This document shows, piece after piece, positions 1 to 38,254 of a DNA stretch of 38,254 nt (the stretch's first letter is position 1; every line of letters begins with the position of its first letter). A program made the position numbers and the translations under genes. The DNA lies in the IMG/VR virus record IMGVR_UViG_3300010318_003851, positions 1-38,254 of that record. One strand, written 5' to 3'. Below the pieces are notes generated by a model. That model was not told the DNA's origin, ran no database searches, and saw nothing but the letters and a program-made list of their open reading frames with translations. The DNA comes from a virus.

Positions 1-647
1 CACAGTATACTGCCCTCAGTAGCAGTCTATATACCGATATTCAGGCAGAAATTTTACGCGATGTTGCTGTTTTTAAAAATGTCTCTTCACTCTCTGCAAA
101 TCAAACCATGGAGGGTACGCTAGTAAAAATTCCCTTCAACTATATTGAAGTAAACAATATTTCCTCTCAACAAAGCATTATAGAAGAAGCGCTTGCTGTT
201 TGTAGCGATGTTACTGTTTCACAAACAGCGAGCGCTTTTGTTTTTGATAAAGGAACATATAAGACATTTATTTCTATGAATGTCACGTCCCTCTGCTCAA
301 CACCAACATGGATGCAGGCATACTTATATCAAGATACCTCACCAATTCGAGTAATGCAGCACGGTAGTGCATTCTATTCAAACGGTCAGTATAGTCACGG
401 CACACTTACTATAAATGGTTATTTTTATTTGTGTCGCACATCACAAGTTACACTTCGTGTAGATACGTATGGCAGATTTGCTTTAGGTATGCCTTATAAT
501 TCTATATACGCGACTACAACTGCCTCACCTATATCTGCAACACTTACAGCAATGCTTGCTACATCAGCATGTAATGTAAGCATGTATATAGAAAAGGTCT
601 CAGATACGGAGCTACCAAATATTAATCAGCTGTCGACTAGATTATAA
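1..647 (+). CDS. Virion fibre-like protein, C-terminal part (5' end outside window)
   Basis: The reading frame is open from base 3 through the ATG at 108 to the TAA at 645-647, so the gene almost certainly starts upstream of the window; the ATG at 108 is just an internal Met. The visible 214 or so residues are rich in Ser, Thr, Tyr and Asn with alternating hydrophobic residues, as in beta-sandwich C-terminal domains of tail fibres or C1q/TNF-like receptor-binding tips. No catalytic motif is seen. It runs toward the minus-strand kinase-like gene and overlaps its 3' end by 11 bases. The fibre assignment is inference from composition; a collar or head-decoration protein is also possible. Confidence 0.6.
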   Translation, partial: QYTALSSSLYTDIQAEILRDVAVFKNVSSLSANQTMEGTLVKIPFNYIEVNNISSQQSIIEEALAVCSDVTVSQTASAFVFDKGTYKTFISMNVTSLCSTPTWMQAYLYQDTSPIRVMQHGSAFYSNGQYSHGTLTINGYFYLCRTSQVTLRVDTYGRFALGMPYNSIYATTTASPISATLTAMLATSACNVSMYIEKVSDTELPNINQLSTRL

Positions 648-1362
648 TTTGCCCGCCAGTTTCTTTAGCAAAGCTATTTTTTTCATCAGTTAACAACTGC
701 TCAACCGCATCTCGTGCTTCTGACTCTTGAGCTATCATCTGACTAGCCCACTCTTCATCCGGTGGTACTGCCTCGCCGGTTAGATCAATATAATTAGCAA
801 TTTCTAACAGTCGTTGATTTCTATCTACCGCATGTATTTCGATTATTGCAGGTCTATCTTCTGGATCAAACAGTGGAAACTTATCATTAACAAGAAACTG
901 TTCATACACTGTTCTAAAAATATTATCAATTTCTTTAATGTATGTTATATCAGTATCTCTTAGATTATCAATAGCTACAGGAATTTGCTCTGAATATGGT
1001 AGCCATAAAATAATATCTAGATTTTTAATAGAATCACGTACAATTGGTATTACACTTTGCACGTAATCAGCATCAATATCTCCCACACCCTTATCGACAG
1101 CCCACATTGAATATATAATATTATCTAGTGCGCATCTGTCGTAAATGATATTTTCAGTAGGTGCAGCAGTTTGTGTTTTTACAAGAAAATCTAATACTTT
1201 TTGTTGCGTTTGTTTTGTCGTTTTTGAACTATGGCTGCTTTCATTTACAAGTAAATCACGATAAGTTTCTTCGGGTGTGGAGTAATTATTCCACACCGTA
1301 ATGAAATCTTTTATAAGTGTTGATTTGCCTGTATTAGCTGTTCCGCTTACCGCAATTCTCAT
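637..1362 (-). CDS. P-loop nucleotide/nucleoside kinase-like protein
   Basis: The 241-residue protein opens with a beta strand and a Walker A loop, GTANTGKST at residues 7-15. An IIYDR motif near 72-76 resembles the DR motif of deoxynucleoside and thymidylate kinases and of the AAA_28/NadR-like P-loop group. A hydrophobic strand (IILWLP, about 118-123) could be a later core strand. The substrate cannot be read from the sequence. It ends a minus-strand run of tightly overlapping genes (kinase-like, 75-aa protein, Nudix hydrolase, QueE), and its ATG overlaps the preceding stop. That context suggests nucleotide metabolism, possibly of a modified nucleotide. The P-loop is clear; the kinase role is moderate inference. 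Confidence 0.7.
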   Translation of the reverse strand: MRIAVSGTANTGKSTLIKDFITVWNNYSTPEETYRDLLVNESSHSSKTTKQTQQKVLDFLVKTQTAAPTENIIYDRCALDNIIYSMWAVDKGVGDIDADYVQSVIPIVRDSIKNLDIILWLPYSEQIPVAIDNLRDTDITYIKEIDNIFRTVYEQFLVNDKFPLFDPEDRPAIIEIHAVDRNQRLLEIANYIDLTGEAVPPDEEWASQMIAQESEARDAVEQLLTDEKNSFAKETGGQIII

Positions 1363-1586
1363 TTATTAAGAAGCTCTTTAATGTTATCGCGTGTCTTATT
1401 AAAGACACCTTCAATAACCGTTTGAAACTTTTTATTCGCTTCAACCGGTCCAACATTATTAGCAATCTTCGCTACATCATTTACATCAAATCGCATGGTT
1501 GATTGAAGAGTTTCTCCATGATATGTTACTGAAGTATTAATTTCAAATACATCATCTACAACGCTGTTAGTTTGGTTCTTTGCCAT
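1359..1586 (-). CDS. Hypothetical 75-aa protein
   Basis: This small acidic protein has no motif I recognise. Its last bases overlap the start of the downstream P-loop gene in an ATGA arrangement, and its start overlaps the end of the Nudix gene by 20 bases, so it looks co-transcribed with both. On the coding strand ATAAATT lies 5 nt before the ATG, one base off the TAAATA core found before other genes here. The phrase FDVNDVAKIANN suggests a short helical region. It is accepted as real because of its operon position and tight packing; no function is claimed. Confidence 0.6.
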   Translation of the reverse strand: MAKNQTNSVVDDVFEINTSVTYHGETLQSTMRFDVNDVAKIANNVGPVEANKKFQTVIEGVFNKTRDNIKELLNK

Positions 1587-2046
1587 GTTTTAATTTATTG
1601 TCGTGAATTTTTTTATCAACTCTTTCTTTTATTTTTGTAAAGACTCGCTGTACGTGTTTTCGAAAAAAACTAAGATGTTGCGACGCCTGCTTAAATGCAA
1701 ATTTAACATCCTGTTTTGTCTCTCTCGTCACACTATCCATTAATTTAAACTCTTCAAACCCCACCCACCGTGCCTTAATGTGCTCGCTGCTTAATTTAAC
1801 ATTTACACTGCTTACATTGCAAATAAACAGTGTAAACATGGGTCTTTGTTTGATTATTTGATATCGAGTTATACTGAGTCCGGTCTCTTCAAGCACCTCT
1901 CTTTTAATTCCATCAACAAAACTCTCCCCCTCGTGTAAATGACCGCCAGGTAGATGCCATCGCGGTTTATCGTAAGGCAACAATAGCAGAACACGACTAT
2001 CCTTATCAAGAATAATCGCCTTGCTAATATTTTTTGTATCTTTCAT
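1567..2046 (-). CDS. Nudix hydrolase
   Basis: A full Nudix box (G-x5-E-x7-REVLEETGL) lies at about residues 35-57 counted from the start at 2046; the REVLEETG segment supplies the metal-binding glutamates. The family hydrolyses nucleoside diphosphates linked to another group, including oxidised or modified dNTPs, with Mg2+. The ATG at 2046 lies 12 nt after the queE stop and is preferred to the in-frame ATG at 2082, which would overlap queE by 25 bases. The protein has about 159 residues, a usual single-domain size, with a Lys-rich C-terminus. Lying directly after queE, it could clean the nucleotide pool or act on a deazaguanine nucleotide; that is inference. Confidence 0.85.
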   Translation of the reverse strand: MKDTKNISKAIILDKDSRVLLLLPYDKPRWHLPGGHLHEGESFVDGIKREVLEETGLSITRYQIIKQRPMFTLFICNVSSVNVKLSSEHIKARWVGFEEFKLMDSVTRETKQDVKFAFKQASQHLSFFRKHVQRVFTKIKERVDKKIHDNKLKHGKEPN

Positions 2047-2057
2047 AATACGATAAT

Positions 2058-2912
2058 TTACACACCCGTCACCTTTCCCCAAGCGGCTATATGATTACGA
2101 GTCAATCCAATAAATCCATATTTTTTTGCACTCTCCATGACGAAATTCGTACGTTCAAAGAATTCTTCTTGTGAGTCGAGACCAGGCATACAAATTACTC
2201 GGCGTAAGTTTAAATCAAAAGGTTCAATATAATCCCTAAATATTTCATGTATGTCATCCTCTGTTGAAATAACGAATTTAAACCAATGATTCCAGTGATC
2301 CTTAATTCTTCTAATAGCGTCAGGCTTAATGCGTCTTTCCTTCGACATACCCGAATTCGCAAGCTTAGCGCTACAATTTATTTGTGTTATCCAGTCAAAC
2401 AAATTATCGTTAATATAGTTCGTTCCATTGGTTTCAATCTCATTTTGAACATCAAATTCATCACTTCCATAATCTATAAGAAACCTTTCTAAAAAGTTAC
2501 TAATACATTCCTGATGACGCGTCATAGTAGGCTCACCACCGGTCCATATAATATTAACTTTTCCTGTTCTAATAGCCTCAAACAGTGTTTCTCCATCATT
2601 TCTTGTCTCTTTCTTCCACTTGTCAAAAAGATACGAAAATGGTTTTTTCTCGCCAAATAGCCAAACAGGAATTGAATCACACGTCCAAGATGCTTGACTG
2701 TTATCGTGCAATTCACCTTTAAAAGACCCTGAATCTGTATTAAATCTTCCTGATTCTTTTACTCGCTTTAAATCACCTGCAGAAGCGCCGCAAGCAAGGT
2801 TACAGTCCTTTAAACGTATAAAATATGAAGGCACTCCAGTAGTTGCACCTTCTCCCTGAACACTATAAAAATCTTCAGAAATACTTAAAAAATCATAATT
2901 TTGATCACTCAT
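2058..2912 (-). CDS. queE: 7-carboxy-7-deazaguanine synthase (radical SAM), unusual Cys spacing
   Basis: QueE converts 6-carboxytetrahydropterin to 7-carboxy-7-deazaguanine (CDG) using a 4Fe-4S cluster and S-adenosylmethionine. Signs are the N-terminal SVQGEG (17-22), RLKDCNLAC (33-41), WTCDS (76-80), TGGEPT (124-129, SAM binding) and ETNGT. Family members commonly read CxxxCxxC across the second and third of these; here the third Cys (C78) is 36 residues after C41, so an extra segment sits inside the cluster-binding loop. Its size (284 aa) exceeds the usual 210-230. It heads the minus-strand nucleotide block. The sequence before its ATG is identical for 15 bases, ATG included, to that before folE. 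Function is confident; activity with the insert is untested. Confidence 0.9.
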   Translation of the reverse strand: MSDQNYDFLSISEDFYSVQGEGATTGVPSYFIRLKDCNLACGASAGDLKRVKESGRFNTDSGSFKGELHDNSQASWTCDSIPVWLFGEKKPFSYLFDKWKKETRNDGETLFEAIRTGKVNIIWTGGEPTMTRHQECISNFLERFLIDYGSDEFDVQNEIETNGTNYINDNLFDWITQINCSAKLANSGMSKERRIKPDAIRRIKDHWNHWFKFVISTEDDIHEIFRDYIEPFDLNLRRVICMPGLDSQEEFFERTNFVMESAKKYGFIGLTRNHIAAWGKVTGV

Positions 2913-2924
2913 ATTCTTAATATA
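2910..2924 (-). promoter_or_regulatory. Early-type promoter box before queE (TATATT, 6 nt, ATG)
   Basis: On the minus strand TATATTAAGAATATG ends in the queE start codon. The same 15 bases occur before folE at 5277-5291. A sigma70-like -10 box here would put +1 at or next to the ATG. I see no convincing -35 element, so an A-rich translation signal is the alternative. Confidence 0.4.
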
Positions 2925-2954
2925 ATCTGGTTTAAAAAATTTGCCAGAACAAAT

Positions 2955-2962
2955 ATTAAATA
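2955..2962 (+). promoter_or_regulatory. Late-type box ATTAAATA before phoH
   Basis: Six of eight bases match the T4 late promoter TATAAATA. It lies 6 nt before the phoH ATG, so +1 would fall at the start codon. Confidence 0.35.
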
Positions 2963-2968
2963 TTAGAT

Positions 2969-3709
2969 ATGAGTAAATCTACGCGTACGCGTCGCCGGCT
3001 CGCTGATATAGACCTTTTTAGCGAGGGAGAAGAGATTGTCGATAATTCACAAAATCTTAAGAAGATAAATATTCAACATAGATATACTCTAAATGATGTA
3101 CATCAAACATTTCTCGAGTTGTGTGTATATGAAAAAACAAAGATGGTTTTTGTAAGTGGAGCGGCAGGTACTGCGAAAACTTTCCTTGCAACGCTCGCTG
3201 CACTAACGATGCTTATACGCGGACAAGTTCGTAAAATTGTTTATATTAGAAGTATAGCTGAATCTGCAGAAAAAAGTATCGGAGCGCTACCAGGAGAGGT
3301 TGATGAAAAGTTTAAACCGTGGTCACTTCCTCTGCTTGATAAGCTGCACGAATTAGTATCACCACGTGAAGCAAATCTTCTAATCGAATCGCATTACGTG
3401 CAGTGTATTCCAGTGAATTTTGTACGTGGATTAACGTTTCACAACTCTGTTGTTATAGTTGATGAAGCACAAAATTTGACCGAAAAAGAAATTATTTCTA
3501 TTCTAACAAGATTTGGCCACAACACTAAATTTATTATAGCCGGTGATCCAAAACAAAGCGATATTAAAAATACTGGCTATATAAAAGTATTTACTAAATT
3601 TAACGATGAGGAAAGCGCTGATCACGGCGTACACTGCGTGCAGTTTGGCGAGAATGAAATTGTAAGATCTCATATTCTCAAATTTATTGTACGCAAGCTT
3701 GGTTGTTAA
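2969..3709 (+). CDS. phoH: PhoH-like P-loop ATPase
   Basis: The 246-residue protein has Walker A GAAGTAKT (64-71) and Walker B VVIVDEAQN (161-169), followed by the AGDPKQ segment typical of PhoH and related superfamily 1 ATPases. PhoH genes are frequent in marine phages; their exact role is unsettled, with RNA helicase or nuclease-linked activity proposed. It is the only plus-strand gene between the minus-strand queE and queD, and runs tail-to-tail with queD with only 5 bases between the stops. The Arg-rich start (TRTRRR) could bind nucleic acid. Family assignment is firm, function is not. Confidence 0.9.
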   Translation: MSKSTRTRRRLADIDLFSEGEEIVDNSQNLKKINIQHRYTLNDVHQTFLELCVYEKTKMVFVSGAAGTAKTFLATLAALTMLIRGQVRKIVYIRSIAESAEKSIGALPGEVDEKFKPWSLPLLDKLHELVSPREANLLIESHYVQCIPVNFVRGLTFHNSVVIVDEAQNLTEKEIISILTRFGHNTKFIIAGDPKQSDIKNTGYIKVFTKFNDEESADHGVHCVQFGENEIVRSHILKFIVRKLGC

Positions 3710-3714
3710 GTTTA

Positions 3715-4380
3715 TTATCCCCAAGTTGTACCACTAAACCAATTACTCTTACCAGTCGATACATTTGAGCCAACAACTGCTGGCCGAGAATTTGTTTTAA
3801 CTTCTTCGGTATAATGTGTCGGAATTGATACATCAACACCCTCAAGTGGCTGTTCAAGGGAACTGTTCATATCATCATCACCCAACCATACACTCGTGGC
3901 ACTATTAGATGTCTCTGCATAAATAGCAGAGTTGTTTTCGTGTTCAAATACCTCCACCTGCTTTACTCGACAGCGCTCGCCATATACTTCTTTTAAAAAA
4001 GAAGATGCAATTTTATAGCAAAATTCAGCTACTCGCTCAATACCAACTCCATTATCAAAAATTCTTAAATCAATTGCGCCCTTATTGTGTAGGGATTTAA
4101 AATCTTCAAGAAGTGGATCATCTGAAGCAATGGTAGTTGTATGGTCAAAAAAAGATTTAAGTCTTCGCTTCAGCTCACCTAGCCCACCGAAATCAACCAC
4201 CCAATTACGCTCATCTAAATTATTACATTCAAACCAAAATTTGGCTTTAAGTCGATATCCATGAAGCTTACTGCATCGCGCTGAATTTTCTCCCGCATTA
4301 TGTCTGCCTTCACTTGCTCGCCATTGCCTAAATGCACATGAACCGAGCTCCAATACTTTTGTTGAAATAAAATTACCCAT
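3715..4380 (-). CDS. queD: 6-carboxytetrahydropterin synthase family protein with C-terminal tail
   Basis: QueD turns dihydroneopterin triphosphate into 6-carboxytetrahydropterin, the second step to preQ0. Visible marks are the catalytic-type Cys in CSKLHGY (C36-Y42), VVDFGGL (61-67), the FDH pair (78-80) and a Glu in VEVFE (142-146). The classical zinc motif HGH reads HGY, and the upstream FxxxH reads FRQW, so the metal site differs from the E. coli type; from memory, this FRQW/HGY variant recurs in phage and marine relatives. Residues from about 155 to 221 form a Ser/Thr/Asn-rich tail beyond the normal domain. It faces phoH tail-to-tail; folE and queE lie within 2 kb. Confidence 0.85.
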   Translation of the reverse strand: MGNFISTKVLELGSCAFRQWRASEGRHNAGENSARCSKLHGYRLKAKFWFECNNLDERNWVVDFGGLGELKRRLKSFFDHTTTIASDDPLLEDFKSLHNKGAIDLRIFDNGVGIERVAEFCYKIASSFLKEVYGERCRVKQVEVFEHENNSAIYAETSNSATSVWLGDDDMNSSLEQPLEGVDVSIPTHYTEEVKTNSRPAVVGSNVSTGKSNWFSGTTWG

Positions 4381-4433
4381 GCAATTACTTTAAGGGCATG
4401 GTATTTAAAATCAAGAAATTAATTTATAATTGG

Positions 4434-4519
4434 TGTAAACAGAATCTATAATTGGTGTAAACAAAATCTTGTTAGATGTAAACAGAATCTATAATTGGTG
4501 TAAACAAAATCTTGTTAGA
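4434..4519. repeat. Tandem direct repeat, two 43-bp copies
   Basis: Bases 4434-4476 and 4477-4519 are the same 43-base unit, followed by four more matching bases (4520-4523). The repeat covers the last codons and stop of the minus-strand gene ending at 4472. Since 43 is not a multiple of three, the duplicated copy is read in another frame and supplies a new stop. Removing one copy would extend the protein end to TNYKLIS before a TGA. Confidence 0.9.
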
Positions 4520-5242
4520 TGTATCACGTGTGAGTATGCCTGTATATTCATGTTCTACATTAGAATTTGGTATTTCTAACTGTATATTTACCAATCTATT
4601 AAAAATTGATTGTTGGCCTAAAATTTGATTAACTTTAATAGGCTCTGGCGGTCGTTGAGAGCTAATTCTTATTGCGGGTTGATTTACTGTTGAAATATAT
4701 TTTACGGTTAAATATTGGTTACTTATTCTTAATGTAGCGCCACCAAGCTGAGAAGATTCGTATATATTAACACCAGCACTGTCAATCACCGGCGCATTTG
4801 AATTTTGTGAAGCTTTTTGCGGCGCTTGCCGTTGTTGTTGATTGCCACTTGATCCAAAATAATTACCACCCTGATTAAAACCATATAAAGCGCCTGCACC
4901 TCTACCTAGTGCATAAGACAATCCACCACCTGTATCGCTATTGGTAGGGCTTAAGCCAAAGGCTCCTTTTGCAAAATCTGTTGCACCGGTGTAGACTCCT
5001 TTTGCTGCACTTTTTAAAGCAGAACCAATGCCTTCAATAACAACAGCTTTTTTAGGAATTGTTATTATTGTGCTGTTGTGAAAAAAATCTATGCTTTTGG
5101 TTGTCTCGGCAAGAATATATCCCTCATAGCCGTCAAATTCAGCAAAATCTTCTGCATATTTTGTTCTCGGATCAACTTTTAGTCTAACTTTTTGAAGTTG
5201 ACTTTCAACAATTTGTGTGTAATTCTTACTAAAATTTGACAT
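4472..5242 (-). CDS. Hypothetical virion-like protein, C-terminus altered by repeat
   Basis: I do not recognise this 256-residue protein. The first 70 residues look folded, followed by a Gly/Ala/Ser-rich stretch (about 80-135) with a hydrophobic repeat-like segment and a Gln-rich patch, then a beta-rich C-terminal half. Low-complexity Gly-rich centres are common in baseplate, head and internal virion proteins. The N-terminus (MSNFSKNYTQIVESQLQK) is short and amphipathic like those of other minus-strand genes here, though without a clear cleavage motif. TAAATA lies 5 nt before the ATG. The last codons lie in a 43-bp tandem duplication. It is divergent from folE. Confidence 0.65.
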   Translation of the reverse strand: MSNFSKNYTQIVESQLQKVRLKVDPRTKYAEDFAEFDGYEGYILAETTKSIDFFHNSTIITIPKKAVVIEGIGSALKSAAKGVYTGATDFAKGAFGLSPTNSDTGGGLSYALGRGAGALYGFNQGGNYFGSSGNQQQRQAPQKASQNSNAPVIDSAGVNIYESSQLGGATLRISNQYLTVKYISTVNQPAIRISSQRPPEPIKVNQILGQQSIFNRLVNIQLEIPNSNVEHEYTGILTRDTSNKILFTPIIDSVYI

Positions 5243-5247
5243 ATTTA

Positions 5248-5255
5248 TATTTAGT
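5248..5255 (-). promoter_or_regulatory. Late-type box ACTAAATA before the 256-aa gene
   Basis: Minus-strand ACTAAATA ends 5 nt before the ATG at 5242. A perfect TATAAATA also overlaps the A of that ATG (5249-5242), but that would start transcription inside the gene. Confidence 0.35.
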
Positions 5256-5276
5256 AGATTTTATTGAATTTTGTAC

Positions 5277-5291
5277 TATATTAAGAATATG
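5277..5291 (+). promoter_or_regulatory. Early-type promoter box before folE (TATATT, 6 nt, ATG)
   Basis: TATATTAAGAATATG here is identical to the sequence before queE on the other strand. DNA polymerase has the same layout (TATATT, six bases ending AAT, ATG). Joint early expression of the two pathway genes is a reasonable inference. Confidence 0.4.
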
Positions 5292-5924
5292 CAATTATTG
5301 AAATACGCTAACAGCAATATTCCACATAGTGAAATTGAAAGACACGAGATTATAAAAAATGCAGCAATGGCGTACGAGGGCTTTCTCGATGCTTTAAAAA
5401 TTGATTGGAGAAATGATCCTAACAGTAAAGACACTCCAATGCGTGTTGCAAAATCTTGGGTTAATGATCTAATTAGTGGGTGCTATACACCTGCGCCTGA
5501 CATTACTGCATTTGATAATATTGACAAGTATGACGGTATGGTCTGTCAAAATAATATTAAGGTTGTATCGATGTGCTCACATCACCATTTACAATTTACC
5601 GGAAAAGCGCACGTAGCATATATTCCATCGGTTGAAGGCAAGGTGATTGGCTTGAGTAAGCTAAACAGAGTTGTTGAATGGTTTTCTCGCCGCCCACAAG
5701 TGCAAGAAGCGCTCACGTCGCAAATTTTTGATTATATTGACGGAGTGTGTGTGGGCAATAAGGGCGTTGCGATTATGATTGAATGTAATCATACATGCTG
5801 CAGCAACAGGGGAGTGAAGCACGACAGTACAATGAGAACTGCTCGTGTAAGCGGTGCCTTTCATGATGATAGTGGTGCATCACGCGCTGAATTTTATAAA
5901 TTTGTTGAATTTGCTAACAAATGA
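5289..5924 (+). CDS. folE: GTP cyclohydrolase I
   Basis: FolE opens GTP to dihydroneopterin triphosphate, the first step of both folate and 7-deazaguanine synthesis. Key residues are present: KDTPMRVAKSW (47-57), zinc ligands C96 and H99 in SMCSHHH, LSKLNRVVEWF (122-132), C170 as third zinc ligand, then RGVKHDSTMRTA. Length (211 aa) fits the family. The ATG at 5289 is chosen because an upstream in-frame TTG at 5271 would overlap the promoter-like box. The stop overlaps the ATG of the next small gene. Alongside queD, queE and queC it most likely serves deazaguanine rather than folate production. Confidence 0.95.
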   Translation: MQLLKYANSNIPHSEIERHEIIKNAAMAYEGFLDALKIDWRNDPNSKDTPMRVAKSWVNDLISGCYTPAPDITAFDNIDKYDGMVCQNNIKVVSMCSHHHLQFTGKAHVAYIPSVEGKVIGLSKLNRVVEWFSRRPQVQEALTSQIFDYIDGVCVGNKGVAIMIECNHTCCSNRGVKHDSTMRTARVSGAFHDDSGASRAEFYKFVEFANK

Positions 5925-6163
5925 GTGTTGAGTCTCCATTTACTTTATGTGAGGAAGGTATCAAATACCACAAAGAGGTGTTTATTACTTTAAGTGGGGA
6001 GTGGAAGCATGAGCAACTATCATCTTTACTACAAGGTCTTAACACCGCTTACGCTTTAGGTAGAGAGTCTTTAATGCCTAATAGTATCACTAGTAGTATG
6101 TGGACTAATAATGATACTCAAATGTGCTATCTATCTAGTTATGTAACGCTTCCTGTGGAGTAG
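5921..6163 (+). CDS. Hypothetical 80-aa protein, translationally coupled to folE
   Basis: The ATG overlaps the folE stop (ATGA), and the gene ends 28 bases inside the convergent protease-like gene. The protein has no recognised motif. A phrase near residues 28-45, HEQLSSLLQGLNTAYALG, looks like one amphipathic helix. Coupling to folE is the main reason to call it real; base composition resembles its neighbours. Confidence 0.55.
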   Translation: MSVESPFTLCEEGIKYHKEVFITLSGEWKHEQLSSLLQGLNTAYALGRESLMPNSITSSMWTNNDTQMCYLSSYVTLPVE

Positions 6164-6551
6164 GATCAACTACTGCTCCCATTTTAGCAATAAAATCTTT
6201 TCCAAGAAGCACGGGTGTAGACATGCCTGTGCGATCTGTTACAGTAAAGGGTATATTGTTGTACGTTTTACCGTTAATAGTGATATTAAAATTAACGATC
6301 GGTCTATTTTCGCTTATTTTAGGCCCTTTTCGTACTTGAAGCTGATCACCACTTTTTCGATTGATCACATTACCGTTACACGTAAATGTAACAGTGGAGC
6401 CGTTTGAGGTGATATCGGTTGCGTGCAAAACGTTGTGTCCGTCATTGCCGGTATCTGCTTTTGCTTTTAACTCACCAACATCGTGAATGTTTACTGTTAA
6501 CACAACTGGTATTACATATTGTTCAAAAAAGAAATTTTCAAATGTTTGCAC
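6135..6551 (-). CDS. Retropepsin-like aspartic protease (ATP-dependent zinc protease/RimB-like family)
   Basis: The 138-residue protein has the order seen in the PF05618-type retropepsin-like family: AKADTGNDGHNVLHA (31-45) with the DTG catalytic motif, a K/R-rich strand, VTDRTGM and a PVLLGKDFI segment. Family members cleave peptides (RimB works with the glutamate ligase RimK). It starts with GTG, since no ATG fits. The first ten residues, MQTFENFFFE, resemble the T4 capsid-targeting peptide MKTYQEFIAE as I remember it, so the protein may be packaged in the head. An AATAAATA box lies 5 nt upstream. Protease fold is likely; substrate unknown. Confidence 0.65.
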   Translation of the reverse strand: MQTFENFFFEQYVIPVVLTVNIHDVGELKAKADTGNDGHNVLHATDITSNGSTVTFTCNGNVINRKSGDQLQVRKGPKISENRPIVNFNITINGKTYNNIPFTVTDRTGMSTPVLLGKDFIAKMGAVVDPTPQEALHN

Positions 6552-6556
6552 GTGTG

Positions 6557-6564
6557 TATTTATT
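6557..6564 (-). promoter_or_regulatory. Late-type box AATAAATA before the protease-like gene
   Basis: Minus strand, seven of eight bases match TATAAATA; the box ends 5 nt before the GTG start and overlaps the stop of the upstream gene. Confidence 0.4.
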
Positions 6565-7606
6565 TGAGAAATTTAATTTTATACCCACCCCCATCATAGC
6601 ACGGCGAAAAACCAATTTTGTGCTCTTTTAATGCATTATACAATTTATACACCGATCTAAAATTAAATTTTGCGTCTTTTGCTTTGATTATAAACGAAGA
6701 ACCAAATGGTGCTGTATCTTTTCCTGGATGTTTGAATAAAATAAACCAATCGTCATCAGAATTCGCGAGATAATAAGCGAGCTGCATTGTGCCATATAGA
6801 AAAACCGCGTCGTCTTGGGTTTTAATAGCTTGTCTTAGGTTAAATTTACGTACAATGCACGCTAAAGCATATGGGAGCATTGAATAGTCAAACTTATTTG
6901 CAAATTGTGTTGTAATTTCATCAAATAAAAACTCAGTTTGAAAAGGATTTATATTGATAAGATGTGCGTTGTATTGATTTGCAAAACTTTCAATATTATT
7001 TTTAGTAATTTTCCATGGATTTCTATCACCCACACGTCCACCTTCCCCTTTTATCTCTATTTTTTGATTGCAAACAATGATGTCTCCACGCTTTGCCTTT
7101 ATTCCGCCAGCAAATAGCACGAGCGGAAGCTCTGAAGGACCTGAATATCCACGCGCTTTACCTTCATCTGATATAGGGCGCATTTTTGTCCAAATTTCAG
7201 CCGTTAAATCACTGTTTTTAAAATCAGTATTGTAATATTCATTGAGAAAATCAATGATACTGGTGCGAATTAATTGATTTTGTTGTAAAAAATTAACAAA
7301 TTGCCGTGAAATACTATTAGATGTGATGTCTTTCAACACATTTAATGTGTTATCTTTACATATATCACGCAAATAGGAGTAAATTTTGTTAATTTCAGTG
7401 AGTCTATCAATAATTTCACCGGTTTGATTTAAATCCTCATTTCTATCGTGTATATTCTGATTAATTAATCGAAAACACTCACCTAAATCAGGATCTGTTT
7501 GGCTTAAATTGATATAGTGAAGCAAAAGCTCACTCCACACACTACTATCAACACTATATTCTTTTTGTTCCTTATCGTCGTTAGTTGATACGACTAGTTT
7601 TACCAT
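6560..7606 (-). CDS. Hypothetical protein with PD-(D/E)XK-like motif
   Basis: The 348-residue protein has a helical N-terminal half (about 20-130) and a middle segment KRGDIIVCNQKIEIKGEGG (172-190). There D175 followed by E184-x-K186 fits the D...ExK active site of PD-(D/E)XK nucleases, with a Gly-rich turn after it. The C-terminal third is mixed alpha/beta. No named family is recognised. Its start overlaps the stop of the Gln/Pro-rich gene upstream, so the pair is probably co-transcribed as part of the virion-like block. A nuclease acting on host or packaged DNA is possible but unproven; a structural protein with a chance motif is the alternative. Confidence 0.6.
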   Translation of the reverse strand: MVKLVVSTNDDKEQKEYSVDSSVWSELLLHYINLSQTDPDLGECFRLINQNIHDRNEDLNQTGEIIDRLTEINKIYSYLRDICKDNTLNVLKDITSNSISRQFVNFLQQNQLIRTSIIDFLNEYYNTDFKNSDLTAEIWTKMRPISDEGKARGYSGPSELPLVLFAGGIKAKRGDIIVCNQKIEIKGEGGRVGDRNPWKITKNNIESFANQYNAHLININPFQTEFLFDEITTQFANKFDYSMLPYALACIVRKFNLRQAIKTQDDAVFLYGTMQLAYYLANSDDDWFILFKHPGKDTAPFGSSFIIKAKDAKFNFRSVYKLYNALKEHKIGFSPCYDGGGYKIKFLK

Positions 7607-8019
7607 TATGAACTCATTGGTGTCGAACTAATACTATCGAGCACACCACTAACTAATTGAGCAGTTGTAGCAGGATCAGCGGTAGCGAGCTGACCTGTTG
7701 TTTGTTGAATCTGTTGCACAAGATCGGTAGGAATAATCTTTTGCAGCGCGGTAATCTGCTCCTCATCATTATTTTTAATCGCTCCTGCAAATGAAGCAAT
7801 TACTCTTAATAAATTTACTGTAAGCTCACGAAATACATCGTATCCTGCTTGTGGATCCGACTCAGGTTGTTGTGGCTGTTGTTCTGGCTGTTGTGCTTGA
7901 TCGGGTTGAGGCTCGGCAGCATCAGGTTGAGGCTGTTGAAACTGTTGCTGCCCTTCATCCTGCTCTCTTAAATAAGTATTTCGAGCGTTTTTAATTACTG
8001 CTGCAAATTTACTTGACAT
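7606..8019 (-). CDS. Gln/Pro-rich protein with capsid-targeting-like N-terminus
   Basis: The 137-residue protein begins with a basic amphipathic helix ending YLRE (about residues 16-19), then a Gln/Pro/Asp/Glu-rich linker (about 20-58) and a helical C-terminal domain (about 60-130). The first 19 residues resemble the start of the 252-aa neighbour: both have SKFA, a hydrophobic helix, then R, Y-L-x-E. A prohead protease of the T4 gp21 type cuts after (L/I)-x-E, so this is a candidate internal head or scaffold-core protein. A CATAAATA box lies 6 nt before the ATG. I know no homologue. Confidence 0.65.
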   Translation of the reverse strand: MSSKFAAVIKNARNTYLREQDEGQQQFQQPQPDAAEPQPDQAQQPEQQPQQPESDPQAGYDVFRELTVNLLRVIASFAGAIKNNDEEQITALQKIIPTDLVQQIQQTTGQLATADPATTAQLVSGVLDSISSTPMSS

Positions 8020-8025
8020 TTCTTA

Positions 8026-8033
8026 TATTTATG
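8026..8033 (-). promoter_or_regulatory. Late-type box CATAAATA before the Gln/Pro-rich gene
   Basis: Minus strand, seven of eight bases match TATAAATA, 6 nt before the ATG at 8019. Confidence 0.45.
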
Positions 8034-8061
8034 TTGATTCTATTCTTTTTCAAGATGTGAG

Positions 8062-8820
8062 CTATAAAGTTTCTTTTAAAAGGTAAGAATATAAATTTGG
8101 GTCATGCTTCTTGATGATATTTACATTTAATAGCGTTGCGCCATTTGTTTCGTTTATAAGTCCGTGGTTGCTATCAAAATTACAGGCTATATAAGTTCTG
8201 AGTTTAGATATATCATTTACTCCCAATGCAGTTTCTGATTGTTTAAAGCCTGTTTGCTTTGTCTGTATGTTGTTTCCCTGCTCAATACCCATATTTCCTC
8301 TCCATTCTATATTTTGATTTTTAGGTATTGCAATGCTGATATATCCCGCAGGCTTTGGGTGAAAGATTTTATTTATAGAATTACTATAAAACCTTCCTGC
8401 TGTACCTCCAGTATTTGTAGGTACAGAAAATGTTAGTGCATTGTTGGGTTGCTTTGCCCAAAACACTGTATTACCCGGCGATTTTGTATCTTGCGACTTG
8501 ATAAAGGGATTGAGTGTTTTATGTCCACGAAAAAGTGCTGTAGTATTTTCAACCGCAGCTTTTTTTTCAAAATCAAGAATATTTTTGACTCTAAATCCGT
8601 ACTTTGATATGAGATCATTTAATCTACTTTTTACATCTTCTATATTACCGACCGGCTGTGTATGATTTATATTTTGTTTTAACTGTTCACGCCTTCCAAT
8701 TTGATGCATATTTCCGTATGCATCTTCTATTTGATCTACAAATTTTGGTTTTACAATATTGTTTTCGTTCAAATATACACTACGCACTACCTCTACTAGA
8801 TGTGCAAATTTACTAATCAT
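8062..8820 (-). CDS. Possible ADP-ribosyltransferase-like virion protein
   Basis: The 252-residue protein starts with a targeting-like peptide (SKFA, basic amphipathic helix, YLNE at 16-19). The rest suggests an ADP-ribosyltransferase fold: ALFRGHK (95-101) with R98 as the first motif Arg, VFWAKQPNNALTFS (119-132) resembling the VFxT...A..Y region, and SETALG (195-200) with E196 as a possible catalytic Glu. Phage T4 Alt is likewise packaged, loses its N-terminus to gp21 and modifies host RNA polymerase on injection. The fold call is from pattern only and each motif is imperfect. The start directly abuts the stop of the upstream 169-aa gene. Confidence 0.5.
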   Translation of the reverse strand: MISKFAHLVEVVRSVYLNENNIVKPKFVDQIEDAYGNMHQIGRREQLKQNINHTQPVGNIEDVKSRLNDLISKYGFRVKNILDFEKKAAVENTTALFRGHKTLNPFIKSQDTKSPGNTVFWAKQPNNALTFSVPTNTGGTAGRFYSNSINKIFHPKPAGYISIAIPKNQNIEWRGNMGIEQGNNIQTKQTGFKQSETALGVNDISKLRTYIACNFDSNHGLINETNGATLLNVNIIKKHDPNLYSYLLKETL

Positions 8821-9330
8821 TTAATTATTTACTAAGAGACATCTCGTTTTTAAATCGCGAAAATAGTGATCATTTAAAAATGTCAGCTTTTTTGCTGTAA
8901 GATATTTAAAGGCTCTGTCAAATGTATATTTGCGCTTATTATTACGTAATTGTGTGAGAAATGATGTAGCTTGATGTTGTTCTATTAAACCAATATAATA
9001 ACTTAATGGTTTGCTGCTGCAGTACCATGAAATAGGCATATTTTTCCTACAGTCATCTATTATTTTTTGTATGTATTGAGTCAACTCTGGCGTTAAATTA
9101 ATACAATCATCATTGTAATAAAATATAACCTTACCCTTCTCTACACTAATAGCTGTATTGCAGCAATTAATTATTATACAATGCGTCAGCAACCGCTTTG
9201 CGGTTGCTTTAAATTCATTTACATTATATTGTGTGCATAAATTATTATAATCATTAATAATTGATTTTAATAATTCACAAAAGTCACAAATAGTAATATT
9301 ATGAAGAGGAAAATAATGTAATAGCTTCAC
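8821..9330 (-). CDS. Hypothetical 169-aa protein
   Basis: No family is recognised. The protein is Cys-rich for a phage protein (nine Cys), with CDFCEL near the N-terminus and CIIINCCN around 51-58 but no clear zinc-finger spacing, and a basic C-terminal helix region (about 128-152). It begins with GTG overlapping the stop of the GIY-YIG gene and ends directly at the start of the 252-aa gene, so it belongs to the same transcription unit. A strong 9-bp hairpin lies inside its coding sequence. Confidence 0.6.
   Translation of the reverse strand: MKLLHYFPLHNITICDFCELLKSIINDYNNLCTQYNVNEFKATAKRLLTHCIIINCCNTAISVEKGKVIFYYNDDCINLTPELTQYIQKIIDDCRKNMPISWYCSSKPLSYYIGLIEQHQATSFLTQLRNNKRKYTFDRAFKYLTAKKLTFLNDHYFRDLKTRCLLVNN
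9188..9208. other. GC-rich perfect hairpin inside a coding gene
   Basis: AGCAACCGC (9188-9196), TTT, then GCGGTTGCT (9200-9208) pair over all nine bases. It stands out from the AT-rich surroundings and on the plus strand is followed by TTTAAATT, as in a weak intrinsic terminator. The minus-strand gene 8821-9330 is translated across it. Confidence 0.7.
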
Positions 9331-9731
9331 TGTTTTAATTTACACAGTCTACAGTTAATTATCCCGTTATAATATTCTTCTTTTAGAAGAACTTCCTCTT
9401 TTATTTGTTCTTGGATTTCATAATATCCAAGCTCCCACTTGCTTTTACAAAAACGTATTATTTTAAATTCAAAATTTTCTTTACCTAAATTAAGAATATC
9501 AGAATTTAATTCTTTACAAGAACCAGTATATGTTTTCCAGTCCGACTCCTTTACAACACCTTCACGATTCTTTTTACCCTTACGTAAAGGTTTTTTATAT
9601 TTTTTAATACACTGTTTTTTACCGATGTATTTGCGTCCATTGGTTTTATTAGTAATAATATATATAAAACCAAAAAAATCGTTTGGTATATCTATATTAC
9701 ATATCCAATGTCCTAAACTTTCACCATTCAC
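9327..9731 (-). CDS. GIY-YIG-type nuclease-like protein
   Basis: The 134-residue protein shows GFIYIITN (21-28) and KYIGKK (34-39), the two strands of the GIY-YIG core, then a Lys-rich region and SDWKTYTGS. The later FEFKIIRFCKSKWELGYYEIQEQ has the length and charge pattern of small phage GIY-YIG proteins. Such proteins can be free-standing homing endonucleases or DNA-nicking enzymes; which applies is not visible. No ATG fits the frame, so a GTG start at 9731 is used. It heads the GIY-YIG, 169-aa, 252-aa run of adjoining minus-strand genes. Confidence 0.7.
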   Translation of the reverse strand: MNGESLGHWICNIDIPNDFFGFIYIITNKTNGRKYIGKKQCIKKYKKPLRKGKKNREGVVKESDWKTYTGSCKELNSDILNLGKENFEFKIIRFCKSKWELGYYEIQEQIKEEVLLKEEYYNGIINCRLCKLKQ

Positions 9732-9768
9732 TTACTTAATTAGTAGTTAATCTGCAGCAATAAATTTA

Positions 9769-10023
9769 TCAACTATCTTTTTTTTTATTTTTTTTCTTTT
9801 GCTTACCAGTAAGAAAAACAGTCTCAGGTACACGTCTTTTATTTATTTTTTTAGATTTGCCGAGAAGTTGCGGCATACGCGCATCACCTTGTGCATATGT
9901 ATCTGAATTTGGCTGTCCCATATCAAATTGTGTACCTACATTATTACCAAAAGCCGCAGTTGTTATATCTTCTGCATATAAAGAATAATAAAATTTTTCA
10001 AATGTACTTGATTTTATTGCCAT
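9769..10023 (-). CDS. Small Lys-tailed protein with capsid-targeting-like N-terminus
   Basis: Starting at the ATG at 10023 (an in-frame ATG at 10041 would run through the promoter-like box) it has 84 residues. The N-terminus MAIKSSTFEKFYYSLYAE ends in the hydrophobic-x-Glu pattern seen in neighbouring proteins; the C-terminus is very basic, with runs of Lys, suited to DNA binding inside a head. No enzyme motif is present. GATAAATA lies 8 nt upstream. It is divergent from uvsY. Internal head protein is an inference from the two ends of the protein. Confidence 0.6.
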   Translation of the reverse strand: MAIKSSTFEKFYYSLYAEDITTAAFGNNVGTQFDMGQPNSDTYAQGDARMPQLLGKSKKINKRRVPETVFLTGKQKKKNKKKDS

Positions 10024-10031
10024 ATATATTA

Positions 10032-10039
10032 TATTTATC
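10032..10039 (-). promoter_or_regulatory. Late-type box GATAAATA before the Lys-tailed gene
   Basis: Minus strand, seven of eight bases match TATAAATA, 8 nt before the ATG at 10023. On the plus strand the same stretch holds TATATT (10030-10035), 7 nt before the uvsY ATG, so both directions appear to be served from 20 bases. Confidence 0.4.
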
Positions 10040-10042
10040 ATA

Positions 10043-10441
10043 ATGAATGAATTGCTTCAAAAATATAATGAGCAAATTAAGCAGGACCTTGAAATAACTC
10101 CTATGAATATTGCTGAGCAATCGCGCAGGTTACCAGCACGTAGACATTTTTGGACAGCTCGCTTAATAGAGCATAAAATAAAGCTTAATGAATTAAAAGC
10201 GAGACAAAAGGATATTTCTTTTAGAGTGCAGCAACAAATACAAGACAATGCTGTTGTCGCGTTAGATAGGCATAGCATATCTAAAACAGTCGATAGCAAT
10301 GAAGCGGTAAAGAAAATTAAACAAGAAATTTATGATAATGAAGTTATCATTGAATATCTTGAAGCAGTTCAAAGAAACTTTTTCTCAACTACATATGATA
10401 TTAAAAATATTATTGAGATAATGAAAATGGAGCAGTTGTGA
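10043..10441 (+). CDS. uvsY: UvsY-like recombination mediator
   Basis: The 132-residue, strongly helical and charged protein matches T4 UvsY (137 aa) in size, helix pattern and position next to uvsW. UvsY loads UvsX recombinase onto gp32-coated single-stranded DNA. Basic helices around 36-60 (ARLIEHKIKLNELKARQK) would suit DNA binding, and the C-terminal helix suits oligomer formation. Sequence identity to T4 is not obvious by eye, so the name rests on context and architecture. Its stop overlaps the GTG of uvsW, indicating coupled translation. Confidence 0.7.
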   Translation: MNELLQKYNEQIKQDLEITPMNIAEQSRRLPARRHFWTARLIEHKIKLNELKARQKDISFRVQQQIQDNAVVALDRHSISKTVDSNEAVKKIKQEIYDNEVIIEYLEAVQRNFFSTTYDIKNIIEIMKMEQL

Positions 10442-11844
10442 ACATTACGTTTGATATAGCTGGAAGAAAAGCGCAAATTCAATGCGAAAATGAGCACATT
10501 TTTAATTTGATACGCCAAGAATTTAGCATTCCAAATGAAGCTAAGAAATTTGCTCGTACACCGGCACAGCAGCGCTTTATTCAAAGCCGTATATATGCAA
10601 TTACACCTACTGGTTTATTTGATATTGGCATGTACAATGAAATAAAGCAATTCATCGTTCAAAATCAACTCGGACTTATAAAAGAAACACCATTATTTAT
10701 TGAACAATTGCTGCCTACCATTAATGATAAGCTTTATACAAAACTTTCATTGCAGCTATATGACTATCAGCGATTTGCAGCGGAAAAGTGTCTACAAAAT
10801 GGTCGTGGTGTATGTCTTTATGCAACAGGTGCTGGTAAAACATTAATAATAGCTAGTATTTTATCAAGTCTATACAAAAATTCAAAATGCTTGGTTGTTG
10901 TGCCAGATATTGGACTGGTAGAGCAAACATTTAAAGACTTTTCAAGTTATAATGTACCGTTTACGTTTTGTAAGTGGTCTGGATCAAATGAATTAGATGC
11001 CGGTGCTGAGGTTATTATAGCAAATCAGGATATTTTAATTAATCGTTTTGAAAAAAATCAATGGATAAAAAATGTTAGATGTGTTGTGGTAGATGAGGTG
11101 CATACACTTAAAAGAGGCAATAAAATTACAAATTTAATTTCAAAAATTAAAACAAATAATAAATTTGGTTTTACAGGCACACTACCAACTAATAATATAG
11201 ATAAGTGGGCAGCTCTTGGATTAATTGGACCTATAATTGCAGAAAAAAATAGCTATGAATTAAGACAAGAAGGATATTTGACAAATGTTGAGTGTCGAGT
11301 TGCAACGATAAAATATAAAAATAAACGCGATATGAAATATCGCGATGAGCTTGATTTTATATATAATAATGAATTTCGCAATTATATTATTGCATCAATT
11401 GCACAAAAGCTTAAACACAATGTTTTAATACTCGTAAATCACATTAAGCACGGTGAAAATTTGTTTGACAAAATTAATCAAACACAACACAAAAAACAAG
11501 TATTTTTTATCAGAGGTAGTGTCGACGTAGAGGATAGAGAGCGAATTAAATCTATTATGGAAAATAGCAACGATGTAATATGCATTGCTATGAGTTCTAT
11601 CTTTTCTGTTGGTATTAATGTTAAAAATATCAATTCAATTATTTTTGGAGCTGGTGGTAAGAGTTTTGTTCGTCTTGTTCAAAGCATAGGTCGCGGTTTA
11701 AGAAAGCATAAAAATAAAGAAGAGTTAGTACTTTTTGATATATGTGATAGTTTAAAATATAGCAGCAGCCACTTTCAAAAACGCAATGAAATTTATATTC
11801 AAGAACGAATTAAGACCAGCACAATTAATTTTCTTGAAAAATAA
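10438..11844 (+). CDS. uvsW: UvsW-like superfamily 2 helicase
   Basis: UvsW unwinds branched DNA and R-loops and closes the phase of origin-dependent replication in T4. The 468-residue protein shows Walker A ATGAGKT (129-135), DEVH (219-222), the TGT motif (246-248) and a motif VI QSIGRGLR in the C-terminal half. It starts with GTG, overlapping the uvsY stop by four bases. It is followed after 25 bases by the late sigma factor gene. Length and motif order are normal. Confidence 0.92.
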   Translation: MNITFDIAGRKAQIQCENEHIFNLIRQEFSIPNEAKKFARTPAQQRFIQSRIYAITPTGLFDIGMYNEIKQFIVQNQLGLIKETPLFIEQLLPTINDKLYTKLSLQLYDYQRFAAEKCLQNGRGVCLYATGAGKTLIIASILSSLYKNSKCLVVVPDIGLVEQTFKDFSSYNVPFTFCKWSGSNELDAGAEVIIANQDILINRFEKNQWIKNVRCVVVDEVHTLKRGNKITNLISKIKTNNKFGFTGTLPTNNIDKWAALGLIGPIIAEKNSYELRQEGYLTNVECRVATIKYKNKRDMKYRDELDFIYNNEFRNYIIASIAQKLKHNVLILVNHIKHGENLFDKINQTQHKKQVFFIRGSVDVEDRERIKSIMENSNDVICIAMSSIFSVGINVKNINSIIFGAGGKSFVRLVQSIGRGLRKHKNKEELVLFDICDSLKYSSSHFQKRNEIYIQERIKTSTINFLEK

Positions 11845-11869
11845 ATTATAGATATTATAATTTTTAAAC

Positions 11870-12343
11870 ATGCTTGCACCGAAAAGAAAACCATCAACCG
11901 CCGATAAGGAACAGTTTTATGTAGATCCAGAAAGATTTCGCACAATGATCAGCGAATATTATAAAACAGATGACTGTACTAAAGAATTAGGCGAATCAAT
12001 CAATAAAATTGCAGAGGGACTGAGCCATTCTCCAAATTTTCAAGGTTACACATATAGAGATGAAATGATTGGAGACGCTATTGTTAAAATGTATAGCGCG
12101 CTCAAATTTAAAAAATTTAATATTAAAAGCGAGACAAGTCCATTTGCTTATTTTACAACAATTGCTTTTCACGCTTTTATTAATAGAATTAAAAAAGAAA
12201 AAAAACATCACGAAACTGTCGAGTCGTATAAAGAAGATCGATATGAGCAAATGCTTACATTAGGTGGTAGTCCTGAAGAACACTTTAACATATACACAAA
12301 GCCGGTGATCGAAGATGAAGAAAACTTTGACGACAGCGAATAA
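11870..12343 (+). CDS. 55: T4 gp55-like late sigma factor
   Basis: gp55 replaces sigma70 on host RNA polymerase and recognises the late promoter TATAAATA. The 157-residue protein has the region 2-like core: DEMIGDAIVKMYSALKFKKF (about 64-83), then SPFAYFTTIAFHAFINRIKKEKK, typical of the family. T4 gp55 ends in a hydrophobic sliding-clamp-binding peptide; here the end is acidic (EENFDDSE), so clamp-coupled activation may differ. TATAAT lies 8 nt before the ATG. Its 3' end overlaps gene 47 by 29 bases. Confidence 0.88.
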   Translation: MLAPKRKPSTADKEQFYVDPERFRTMISEYYKTDDCTKELGESINKIAEGLSHSPNFQGYTYRDEMIGDAIVKMYSALKFKKFNIKSETSPFAYFTTIAFHAFINRIKKEKKHHETVESYKEDRYEQMLTLGGSPEEHFNIYTKPVIEDEENFDDSE

Positions 12344-13367
12344 AATTGCTATATTTAGCGATATACACATTGGTGTACACTCAGATTCAGCGCTCTGGCA
12401 TAAAATATCTCTACAGTGGTGTGATTGGTATGTAGAGGAGCTCAAGAAGCGTAATATAAAAGATATTATTTTTTGTGGCGACTTTTTTCATAATAGAGAT
12501 AGTATAAGTGTTAGCTCGTTACAAGTAGGCGCGCAAATACTTAATAAATTAAGCGACTTTAATGTGTATATGATAGCAGGCAATCACTGCTGTTTTTTTA
12601 AAGATAATGCTAGTGTAAATTCACTCTCTGTTTTTAAAGGAAGACAGAATGTGGTGGTTGTAGATGAGGATATTTTAAATCTCAATATAGGAGATAACTG
12701 TAGAGCTGTTTTATGTCCGTGGGGCACTGAGCAGAGCAAGATTCCTAATGCAGATGTATCATTTGGACATTTTGAAATACAAACCTTTAAGATGAACACA
12801 TTTAAAATATGTGATCATGGATTTTCTATTCGCAAATTGCTTGAAAGCACACCACTCGTATTTTCCGGACATTTTCATTTTAGAGATGAGCGAATATTTG
12901 AAATAGGTAAAATTATATATGTAGGAAATCCCTTTCAATCAGATTTAAACGATACAGAAAATCAAAAAGGTTTCTATATTTTTGATGGGGATAATAAGAA
13001 CGCTGAATTTATTGAAAATAATACATCACCCTTAATACATAGAATAAAATTGTCCGAGCTATGTTTTGAAGAGACTGATATTAAAGATTTACACTTACAG
13101 GTCACAAAAAATGTCATTACGTTTATTATAGATGAAATTTTAGAAGATAAGGACATTGATTTTATTAAGCAAAAAATAATGTCTTTTAATCCACTCAAAA
13201 TAAATTTTGAATTAGAGATGCCCTTATCCGATTTAAGAGAAAAACAAAATAAATTTGAAGGCATAGAAGCAGAGCAAGCAATTGTAGAGTTTATTAATTT
13301 GATGGATTATTCAAACAAGCAACAACTTCAGACATATTCGGTAGATTTATATAGAAAATTTAAATGA
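12315..13367 (+). CDS. 47: gp47-like recombination nuclease subunit (SbcD/Mre11 type)
   Basis: This calcineurin-like phosphoesterase partners gp46 to resect DNA ends in recombination-dependent replication. Metal-binding motifs are in order: FSDIHIG (14-20), CGDFFHNR (54-61), AGNHC (88-92) and SGHFHFRDE further on. Length (350 aa) is close to T4 gp47 (339). It overlaps gene 55 upstream by 29 bases and gene 46 downstream by 4 bases, the usual 47/46 order. Confidence 0.95.
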   Translation: MKKTLTTANKIAIFSDIHIGVHSDSALWHKISLQWCDWYVEELKKRNIKDIIFCGDFFHNRDSISVSSLQVGAQILNKLSDFNVYMIAGNHCCFFKDNASVNSLSVFKGRQNVVVVDEDILNLNIGDNCRAVLCPWGTEQSKIPNADVSFGHFEIQTFKMNTFKICDHGFSIRKLLESTPLVFSGHFHFRDERIFEIGKIIYVGNPFQSDLNDTENQKGFYIFDGDNKNAEFIENNTSPLIHRIKLSELCFEETDIKDLHLQVTKNVITFIIDEILEDKDIDFIKQKIMSFNPLKINFELEMPLSDLREKQNKFEGIEAEQAIVEFINLMDYSNKQQLQTYSVDLYRKFK

Positions 13368-15151
13368 AGCATGTTATTTTTAAACGTTTAAGTATACAAA
13401 ATTTTCTATCAATTGGTAGAGAGCCTGTAACCTTGTATTTTGATCACAAACTCAATATTATAACAGGTGTGAATAAAGATATGGAAATGCGACGTAATGC
13501 TATTGGTAAGACCACAATAACTGATGCATTATATTTTGCTATCTTCGGAACTACTCTGCGTGAGCTTAAGAAAGAATTTATCATCAATAACATTACAAAC
13601 TTGACGTGTGAGGTTGAGCTTGATTTTGATGTTATTGATACTAAAAAAACTTCTTATAGAATCGTTCGCCGGTTGAATCCTAGTAAATGTTTTTTATATA
13701 AAGATCAAATAGACATAACCAGAGATTCGATCGCCAACACCACACAGTTTATACACGATTTAATCGAAGCATCTCCTAGTGTTTTTAAAAATTGTGTAGT
13801 AATGTCTCTTAATAATACTATTCCCTTTATGCTTCAAGATAAGGTGGAGAAGAGAAAGTTTATTGAAAGCATTTTCAATCTTCAAGTCTTTACAAAAATG
13901 CTTCTTCATGTACGAGAGGAATACAATGAAAATAAAAAATTGTATGAGATTGATTTGGCAAAAATAACAAACGATCAATTAAGTTTAAAGAGTTTAATTG
14001 ATGAGAGAAATAATATTATTAATTCTCGAAAAACAAAATTAATTGAGCTACAAAATCGCAAGCAAAAAATTATTGACGAAATAAAGAGAGAAAAAGAAAA
14101 GGCCGAAAAAATACAAATTTTAGATGATAAAGAGTTACAAAAAAATATTAAAATTCTTAGTGATGGTCTTGATCAGATTAGAGATAAAATAGCTAATCTA
14201 CAACAAGATATTGCTATTAATAATACACGTGTTAATAGTATAACTGTACAGCTATCAGATATTACTACAGGTAGTGTGTGTGAGTCATGTTTAAGAAAGC
14301 TTGATAAACACGATCACGAAAATTTAGATAAGATAAAAAAAGATAAACAACAAGAAAGAGATTGTATAGTGGATGAGATAAAAAAATTACAATTACAACT
14401 CTCCAAGAGTAATAAAAAAAATGATGATATAAAAAATTTAATTGCAAAAACAAACAGTACAATTAAGCAAAATATTATTAGAAAGAGCGACAAAAAAACA
14501 ATACTCAACAACATTACTAATAAAGAGGAGTGGCTTAAATCTTTTAATGATGAAATAAAAAATAATGATCAAAGTGATACTTCATTAGATAGCTCGATTG
14601 AAAAATACAATAAATCTATAAAAGAATTAGAAATAATTATTAATAAGCATGTCAGTCATTTAGACATGCTTGATAAAATGAAAAATATTTTATCTGAAGA
14701 GGGAGTAAAAGCCTATATAACAAGAAAAATTCTCAGCATACTCAATAGTAAAATTCAATTCTATTTGGATAAAATAGGCTTTAAATGTACTTGCAGATTC
14801 AATGAATTTTTTCAAGAAGAAATTATTAATAATAGCGGCAAACTGTGCTCTTATTCCAATTTCTCCGGAGCAGAGCGTAAGAGTATTGATTTAGCTTGTT
14901 TATTTGCGTTTATTGATATTCGAAAAATGCAGGGAAATGTATCGTATAATATAATTTTTTATGATGAATTATTAGATTCAAGTCTAGATGATAGGGGAGT
15001 TGAATTAGCTTTTAATATCATTAAAGATAGAACACTACAATTTAACGAATGTGCTTATATTATTACACATAGAAAAGATGCAGATATTTTTAGTTCTTGT
15101 AATGTTATTTTTCTTGAGAAGCATAAAGGTATAACACATCGAGTTGCATAA
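13364..15151 (+). CDS. 46: gp46-like SMC-type ATPase (SbcC/Rad50 type)
   Basis: gp46 is the ATPase arm of the gp46/47 nuclease. The N-terminus holds a Walker A loop, NAIGKTT, near residues 46-52, preceded by an extended MEMRR insertion as in some other T4-like phages. A long coiled coil follows, broken by a zinc hook CESC (C306, C309). After the second coil come the signature FSGAERKS and Walker B IIFYDELLD. Length (595 aa) fits T4 gp46 (560). Gene order 55-47-46 follows T4. Confidence 0.95.
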   Translation: MKHVIFKRLSIQNFLSIGREPVTLYFDHKLNIITGVNKDMEMRRNAIGKTTITDALYFAIFGTTLRELKKEFIINNITNLTCEVELDFDVIDTKKTSYRIVRRLNPSKCFLYKDQIDITRDSIANTTQFIHDLIEASPSVFKNCVVMSLNNTIPFMLQDKVEKRKFIESIFNLQVFTKMLLHVREEYNENKKLYEIDLAKITNDQLSLKSLIDERNNIINSRKTKLIELQNRKQKIIDEIKREKEKAEKIQILDDKELQKNIKILSDGLDQIRDKIANLQQDIAINNTRVNSITVQLSDITTGSVCESCLRKLDKHDHENLDKIKKDKQQERDCIVDEIKKLQLQLSKSNKKNDDIKNLIAKTNSTIKQNIIRKSDKKTILNNITNKEEWLKSFNDEIKNNDQSDTSLDSSIEKYNKSIKELEIIINKHVSHLDMLDKMKNILSEEGVKAYITRKILSILNSKIQFYLDKIGFKCTCRFNEFFQEEIINNSGKLCSYSNFSGAERKSIDLACLFAFIDIRKMQGNVSYNIIFYDELLDSSLDDRGVELAFNIIKDRTLQFNECAYIITHRKDADIFSSCNVIFLEKHKGITHRVA

Positions 15152-15157
15152 TAAAAG

Positions 15158-15175
15158 CATGTATATACATACATG
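15158..15175. other. Inverted repeat just before the glycosyltransferase start
   Basis: CATGTAT (15158-15164), ATAC, then ATACATG (15169-15175) form a 7-bp hairpin ending 4 bases before the ATG at 15180. There is no U-tract, so a terminator is unlikely; it could hide the start codon or be a protein site. Confidence 0.45.
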
Positions 15176-15179
15176 TTAG

Positions 15180-16397
15180 ATGCACGCACATACACCGTTT
15201 AGGCAACCGTTTAGGCAACCGTTTAGCGCACCATTTAATCAGCAAATATCAAGACCAAAACCGCCACCACCACCTTCTCAACCTGGTGCTGATTTACCTC
15301 GTGTGCTGCAATATGCAGCAGATGTTTCAGGGTGTGGGTTTTGGAGACTGTTTTGGCCTGACCACATTCTCAACGCAAATCAAAAACTAATATCGACCAC
15401 TACCACTATTATGAATAATAGTGAGGCCTTTTATGCTCCTCTTAAGGCTATTAGAATTCAGCGCCAGGCGACTAAACAACAGCTCGACTTTGTCAAATAC
15501 TTGAAACATTTACAATCTAAATTTAATTTTCGATTAATTTATGAAATTGATGACGTTGTTTTCCATGAAGATATACCAGATTACAATCGCTTTAAATTTG
15601 CTTTTGAATCGGATGAAATTAGATCAAATATACTTGAGATTATGTCTCTTTGTGATGAAATCACTGTGACGAATGAGTATATGCGTGATTACTTTAGAGA
15701 AAAGACTGGTAAGAGAGAAGTAACTACTATACCTAATTTTCCACCCGCGTGGTGGATCGGACATTATTTCAATCCCGAGCGACAATACAATTTACTTCTC
15801 AAACACAAAAAGAAGCCTCGCATTCTTTATGCGGGATCTGGTGCACACTTTGACGTTCTTAATAAAGTTAATAACAAAGACGACTTTGAAGGAATTACCA
15901 AGCACATCATTGATACTCGTCACAAATATACGTGGGTGTTTATGGGCGCTGCTCCAAATGAGCTACATAAATATATTAGATCTGGAGAAATAGAACTACA
16001 CCCATGGCAGCGGCTCTATGATTTTCCTAAAAAAATATTTGAATTAGAGATTCAAATGATGGTCGCTCCTTTACAGGATAATAAGTTCAATAGATGTAAG
16101 AGCGATATTAAATTTATTGAGTCGTGTGCTTTTGGCTTACCGATTGCTTGTCAAGACATGGTCACATATCAAGATGCTATTCTTAAGTTTAAAACCGGCG
16201 ACGAAATGATACAATGTATTGAAGATACATTAAAGCGTACTAATAGATATAAAGATAATGCTTTCAATTTAAGAAAAATTGCTGCGGATCGTTTTCTTGA
16301 ACTCGATAAAAATCAGGATTGCTATGTTGAACTATTTACAACGCCATACGGCAGCGATAAACGCATTAATTTAAATAGGTTTAATAAAAATATTTGA
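15180..16397 (+). CDS. GT-B type glycosyltransferase with N-terminal PFRQ repeats
   Basis: The 405-residue protein begins with a Pro/Gln/Phe-rich tail made by a 12-bp tandem repeat (PFRQ, PFRQ, PFSA, PFNQ) and a run of prolines. It continues into an alpha/beta domain with LIYEIDDVVF (about 119-128), typical of group 1 glycosyltransferases, and a second domain with RILYAGSG and IKFIESCAFGLPI, the donor-sugar-binding pattern of GT-B enzymes. Acceptor and sugar are not readable. It lies between genes 46 and 43, inside the replication cluster; T4 keeps alpha-glucosyltransferase beside gene 47, so DNA glycosylation is possible but equally a virion or host glycan could be the target. Confidence 0.8.
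   Translation: MHAHTPFRQPFRQPFSAPFNQQISRPKPPPPPSQPGADLPRVLQYAADVSGCGFWRLFWPDHILNANQKLISTTTTIMNNSEAFYAPLKAIRIQRQATKQQLDFVKYLKHLQSKFNFRLIYEIDDVVFHEDIPDYNRFKFAFESDEIRSNILEIMSLCDEITVTNEYMRDYFREKTGKREVTTIPNFPPAWWIGHYFNPERQYNLLLKHKKKPRILYAGSGAHFDVLNKVNNKDDFEGITKHIIDTRHKYTWVFMGAAPNELHKYIRSGEIELHPWQRLYDFPKKIFELEIQMMVAPLQDNKFNRCKSDIKFIESCAFGLPIACQDMVTYQDAILKFKTGDEMIQCIEDTLKRTNRYKDNAFNLRKIAADRFLELDKNQDCYVELFTTPYGSDKRINLNRFNKNI
15194..15229 (+). repeat. 12-bp tandem repeat, three copies
   Basis: ACCGTTTAGGCA occurs at 15194-15205 and 15206-15217, then a variant ACCGTTTAGCGC at 15218-15229 and a weak fourth copy at 15230-15241. It encodes the four-residue PFRQ repeat in frame. Confidence 0.9.
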
Positions 16398-16418
16398 TTT
16401 CTAAGTTTTTAAAAATAC

Positions 16419-16433
16419 TATATTTCTAATATG
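16419..16433 (+). promoter_or_regulatory. Early-type box before DNA polymerase (TATATT, 6 nt, ATG)
   Basis: TATATT (16419-16424), six bases ending in AAT, then ATG; the spacing and final AATATG match folE and queE. TATATT or TATAAT also lies 4-8 nt before uvsY, gene 55, the 19032 gene and the amidotransferase. Confidence 0.4.
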
Positions 16434-19001
16434 GTTGGATATAGAAATATAGCGTACAGTCCTGCTACAAGATCTGTTAAATTATTTACGTGGGATGAAA
16501 AAGGTAATAGAATATCCGAGACACATCCCTTCGAGCCCTATCTATTTGTAGAGAGTGAGAATGGTGATGAAGAGAGTATATTTAAAACGAAGTTAAGAAA
16601 AAGAACTTTTCAGACACAATTTGATCGCAATAAATTCATACAGAGCTGTGGAACGACGAGATTATTTGATAATATACGGCCCGATCAGCAGTTTCTTATA
16701 GACAAATATTACAAAAATAATAGCGATAGTGATTTTAGTAAATTTGACATTCGTGTCGTAACAATAGACATTGAAGTATACGCACCCGATACTTTTCCCT
16801 TAGCAGAAGAAGCTAAGTTTCCTATCAATATCATTACCATACACGACTCTTTAACAAAAAAATTCTTTTCTTGGGGTACAGGGCCATATAAACACGATCG
16901 AGAAAATTTAGAATATTTTGAATGTAAAAACGAACGTGAGCTATTACTTGAGTTTAAGTCCTTTTTCAGTGATTTAGAATGTGATTTATTAACGGGATGG
17001 AATAGTAGTGGGTTCGATATACCATATATTATCAACAGAATGGGTAATGTATTGGGAGCAGATCATGCTAAAGACCTTTCGCCTATAAAGCGAGTATATC
17101 CGCGAACAATGAGCGGTATGTTCGGAAAACAAGAGACACGATGGTATATAGATGGTATATCTTGTGTTGATTATATTGACATATACAAACGATTTCGATT
17201 TAAAAATCGCGATAATTACAAATTAGATAATATTGCTGAAATTGAATTAGGTGAAAAGAAGGTTGATTATGGTAATACAAATCTTGCATCATTAGCAAAA
17301 AATGATTGGAATCTGTTTGTAGACTACAACATTCAAGACGTTGCACTATTGGCAAAGCTAGATGAAAAGCTTAAGTACATAAATTTACTTAGAATGCTTG
17401 CATACATGGGTCTCACTACAATGGAAAATGCCATGAGTACTCTCTCTACCATTACCGGTACTTCTTGTATTAAAGCAAGAAATAGAAATCAACACCTTCC
17501 AACATTTATACGTAATGAAGTAGAAGGTAAAAACCCCGGCGCATATGTGGCAGAGCCGCTTGAAGGGTTTCAGCAGGATGTAGTTTCTTTTGACGCTAAT
17601 TCACTTTATCCAAATATTATGATTAGCCTTAATATGTCGCCTGAGACTAAAATAGGCAAAATTATTGATAATGATGAAGAGAAAATTACCATACAACATA
17701 TCAATGGTACAACGTACGATTTAACGCCGAGCAAGTTTATACAATTTTTAAATACAGAAAGTATATCTGTATCAAAAGCAAAAATATTATTCAGTCAAAA
17801 ACACAAAGGTATTTTGCCTGAAATAGTCGATGAATGTTATAAAGAGCGTGTTACTATTCAAAAAGAGCTGCACGAACTTGAAAAAGAATTAGCTGAAAAG
17901 GAAAAAAATATACAGCCTGAAAAGGAGAAAAAATTAAAATACCGCATCACACAATTAAATGCAAAACAACTATGTATTAAAATTTTCATAAATTCCGTTT
18001 ATGGGTATATGGGAAATAAACACGCACCCCTCGGCGACGATGATATTGCCTCATCTATTACATTAACTGGTCAATATATTATTAAATCTGCTCGTAAAAT
18101 AGCACAAAAATATGTAGACGATGTGTGTGGTAAAAAAATGCCTGATATAGCTGTCGCAGGTGATACTGATAGTCTTTATATTTCAATTAAGCCGGTATTA
18201 GATAAACTAAACACAACTTTGATGGAAAATAGCGCCGTAACAAGCACTACTTATGGTGTGATAGATGAAATTAACAAACACATCAATACAGAGGTTGAAA
18301 AAATAATGCGAAGAGATTTAAATTCTTTAGATCCTCGAATATTTTTTAAACGTGAATCAATTATTGATAAGGGACTATTTCTTGAAAAGAAGCGCTATGT
18401 TGCTCATGTTGTAGATGAAAAAGGCATTGTAATGGATAAGTGGAAATATGTCGGTGTAGAGGTTGTTAGAACTGCTATGCCAAAGCAAATTAAGCCACAC
18501 GTAAAAAATATTATCGAGACAATGCTCTCTACACAGAGTAGAACTAAAACTAATGCTATTTTAAATTATGTTTATGATGAGTTTAAAAAATTAAAGCCAG
18601 AGGATTTGTGTTTTGTTGTGGGTGTGAGAGGAATAGAAAAATATAAAGACAGATTTTCCAATTTTAATGCGCCAAAAGGCACGCCTATTCATGTTAAATC
18701 AGCTATAAACTATAATATATTGTTGAAGCGTTTGAATATTGCTGATAAATATGAAGAAATTCAATCTGGTGATAAAATTCGCTGGATGTATATTTCCACG
18801 CCAAATAAATTTGGTATTAGTACTATCGCGTATAAGTATTATTATCCTAGAGAATTTGTTGAGCTTTTTAAGCCAAATTATGAGCTTATGTTCGAAAAAA
18901 TGATATTTTCTGTTGTTGAGCGGTTCTATAATGCGGTAAAGTGGCCTGCACATAAACCAACCGAACAGCCGGTATCAGATTTATTTGATTTATTTGGTTG
19001 A
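16431..19001 (+). CDS. 43: T4 gp43-like family B DNA polymerase
   Basis: The replicative polymerase, 856 residues, has the 3'-5' exonuclease motifs DIEVYAPD (D113, E115), GWNSSGFDIPY and YNIQD, then the polymerase motifs DANSLYP (from D388), the NSVYG motif (from N521) and AGDTDS (D578, D580). The first residue of the last motif is Ala rather than the common Tyr. No intein or split is seen. TATATT lies 6 nt before the ATG, the same layout as at folE and queE. No clamp loader (gp44/62) or regA lies next to it, unlike T4. Confidence 0.97.
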   Translation: MVGYRNIAYSPATRSVKLFTWDEKGNRISETHPFEPYLFVESENGDEESIFKTKLRKRTFQTQFDRNKFIQSCGTTRLFDNIRPDQQFLIDKYYKNNSDSDFSKFDIRVVTIDIEVYAPDTFPLAEEAKFPINIITIHDSLTKKFFSWGTGPYKHDRENLEYFECKNERELLLEFKSFFSDLECDLLTGWNSSGFDIPYIINRMGNVLGADHAKDLSPIKRVYPRTMSGMFGKQETRWYIDGISCVDYIDIYKRFRFKNRDNYKLDNIAEIELGEKKVDYGNTNLASLAKNDWNLFVDYNIQDVALLAKLDEKLKYINLLRMLAYMGLTTMENAMSTLSTITGTSCIKARNRNQHLPTFIRNEVEGKNPGAYVAEPLEGFQQDVVSFDANSLYPNIMISLNMSPETKIGKIIDNDEEKITIQHINGTTYDLTPSKFIQFLNTESISVSKAKILFSQKHKGILPEIVDECYKERVTIQKELHELEKELAEKEKNIQPEKEKKLKYRITQLNAKQLCIKIFINSVYGYMGNKHAPLGDDDIASSITLTGQYIIKSARKIAQKYVDDVCGKKMPDIAVAGDTDSLYISIKPVLDKLNTTLMENSAVTSTTYGVIDEINKHINTEVEKIMRRDLNSLDPRIFFKRESIIDKGLFLEKKRYVAHVVDEKGIVMDKWKYVGVEVVRTAMPKQIKPHVKNIIETMLSTQSRTKTNAILNYVYDEFKKLKPEDLCFVVGVRGIEKYKDRFSNFNAPKGTPIHVKSAINYNILLKRLNIADKYEEIQSGDKIRWMYISTPNKFGISTIAYKYYYPREFVELFKPNYELMFEKMIFSVVERFYNAVKWPAHKPTEQPVSDLFDLFG

Positions 19002-19031
19002 ATTATCAAAATTATATCTTATATATTGTAT

Positions 19032-19394
19032 ATGGAACTTATTGCTATTGAAACACCAGGTAAAACAATTATTGCTGAACTCATTGAAGATAAAGAGACA
19101 GAGGTTGTTGTAAAAAATCCCGCAGGACTATACACTCAACCGTCACAAAACCAACAACTCGTTGTGCAACTATTTCCTATCTTGTTCAATGAAATCCTTC
19201 AAAAGGACAACGTAACAGACGGCACTACATGGACATTTAGTAAAGTAGGTGTAGGAATTTCAAAAGGATGTACATTTTATGAAAATCTTGTTAATCAATA
19301 TAAGCAGATCTTTAACCCCTCGCCGATTATTCAACCACAAAGCAACATCGCAGCTCCAGGTGGAGACAATATTATAAAATTGTTCGACGATTAA
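19032..19394 (+). CDS. Hypothetical 120-aa protein after DNA polymerase
   Basis: The protein opens with a short beta-rich part (LIAIETPGKTIIAELIED) that could form an Sm-like small barrel, then NPAGLYTQPSQ and a tail ending IIKLFDD. T4-like phages often carry a conserved small protein of this shape, but I cannot name it; T4 has regA in a similar place and this does not look like RegA. The ATG at 19032 is preferred to the TTG at 19026. It is the last gene before the strong terminator at 19418-19452. Confidence 0.7.
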   Translation: MELIAIETPGKTIIAELIEDKETEVVVKNPAGLYTQPSQNQQLVVQLFPILFNEILQKDNVTDGTTWTFSKVGVGISKGCTFYENLVNQYKQIFNPSPIIQPQSNIAAPGGDNIIKLFDD

Positions 19395-19417
19395 GAATAA
19401 AAAAAAGTATTCTTTAT

Positions 19418-19456
19418 AAAAGTCATAGTTTCTACGTGGAACTATGACTTTTTTAT
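19418..19456 (+). terminator. Rho-independent terminator after the polymerase operon
   Basis: AAAAGTCATAGTT (19418-19430) pairs over 13 bases with AACTATGACTTTT (19440-19452) around a nine-base loop and runs into a T-tract. A second weak hairpin, AAGAATA with TATTCTT (19393-19414), overlaps the end of the gene. The uvsX box must then lie in the remaining 20 bases before its ATG. Confidence 0.85.
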
Positions 19457-19474
19457 TGTATATTACTATCCGAT

Positions 19475-20590
19475 ATGGAAACAGAAATTAGAAATATTTT
19501 GGATAGTATTAATGAAATTAATCCTTATGCTACATACCTAAACAACAATACATTAAGTACAGTATCTGATTGGATCGATACAGGTTCCTATGTGTTAAAT
19601 TCAATTATATCTGGATCCCTACATAAGGGTATACCAAAAGGACGCGTTACACTTTTTGCAGGGGAATCTATGACAGGAAAAAGTTTGTTTGTACAGCGTA
19701 TTTTAGCAAATGCACAAAAGCAAGGTCTGTTTCCTGTCATTTTTGATACAGAAGGTGCTATTGACCCTGTGGGTGCTGCGAGACTGGGTCTTGATATTGA
19801 GAATGTAAAATATGTGCCATGTACAACAATTGAGCAAACACGAAATGCTATATATAAACTCCTTAACACAATACATGAAAATAAAATGTACGGTAAGTTT
19901 ATCGTTGCAATCGATTCACTCGGCAACCTACAATCTGCACTAGATTATTCACGAATGGAGAAAGAAGGAGAAGGAGCGGATATGGGATCACGTGCTCGTG
20001 CCATAAAATCGCTCATGCAGACATGTACAAATCTCGGCCTCATTACACAAACAACATTTATCATTACAAATCACGTTTATGATAATCCTGGTGAAATGTA
20101 TCCAAGTATTGAAAAAAATATGCCCGGGGGAAAGTCAGTTGCATATCTTCCCTCCGTTACAGTGCAGCTTGCTCGCAAGCCTATAAAAGAAGATGCTAAA
20201 ATCGATAATTCAAAGACAGCTGTAATGCAAAAAAATTACGGCGGCATTATTATTAGAGCTCTTACTCGTAAAAATCGATTTATTAAGCAATATATTGAAG
20301 GTGAAATGTATTTGAGCTTTTCAACAGGATTGGATAGATATTATGGCTTGATTGAGCTAGCGGTCGGCCTCGGTGTAGTTGTTCAAACTGGCTCAACATA
20401 TTCTCTTGAAGATGGTACAAAGTTGGGATATGCTAAAAAATGGCGTAATAATACTGAATTATGGGAAAAGACAATTTTACCACAAGTAGAAAGTAGAATT
20501 TTAAAAGAATGGAGCTATAGTAATTCAGAATCAGTTGACAGTATTCTTGATGATATAGAAAATATCGAAGACGAGACAGAAAACGAATGA
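19475..20590 (+). CDS. uvsX: UvsX recombinase (RecA/Rad51 family)
   Basis: UvsX forms filaments on single-stranded DNA and carries out strand exchange. The 371-residue protein has Walker A GESMTGKS (63-70), a PVIFDTEGAIDP strand and catalytic Glu region (77-88 or so), FIVAIDSLGNL as Walker B, and the MPGGKSVAYLPSV loop 2 region. The C-terminus is acidic (ENIEDETENE), as in T4 UvsX. It starts a new unit behind a terminator, and its end overlaps the queC start by four bases. Confidence 0.95.
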   Translation: METEIRNILDSINEINPYATYLNNNTLSTVSDWIDTGSYVLNSIISGSLHKGIPKGRVTLFAGESMTGKSLFVQRILANAQKQGLFPVIFDTEGAIDPVGAARLGLDIENVKYVPCTTIEQTRNAIYKLLNTIHENKMYGKFIVAIDSLGNLQSALDYSRMEKEGEGADMGSRARAIKSLMQTCTNLGLITQTTFIITNHVYDNPGEMYPSIEKNMPGGKSVAYLPSVTVQLARKPIKEDAKIDNSKTAVMQKNYGGIIIRALTRKNRFIKQYIEGEMYLSFSTGLDRYYGLIELAVGLGVVVQTGSTYSLEDGTKLGYAKKWRNNTELWEKTILPQVESRILKEWSYSNSESVDSILDDIENIEDETENE

Positions 20591-21324
20591 AAATAGTACT
20601 CCCTCTATCAGGTGGAATGGATTCCGCGGTATTGCTTTATAAAGCATTACATGATGGTCATACAGTGTTGCCTATCGTATATAATTATAATCAACGCCAT
20701 AAGAAAGAAATTGAGTGCGCTCTTACTCTCTGTGAGAGCGCACAAGAAAAGTTTAATCAAGCAGTGATTTCTAAATTTGTCGATGTTTCTTTTTTGAGAG
20801 ATTTGTCACCCGTCTCATCTTTAACAAGTGATGATATTGAAACACCTGATATAAGAAAAATAGCGGGGGAAGCTCAGCCAAAAAGCTATGTACCTTTTCG
20901 CAACATGATGTTTCTAAGTATAGCTCTGTCTTATGCTGAGTCGGTGGGTGCAGAAGAAGTGTGGCACGGTGCAACTAAAGTAGATAGTATGGCCGGTTAT
21001 TGGGATGCAAGCCCCGACTTCCTTCCATCAATAAACAATCTTTGCAATTTAAATAGAGAGCACAAAATACGTGTAGTAGCGCCGTTAATTCAATCGGATA
21101 AAAAAGATATTGTTAAAGAAGGTGTAGAGTATGAAGTACCATTCAACAAAACATATACATGCTATTCAGGAAACGATATTGCAGATGCAACAACTCCAAG
21201 CAGTAGCTTAAGAGTTAAGGGATTTATTGATGCGGGATATAAAGATCCTCAACAATATATACAGCAAGAAGAAATAGATAGACTGTATATAATGCATAAC
21301 TGCAAAGAGTTACCCTACCATTGA
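20587..21324 (+). CDS. queC: 7-cyano-7-deazaguanine synthase-like, zinc cysteines lost
   Basis: QueC converts CDG with ATP and ammonia, through the amide ADG, to preQ0. The PP-loop SGGMDS (8-13), RNMMFLSIALSYAE (105-118), HGATKVDS (127-134) and PDFLPSIN (143-150) are typical. Normal QueC then has a four-Cys zinc site (C...CGxCxxC); here only C192 in TYTCYSGND remains, and the stretch 199-208 contains no Cys. The remainder of the C-terminus (GFIDAGYKDP) still aligns. This resembles a variant that might stop at ADG or act with the amidotransferase two genes on. It overlaps uvsX and converges on the 335-aa gene. Confidence 0.88.
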   Translation: MKIVLPLSGGMDSAVLLYKALHDGHTVLPIVYNYNQRHKKEIECALTLCESAQEKFNQAVISKFVDVSFLRDLSPVSSLTSDDIETPDIRKIAGEAQPKSYVPFRNMMFLSIALSYAESVGAEEVWHGATKVDSMAGYWDASPDFLPSINNLCNLNREHKIRVVAPLIQSDKKDIVKEGVEYEVPFNKTYTCYSGNDIADATTPSSSLRVKGFIDAGYKDPQQYIQQEEIDRLYIMHNCKELPYH

Positions 21325-22322
21325 TAACGCTGCTCCACCTTCATAAGATGTTGTTTGCGTGCAATCCTCATTTGTTCAGTTAAGATGTTTTGTTGACGAT
21401 TTGTCATTCTCGATTCAGGCAATTCAAACTCAAACTCATCATCCTGATCCTCAGGCGCTGTTTCCTCAGGTGCCGTCTCCACTGGCGCTGTTTCTACACC
21501 AGGCTTATAGATTGTACTATTACCGTTTCTCTCAACCTCCACTTCACTAATATAATTATTGAGAGTAGTATCGAAAAAGCTTGCACCAGTTGTTGCATCA
21601 CGTAAAAGTGCTTTTAAATTTGGCTGTGCGGGTACATCTTTTAAGCGTATGTAATTTATTACTCCACCTTGCTGACTAATAAATGAAATATCAGTAAACG
21701 TTTGTTGATCTTCTGATTTGTTAGCAGATTGTGGTCTAAACTCAACATCAGCAAGTGATTCTTTTAACTGGTCTGTAATCGTCTGCTCTCCACCTACGTT
21801 AACTCCACCAAATACATTACCCTGATCTTCAACATCACCTTCATCTGCATCTGGAATATCTGGAATCTCTTCTTCTATGTCCTGTGTAATATTTGCAACA
21901 GCAGCTCGAATAGGAGCATTAGCTGATAGTTGAAGATCAAAATTTTGACTTGCATACTCTATCCACCCATTAATCCAATCTTGTACATTATCATATCCTT
22001 TTTCTTGAAGCTGCTCAAGAGTAACGCCACGAAGAATTTCTTTTACATGTTTTGTTGCAATGACTGATTCTGCGATACCTAAAGAAAATGCACAATATCT
22101 TGCAAACGCTAATTCCGCTTCTCTATATGCAGTTTTACCTACACGGCGCATTGAGCCGTATCTACCAGTCGGTACTTCCTCGCCAAATTTGTTTTTAAAA
22201 TGTGTTTTCGCTTCCTTTCCAGGTCCCCAACCAGGAATGACATATTCACTATCTCCCATTTTAATTTTTTCATTGATAAGAATGCGGTTTTTCCAACCAG
22301 GACCACCAAGTATACTGCTCAT
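21315..22322 (-). CDS. Hypothetical virion-like acidic protein
   Basis: Counted from the ATG at 22322 it has 335 residues. The N-terminal 150 residues look folded and helical (about 60-130). An Asp/Glu/Gly-rich stretch follows (about 150-180), later an ETAPVETAPEETAPED repeat (about 285-300), then a basic Gln/Arg-rich end (MRIARKQHLMKVEQRYQW). The first residues MSSILGGPGWKNRILINE end in I-N-E, fitting the prohead-protease-type pattern of other minus-strand genes. AATAAATA lies 5 nt upstream. Scaffold, head or tail-associated roles are all possible. It is the lone minus-strand gene between queC and the amidotransferase. Confidence 0.6.
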   Translation of the reverse strand: MSSILGGPGWKNRILINEKIKMGDSEYVIPGWGPGKEAKTHFKNKFGEEVPTGRYGSMRRVGKTAYREAELAFARYCAFSLGIAESVIATKHVKEILRGVTLEQLQEKGYDNVQDWINGWIEYASQNFDLQLSANAPIRAAVANITQDIEEEIPDIPDADEGDVEDQGNVFGGVNVGGEQTITDQLKESLADVEFRPQSANKSEDQQTFTDISFISQQGGVINYIRLKDVPAQPNLKALLRDATTGASFFDTTLNNYISEVEVERNGNSTIYKPGVETAPVETAPEETAPEDQDDEFEFELPESRMTNRQQNILTEQMRIARKQHLMKVEQRYQW

Positions 22323-22327
22323 AATTT

Positions 22328-22335
22328 TATTTATT
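22328..22335 (-). promoter_or_regulatory. Late-type box AATAAATA before the 335-aa gene
   Basis: Minus strand, seven of eight bases match TATAAATA, 5 nt before the ATG at 22322. Confidence 0.4.
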
Positions 22336-22377
22336 TTTATTTGTTGATTTTTATAGTTTTTCAACTTATAATAAATT

Positions 22378-23049
22378 ATGTGTGCTATATTTGGCGCTTT
22401 TTCAAAAAGTATGTATGAGGTCTTAATGGCCGCAAATGTTGACAGAGGTAATTTTGCGTATAGTCATTGTTTTGTTAATAAAGGAACAGTGCCCCTGTCA
22501 ATACAACGTTTTGATAAAATTTTACCACCAGAAAAGATAAAAGCATCGGATAATATAAAATATTTTTTTGGACACTATCAAGCACCTACTAGTTTTGTTG
22601 AATACTGGGATGTAAAAACAAGTCACCCATTTATAGAAGGTGATTGGGTCGTTGCTCACAATGGGGTAATTACTAATTTTGAAGATTTAGAAGTAGATTT
22701 TACATCAAACCATACATTACAAATAGATAGTAATATTATACCGATTATACTTGATCACTTTTATAAAAAAACGCAAAATGTAGTTACTTCTATTGAAAAA
22801 ACGTTTGATTTAATCGAAGGTACAGCTGCTGTGTGGATTGTTAATACAAAACATAAGCAATCGTTTATTTTACGACAAGGAAGCACGTTATTTGCAAATA
22901 AAAAGACGGGATGCTTTAGTTCAGTTGAATGCAGCAGTAAGGAGTGGTGTGCATTAGATGAAGGAGCCGTATATGAAATAAATTATAAGCGTAAAAAGCT
23001 TGTTGAAGTTGGCAATTTTAAAGTTAAATCTCCATTTTTGTTTGTTTAA
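22378..23049 (+). CDS. Free-standing class II glutamine amidotransferase
   Basis: The 223-residue protein has Cys as residue 2, which becomes the N-terminal nucleophile after Met removal. It also has FFGHYQAPTS (63-72), the AHNGVITNFEDL motif (93-104) of Ntn glutaminases and an Asp at about 117. The usual Arg of GHTR is Gln here. No synthetase domain is attached, so the ammonia must go to a partner. In archaea and in phage 9g-type viruses a Gat domain fused to QueC makes archaeosine-type bases; here the two are separate genes in one neighbourhood. TATAAT lies 5 nt before the ATG. Partnership with QueC is inference. Confidence 0.85.
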   Translation: MCAIFGAFSKSMYEVLMAANVDRGNFAYSHCFVNKGTVPLSIQRFDKILPPEKIKASDNIKYFFGHYQAPTSFVEYWDVKTSHPFIEGDWVVAHNGVITNFEDLEVDFTSNHTLQIDSNIIPIILDHFYKKTQNVVTSIEKTFDLIEGTAAVWIVNTKHKQSFILRQGSTLFANKKTGCFSSVECSSKEWCALDEGAVYEINYKRKKLVEVGNFKVKSPFLFV

Positions 23050-23050
23050 T

Positions 23051-23374
23051 ATGAGTACAAATAAAAAAAGAACTTTTGAAACAGGCGCCCATCGTAATGA
23101 TGATGCGGGTAAAAATAAAATGTCTCTTGTACCCCATAAAGAATTAATGAGGGTTATGAAGAGATATAGAGATGGTGCGGATAATTTTGGTGCAAATAAT
23201 TGGCAAAATGGAATGAAATTAACTGAATTGTATGATAGTGCACAAAGACATTTAATGGCGTGGTTTATGAAAGAAGGGGATGAAGATCATGCAGCTGCAG
23301 CTGTTTGGAACATTTTATGTGCTATGTGGATGGAAAAAAATAAACAAGAAATGGATGATAGAAATGATTTTTAA
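23051..23374 (+). CDS. dATP/dGTP diphosphohydrolase-like protein (DUF5664-type)
   Basis: The 107-residue helical protein fits the small phage family known as DUF5664, described as the N-terminal domain of dATP/dGTP diphosphohydrolases: MSLVPHKELMRVMKRY, FGANNWQNG, YDSAQRHLMAW, DEDHAAAAVWN in order. Such enzymes remove standard purine dNTPs and favour a modified-base pool in some phages. The ATG at 23051 follows the amidotransferase stop by one base, so they share a transcript. Family recognition is from memory of the pattern; activity is inference. Confidence 0.7.
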   Translation: MSTNKKRTFETGAHRNDDAGKNKMSLVPHKELMRVMKRYRDGADNFGANNWQNGMKLTELYDSAQRHLMAWFMKEGDEDHAAAAVWNILCAMWMEKNKQEMDDRNDF

Positions 23375-24053
23375 TTTAGCTAAAAAAAATAAAATTTTAA
23401 TAGCAAGTTGTACTAAAGAGAAAGATCAAGCAAAGACACTTTTAAACAGGTCATTACTTGATAATCCACCACTTTTGTGTGATAAAAACTTTGTTTTAAA
23501 CAATAAGAATGGTCTTTCATATGCATACAATAAAATTATTGATGCACAAATAAATCATTATGATTTTATAGTTTTTATTCATGATGATGTTTATTTGGAT
23601 TGTATAAATCTAGCTGATAAACTTGAGAGAGCAAAGAATGAGTTAAAGTATGATATTATTGGCGTTGCTGGAACTACAATGCCTAAAATCACCCACCCCG
23701 CTCTATGGCATATTATGGGCGAGCGAAGCAATCACAAAGGCTTTGCTGGACATATTGCACCAGATGGGTCAAAATATATGACAAGCTTTGGTCCTACACC
23801 GAGCAGAGCTACTATTATTGACGGGCTGTTTATAGCAATAAATTGCAATGCTGTGAAACGCACTGGTTGGAGATTTAATGAAAATTTTGAGTTTCACCAT
23901 TACGATATTTCTAGTTGTATTGATGCAAATAGATTAAAAATGAGAATAGGTGTCATTCCTATTATGTTATTTCATAAATCACCAGGACTTGCAAGCATTG
24001 ATCAACCAGATTGGGCAGAAAGCAACAAAAAGTTTCTATCTATATATTCATGA
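23355..24053 (+). CDS. GT-A (family 2-like) glycosyltransferase
   Basis: About 232 residues with a Rossmann-like start (KILIASCTKEKDQ), FIVFIHDDVYLD as the metal-binding DxD-type motif, IIGVAGT, and FHHYDIS as the later catalytic part. It resembles the short GT2-like group often annotated only as glycosyltransferase. The start is uncertain: ATG at 23355, 23364 or a farther 23280 are in frame; the first two give a short overlap with the previous gene. The stop overlaps the gene 41 ATG. Placed between modified-base genes and helicase, where T4 keeps beta-gt, it could glycosylate DNA; virion or surface glycans are equally possible. Confidence 0.75.
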   Translation: MIEMIFNLAKKNKILIASCTKEKDQAKTLLNRSLLDNPPLLCDKNFVLNNKNGLSYAYNKIIDAQINHYDFIVFIHDDVYLDCINLADKLERAKNELKYDIIGVAGTTMPKITHPALWHIMGERSNHKGFAGHIAPDGSKYMTSFGPTPSRATIIDGLFIAINCNAVKRTGWRFNENFEFHHYDISSCIDANRLKMRIGVIPIMLFHKSPGLASIDQPDWAESNKKFLSIYS

Positions 24054-25369
24054 AGCTTGACTTAGAGTGGACAGAAAAGGTTATTCTATGTAAATCGCTT
24101 ATTGACGAAGATTATTTTTCATTAATAAGTGAACATTTAAAAACTGAACACTTCTCAAATAAAAATTATGCATTTGTGTTTGATGTAGTCAAATATTTTT
24201 TTGACGCAAGAAAGCAGCTTCCAAGTGCTACAGAAATTCGCTCCTATCTTCAAACAGATGAACAAAAGCGTGTTTTTAAAAATGTATTAGACGACTTAAC
24301 AAATGTAGAGACAGAGCTTAATAAAGATGAGCTATATAATAATACAGAAAGATTTATTAAGGAGCGTAGCATATATCAAACACTGCTTAAAGTTGCAAAA
24401 GATATTGGTGATGGAAATATTGATACGTCTAATATACTAAATCAATTTGAACAAGCGTGTAATGTTTCGTTTATACATGATATTGGTACAAATTTGTATA
24501 AAGACTTTCATAAAATTCGCGAACACATTTTACAGCCCGAGCCAACCATTAGTACGGGATATAAGTGGTTAGATGAAAAAATAGGAGGAGGTTTTTTAAG
24601 AGATGGTCGCGCAATGTATGTATTTGCTGGTGAAACTAATATTGGTAAGAGTATAGTTCTGGGTAATTTTGCAATTAATCTTGCTAGACAAAAACTAAAT
24701 GTGCTTGTTATAACACTCGAAATGTCAGAGATGGTATACAGTAAAAGACTTCTTGCTAATATATCTGACATACCAACTAGTAAGTTAAAGGATGATATTG
24801 AAATAGTACAAGCACAAATAGAAAATTTTAATAGTAGTGCTCGTGGAAATATTATTGTCAAGGAGTTTCCACCAAGTATGATGACGCCACGTGACATACA
24901 TAATTATATCAGTAAGGTGATTAAATCAGGAATTCAGATAGGTGCGATTGTTCTCGATTACGTCAATCTTTTAACGAGCAGTAAGGGTAAAGATTCATAT
25001 GAGCGTTTAAAATATATATGCGAAGAAATACGTGCAACAACATACACGTTTAAATGTCCACTAATAACAGTAACACAGTTAAATCGGTGTCTAGATGTAA
25101 GTTCGACTGTCATAACTGATAAAGGAAATAGAGCAATAGGCGATATACAGAAGGGAGATAGGATTTTAGGTAAGGATGGCTTCGTAGAAGTTAGATATGT
25201 ATACCCCAAAACAAAGCAATTATGCTACAAAATTAAAACAAGGAGCGGAAGAGAGATCATATGTTCTAGTAAACATATATTTCCAACACACAATGATTTC
25301 AAATCTATTGATACCGGACTACGCAAAGGAGACAAATTATTGAGTTTAACTGAGTGGCCAGGTAAATAA
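24050..25369 (+). CDS. 41: Replicative DNA helicase gp41, N-terminal extein plus N-intein
   Basis: Residues 1-346 are the N-terminal part of a DnaB-family helicase: Walker A GETNIGKS (194-201), Walker B AIVLDY (299-304), and VTQLNR (341-346), the conserved H3 motif. Residue 347 starts an intein N-half: CLDVSSTVITDKG, a block B region CSSKHIFPT and an end of LTEWPGK before TAA. The helicase is finished by the next gene, so the mature protein (346 + 96 = 442 residues) requires trans-splicing. The true start is ATG 24050, overlapping the glycosyltransferase stop; an upstream TTG is ignored. Confidence 0.93.
   Translation: MKLDLEWTEKVILCKSLIDEDYFSLISEHLKTEHFSNKNYAFVFDVVKYFFDARKQLPSATEIRSYLQTDEQKRVFKNVLDDLTNVETELNKDELYNNTERFIKERSIYQTLLKVAKDIGDGNIDTSNILNQFEQACNVSFIHDIGTNLYKDFHKIREHILQPEPTISTGYKWLDEKIGGGFLRDGRAMYVFAGETNIGKSIVLGNFAINLARQKLNVLVITLEMSEMVYSKRLLANISDIPTSKLKDDIEIVQAQIENFNSSARGNIIVKEFPPSMMTPRDIHNYISKVIKSGIQIGAIVLDYVNLLTSSKGKDSYERLKYICEEIRATTYTFKCPLITVTQLNRCLDVSSTVITDKGNRAIGDIQKGDRILGKDGFVEVRYVYPKTKQLCYKIKTRSGREIICSSKHIFPTHNDFKSIDTGLRKGDKLLSLTEWPGK
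25088..25366 (+). other. Split intein, N-terminal half (93 residues)
   Basis: The intein begins at Cys 347 (TGT at 25088-25090) directly after the helicase motif QLNR and ends at the TAA 25367-25369. Block A (Cys-Leu-Asp with VITDKG and GD) and block B (G..I.CSSKH) are present. Size and termini resemble the naturally split gp41-type inteins. Confidence 0.9.
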
Positions 25370-25398
25370 GCAGATGGAGTTAGATATATTTTTAAATT

Positions 25399-25518
25399 AT
25401 GAATAATTTAGTCGAAGATGAAATAGTAGAAATAGAACTTGTGGGGAGTGTAGATACTGTTGATATAGCTGTATCAGATGATAATCTTTTTATAGCAAAT
25501 GGAATTCTCACACACAAT
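25399..25518 (+). other. Split intein, C-terminal half (40 residues)
   Basis: It starts with its own Met and ends with NGILTHN, followed by Ser as the +1 extein residue (TCA at 25519-25521). VDTVDIAVSDDNLFIANG is the block F pattern. Confidence 0.9.
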
Positions 25519-25809
25519 TCAGGTTATTCTGTCAGCGAACCAGGTCTAACAACACTAAGTGAAAGCTATGCCGTTGGAACTACAGCAGATTTTGTTGGGT
25601 CTGTGTGGCAAGGAGAAGGTGATAATGATTTAGGAATCATGAGAATGTCACTTTTAAAAAGTAGATTTGGTACAAATAGTGGTACAAACGCATTTAAGAT
25701 AGATTACTCTACACTTAAAATAAAAGAAGATAAAGAGCTCAATAATATGACACAAGATTCAGAAAGTGTAATGAGGACACTTGATATCCTTAGATCTGAT
25801 TTAAATTGA
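25399..25809 (+). CDS. 41: Replicative DNA helicase gp41, C-intein plus C-terminal extein
   Basis: After a 40-residue C-intein, residues 41-136 are the C-terminal helicase part: SGYSVSEPGL, SYAVGTTADF, VGSVWQGEGD, LLKSRFGTN. The preceding gene stops 29 bases upstream. This frame also has its own in-frame TAA at 25393-25395, just ahead of the ATG, so the halves cannot be one frameshifted gene joined by a single indel. No homing endonuclease lies between or inside. A GGAG at 25376-25379 is a possible ribosome site, but about 19 bases away. Confidence 0.9.
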   Translation: MNNLVEDEIVEIELVGSVDTVDIAVSDDNLFIANGILTHNSGYSVSEPGLTTLSESYAVGTTADFVGSVWQGEGDNDLGIMRMSLLKSRFGTNSGTNAFKIDYSTLKIKEDKELNNMTQDSESVMRTLDILRSDLN

Positions 25810-25825
25810 TTTATTAAAATATTAA

Positions 25826-25833
25826 CGTAAATA
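25826..25833 (+). promoter_or_regulatory. Late-type box CGTAAATA before the DHH gene
   Basis: Six of eight bases match TATAAATA, 6 nt before the ATG at 25840. Weaker than the minus-strand boxes. Confidence 0.3.
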
Positions 25834-25839
25834 AAAACA

Positions 25840-26730
25840 ATGTCAAAAATTGCTATATGGTCTGATGTGGACCTCGATGGAGCTGTATCACAGCTCGCAA
25901 TACAATGGGTGATGAAAAATTTTAATTTTTCTCGCGAAGTTCATCTTTCTCGTGCTATGGATCTTCGCCGCCAATTTACAACATGGCTTCTAAACAATAA
26001 AATAGATGAATACGAAGCTATTTTCTTTCTCGACCTAGACACAACTCCAATTTCTGATTTAATAGATCGACCAAACGTTGTAATTTATGATCATCATGAA
26101 ACACATTTTGAACAAGCACAGCTCTATACAAAGGCTGCAGTTATTGTTAAAAAATGTAATTCAACCGCTGAGCTCATCTATAAGCATAATAAAAATAAAG
26201 TCGATTTTACATCAGATCAACAATATCTAATCGCACTCACAAGTGATTATGATAGCTATCAGCTAAAGCACGAAGATTCAAAAAAGCTTAATATTCTATT
26301 CTGGTCATATCCACCGAGCACAAGACTTGCTAAATTTACAAATCAATTTTTAAAAGGTTTTAAGCGATTTACTTTAGAGCAAGAAAAGACTATAAATGAG
26401 TATCAGGAAAAAGTTAAAGATGCAGTAGATAATTTGAGGTTGTTTTATGGTAATTACAGACATTATACTGTTGCTTGTACGTTTTGTGAGGTAGGTCATA
26501 ATGAAATTGCTTCTTATATTGCTAATCAATATGATTTTGAGATTATAATTTTAGTAAATATAAAAATGGAGAGTGTCTCCTTTAGACGTCACCCTGAGTG
26601 TGATGTTAATTTATCTGAAGTATCTGCTGATCTCTGCAACGGTGGTGGACACCCTGCGGCGAGCGGCGGAAAGATTACAGAGAAATTTCTTGAATTTACA
26701 AAAACACTTTCTGTTTATGACAACATATAA
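25840..26730 (+). CDS. DHH-family phosphoesterase (NrnA/RecJ-like)
   Basis: The 296-residue protein shows WSDVDLDG (7-14), FFLDLDTTP, the DHHETH motif and near the end GGGHPAASGGK, which is the DHHA1 nucleotide-binding loop. These are the metal and substrate motifs of manganese-dependent oligoribonucleases and exonucleases such as NrnA and RecJ. Length fits NrnA more than RecJ. It follows the helicase halves and precedes a run leading to gp32, so a role in nucleotide recycling or DNA degradation in replication is probable. Substrate is not decidable from sequence. Confidence 0.88.
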   Translation: MSKIAIWSDVDLDGAVSQLAIQWVMKNFNFSREVHLSRAMDLRRQFTTWLLNNKIDEYEAIFFLDLDTTPISDLIDRPNVVIYDHHETHFEQAQLYTKAAVIVKKCNSTAELIYKHNKNKVDFTSDQQYLIALTSDYDSYQLKHEDSKKLNILFWSYPPSTRLAKFTNQFLKGFKRFTLEQEKTINEYQEKVKDAVDNLRLFYGNYRHYTVACTFCEVGHNEIASYIANQYDFEIIILVNIKMESVSFRRHPECDVNLSEVSADLCNGGGHPAASGGKITEKFLEFTKTLSVYDNI

Positions 26731-26983
26731 TGATTTCACACAAGATTATAAATTTCTTTCATTTTGTAGTTTCCTCACAATCATACACGGTAAGAAATTA
26801 AATTTACCTAATATCTTTATACTACTCCTTAAAAATAAAAAGTATCGAGATATGTTTAAAATTATATTAGATATAGAATGTGATTACCAGATTTTTAAAA
26901 CTTTTATAGATTACGACCCTACTCTACACAAAAGCAAATATATTTCAAAGTACCTCAATAAAAATAAAAATGCACTTAAATGA
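26717..26983 (+). CDS. Hypothetical 88-aa protein (position of T4 gene 33)
   Basis: The frame extends farther upstream inside the DHH gene, but the ATG at 26717 gives a short overlap like those of its neighbours. The protein is hydrophobic, aromatic and Lys-rich, with a helical look and no known motif. The next gene and gp32 follow in the order 33-59-32 of T4, where gp33 is the late transcription co-activator. The C-terminus lacks the hydrophobic clamp-binding end of T4 gp33, so homology is not claimed. Its stop overlaps the next ATG by 14 bases. Confidence 0.5.
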   Translation: MTTYNDFTQDYKFLSFCSFLTIIHGKKLNLPNIFILLLKNKKYRDMFKIILDIECDYQIFKTFIDYDPTLHKSKYISKYLNKNKNALK

Positions 26984-27602
26984 GTTTGAAAAAAGCATAT
27001 ACAATCAATTTTTATTTTCAAAGCGCAGAGGTAAGCCGGTACGTGCACGAGAAAATTTCTCTACAATAAAAGAAGAAGATTATATTGCTTTAAAAAAAAT
27101 AGTAGGATTTTTAAATGCAGCTGAAGGTATTAATGTGCGGGATTTTTTTGATGCAGGATTTGAGGAGTCAAAAAATTTATACTTAAAAGATTTTACAACA
27201 ATGTCTGCTATCGCTAGATATAAGCGATATACTGCAAAAAAACTTCTCGACATTGATAGTGAGTGGACACAAAATTTGATAGATGAATCATTATTGTTTA
27301 TATATGATTTTTGTAAAGAAAATAATTCAAATATAGGTGAGTATCTTGATGCTAAATCACCTAGTGGTATACCCTGGTTCATTATTCACTTAAAAAATAC
27401 GAATATTTGTTTATACGCAGTCCTTGCATTTCCAAACTGTGAATATAAATTAAATATATATGCTGCAGATATAAAGTTTGTTCTCTCTGAAGAATTCTAC
27501 AACAGTATATCTTTATTTAGAACAAAATTTTTTGCTGCAGTATGTAAAAACAAAACCAAAAATAAAATAACAAAACTAATAAAACTAAAACTAAAAAAAT
27601 AA
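26970..27602 (+). CDS. Hypothetical protein in the gp59 (helicase loader) position
   Basis: The 210-residue basic, mainly helical protein lies immediately before gp32, as gene 59 does in T4 (217 aa). Features are SKRRGKPVRARENF near residue 20, aromatic-rich helices, and a very basic C-terminus (NKTKNKITKLIKLKLKK). T4 gp59 loads gp41 onto gp32-coated DNA, so position and size would suit, but I see no sequence motif to prove it. It overlaps the upstream small gene and its stop touches an upstream ATG of gp32. Confidence 0.55.
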   Translation: MHLNEFEKSIYNQFLFSKRRGKPVRARENFSTIKEEDYIALKKIVGFLNAAEGINVRDFFDAGFEESKNLYLKDFTTMSAIARYKRYTAKKLLDIDSEWTQNLIDESLLFIYDFCKENNSNIGEYLDAKSPSGIPWFIIHLKNTNICLYAVLAFPNCEYKLNIYAADIKFVLSEEFYNSISLFRTKFFAAVCKNKTKNKITKLIKLKLKK

Positions 27603-27622
27603 TGATACAATACAACAATACA

Positions 27623-28408
27623 ATGTTTGAGAGTATTAAAAGTGCTCTCAATAAGCAGCAAAAAAATACAGGTACTAGGGATTTGCTTACTTTCGAGAAA
27701 GGCAATACTTACATCGTTCGTCTACTTCCTAATATTAAGGATCCAGAAAAGACTTGGTTTAAATATCAAATTTTTGGGTGGACGAGCTTTGCAACAGGTC
27801 AATATGTACAATCTGTTTCTCCTCTTAGTTGGGGCGAACGCGATCCAATCGCAGAAGAGCGTATTAAGATCTATAAAAGCGGTACCGAAGCAGAAAAAGA
27901 AAAGGTTAAAAATATTCGCCGCAGCGATAGATGGGTAATGCGTGTTTACGTAATATCCGATCCTACTAATGCTGAAAATAATGGTAAGGTCAAACTTATC
28001 AGATTTGGCAAGCAGCTTCAAAAAATTATTGATGCCGCTATTAGTGGTGATGACGCTGATGAATTTGGTGAAAGAATCTTTGATTTGTCACCCAACGGTG
28101 TCAATTTTAAGATTAAAGTAACTGATCAAGGTGGTTTTGCTAACTATACTGAAAGTCGCTTTACATCTCCGATCGATTTGAAGCTTAGTAATCAAGATAT
28201 TGAAACTATCTACAATACTGAGATGGACCTCGACACCGTCTACACATCACGTAGCTATGAAGAGTTGAAGTCCATGCTTGACGAACACTACTACACCAGT
28301 ACAGCATATGTTGAATCAGAAACCACAGTTGGTGAAGATTCAGATGAAGTTACTGGTGATGATCGTGAAGCTATTAAAAGAATGATAGCTAGTATCGACG
28401 AAGAATAA
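27623..28408 (+). CDS. 32: gp32-like single-stranded DNA-binding protein
   Basis: gp32 coats single-stranded DNA and organises replication proteins. About 261 residues: an N-terminal basic segment (MFESIKSALNKQQ), then FEKGNTYIVRLLPNIKDPEKTWF, VMRVYVISDPTNAENNGKVKLIRFGKQL and FKIKVTDQGGFANY, which follow the T4 core, and an acidic C-terminus. The T4 zinc ligands (one His and three Cys) are absent; this region has no Cys at all. The start MFES resembles the T4 MFKR start, so 27623 is preferred to the ATG at 27602. The gene is placed as in T4, after the gp59-like position. Confidence 0.9.
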   Translation: MFESIKSALNKQQKNTGTRDLLTFEKGNTYIVRLLPNIKDPEKTWFKYQIFGWTSFATGQYVQSVSPLSWGERDPIAEERIKIYKSGTEAEKEKVKNIRRSDRWVMRVYVISDPTNAENNGKVKLIRFGKQLQKIIDAAISGDDADEFGERIFDLSPNGVNFKIKVTDQGGFANYTESRFTSPIDLKLSNQDIETIYNTEMDLDTVYTSRSYEELKSMLDEHYYTSTAYVESETTVGEDSDEVTGDDREAIKRMIASIDEE

Positions 28409-28412
28409 CTAT

Positions 28413-29018
28413 ATGAATAGTGAAAAGGTTGCAATTACGAATTTTATCGGCTCATTATATGGGCAGATGAAAGAAATTGATGGACACATTGCTGCTGCGG
28501 GAAGTTCACCAAAATTTGGTGGTAGAAGCAATGAAATAAAGGACATCCTTGTTAAAGAAATTGCAGCTAACTCGGCGCCACAACCACCAGCGCCGAGTAA
28601 ACTAGCTCAACCCGAATTAATACCTATACCACAGCCTGAATTGATACCAATGCCACGGCCTGAAGAAACACCAACTCAACAAAATACAAATTTACCACAG
28701 GCTGATCAAAATCAATTAGAATTTAATTTTGCTAATAATAATATTTTAAATGATATCTATAATTTATTGTATGATATAAAAAAAATACTTGCACAAATAA
28801 AAGATGATATTAAACCGCCCGCTCTGCCTGAAAAGATAAAAAAAACTCGTGTTATTAAAAATGTAGAGTCTTGTTGTGTGTGTGGTAGCAAGCCAAAAGC
28901 AGAAAAGCGCAACAATGAATATAGGTTAGCTTGTACTGGATGTGGTATGCAAGCGAATCCTGGTAAGACACGAGCTGAAGCTGTTTCAAATTGGATAGAA
29001 GAAAATAAACAAAAATGA
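28413..29018 (+). CDS. Pro-rich protein with Lar-like zinc ribbon
   Basis: The 201-residue protein has a helical N-terminus (to about 50), a Pro-rich linker with repeated QPELIP-type units (about 60-95), a short coiled part (NILNDIYNLLYDIKKIL), and a C-terminal zinc ribbon: CCVCGSKP, CTGCGMQ, then TRAEAVSNWIEEN. That last order (CxxC, CxxC, A..W) is that of restriction alleviation protein Lar. Lar dampens host type I restriction; whether this protein does so is inference. Its stop overlaps the start of the clamp gene by four bases. Confidence 0.7.
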   Translation: MNSEKVAITNFIGSLYGQMKEIDGHIAAAGSSPKFGGRSNEIKDILVKEIAANSAPQPPAPSKLAQPELIPIPQPELIPMPRPEETPTQQNTNLPQADQNQLEFNFANNNILNDIYNLLYDIKKILAQIKDDIKPPALPEKIKKTRVIKNVESCCVCGSKPKAEKRNNEYRLACTGCGMQANPGKTRAEAVSNWIEENKQK

Positions 29019-29761
29019 GTAGTGTTACAGTTAATTCGCGCTTTGTTGAATTTATACGTGGCATCCTTCAAGTCAATAGCTCATGCATTTTAAGGCGTGA
29101 AGATGAAAATGGTAGTATAACATGTCTATCTGGTACACCTGATAATACTACAATTTTATATGGACGCTGTTATGTTAGCGGTGATTTTAAGGGTGTGCTT
29201 AATATTCTCAGTGTAGATAAAGTAATAAAGGCACTGGAACGAATTCGGTCATCAGATAATACAGATTTGATACGATTTGTAGTTAATGAGAATAATATAG
29301 AGTTTCAATCACAGAGTACACGCTTTAAGTATCATTTAATAGACGATGGAATACTTTCTCAACCACCAATTAACATTCAAAAAGTAGTTGGGTGTGAATA
29401 TGATGTTTGTTTTCATGTAGAGCCACTCAAGTTGCAAGAAATGTTAAAGTTGAGTTCTTTTGCTTCTGATAGTAATAAGGTATATATTAAAGGCACAGAA
29501 GATGGTATATATGCTGAATTAACAGATAAAGCAAAGCCAAATATCGATGTAGCAGAAATGAAAGTGTCTGATACAAATGTGGTATTTGATGAAATGCCAA
29601 TTAATTTAGATTTTTTTAGATGCCTCAACTTTAACAAAGATAGTCGTATTATATTCTCTATTAACAAGAAAATAAGTGTCATTAAAGTTGACATACAGAG
29701 TGTTGATTACGAAACTGAAGGGTATAAATTAACTTATATTACCTCATCTCTCACGCAATGA
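29015..29761 (+). CDS. 45: gp45-like sliding clamp
   Basis: The 248-residue beta-rich protein has the two-domain repeat pattern of the T4 clamp (228 aa): GVLNILSVDKV, then a polar strand NIEFQSQSTRFKYHLID, and in the second half FHVEPLKLQEMLKLSSFA followed by VYIKGTEDGIYAELTDK. The clamp holds polymerase on DNA and in T4 also couples to late transcription. It overlaps the zinc-ribbon gene upstream and the next small gene downstream by four bases. The clamp-loader genes usually found next to it are absent from this window. Confidence 0.85.
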   Translation: MSSVTVNSRFVEFIRGILQVNSSCILRREDENGSITCLSGTPDNTTILYGRCYVSGDFKGVLNILSVDKVIKALERIRSSDNTDLIRFVVNENNIEFQSQSTRFKYHLIDDGILSQPPINIQKVVGCEYDVCFHVEPLKLQEMLKLSSFASDSNKVYIKGTEDGIYAELTDKAKPNIDVAEMKVSDTNVVFDEMPINLDFFRCLNFNKDSRIIFSINKKISVIKVDIQSVDYETEGYKLTYITSSLTQ

Positions 29762-30075
29762 ATAGAAATAAACGAAATAAAATAAGTACACCGGGGTACT
29801 TTATAAAGAGACTTAAGGATAATAAGTTCATAACATTTCGTATTTTTGCTAATTATGCAGAATCCGATCCACGTAGATGGACTGTATTAGTAGAGCCTGG
29901 AAAATCAAGCGTATATATAACATGCTATGAGAATAGAAACTTTAACAAACAAATAATGTTTGAGTTTAATGATGGAGAACAGTTATATCCAAGAAATTAT
30001 TCTATTCAAACTGATTCAATTGAAGTAGTTGTAATGAATCTTATAAATAAAGGAGTACAACCAAGTGGAGAATGA
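29758..30075 (+). CDS. Hypothetical 105-aa protein
   Basis: The start overlaps the stop of gp45, and the basic N-terminus (MNRNKRNK) is followed by a beta-rich middle (FITFRIFANYAESDPRRWTVLVEPGKSS). No known family. Close packing with the clamp suggests expression together in the replication operon. Confidence 0.65.
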   Translation: MNRNKRNKISTPGYFIKRLKDNKFITFRIFANYAESDPRRWTVLVEPGKSSVYITCYENRNFNKQIMFEFNDGEQLYPRNYSIQTDSIEVVVMNLINKGVQPSGE

Positions 30076-30076
30076 A

Positions 30077-30433
30077 ATGAGTAAAACAAACTTTCTTAAT
30101 TTATCCGGTGACGATGAAAAAAAACCAAAAGTTCGCCGCAAAAGAAAGTCTGCAGAATCCAGAGAAGATCTTTCCTTTATAAAGGAACTTATCAAAGAAT
30201 CACTTGAGCAACATATTGAAATAACAAAATCACGCAAATATAAAGAAGAGTGTGCTCAAGCAGTAGTAAGTATTTTAAGTGAATTTTTAAAGACATATGT
30301 TGTTATTGGATATGATTTTGAAGGTACACCAATTAGAATTGTGGATGTACATAATGGATTAGAATCAGATGCAATATCTACTGCTATTCATAAATTTGTT
30401 ATGAATATGCATACCGACAACATAGATATGTAG
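30077..30433 (+). CDS. Hypothetical 118-aa protein with basic N-terminus
   Basis: The protein has a Lys/Arg-rich patch (KKPKVRRKRKSAESRED, about 16-32), followed by helices and a short alternating strand (YVVIGYDFEGTPIRIVDVHNG). The basic part suggests nucleic-acid or protein contact. The ATG at 30077 is chosen because a good GTGGAG lies nine bases upstream (30065-30070), one of the few Shine-Dalgarno-like sites here; a GTG at 30065 is the alternative. It starts one base after the previous stop. No family is known to me. Confidence 0.65.
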   Translation: MSKTNFLNLSGDDEKKPKVRRKRKSAESREDLSFIKELIKESLEQHIEITKSRKYKEECAQAVVSILSEFLKTYVVIGYDFEGTPIRIVDVHNGLESDAISTAIHKFVMNMHTDNIDM

Positions 30434-30436
30434 TTT

Positions 30437-30715
30437 ATGTTTTGGAAATGGCTTTTTAGTCGCAATAAAATACGGGTGCGAGAGTCATATGCTGTTACAA
30501 CAGGTACATATGCAGGCGAGATATTTATTTTTGTAGAAGAAAAGGATAACAAGTATCATTTTTTAGCTATACCTGTAATTCAAAACAGAGTTGTGCCAAA
30601 AGAAAAATTTCAGCTAGCACTTCAATCAGATATTTTAAAGTATGTGCGTAGAATTCCAAAAAAGGTTTTTAGTGTGGTTCATGCACAATACGATAAAAAT
30701 AATCAAAATGCATAA
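30437..30715 (+). CDS. Hypothetical 92-aa protein
   Basis: The 92-residue protein starts with an aromatic and basic MFWKWLFSRNKIRVRES, then a beta-rich segment (AGEIFIFVEEKDNKYHFLAIPVI). The first residues might touch a membrane, but no full transmembrane helix is present. Spacing of three bases from the previous gene supports co-transcription. Confidence 0.6.
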   Translation: MFWKWLFSRNKIRVRESYAVTTGTYAGEIFIFVEEKDNKYHFLAIPVIQNRVVPKEKFQLALQSDILKYVRRIPKKVFSVVHAQYDKNNQNA

Positions 30716-30723
30716 ATAATAAT

Positions 30724-30891
30724 ATGAATTTTGTTAGACCGGTAAGAATGCAAGCACCATCGGGGGAGATGGCACAACCACGTATCGTTAATCGTGAAAG
30801 CGGCGATAAAATAATTGTTGAGGCACAGTGGTATGACCCTCGCACTGGCATTTTCTTTCATAAAGGAACTGTTGAAATTAAAGAAAAATAA
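30724..30891 (+). CDS. Hypothetical 55-aa protein
   Basis: An ATG at 30724 opens 55 codons to the TAA at 30889-30891. The product contains VRPVRMQAPSGEM, then KIIVEAQWYDPRTGIFFHKG, a compact beta-hairpin-like pattern. It fills the gap between the 92-aa gene and the primase. It ends within a short AT-rich inverted repeat, AAGAAAAAT then ATTTTTCTT (30881-30899). Function unknown. Confidence 0.6.
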   Translation: MNFVRPVRMQAPSGEMAQPRIVNRESGDKIIVEAQWYDPRTGIFFHKGTVEIKEK

Positions 30892-30930
30892 TTTTTCTTG
30901 ATATTTTTAGAAGCAAGTTTAATTTAAACC

Positions 30931-31953
30931 ATGAACTTGCCTGAGCAGTATGTAGTAAATATATTTTACAAGTACGCAGGTTCACCAAGATATAATAGAT
31001 TAACAAAAAATTACCAGGGTTCGTGTCCTATCTGTAGAGAAGGCAAGAGTTGGTTAAAAAAACAACGCCTCTACTACATAGTAAAAAGTCAACGTCTCTT
31101 TTGTCATAATTGTGGTTGGTCTGGAACACCGTATCGATGGATACGTGATGTATCTGGTATGTCGAGAGAAGAAATTCTTGCTAATTCCCGCGAATTTGAC
31201 GATACGTTTGTTGAAAAGACAGAAACAAATAAACATTTTGTCACACCTACACTGCCTGGAGATTGTATTAATTTATATGATAAAGCGCAAATAGACTTCT
31301 ATAAAGACAATAAAGATATTCAACGTGCAGTCAAATATTTGCACGATAGGCGCATCTTTACTGCAACAAATAGACCACCTTCTATCTACTATTGTAGAAA
31401 CGACTTCACACACCACGATCGAATTGTTATACCGTTTTTTGATGCACAGGAAAAAATAATTTTCTATCAAACTAGATCTATTTCACCTACCGATCCTCGT
31501 CCAAAATATCTCGGTAAAATTGATGGTGAGAAGTCTTTGTTTAATATTAATAATATTACACCGGATCTAGACTGTGTATTCGTGTTAGAAGGTCCATTTA
31601 ATGCTTTTTTTGTCAAAAATTCAGTAGCTGTAGGTGGTATACAAGATAATAGCAATACATTATTTGCACCACGACAAAAACAACAGATAAAATTACTTGA
31701 AAAGTTCTATAAAATTATTTGGGTACTCGACTCTCAATGGATTGATAGTGCTGGTTATAGAAAGACAAAAATTTTAATAGAGCAAAAACAAAATGTGTTT
31801 ATATGGCCACGTGCTATCGGGCTAAGATACAAGGATTTTAACGATATGTGCGTTGATTTAAGTGTAGATCACGTACAGCCTCAATTTATTATAGATAATA
31901 CATATAACTCAGCAGAAGCTGAGATAGTATTGAGTCAAATTCCAAGGAAGTAG
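30931..31953 (+). CDS. 61: gp61-like DNA primase
   Basis: Primase makes RNA primers for lagging-strand synthesis with gp41. The 340-residue protein has an N-terminal zinc ribbon (C32, C35, C58, C61: CPIC and CHNC), the RIVIPFFDAQEKIIFYQTR segment, and a TOPRIM region with FVLEGPFNAFF and IIWVLDSQW. T4 gp61 has 342 residues. It ends the plus-strand replication run, tail-to-tail with a minus-strand virion-like gene, the stops being three bases apart. Confidence 0.93.
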   Translation: MNLPEQYVVNIFYKYAGSPRYNRLTKNYQGSCPICREGKSWLKKQRLYYIVKSQRLFCHNCGWSGTPYRWIRDVSGMSREEILANSREFDDTFVEKTETNKHFVTPTLPGDCINLYDKAQIDFYKDNKDIQRAVKYLHDRRIFTATNRPPSIYYCRNDFTHHDRIVIPFFDAQEKIIFYQTRSISPTDPRPKYLGKIDGEKSLFNINNITPDLDCVFVLEGPFNAFFVKNSVAVGGIQDNSNTLFAPRQKQQIKLLEKFYKIIWVLDSQWIDSAGYRKTKILIEQKQNVFIWPRAIGLRYKDFNDMCVDLSVDHVQPQFIIDNTYNSAEAEIVLSQIPRK

Positions 31954-31956
31954 AAT

Positions 31957-32400
31957 TTAGACGTATCTAAATTTAGGATCATCAGCTACTGCTGCATATC
32001 CTTTAAATGTTTCCGCGAGAGCTGAAATTTCTTTTGCGACACGCGCAATTTTCTTTGCCTCAGCAGATCGAATTTTATCAAAAACGGTATCCGGAACTGA
32101 ATGCTTCAATTGCATTTGAATAGACTTATCTGAAGTACCGTTTAGATATTCAACCATATCATCGAGTTTTTCAATCCAGCTTTTTAGAGATTGAATCATT
32201 CTTAATTCACGAGATGCTGCGTGTTTTAATATCTCTGCATCTTCTGGATCAATTTGAGGCGTAGTTAAAGCGTCAGCATCATCAGCTGTTGGCTGTGCTT
32301 CTTCAGGTGGCATCATATTACCCGCTGCCTCTGCACCGGTAGGTGCTTCATCTTGTTCTAAAAGCGTGCTGAAGATTTGAGAGAAAATAATGTCAGACAT
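31957..32400 (-). CDS. Acidic virion-like protein with targeting-like N-terminus
   Basis: The 147-residue protein starts MSDIIFSQIFSTLLE, ending in L-L-E as a T4-type prohead-protease site would. An acidic Ala/Pro/Glu-rich linker (about 16-55) follows, then a helical domain with many Lys and Glu (about 56-140). This is the same layout as the 137-aa Gln/Pro-rich protein. CATAAATA lies 6 nt before the ATG. An internal head or scaffold-core protein is the best guess. Confidence 0.65.
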   Translation of the reverse strand: MSDIIFSQIFSTLLEQDEAPTGAEAAGNMMPPEEAQPTADDADALTTPQIDPEDAEILKHAASRELRMIQSLKSWIEKLDDMVEYLNGTSDKSIQMQLKHSVPDTVFDKIRSAEAKKIARVAKEISALAETFKGYAAVADDPKFRYV

Positions 32401-32406
32401 ATCTAT

Positions 32407-32414
32407 TATTTATG
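32407..32414 (-). promoter_or_regulatory. Late-type box CATAAATA before the 147-aa gene
   Basis: Minus strand, seven of eight bases match TATAAATA, 6 nt before the ATG at 32400. The divergent gene has its own weaker box at 32422-32429. Confidence 0.45.
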
Positions 32415-32421
32415 CTTAAAC

Positions 32422-32429
32422 CTTAAATA
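32422..32429 (+). promoter_or_regulatory. Late-type box CTTAAATA before the 129-aa gene
   Basis: Six of eight bases match TATAAATA, 6 nt before the ATG at 32436. Confidence 0.35.
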
Positions 32430-32435
32430 ATTACA

Positions 32436-32825
32436 ATGGAAAACGGAACATTAAGTAATTCTAATCGCAATTTCGGCCAAAGTGGTAATTTTTCAAAAGG
32501 AAGCGCCGGTGTTGATGGTGAGGGTAAGACAGAGCCGGTGATGAGAGTGGCACCAGAAGGGCCTTCAGTTGAAAATAAACCCGTCGCCGAACCATTACTT
32601 CCGTTTGAAGCAACGCAAATGGTTCAAAAGATTGGATCTATAGTATATAACATTAATTCTGTTGCAGGGGATTTAAACAAAAGCTTATCTAATCCTAGCA
32701 TTGATGATGAACAAAGAAAAAAAATTATTGCTGTCATTAATGATCTGTCTCCGATTGCAAAGAAAGTTTTTGGATGCGGTATGAAACTCAATCAAGCGTT
32801 TCTTCCAAAACGTATAAGAGGTTGA
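32436..32825 (+). CDS. Hypothetical 129-aa protein
   Basis: Gly/Ser/Asn-rich N-terminus (about 1-55) with no predicted structure, then a helical domain (about 56-125) with a regular hydrophobic pattern (IVYNINSVAGDLNKSL, KKIIAVINDLSPIAKKVF). No family known. It is divergent from the 147-aa gene, and both have late-type boxes in the 35 bases between them, suggesting late expression and a virion link. Confidence 0.6.
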   Translation: MENGTLSNSNRNFGQSGNFSKGSAGVDGEGKTEPVMRVAPEGPSVENKPVAEPLLPFEATQMVQKIGSIVYNINSVAGDLNKSLSNPSIDDEQRKKIIAVINDLSPIAKKVFGCGMKLNQAFLPKRIRG

Positions 32826-32839
32826 TATTCAAATATTAT

Positions 32840-33280
32840 ATGTTAAATTATAATATGTTAAAATTAATAACACCACTTATTATTGCAATAATAGTAAGCG
32901 CTATATTGGCCTTTATTTTGAATGATTACATAGAATTTTGGAAAGGATTCTGTGGTACGCTTGCAATACAATTTATTATTGGTGCAATTATAAACAATAG
33001 ACAAAAATTTATTGCTTCAATTGAAATGGAGAAGCAATTAACACAAAGAATCGCAGATGCCGCGAAACAAACACTTAGACTGAGGTGTCCGTGTACTGAA
33101 GTGTCAGAGCAAACAGTTCCTATTAGATTAGATACTCCTAATTTCTACAAATGCATTAAGTGTGATAAAACAATTAGTGTAAATTTACAAGCAACAACCG
33201 CACAGGCAACAGATATAATTGATATAGATGCTACGCACAGTAAAGTCGCTGCACAATTAGCAGAAAAGGAGCAGATATGA
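32840..33280 (+). CDS. Two-transmembrane protein with cytoplasmic zinc-ribbon-like motif
   Basis: From the ATG at 32840 (another at 32855 also fits) the protein has about 146 residues. Two hydrophobic segments lie near the start: TPLIIAIIVSAILAFIL, then FCGTLAIQFIIGAII. A helix and a Cys set follow: CPC, then CIKC about 25 residues on, a likely metal site. The end is polar and ends KEKQI-like. The layout suggests a small inner-membrane protein with a soluble domain; lysis or superinfection roles cannot be told apart. It overlaps the next gene by four bases. Confidence 0.65.
   Translation: MLNYNMLKLITPLIIAIIVSAILAFILNDYIEFWKGFCGTLAIQFIIGAIINNRQKFIASIEMEKQLTQRIADAAKQTLRLRCPCTEVSEQTVPIRLDTPNFYKCIKCDKTISVNLQATTAQATDIIDIDATHSKVAAQLAEKEQI
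33264..33271 (+). promoter_or_regulatory. Clear Shine-Dalgarno site AAAAGGAG
   Basis: The AGGAG core ends five bases before the ATG at 33277. It is notable because most starts in this window have no such site. Confidence 0.75.
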
Positions 33281-33696
33281 ATGATTATCTAGACAATAGT
33301 GAGTTTTTTGAAGCGATGGATATTAAGCCCGCTTCTGTAACAGACAGCCTACCACCTGCACTTATAAGTGAAAAGGATGTTAAGCGATTGTTTGATAACA
33401 TCGTAAATAAACTATCTACAATTGAAACACAAAATGATAACAATAGGCTGTATACTTCGAGCCAGTTGTTTGGAAAAAATGTTAACGTGGAGAGTTTGAT
33501 TAGAGGGCTACACGATGCTGTTCGCAGTACAATAAAAGATAGTGATGCAGATAAGCAGCAATTAATAAACACAGTATTACAATCTCAAATTAATACATAC
33601 AAGGAGCTTTTTAAAATTCTAAAAGTAGATCAGTCAAAACTTATTATTTTTCTACTCGGTTTTACTTATTCTGTTTTTTATGAAAATAATGGTTGA
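33277..33696 (+). CDS. Hypothetical 139-aa protein
   Basis: Acidic N-terminus, central helices (about 30-120) with polar coiled-coil character, and a hydrophobic end (LIIFLLGFTYSVFY, about 122-135) that might pack in a membrane or oligomer. The start overlaps the previous gene's stop and has a strong Shine-Dalgarno site. The neighbour is a membrane protein, so a joint complex is possible. No family known. Confidence 0.6.
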   Translation: MNDYLDNSEFFEAMDIKPASVTDSLPPALISEKDVKRLFDNIVNKLSTIETQNDNNRLYTSSQLFGKNVNVESLIRGLHDAVRSTIKDSDADKQQLINTVLQSQINTYKELFKILKVDQSKLIIFLLGFTYSVFYENNG

Positions 33697-33726
33697 TTTT
33701 TTCTGGAAAAAACATTAAAATGGCAT

Positions 33727-33984
33727 ATGAATAGTGGTATTAGGTTGTCAGCCGATATGTCAATTGATGAGATCGCCCGTTGGTGTTGTTTAATTGAGTC
33801 AATAGAAGTAGCAGATAAACAGATGAAATCAGTAGGTGTAGATCCAGAAGAGTTTGATTGGGTTAGACCTGTAGCGATAGAACATTATATTACAGAGCGC
33901 TTTCATTCAATGAAAAGTGACATCGAATATGAGGTAAAAAATGGAGTGAAGGTTGAAATAGATGATGAGTTTTTTAACCATTAA
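33727..33984 (+). CDS. Hypothetical 85-aa protein
   Basis: Small acidic protein, helical by pattern (SIDEIARWCCLIESIEVADK, then PVAIEHYITERFHSMKSD). No motif recognised. It lies between the 139-aa gene and the pyruvyltransferase, 8 bases before the latter's start, and probably belongs to the same transcript. Confidence 0.55.
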   Translation: MNSGIRLSADMSIDEIARWCCLIESIEVADKQMKSVGVDPEEFDWVRPVAIEHYITERFHSMKSDIEYEVKNGVKVEIDDEFFNH

Positions 33985-33992
33985 CTATTGCT

Positions 33993-34901
33993 GTGAAAGA
34001 TTTGTTTGATTATTATAAAGAAAACGGAAGCATTCCCTTAATATATAACTGTGGTAGTAAATTTAACAATTTTTCAAACTTTGGTGATATATTGTCTATT
34101 CAATTATTGGAAAAGTTAAATCCTAGAGTTGTTTTTAGATTGGCAAATGGCATAGAAGCTGTAGACATAAAAATACCAAAATTATTATCTATAGGAACTA
34201 TTTTAAATAGAAATCGAAAAGGATATTGTTGTGTTTGGGGCACAGGTTTAGATAAAACATTGTATAAACACGATGATGATTTAATGTTGGATGTAAGAGC
34301 GGTTAGAGGACGTTTTACTGCGGAATTTCTTCGCAAAAAAGGATATCATGTCCCAGAAGTATATGGAGATCCTGCAATTCTTATAGATAGAAATTCTGTT
34401 TTTTCAGAGAAAAAATATGAGTTGGGGATAATACCACACTTGTCGAATTATTCTTTAAAAGAAAAGACTAAACCAAATTATAATTGTTTTATGGATTATG
34501 ACGATGAAAGAGTGAAGATAATATCTCCAAAAATACCATACGGCAGCGATTCATATCTAAAAATAAAAGAAATAAATTCATGTAGAAGAATATTATCACA
34601 GTCCTTACATGGCTGCATAATAGCTGACACACTAGGAATACCTAATTTATTTTTTCAAGAAAGCTTTGATCTCCCATCAGGAGTAAACAAGTTGAATATT
34701 TTGAGTAAACAATTAGAACACAGATATCAAGATTATATTTCTTCATTTAACAAAAAGAGAGCAATTATATATAATATTGATAGAAGCGGACGATTTGACA
34801 TCGATAAATTAATTTTAGATATTGATACATATTATGAAGTGAAAGGCGTTGATTCTTTAATTGACGGATTAATGGAAAGTTTTCCTATAAATTTTGAGTA
34901 A
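33993..34901 (+). CDS. Polysaccharide pyruvyltransferase-like protein
   Basis: The 302-residue protein matches the polysaccharide pyruvyltransferase family (PF04230): NCGSKFNNFSNFGD near the start, CCVWGTGLDK, DVRAVRGRFTAEFLRKKGY followed by YGDPAIL, and SQSLHGCIIADTLGIP near 205-220. These enzymes put a pyruvate ketal on sugars of cell-surface polysaccharides using phosphoenolpyruvate. It starts with GTG. It is the first gene of a glycan group whose other members lie on the opposite strand. Confidence 0.85.
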   Translation: MKDLFDYYKENGSIPLIYNCGSKFNNFSNFGDILSIQLLEKLNPRVVFRLANGIEAVDIKIPKLLSIGTILNRNRKGYCCVWGTGLDKTLYKHDDDLMLDVRAVRGRFTAEFLRKKGYHVPEVYGDPAILIDRNSVFSEKKYELGIIPHLSNYSLKEKTKPNYNCFMDYDDERVKIISPKIPYGSDSYLKIKEINSCRRILSQSLHGCIIADTLGIPNLFFQESFDLPSGVNKLNILSKQLEHRYQDYISSFNKKRAIIYNIDRSGRFDIDKLILDIDTYYEVKGVDSLIDGLMESFPINFE

Positions 34902-34929
34902 TATAAAAAAATAAAAAGTATCTAATTGG

Positions 34930-35964
34930 TTAGTTATCTCGTCTATATATACGTTCTTTCATTTTTTCTGCTATAGTTATTATGCTATTGTTATTAATTA
35001 TATACTCATTGTTCTGCAATAATGTTTCTGTATCATCATTATTATATAGATATTCTAACAGAGAAATAGCATGATCATAATCAGGCTCAGCCCATTGCCC
35101 TTTAAATCTTTTATCATCAATATACACAAGCTTATAATCAACAAGATACTTGTGATTGGTTTGCATAAAATCTACATTACCTGAATATCCAGTAGCTACA
35201 ACATGTGTTTTGCAAGCCATCGCCTCCGCTAATACCATTCCAAACCCCTCACTGCGGTGCAGAGATAAAAATACATGACATTTTGATATTAAGCGAAACA
35301 TCTCTTCACTTGTCATATATCTATCTATTATTGTTATTTTGCTGCTGTCTAATTGCGATATTAGCCGTCTTTCCTCATTGCTTGCAGTAAGAGTCTTAAA
35401 AATTATGTTTACTTTCTTACCCTCAGCAAATCTAAGTGCTGTTTTTAAATTATTGAGAATATTTTTTCTTTCTATGTGTGAGCTTATATTACCTGAGCAA
35501 AGTATAGTAAATGTATCAAATTTTTTATCTGTATCAAAAATTTCGATCGGGTGCGGAATTACGTGAATGTTTTCTGCATTATAGTATTGTGAAAAAATAT
35601 CCCTACAATAATTAGACGCGGTCCATATTTCATCAAAATCATACAAACAATCTTGTTGCATTTTGCTTAACTCGGTAGATTCCCACACAAAATATCCTAT
35701 TTTTTTATTTGGTAATCGCTTTACATGCGCAGTTTCTTTTTTTATTTTATTCCATATATCGAATGTAAGGTGAAAATATTTTACATCATACTTGCCTGAT
35801 GCATTTGATTTATAATACTCGTGATACAGCTCTCGATTGGTAATAAATTCATTAAAATCATATATATCATATGAGGTAAATGTTTCAAAACATTTAATGT
35901 TTCTTCTTACCGCTTCTCCTAAACTTGTCTTACTGTTTATAAGTCCTGATACAAGTAACCGCAT
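34930..35964 (-). CDS. GT4-type glycosyltransferase
   Basis: The 344-residue GT-B enzyme shows IGYFVWESTELS in the N-terminal domain and, in the C-terminal one, HRSEGFGMVLAEAMACKTHVVA, the E-x7-E donor-binding motif of family 4. It probably transfers a sugar from a nucleotide-sugar donor; acceptor not visible. It ends tail-to-tail with the pyruvyltransferase, separated by 28 bases. Upstream, 67 bases separate it from the fusion gene. Confidence 0.9.
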   Translation of the reverse strand: MRLLVSGLINSKTSLGEAVRRNIKCFETFTSYDIYDFNEFITNRELYHEYYKSNASGKYDVKYFHLTFDIWNKIKKETAHVKRLPNKKIGYFVWESTELSKMQQDCLYDFDEIWTASNYCRDIFSQYYNAENIHVIPHPIEIFDTDKKFDTFTILCSGNISSHIERKNILNNLKTALRFAEGKKVNIIFKTLTASNEERRLISQLDSSKITIIDRYMTSEEMFRLISKCHVFLSLHRSEGFGMVLAEAMACKTHVVATGYSGNVDFMQTNHKYLVDYKLVYIDDKRFKGQWAEPDYDHAISLLEYLYNNDDTETLLQNNEYIINNNSIITIAEKMKERIYRRDN

Positions 35965-36031
35965 AACTATATCCAGACAATTTGCTGTTTAGTATAATTT
36001 TCCCATTTTACTATTTTACCTGGTTCCAATT

Positions 36032-37405
36032 TCATGATTTTGATCTATTTAAATGTGGAATAGGTACATCTGGTATGTTTGTATCTATAAAATTGCAAAA
36101 AGGCTCCCACCCGTCCGCAAAATTATAACTCAACATTTCTATACCATAAATATTTGATATCTTAGTCATAATATTATAATGATCTTGTAAATTTTGTCTT
36201 ACATTTTTTAAAAAAATAAAATCATGTATTAACAATTTATCATACATATAACTGAAAACCTTCTCTCCACTAAGATAGTTATATACACCGCTTTTAATCA
36301 TAGATTGTTTTATTTCTTCTGGAGATCTGGTTATATAAATAAACTTTACATTTTTATATGTTTGTAACAAACCTATTAAAAATTCAGGTGAATAAAAAGG
36401 TGTATCTGCGAAAAAATTATACTGATGTATAGCCTCGGAAAATGAAATATTACTCAAAACATGCATAGGATTGAGACCACAAATTTCCGCCATTTTACAA
36501 ATACTAGTCGTACCAGATCGTGGCGGAGAAACAACAATATATATAAAAGGTTTATACTCATTAACTATTTCTGACTTACCTAGAAACATGCAATAATCTC
36601 TTATAGTAGTAATATCCAATTTTTCAATTTTAATATCTGTATATTTGTCATTGTAATATTTAAATTTTGAAAAATCTTTATTTGTGTGCCAGCAATGTAT
36701 ATGTGGATGGTTATGACACTTATTTGTAGAAGTTGATGGGTGATCCAATTTATCAGATACAACAAAACGTTGCACTTTACAATTTATTGCTATTTCACTA
36801 GCATACATTGTTGAAACACCCCTATACCAACCCGGCCACTTACCATTTGTATCCTCTTGACTGAACATGTCTAATATAATTCTAGTTATGTTAGTAGCCA
36901 ATCTTGCACATTCTAAAACTAGATTACTAGCACCATACCATGTACTTCCAATATTTAATTGATAATTTTCTCGCTTTTTAAGCTGCAATTTCTCATGAAT
37001 ATAATTAATTTTTTCTTGAATAATTGCATCATTTTTATTATTATAACTACCTTGCCCGGTTGTAAACAAATTTACATAAAAAGAATTCCAACTTTCAGTA
37101 AAAAAAACATCTACATCTGTTTTAAGCAAAAGATTGTATTTTAGTAAAAAATTTTGATCAACTAGACACTCGAGGGAGTTAAGATATTTATAATTATTGT
37201 TTTGCTCATTATAAAATATTTTATATATAATTTTATGCTTGTATATTTTTTTTGGCAATGTAGATATGTCTATTGATGGGTTATAAAATACTACTAAATC
37301 AGTATTTAAAACTTTAATATAGTTTAGCGATTTCACCATTAGATGAAAACTTTTTAGCTGATCTAAATTATCGTCCAAATAACAGACTACTGCTCTTGCG
37401 TTCAT
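36032..37405 (-). CDS. Fusion of a GT-A-like glycosyltransferase and a sulfotransferase
   Basis: Residues 1 to about 270 look like a GT-A-type domain, with LLKTDVDVFF carrying D97-V-D99 and a His/Cys-rich segment (CHNHPHIHCWH, 230-240). Residues from about 285 to the end are a sulfotransferase: SPPRSGTTS (293-301) is the 5'-phosphosulfate loop for PAPS and FIYITRSPEEIKQSMI (about 355-370) fits the 3'-phosphate-binding segment. One protein may both add a sugar and sulfate it. Its start overlaps the GT2 gene stop in an ATGA junction. The sulfotransferase part is the surer half. Confidence 0.8.
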   Translation of the reverse strand: MNARAVVCYLDDNLDQLKSFHLMVKSLNYIKVLNTDLVVFYNPSIDISTLPKKIYKHKIIYKIFYNEQNNNYKYLNSLECLVDQNFLLKYNLLLKTDVDVFFTESWNSFYVNLFTTGQGSYNNKNDAIIQEKINYIHEKLQLKKRENYQLNIGSTWYGASNLVLECARLATNITRIILDMFSQEDTNGKWPGWYRGVSTMYASEIAINCKVQRFVVSDKLDHPSTSTNKCHNHPHIHCWHTNKDFSKFKYYNDKYTDIKIEKLDITTIRDYCMFLGKSEIVNEYKPFIYIVVSPPRSGTTSICKMAEICGLNPMHVLSNISFSEAIHQYNFFADTPFYSPEFLIGLLQTYKNVKFIYITRSPEEIKQSMIKSGVYNYLSGEKVFSYMYDKLLIHDFIFLKNVRQNLQDHYNIMTKISNIYGIEMLSYNFADGWEPFCNFIDTNIPDVPIPHLNRSKS

Positions 37406-38241
37406 AACTGCTTTGCCTTTTCAAAAAGTTGTTTTATCACAGGCTCTGGTATCTTATTTTTAAAGGTATCAAAAATAGTTTGAAAGAAGGGATCGTCAGG
37501 ATTTTTTAGTAGCTCTAGCCAGCCTACAAAATAATTCCAAACTCTATCCTCTAAAATATTAGGATAAGGTACACCATTTGGTCGACCAAATCGGTGATTC
37601 CATCTCAAATTAGGCAAGCAAATACATCGCCCACCCGCTTGTCTAAATTTTTCATGTATATATCCCTCCTCACCACCAAATCCTTTAAAATTCGCATTTA
37701 TACCCGGCCACTTTGATGTTTTACAAGAAAACATCCCCATACCCATCATGGGGATTTCAAATGGCTCACCACTATCATAAGATTCTTTGTTCGTAGCCCA
37801 TATACCATACATTATATCCCTCCAAATAGTATCAAAGTGAGTAGATATATTATTTAGATCATCATACCACAGCGGACCCTGTATTAAATTATTTGTATTA
37901 GGATTCTTGTCATAATAGTTTAAAAGGTTCTTTATTGCATTTTGTTCAAAAAGAACATGAGAATCTAAGCACAAAGTATATTCACTTTCTGCATATTTAA
38001 AAATTTCATATTTTGTAAAAGTGCTTGTTTGATCAGTATAGGGAATATATTTTCCACCAGCCCAGTCCTGGACAAACTTTTTTGTTTCTTTTCCGTGAAT
38101 AGAATTAGGATTGTTATCGACAACAATAATTTCATAATCTTTATTTAAAAAATCAAGCTGATATATTTTTAGTGCCTGTATAGAAAAATAAACACCGTCA
38201 TAATCATCATATGTAGACATTCCAATTGTGAGTTTTTTCAT
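37402..38241 (-). CDS. GT2-type glycosyltransferase
   Basis: The 279-residue GT-A enzyme starts KKLTIGMSTYDDYDG, then IIVVDNN (the nucleotide-binding Asp), LCLDSHVLF where DSH occupies the DxD place, and FGGEEGYIHEKFRQAGG, the typical later acceptor or catalytic part. Family members transfer sugars from nucleotide-sugars. It is coupled to the fusion gene downstream. Its start lies 13 bases from the window end, so any promoter is outside. Confidence 0.9.
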   Translation of the reverse strand: MKKLTIGMSTYDDYDGVYFSIQALKIYQLDFLNKDYEIIVVDNNPNSIHGKETKKFVQDWAGGKYIPYTDQTSTFTKYEIFKYAESEYTLCLDSHVLFEQNAIKNLLNYYDKNPNTNNLIQGPLWYDDLNNISTHFDTIWRDIMYGIWATNKESYDSGEPFEIPMMGMGMFSCKTSKWPGINANFKGFGGEEGYIHEKFRQAGGRCICLPNLRWNHRFGRPNGVPYPNILEDRVWNYFVGWLELLKNPDDPFFQTIFDTFKNKIPEPVIKQLFEKAKQL

Positions 38242-38254
38242 TCAATATAATTAG

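What the first reader, a model, noticed from the sequence alone, without database searches (positions are those of the whole stretch)
24050..25809. Naturally split intein in the replicative helicase, halves in adjacent genes without a homing endonuclease
Seen: the helicase frame runs to QLNR, continues as an intein N-half from Cys347 and stops at 25369. Thirty bases on, a new ATG opens a 40-residue C-half ending HN, with Ser next and the rest of the helicase. Both frames have stops in between (25367 and 25393), so one sequencing indel cannot join them. Known: gp41-type inteins of this kind splice in trans very fast. Inference: the phage depends on trans-splicing for an essential enzyme. The side-by-side halves with no endonuclease look like a remnant or early stage of the fractured-gene arrangement.
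Basis: partly seen in the sequence, partly recalled or inferred. Interest (0 to 1): 0.85.

Follow-up and report, generated by a model that had tools for sequence, protein, structure and literature searches.

The report
Two-gene helicase rejoined by split intein
This phage encodes its main DNA-unwinding enzyme as two neighbouring genes whose protein products very probably join themselves through a split intein, and the short gap between them seems to hold the last scrap of a selfish DNA-cutting gene that once sat there, so it catches one step in how natural split inteins come about.

Summary
A T4 gp41-like replicative helicase is cut at QLNR|SGYS. The first gene ends in an intein N-half (Cys347; 93 aa); the second begins with a 40-aa C-half (…THN, then Ser). 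Stops in both frames separate them, and a second contig (99.76% identical) has the same layout. Both halves match the solved gp41-1 intein (E=7e-17 and 0.002).

In IMG/VR I found over 30 distinct helicase loci with an intein at this site, all split. Most carry a free-standing endonuclease gene between the halves (the known 'fractured gene' layout). Four lineages hold decayed endonucleases, and five, counting the window, have none. Two relatives show the deletion itself, between 5-6 bp repeats.

The window's gap ends in codons reading FLNYE*. The endonuclease of its nearest intein relative ends FLNYD*, with 19/20 identical bases and the same stop/start overlap. So this is most likely a remnant, not an early stage. 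The intein groups with endonuclease-bearing loci while the helicase groups with intein-free phages, which suggests horizontal arrival, then endonuclease loss.

Trans-splicing itself is inferred, not shown. New variant of a known kind.

The parts
24050..25087 (+). helicase N-extein (residues 1-346; Walker A GETNIGKS; ends QLNR)
   Evidence: Pfam DnaB_C 4e-20, PHROG 19 DnaB-like helicase 2e-60, solved DnaB-like helicases 3e-16
25088..25366 (+). intein N-half, 93 aa, Cys1
   Evidence: gp41-1 intein 6qaz E=7.2e-17; aligned with L008, L009, L013 halves
25367..25369 (+). stop codon of the first gene
25370..25398 (+). 29-bp gap; same sequence in sibling contig L010
25374..25406 (+). micro-ORF MELDIFLNYE*; its 3' part (about 25388-25406, IFLNYE*) is the probable remnant of the endonuclease gene's end and overlaps the C-half start codon
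   Evidence: 19 of 20 bases shared with the end of the L008 endonuclease gene; anchored tail tests. The 5' part is not shown to be homologous
25399..25518 (+). intein C-half, 40 aa, ends ILTHN
   Evidence: 6qaz residues 95-128, E=0.0022; intC profile
25519..25809 (+). helicase C-extein starting with Ser (+1), 96 aa, and stop
   Evidence: PHROG 19 5e-7; about 72% identical to uninterrupted helicases L003-L007

Best explanation
A gp41-type split intein interrupts the phage replicative helicase. Two polypeptides are made from adjacent genes: helicase 1-346 with the intein N-half, and the intein C-half with helicase 347-442. The halves associate, fold into one HINT domain and trans-splice through Cys1, the terminal Asn and the +1 Ser, giving a 442-residue helicase. 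The locus is a former 'fractured gene': the element arrived with a free-standing endonuclease gene between the halves, and that gene was later deleted except for about its last six codons. The split outlived it. Shown: anatomy, homology, a second contig, relatives with full, decayed and absent endonucleases, and the tail match. Inferred: splicing, its efficiency, and dependence of the phage on it.
For: Both halves match gp41-1. Catalytic ends are intact: Cys1, C-terminal His-Asn, +1 Ser. Same layout in a second contig with 20 other substitutions. All inteins found at this site are split, most with an endonuclease gene in the gap. Decayed endonucleases in L014, L016, L023, L040/L041; none in L018, L031, L033, L043/L044. 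Deletions readable in L016 vs L015 and L031 vs L026. Tail match FLNYE*/FLNYD*, 19 of 20 bases; 11 of 28 independent endonuclease tails end FL[NK] plus 0-4 residues, against 20 of 2,063 window stops. Intein tree puts the window with L008, L009, L013, all with endonucleases; helicase tree puts it with intein-free L003-L007.
Against: No splicing data. The tail match is short, partly shares bases with the C-half start, and in an unanchored version of the test 27 of 2,063 stops score as well. No close relative with the endonuclease is known (best intein identity 56%). The 5' end of the supposed endonuclease leaves no significant trace.
Confidence: 0.85

Rival explanations
1. Early stage: a contiguous intein was split by mutation, and endonucleases enter such gaps only later, so the window shows the state before invasion.
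For: There is no endonuclease now, and the root of the intein tree is unknown, so gain and loss cannot be told apart from the tree alone.
Against: The gap ends like the endonuclease gene of L008. The nearest intein relatives all carry one. No contiguous intein was found at this site. Relatives show the deletion process directly.
Confidence: 0.1
2. The locus is a dead gene: the intein no longer splices and the phage uses another helicase.
For: The window is a fragment, and the rest of the genome is unknown.
Against: Intact catalytic ends, open frames of 439 and 136 codons, and of the four differences from L010 in these genes three are silent and one is R-to-K. It is the only helicase of this kind in a window that holds most of a T4-like replication set.
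Confidence: 0.04
3. The ribosome bridges the gap by hopping or by frameshifting, making one chain with a contiguous intein.
For: The halves are adjacent and in order.
Against: Two frame changes would be needed through the third frame. Relatives have gaps from 12 to over 1,400 bp with whole genes in them, which only trans-splicing explains alike.
Confidence: 0.02
4. Sequencing or assembly error in a normal contiguous intein gene.
For: Metagenomic contig; reads were not available.
Against: The same bases occur in a second contig with 20 other substitutions. At least two indels would be needed. The split layout recurs in relatives.
Confidence: 0.01

Closest known systems
Fractured genes with gp41 split inteins and free-standing Vsr-related endonucleases (Dassa et al. 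2009, doi 10.1093/nar/gkp095; text not held here, content recalled)
   Same: Same host gene, same intein type, same split position in the intein, adjacent halves in order.
   Different: No endonuclease gene in the gap; only a probable tail of it. As recalled, each of their 26 loci has an endonuclease between the halves; this could not be checked.
gp41-1 intein (PDB 6qaz, 6riz) and gp41-8
   Same: N-half 7.2e-17 and C-half 0.0022 to 6qaz. gp41-1 and gp41-8 are among the fastest split inteins tested in vitro (PMC7090010).
   Different: Distant in sequence; activity of the window's intein is untested.
Shigella phage ESh36 (ON528746.1)
   Same: Named phage record with gp41 in two genes and a split intein at the same site.
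   Different: A 332-aa gene annotated 'hypothetical protein' lies between the halves.
Cyanobacterial DnaE split inteins (from general knowledge)
   Same: Split intein without endonuclease, trans-splicing a replication enzyme.
   Different: There the two genes lie far apart in the genome; here they are side by side.

Membership tests
gp41-type split intein | N-half and C-half homologous to the gp41-1 intein | tested here: met
   6qaz E=7.2e-17 and 0.0022
gp41-type split intein | nucleophile Cys1, C-terminal His-Asn, +1 nucleophile (Ser) | tested here: met
   Cys at 25088, THN then Ser at 25510-25521
gp41-type split intein | insertion in the replicative helicase at the same site as relatives | tested here: met
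   After QLNR in the DnaB_C domain; uninterrupted relatives L003-L007 and split relatives L008, L009, L013
gp41-type split intein | halves encoded by separate open frames | tested here: met
   Stops at 25367, 25381, 25393; second contig
gp41-type split intein | protein trans-splicing activity | not testable with these tools
   needs co-expression
Fractured gene | host gene broken in two by a split intein | tested here: met
Fractured gene | free-standing endonuclease gene between the halves | tested here: not met
   29-bp gap; no endonuclease profile match in it. A probable tail remnant only, so it is filed as a derivative of a fractured gene and not as one.

The most novel reading that the evidence does not exclude
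Endonuclease loss from fractured genes is a recurrent, effectively one-way path that turns mobile split inteins into stable endonuclease-free ones, and the surviving endonuclease tail is kept because its stop overlaps the C-half start codon and couples translation of the second helicase piece.
Probability: 0.3. Interest if true: 0.68.

Novelty: new variant of a known kind. Interest (0 to 1): 0.52.

Why it matters
How natural split inteins arise and persist is an open question. One proposal is that an endonuclease gene breaks the intein and the break outlives the endonuclease. Here that last step is visible within one protein family: intact, decayed and erased endonucleases in the same gap, with deletion junctions at short repeats in two pairs of relatives. 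The loci also add new candidate gp41-type split inteins for protein engineering.

Tried and rejected
(1) A 5' endonuclease remnant (start codon 25374 and its leader): the alignment to L013 looked good, but 215 of 5,460 window 36-mers score as well; not claimed. (2) Chance tail: tested with anchored scores and with an independent set of endonuclease C-termini and judged unlikely, though an unanchored version of the test was weak (27 of 2,063 stops reach the best score). (3) Tail traces in L018 and L043: gaps of 12-14 bp, nothing recognisable. (4) Dassa et al. 2009 is not held, so whether it lists endonuclease-free loci could not be checked; paper searches found no report of them. (6) Structure prediction was not run: the halves are separate chains and a fused sequence would not be accepted.

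Full report
WHAT IS THERE. The frame from ATG 24050 runs 439 codons to TAA 25367-25369. The frame from ATG 25399 runs 136 codons and its stop ends at 25809. Residues 1-346, and the last 96 residues of the second product, are a DnaB-like / gp41 replicative helicase (Pfam DnaB_C 4e-20; PHROG 19 2e-60 and 5e-7; solved replicative helicases up to 3e-16). Between them lie an intein N-half of 93 aa starting at Cys347 and a C-half of 40 aa ending in His-Asn, followed by Ser. Both halves match the solved gp41-1 intein chain 6qaz (7.2e-17 and 0.0022). Stops at 25367 (N frame) and at 25381 and 25393 (C frame) mean that no single indel can fuse them.

IS IT REAL. A second IMG/VR contig (3300010299_000190) covers the region with 20 substitutions in 8,317 bp and no indel. 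The gap is identical and both stops are kept. Of four differences in the two helicase genes, three are silent and one is R-to-K.

RELATIVES. Scans of IMG/VR with alignments of the C-half and N-half and one phage record gave 42 records, the window included, with a split intein at this helicase site by automatic criteria, plus L018, L031, L034 and L043/L044 by inspection. After near-copies were removed, 34 remained for the tree. No contiguous intein was found at this site, and 81 loci have an uninterrupted helicase (these were picked by similarity and give no prevalence). Most split loci hold a gene of roughly 250-480 codons between the halves. In L008, L009, L013 and many others it belongs to one family with a conserved GDRFHANP-like motif, which I take for the Vsr-related endonuclease family of the fractured genes (this assignment is inference; Pfam gives only weak matches to DUF559 and the nuclease family MTES_1575). 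In L026 and L038 it is an HNH endonuclease. Shigella phage ESh36 has the same layout with a 332-aa hypothetical protein in between.

A SERIES OF DECAY. L014, L016, L023 and L040/L041 have gaps of about 190-410 bp with broken pieces of the endonuclease. The window, L018, L031, L033 and L043/L044 have gaps of about 12-90 bp and no endonuclease. In two pairs the deletion can be read directly. L016 lacks about 890 bp present in L015, joined at AAGAC. L031 lacks about 685 bp of the HNH gene of L026, joined at AAATTA. L031 starts only 221 bp before the N-half's stop, and its two flanks match L026 at 100% and 93.5%, so a chimeric contig is not fully excluded there.

THE WINDOW'S GAP. In the third frame, the gap and the first bases of the C-half gene encode MELDIFLNYE*, whose TAA (25404-25406) overlaps the C-half start. 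The endonuclease of L008, the nearest intein relative, ends ...KQFLNYD*, with its stop overlapping the C-half start in the same way; 19 of 20 bases agree. Scored from the stop codon backwards against the L008 tail, no other stop in the window reaches this score, and only one other does against any of 16 tails (the printed counts include the gap itself). In a separately collected set of 28 endonuclease C-termini (it overlaps the earlier set in a few members), 11 end FL[NK] plus 0-4 residues, against 20 of 2,063 stops in the window, the gap one included. L033 has a similar remnant (LHCTKFIKNNLNE*, against ...LDKCLKFIKENIYE* in its relative L046; 0 of 1,982 null tails score as high). The 5' side gave no convincing match.

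HISTORY. In a tree of the intein halves the window pairs with L008 (97/85) within a set of L008, L009 and L013, all with endonucleases (97/96). Absence and decay are scattered over the tree: at fewest five and four changes, with at least three of each forced by well-supported branches. In a tree of the helicase itself the window groups with intein-free L003-L007 (100/100). The simplest reading is that the split element, with its endonuclease, entered this phage lineage from an L008-like source and then lost the endonuclease. Loss of the whole intein in L003-L007 is the alternative.

HOW IT WORKS. By homology to gp41-1 and gp41-8, which trans-splice fast in vitro (PMC7090010), the two halves should find each other and join Arg346 to Ser347 of the mature helicase. 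This step is inferred. Most start codons in the window lack an obvious Shine-Dalgarno sequence, so the stop/start overlap at 25399-25406 might couple translation of the C-half to that of the micro-ORF; this is speculation.

NOVELTY. The kind is known: split gp41 inteins in fractured genes (Dassa et al. 2009, from memory because the text is not held). An endonuclease-free, side-by-side version, and the series leading to it, was not found in the papers searched. Hence: new variant of a known kind, of moderate interest.

Noticed in passing
L025:146-4441: This helicase seems to be in three genes joined by two split inteins. The first break is at Walker A (GAGK|C...HN|SW) with an unusually short N-half and a nuclease gene after it; the second is at the site discussed here.
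   Followed up: partly
L039:121-1995: A second split intein at Walker A (GPKAGK|C...HN|STW) with the two frames directly side by side (stop at 901-903, next frame open from 904) and no endonuclease; another endonuclease-free split, in a helicase that is also in three pieces.
   Followed up: partly
L018:1919-3958: Two inteins in one helicase: a contiguous one at Walker A and the split one at the downstream site; L036 and L043 look alike.
   Followed up: no
L032:5876-7760: A second split-intein C-half (...ANNILIHNC) in front of what looks like a ribonucleotide reductase fragment, with an endonuclease of the same family just downstream.
   Followed up: no
window 9327-9731, - strand: Free-standing GIY-YIG endonuclease of the SegE type (Pfam SegE_GIY-YIG 7e-32), so the phage still carries a homing-type nuclease elsewhere.
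   Followed up: partly
window, gene starts across 108-33993: Most start codons are preceded by A+T-rich sequence without a clear Shine-Dalgarno motif, which may hint at a host that does not rely on it.
   Followed up: no
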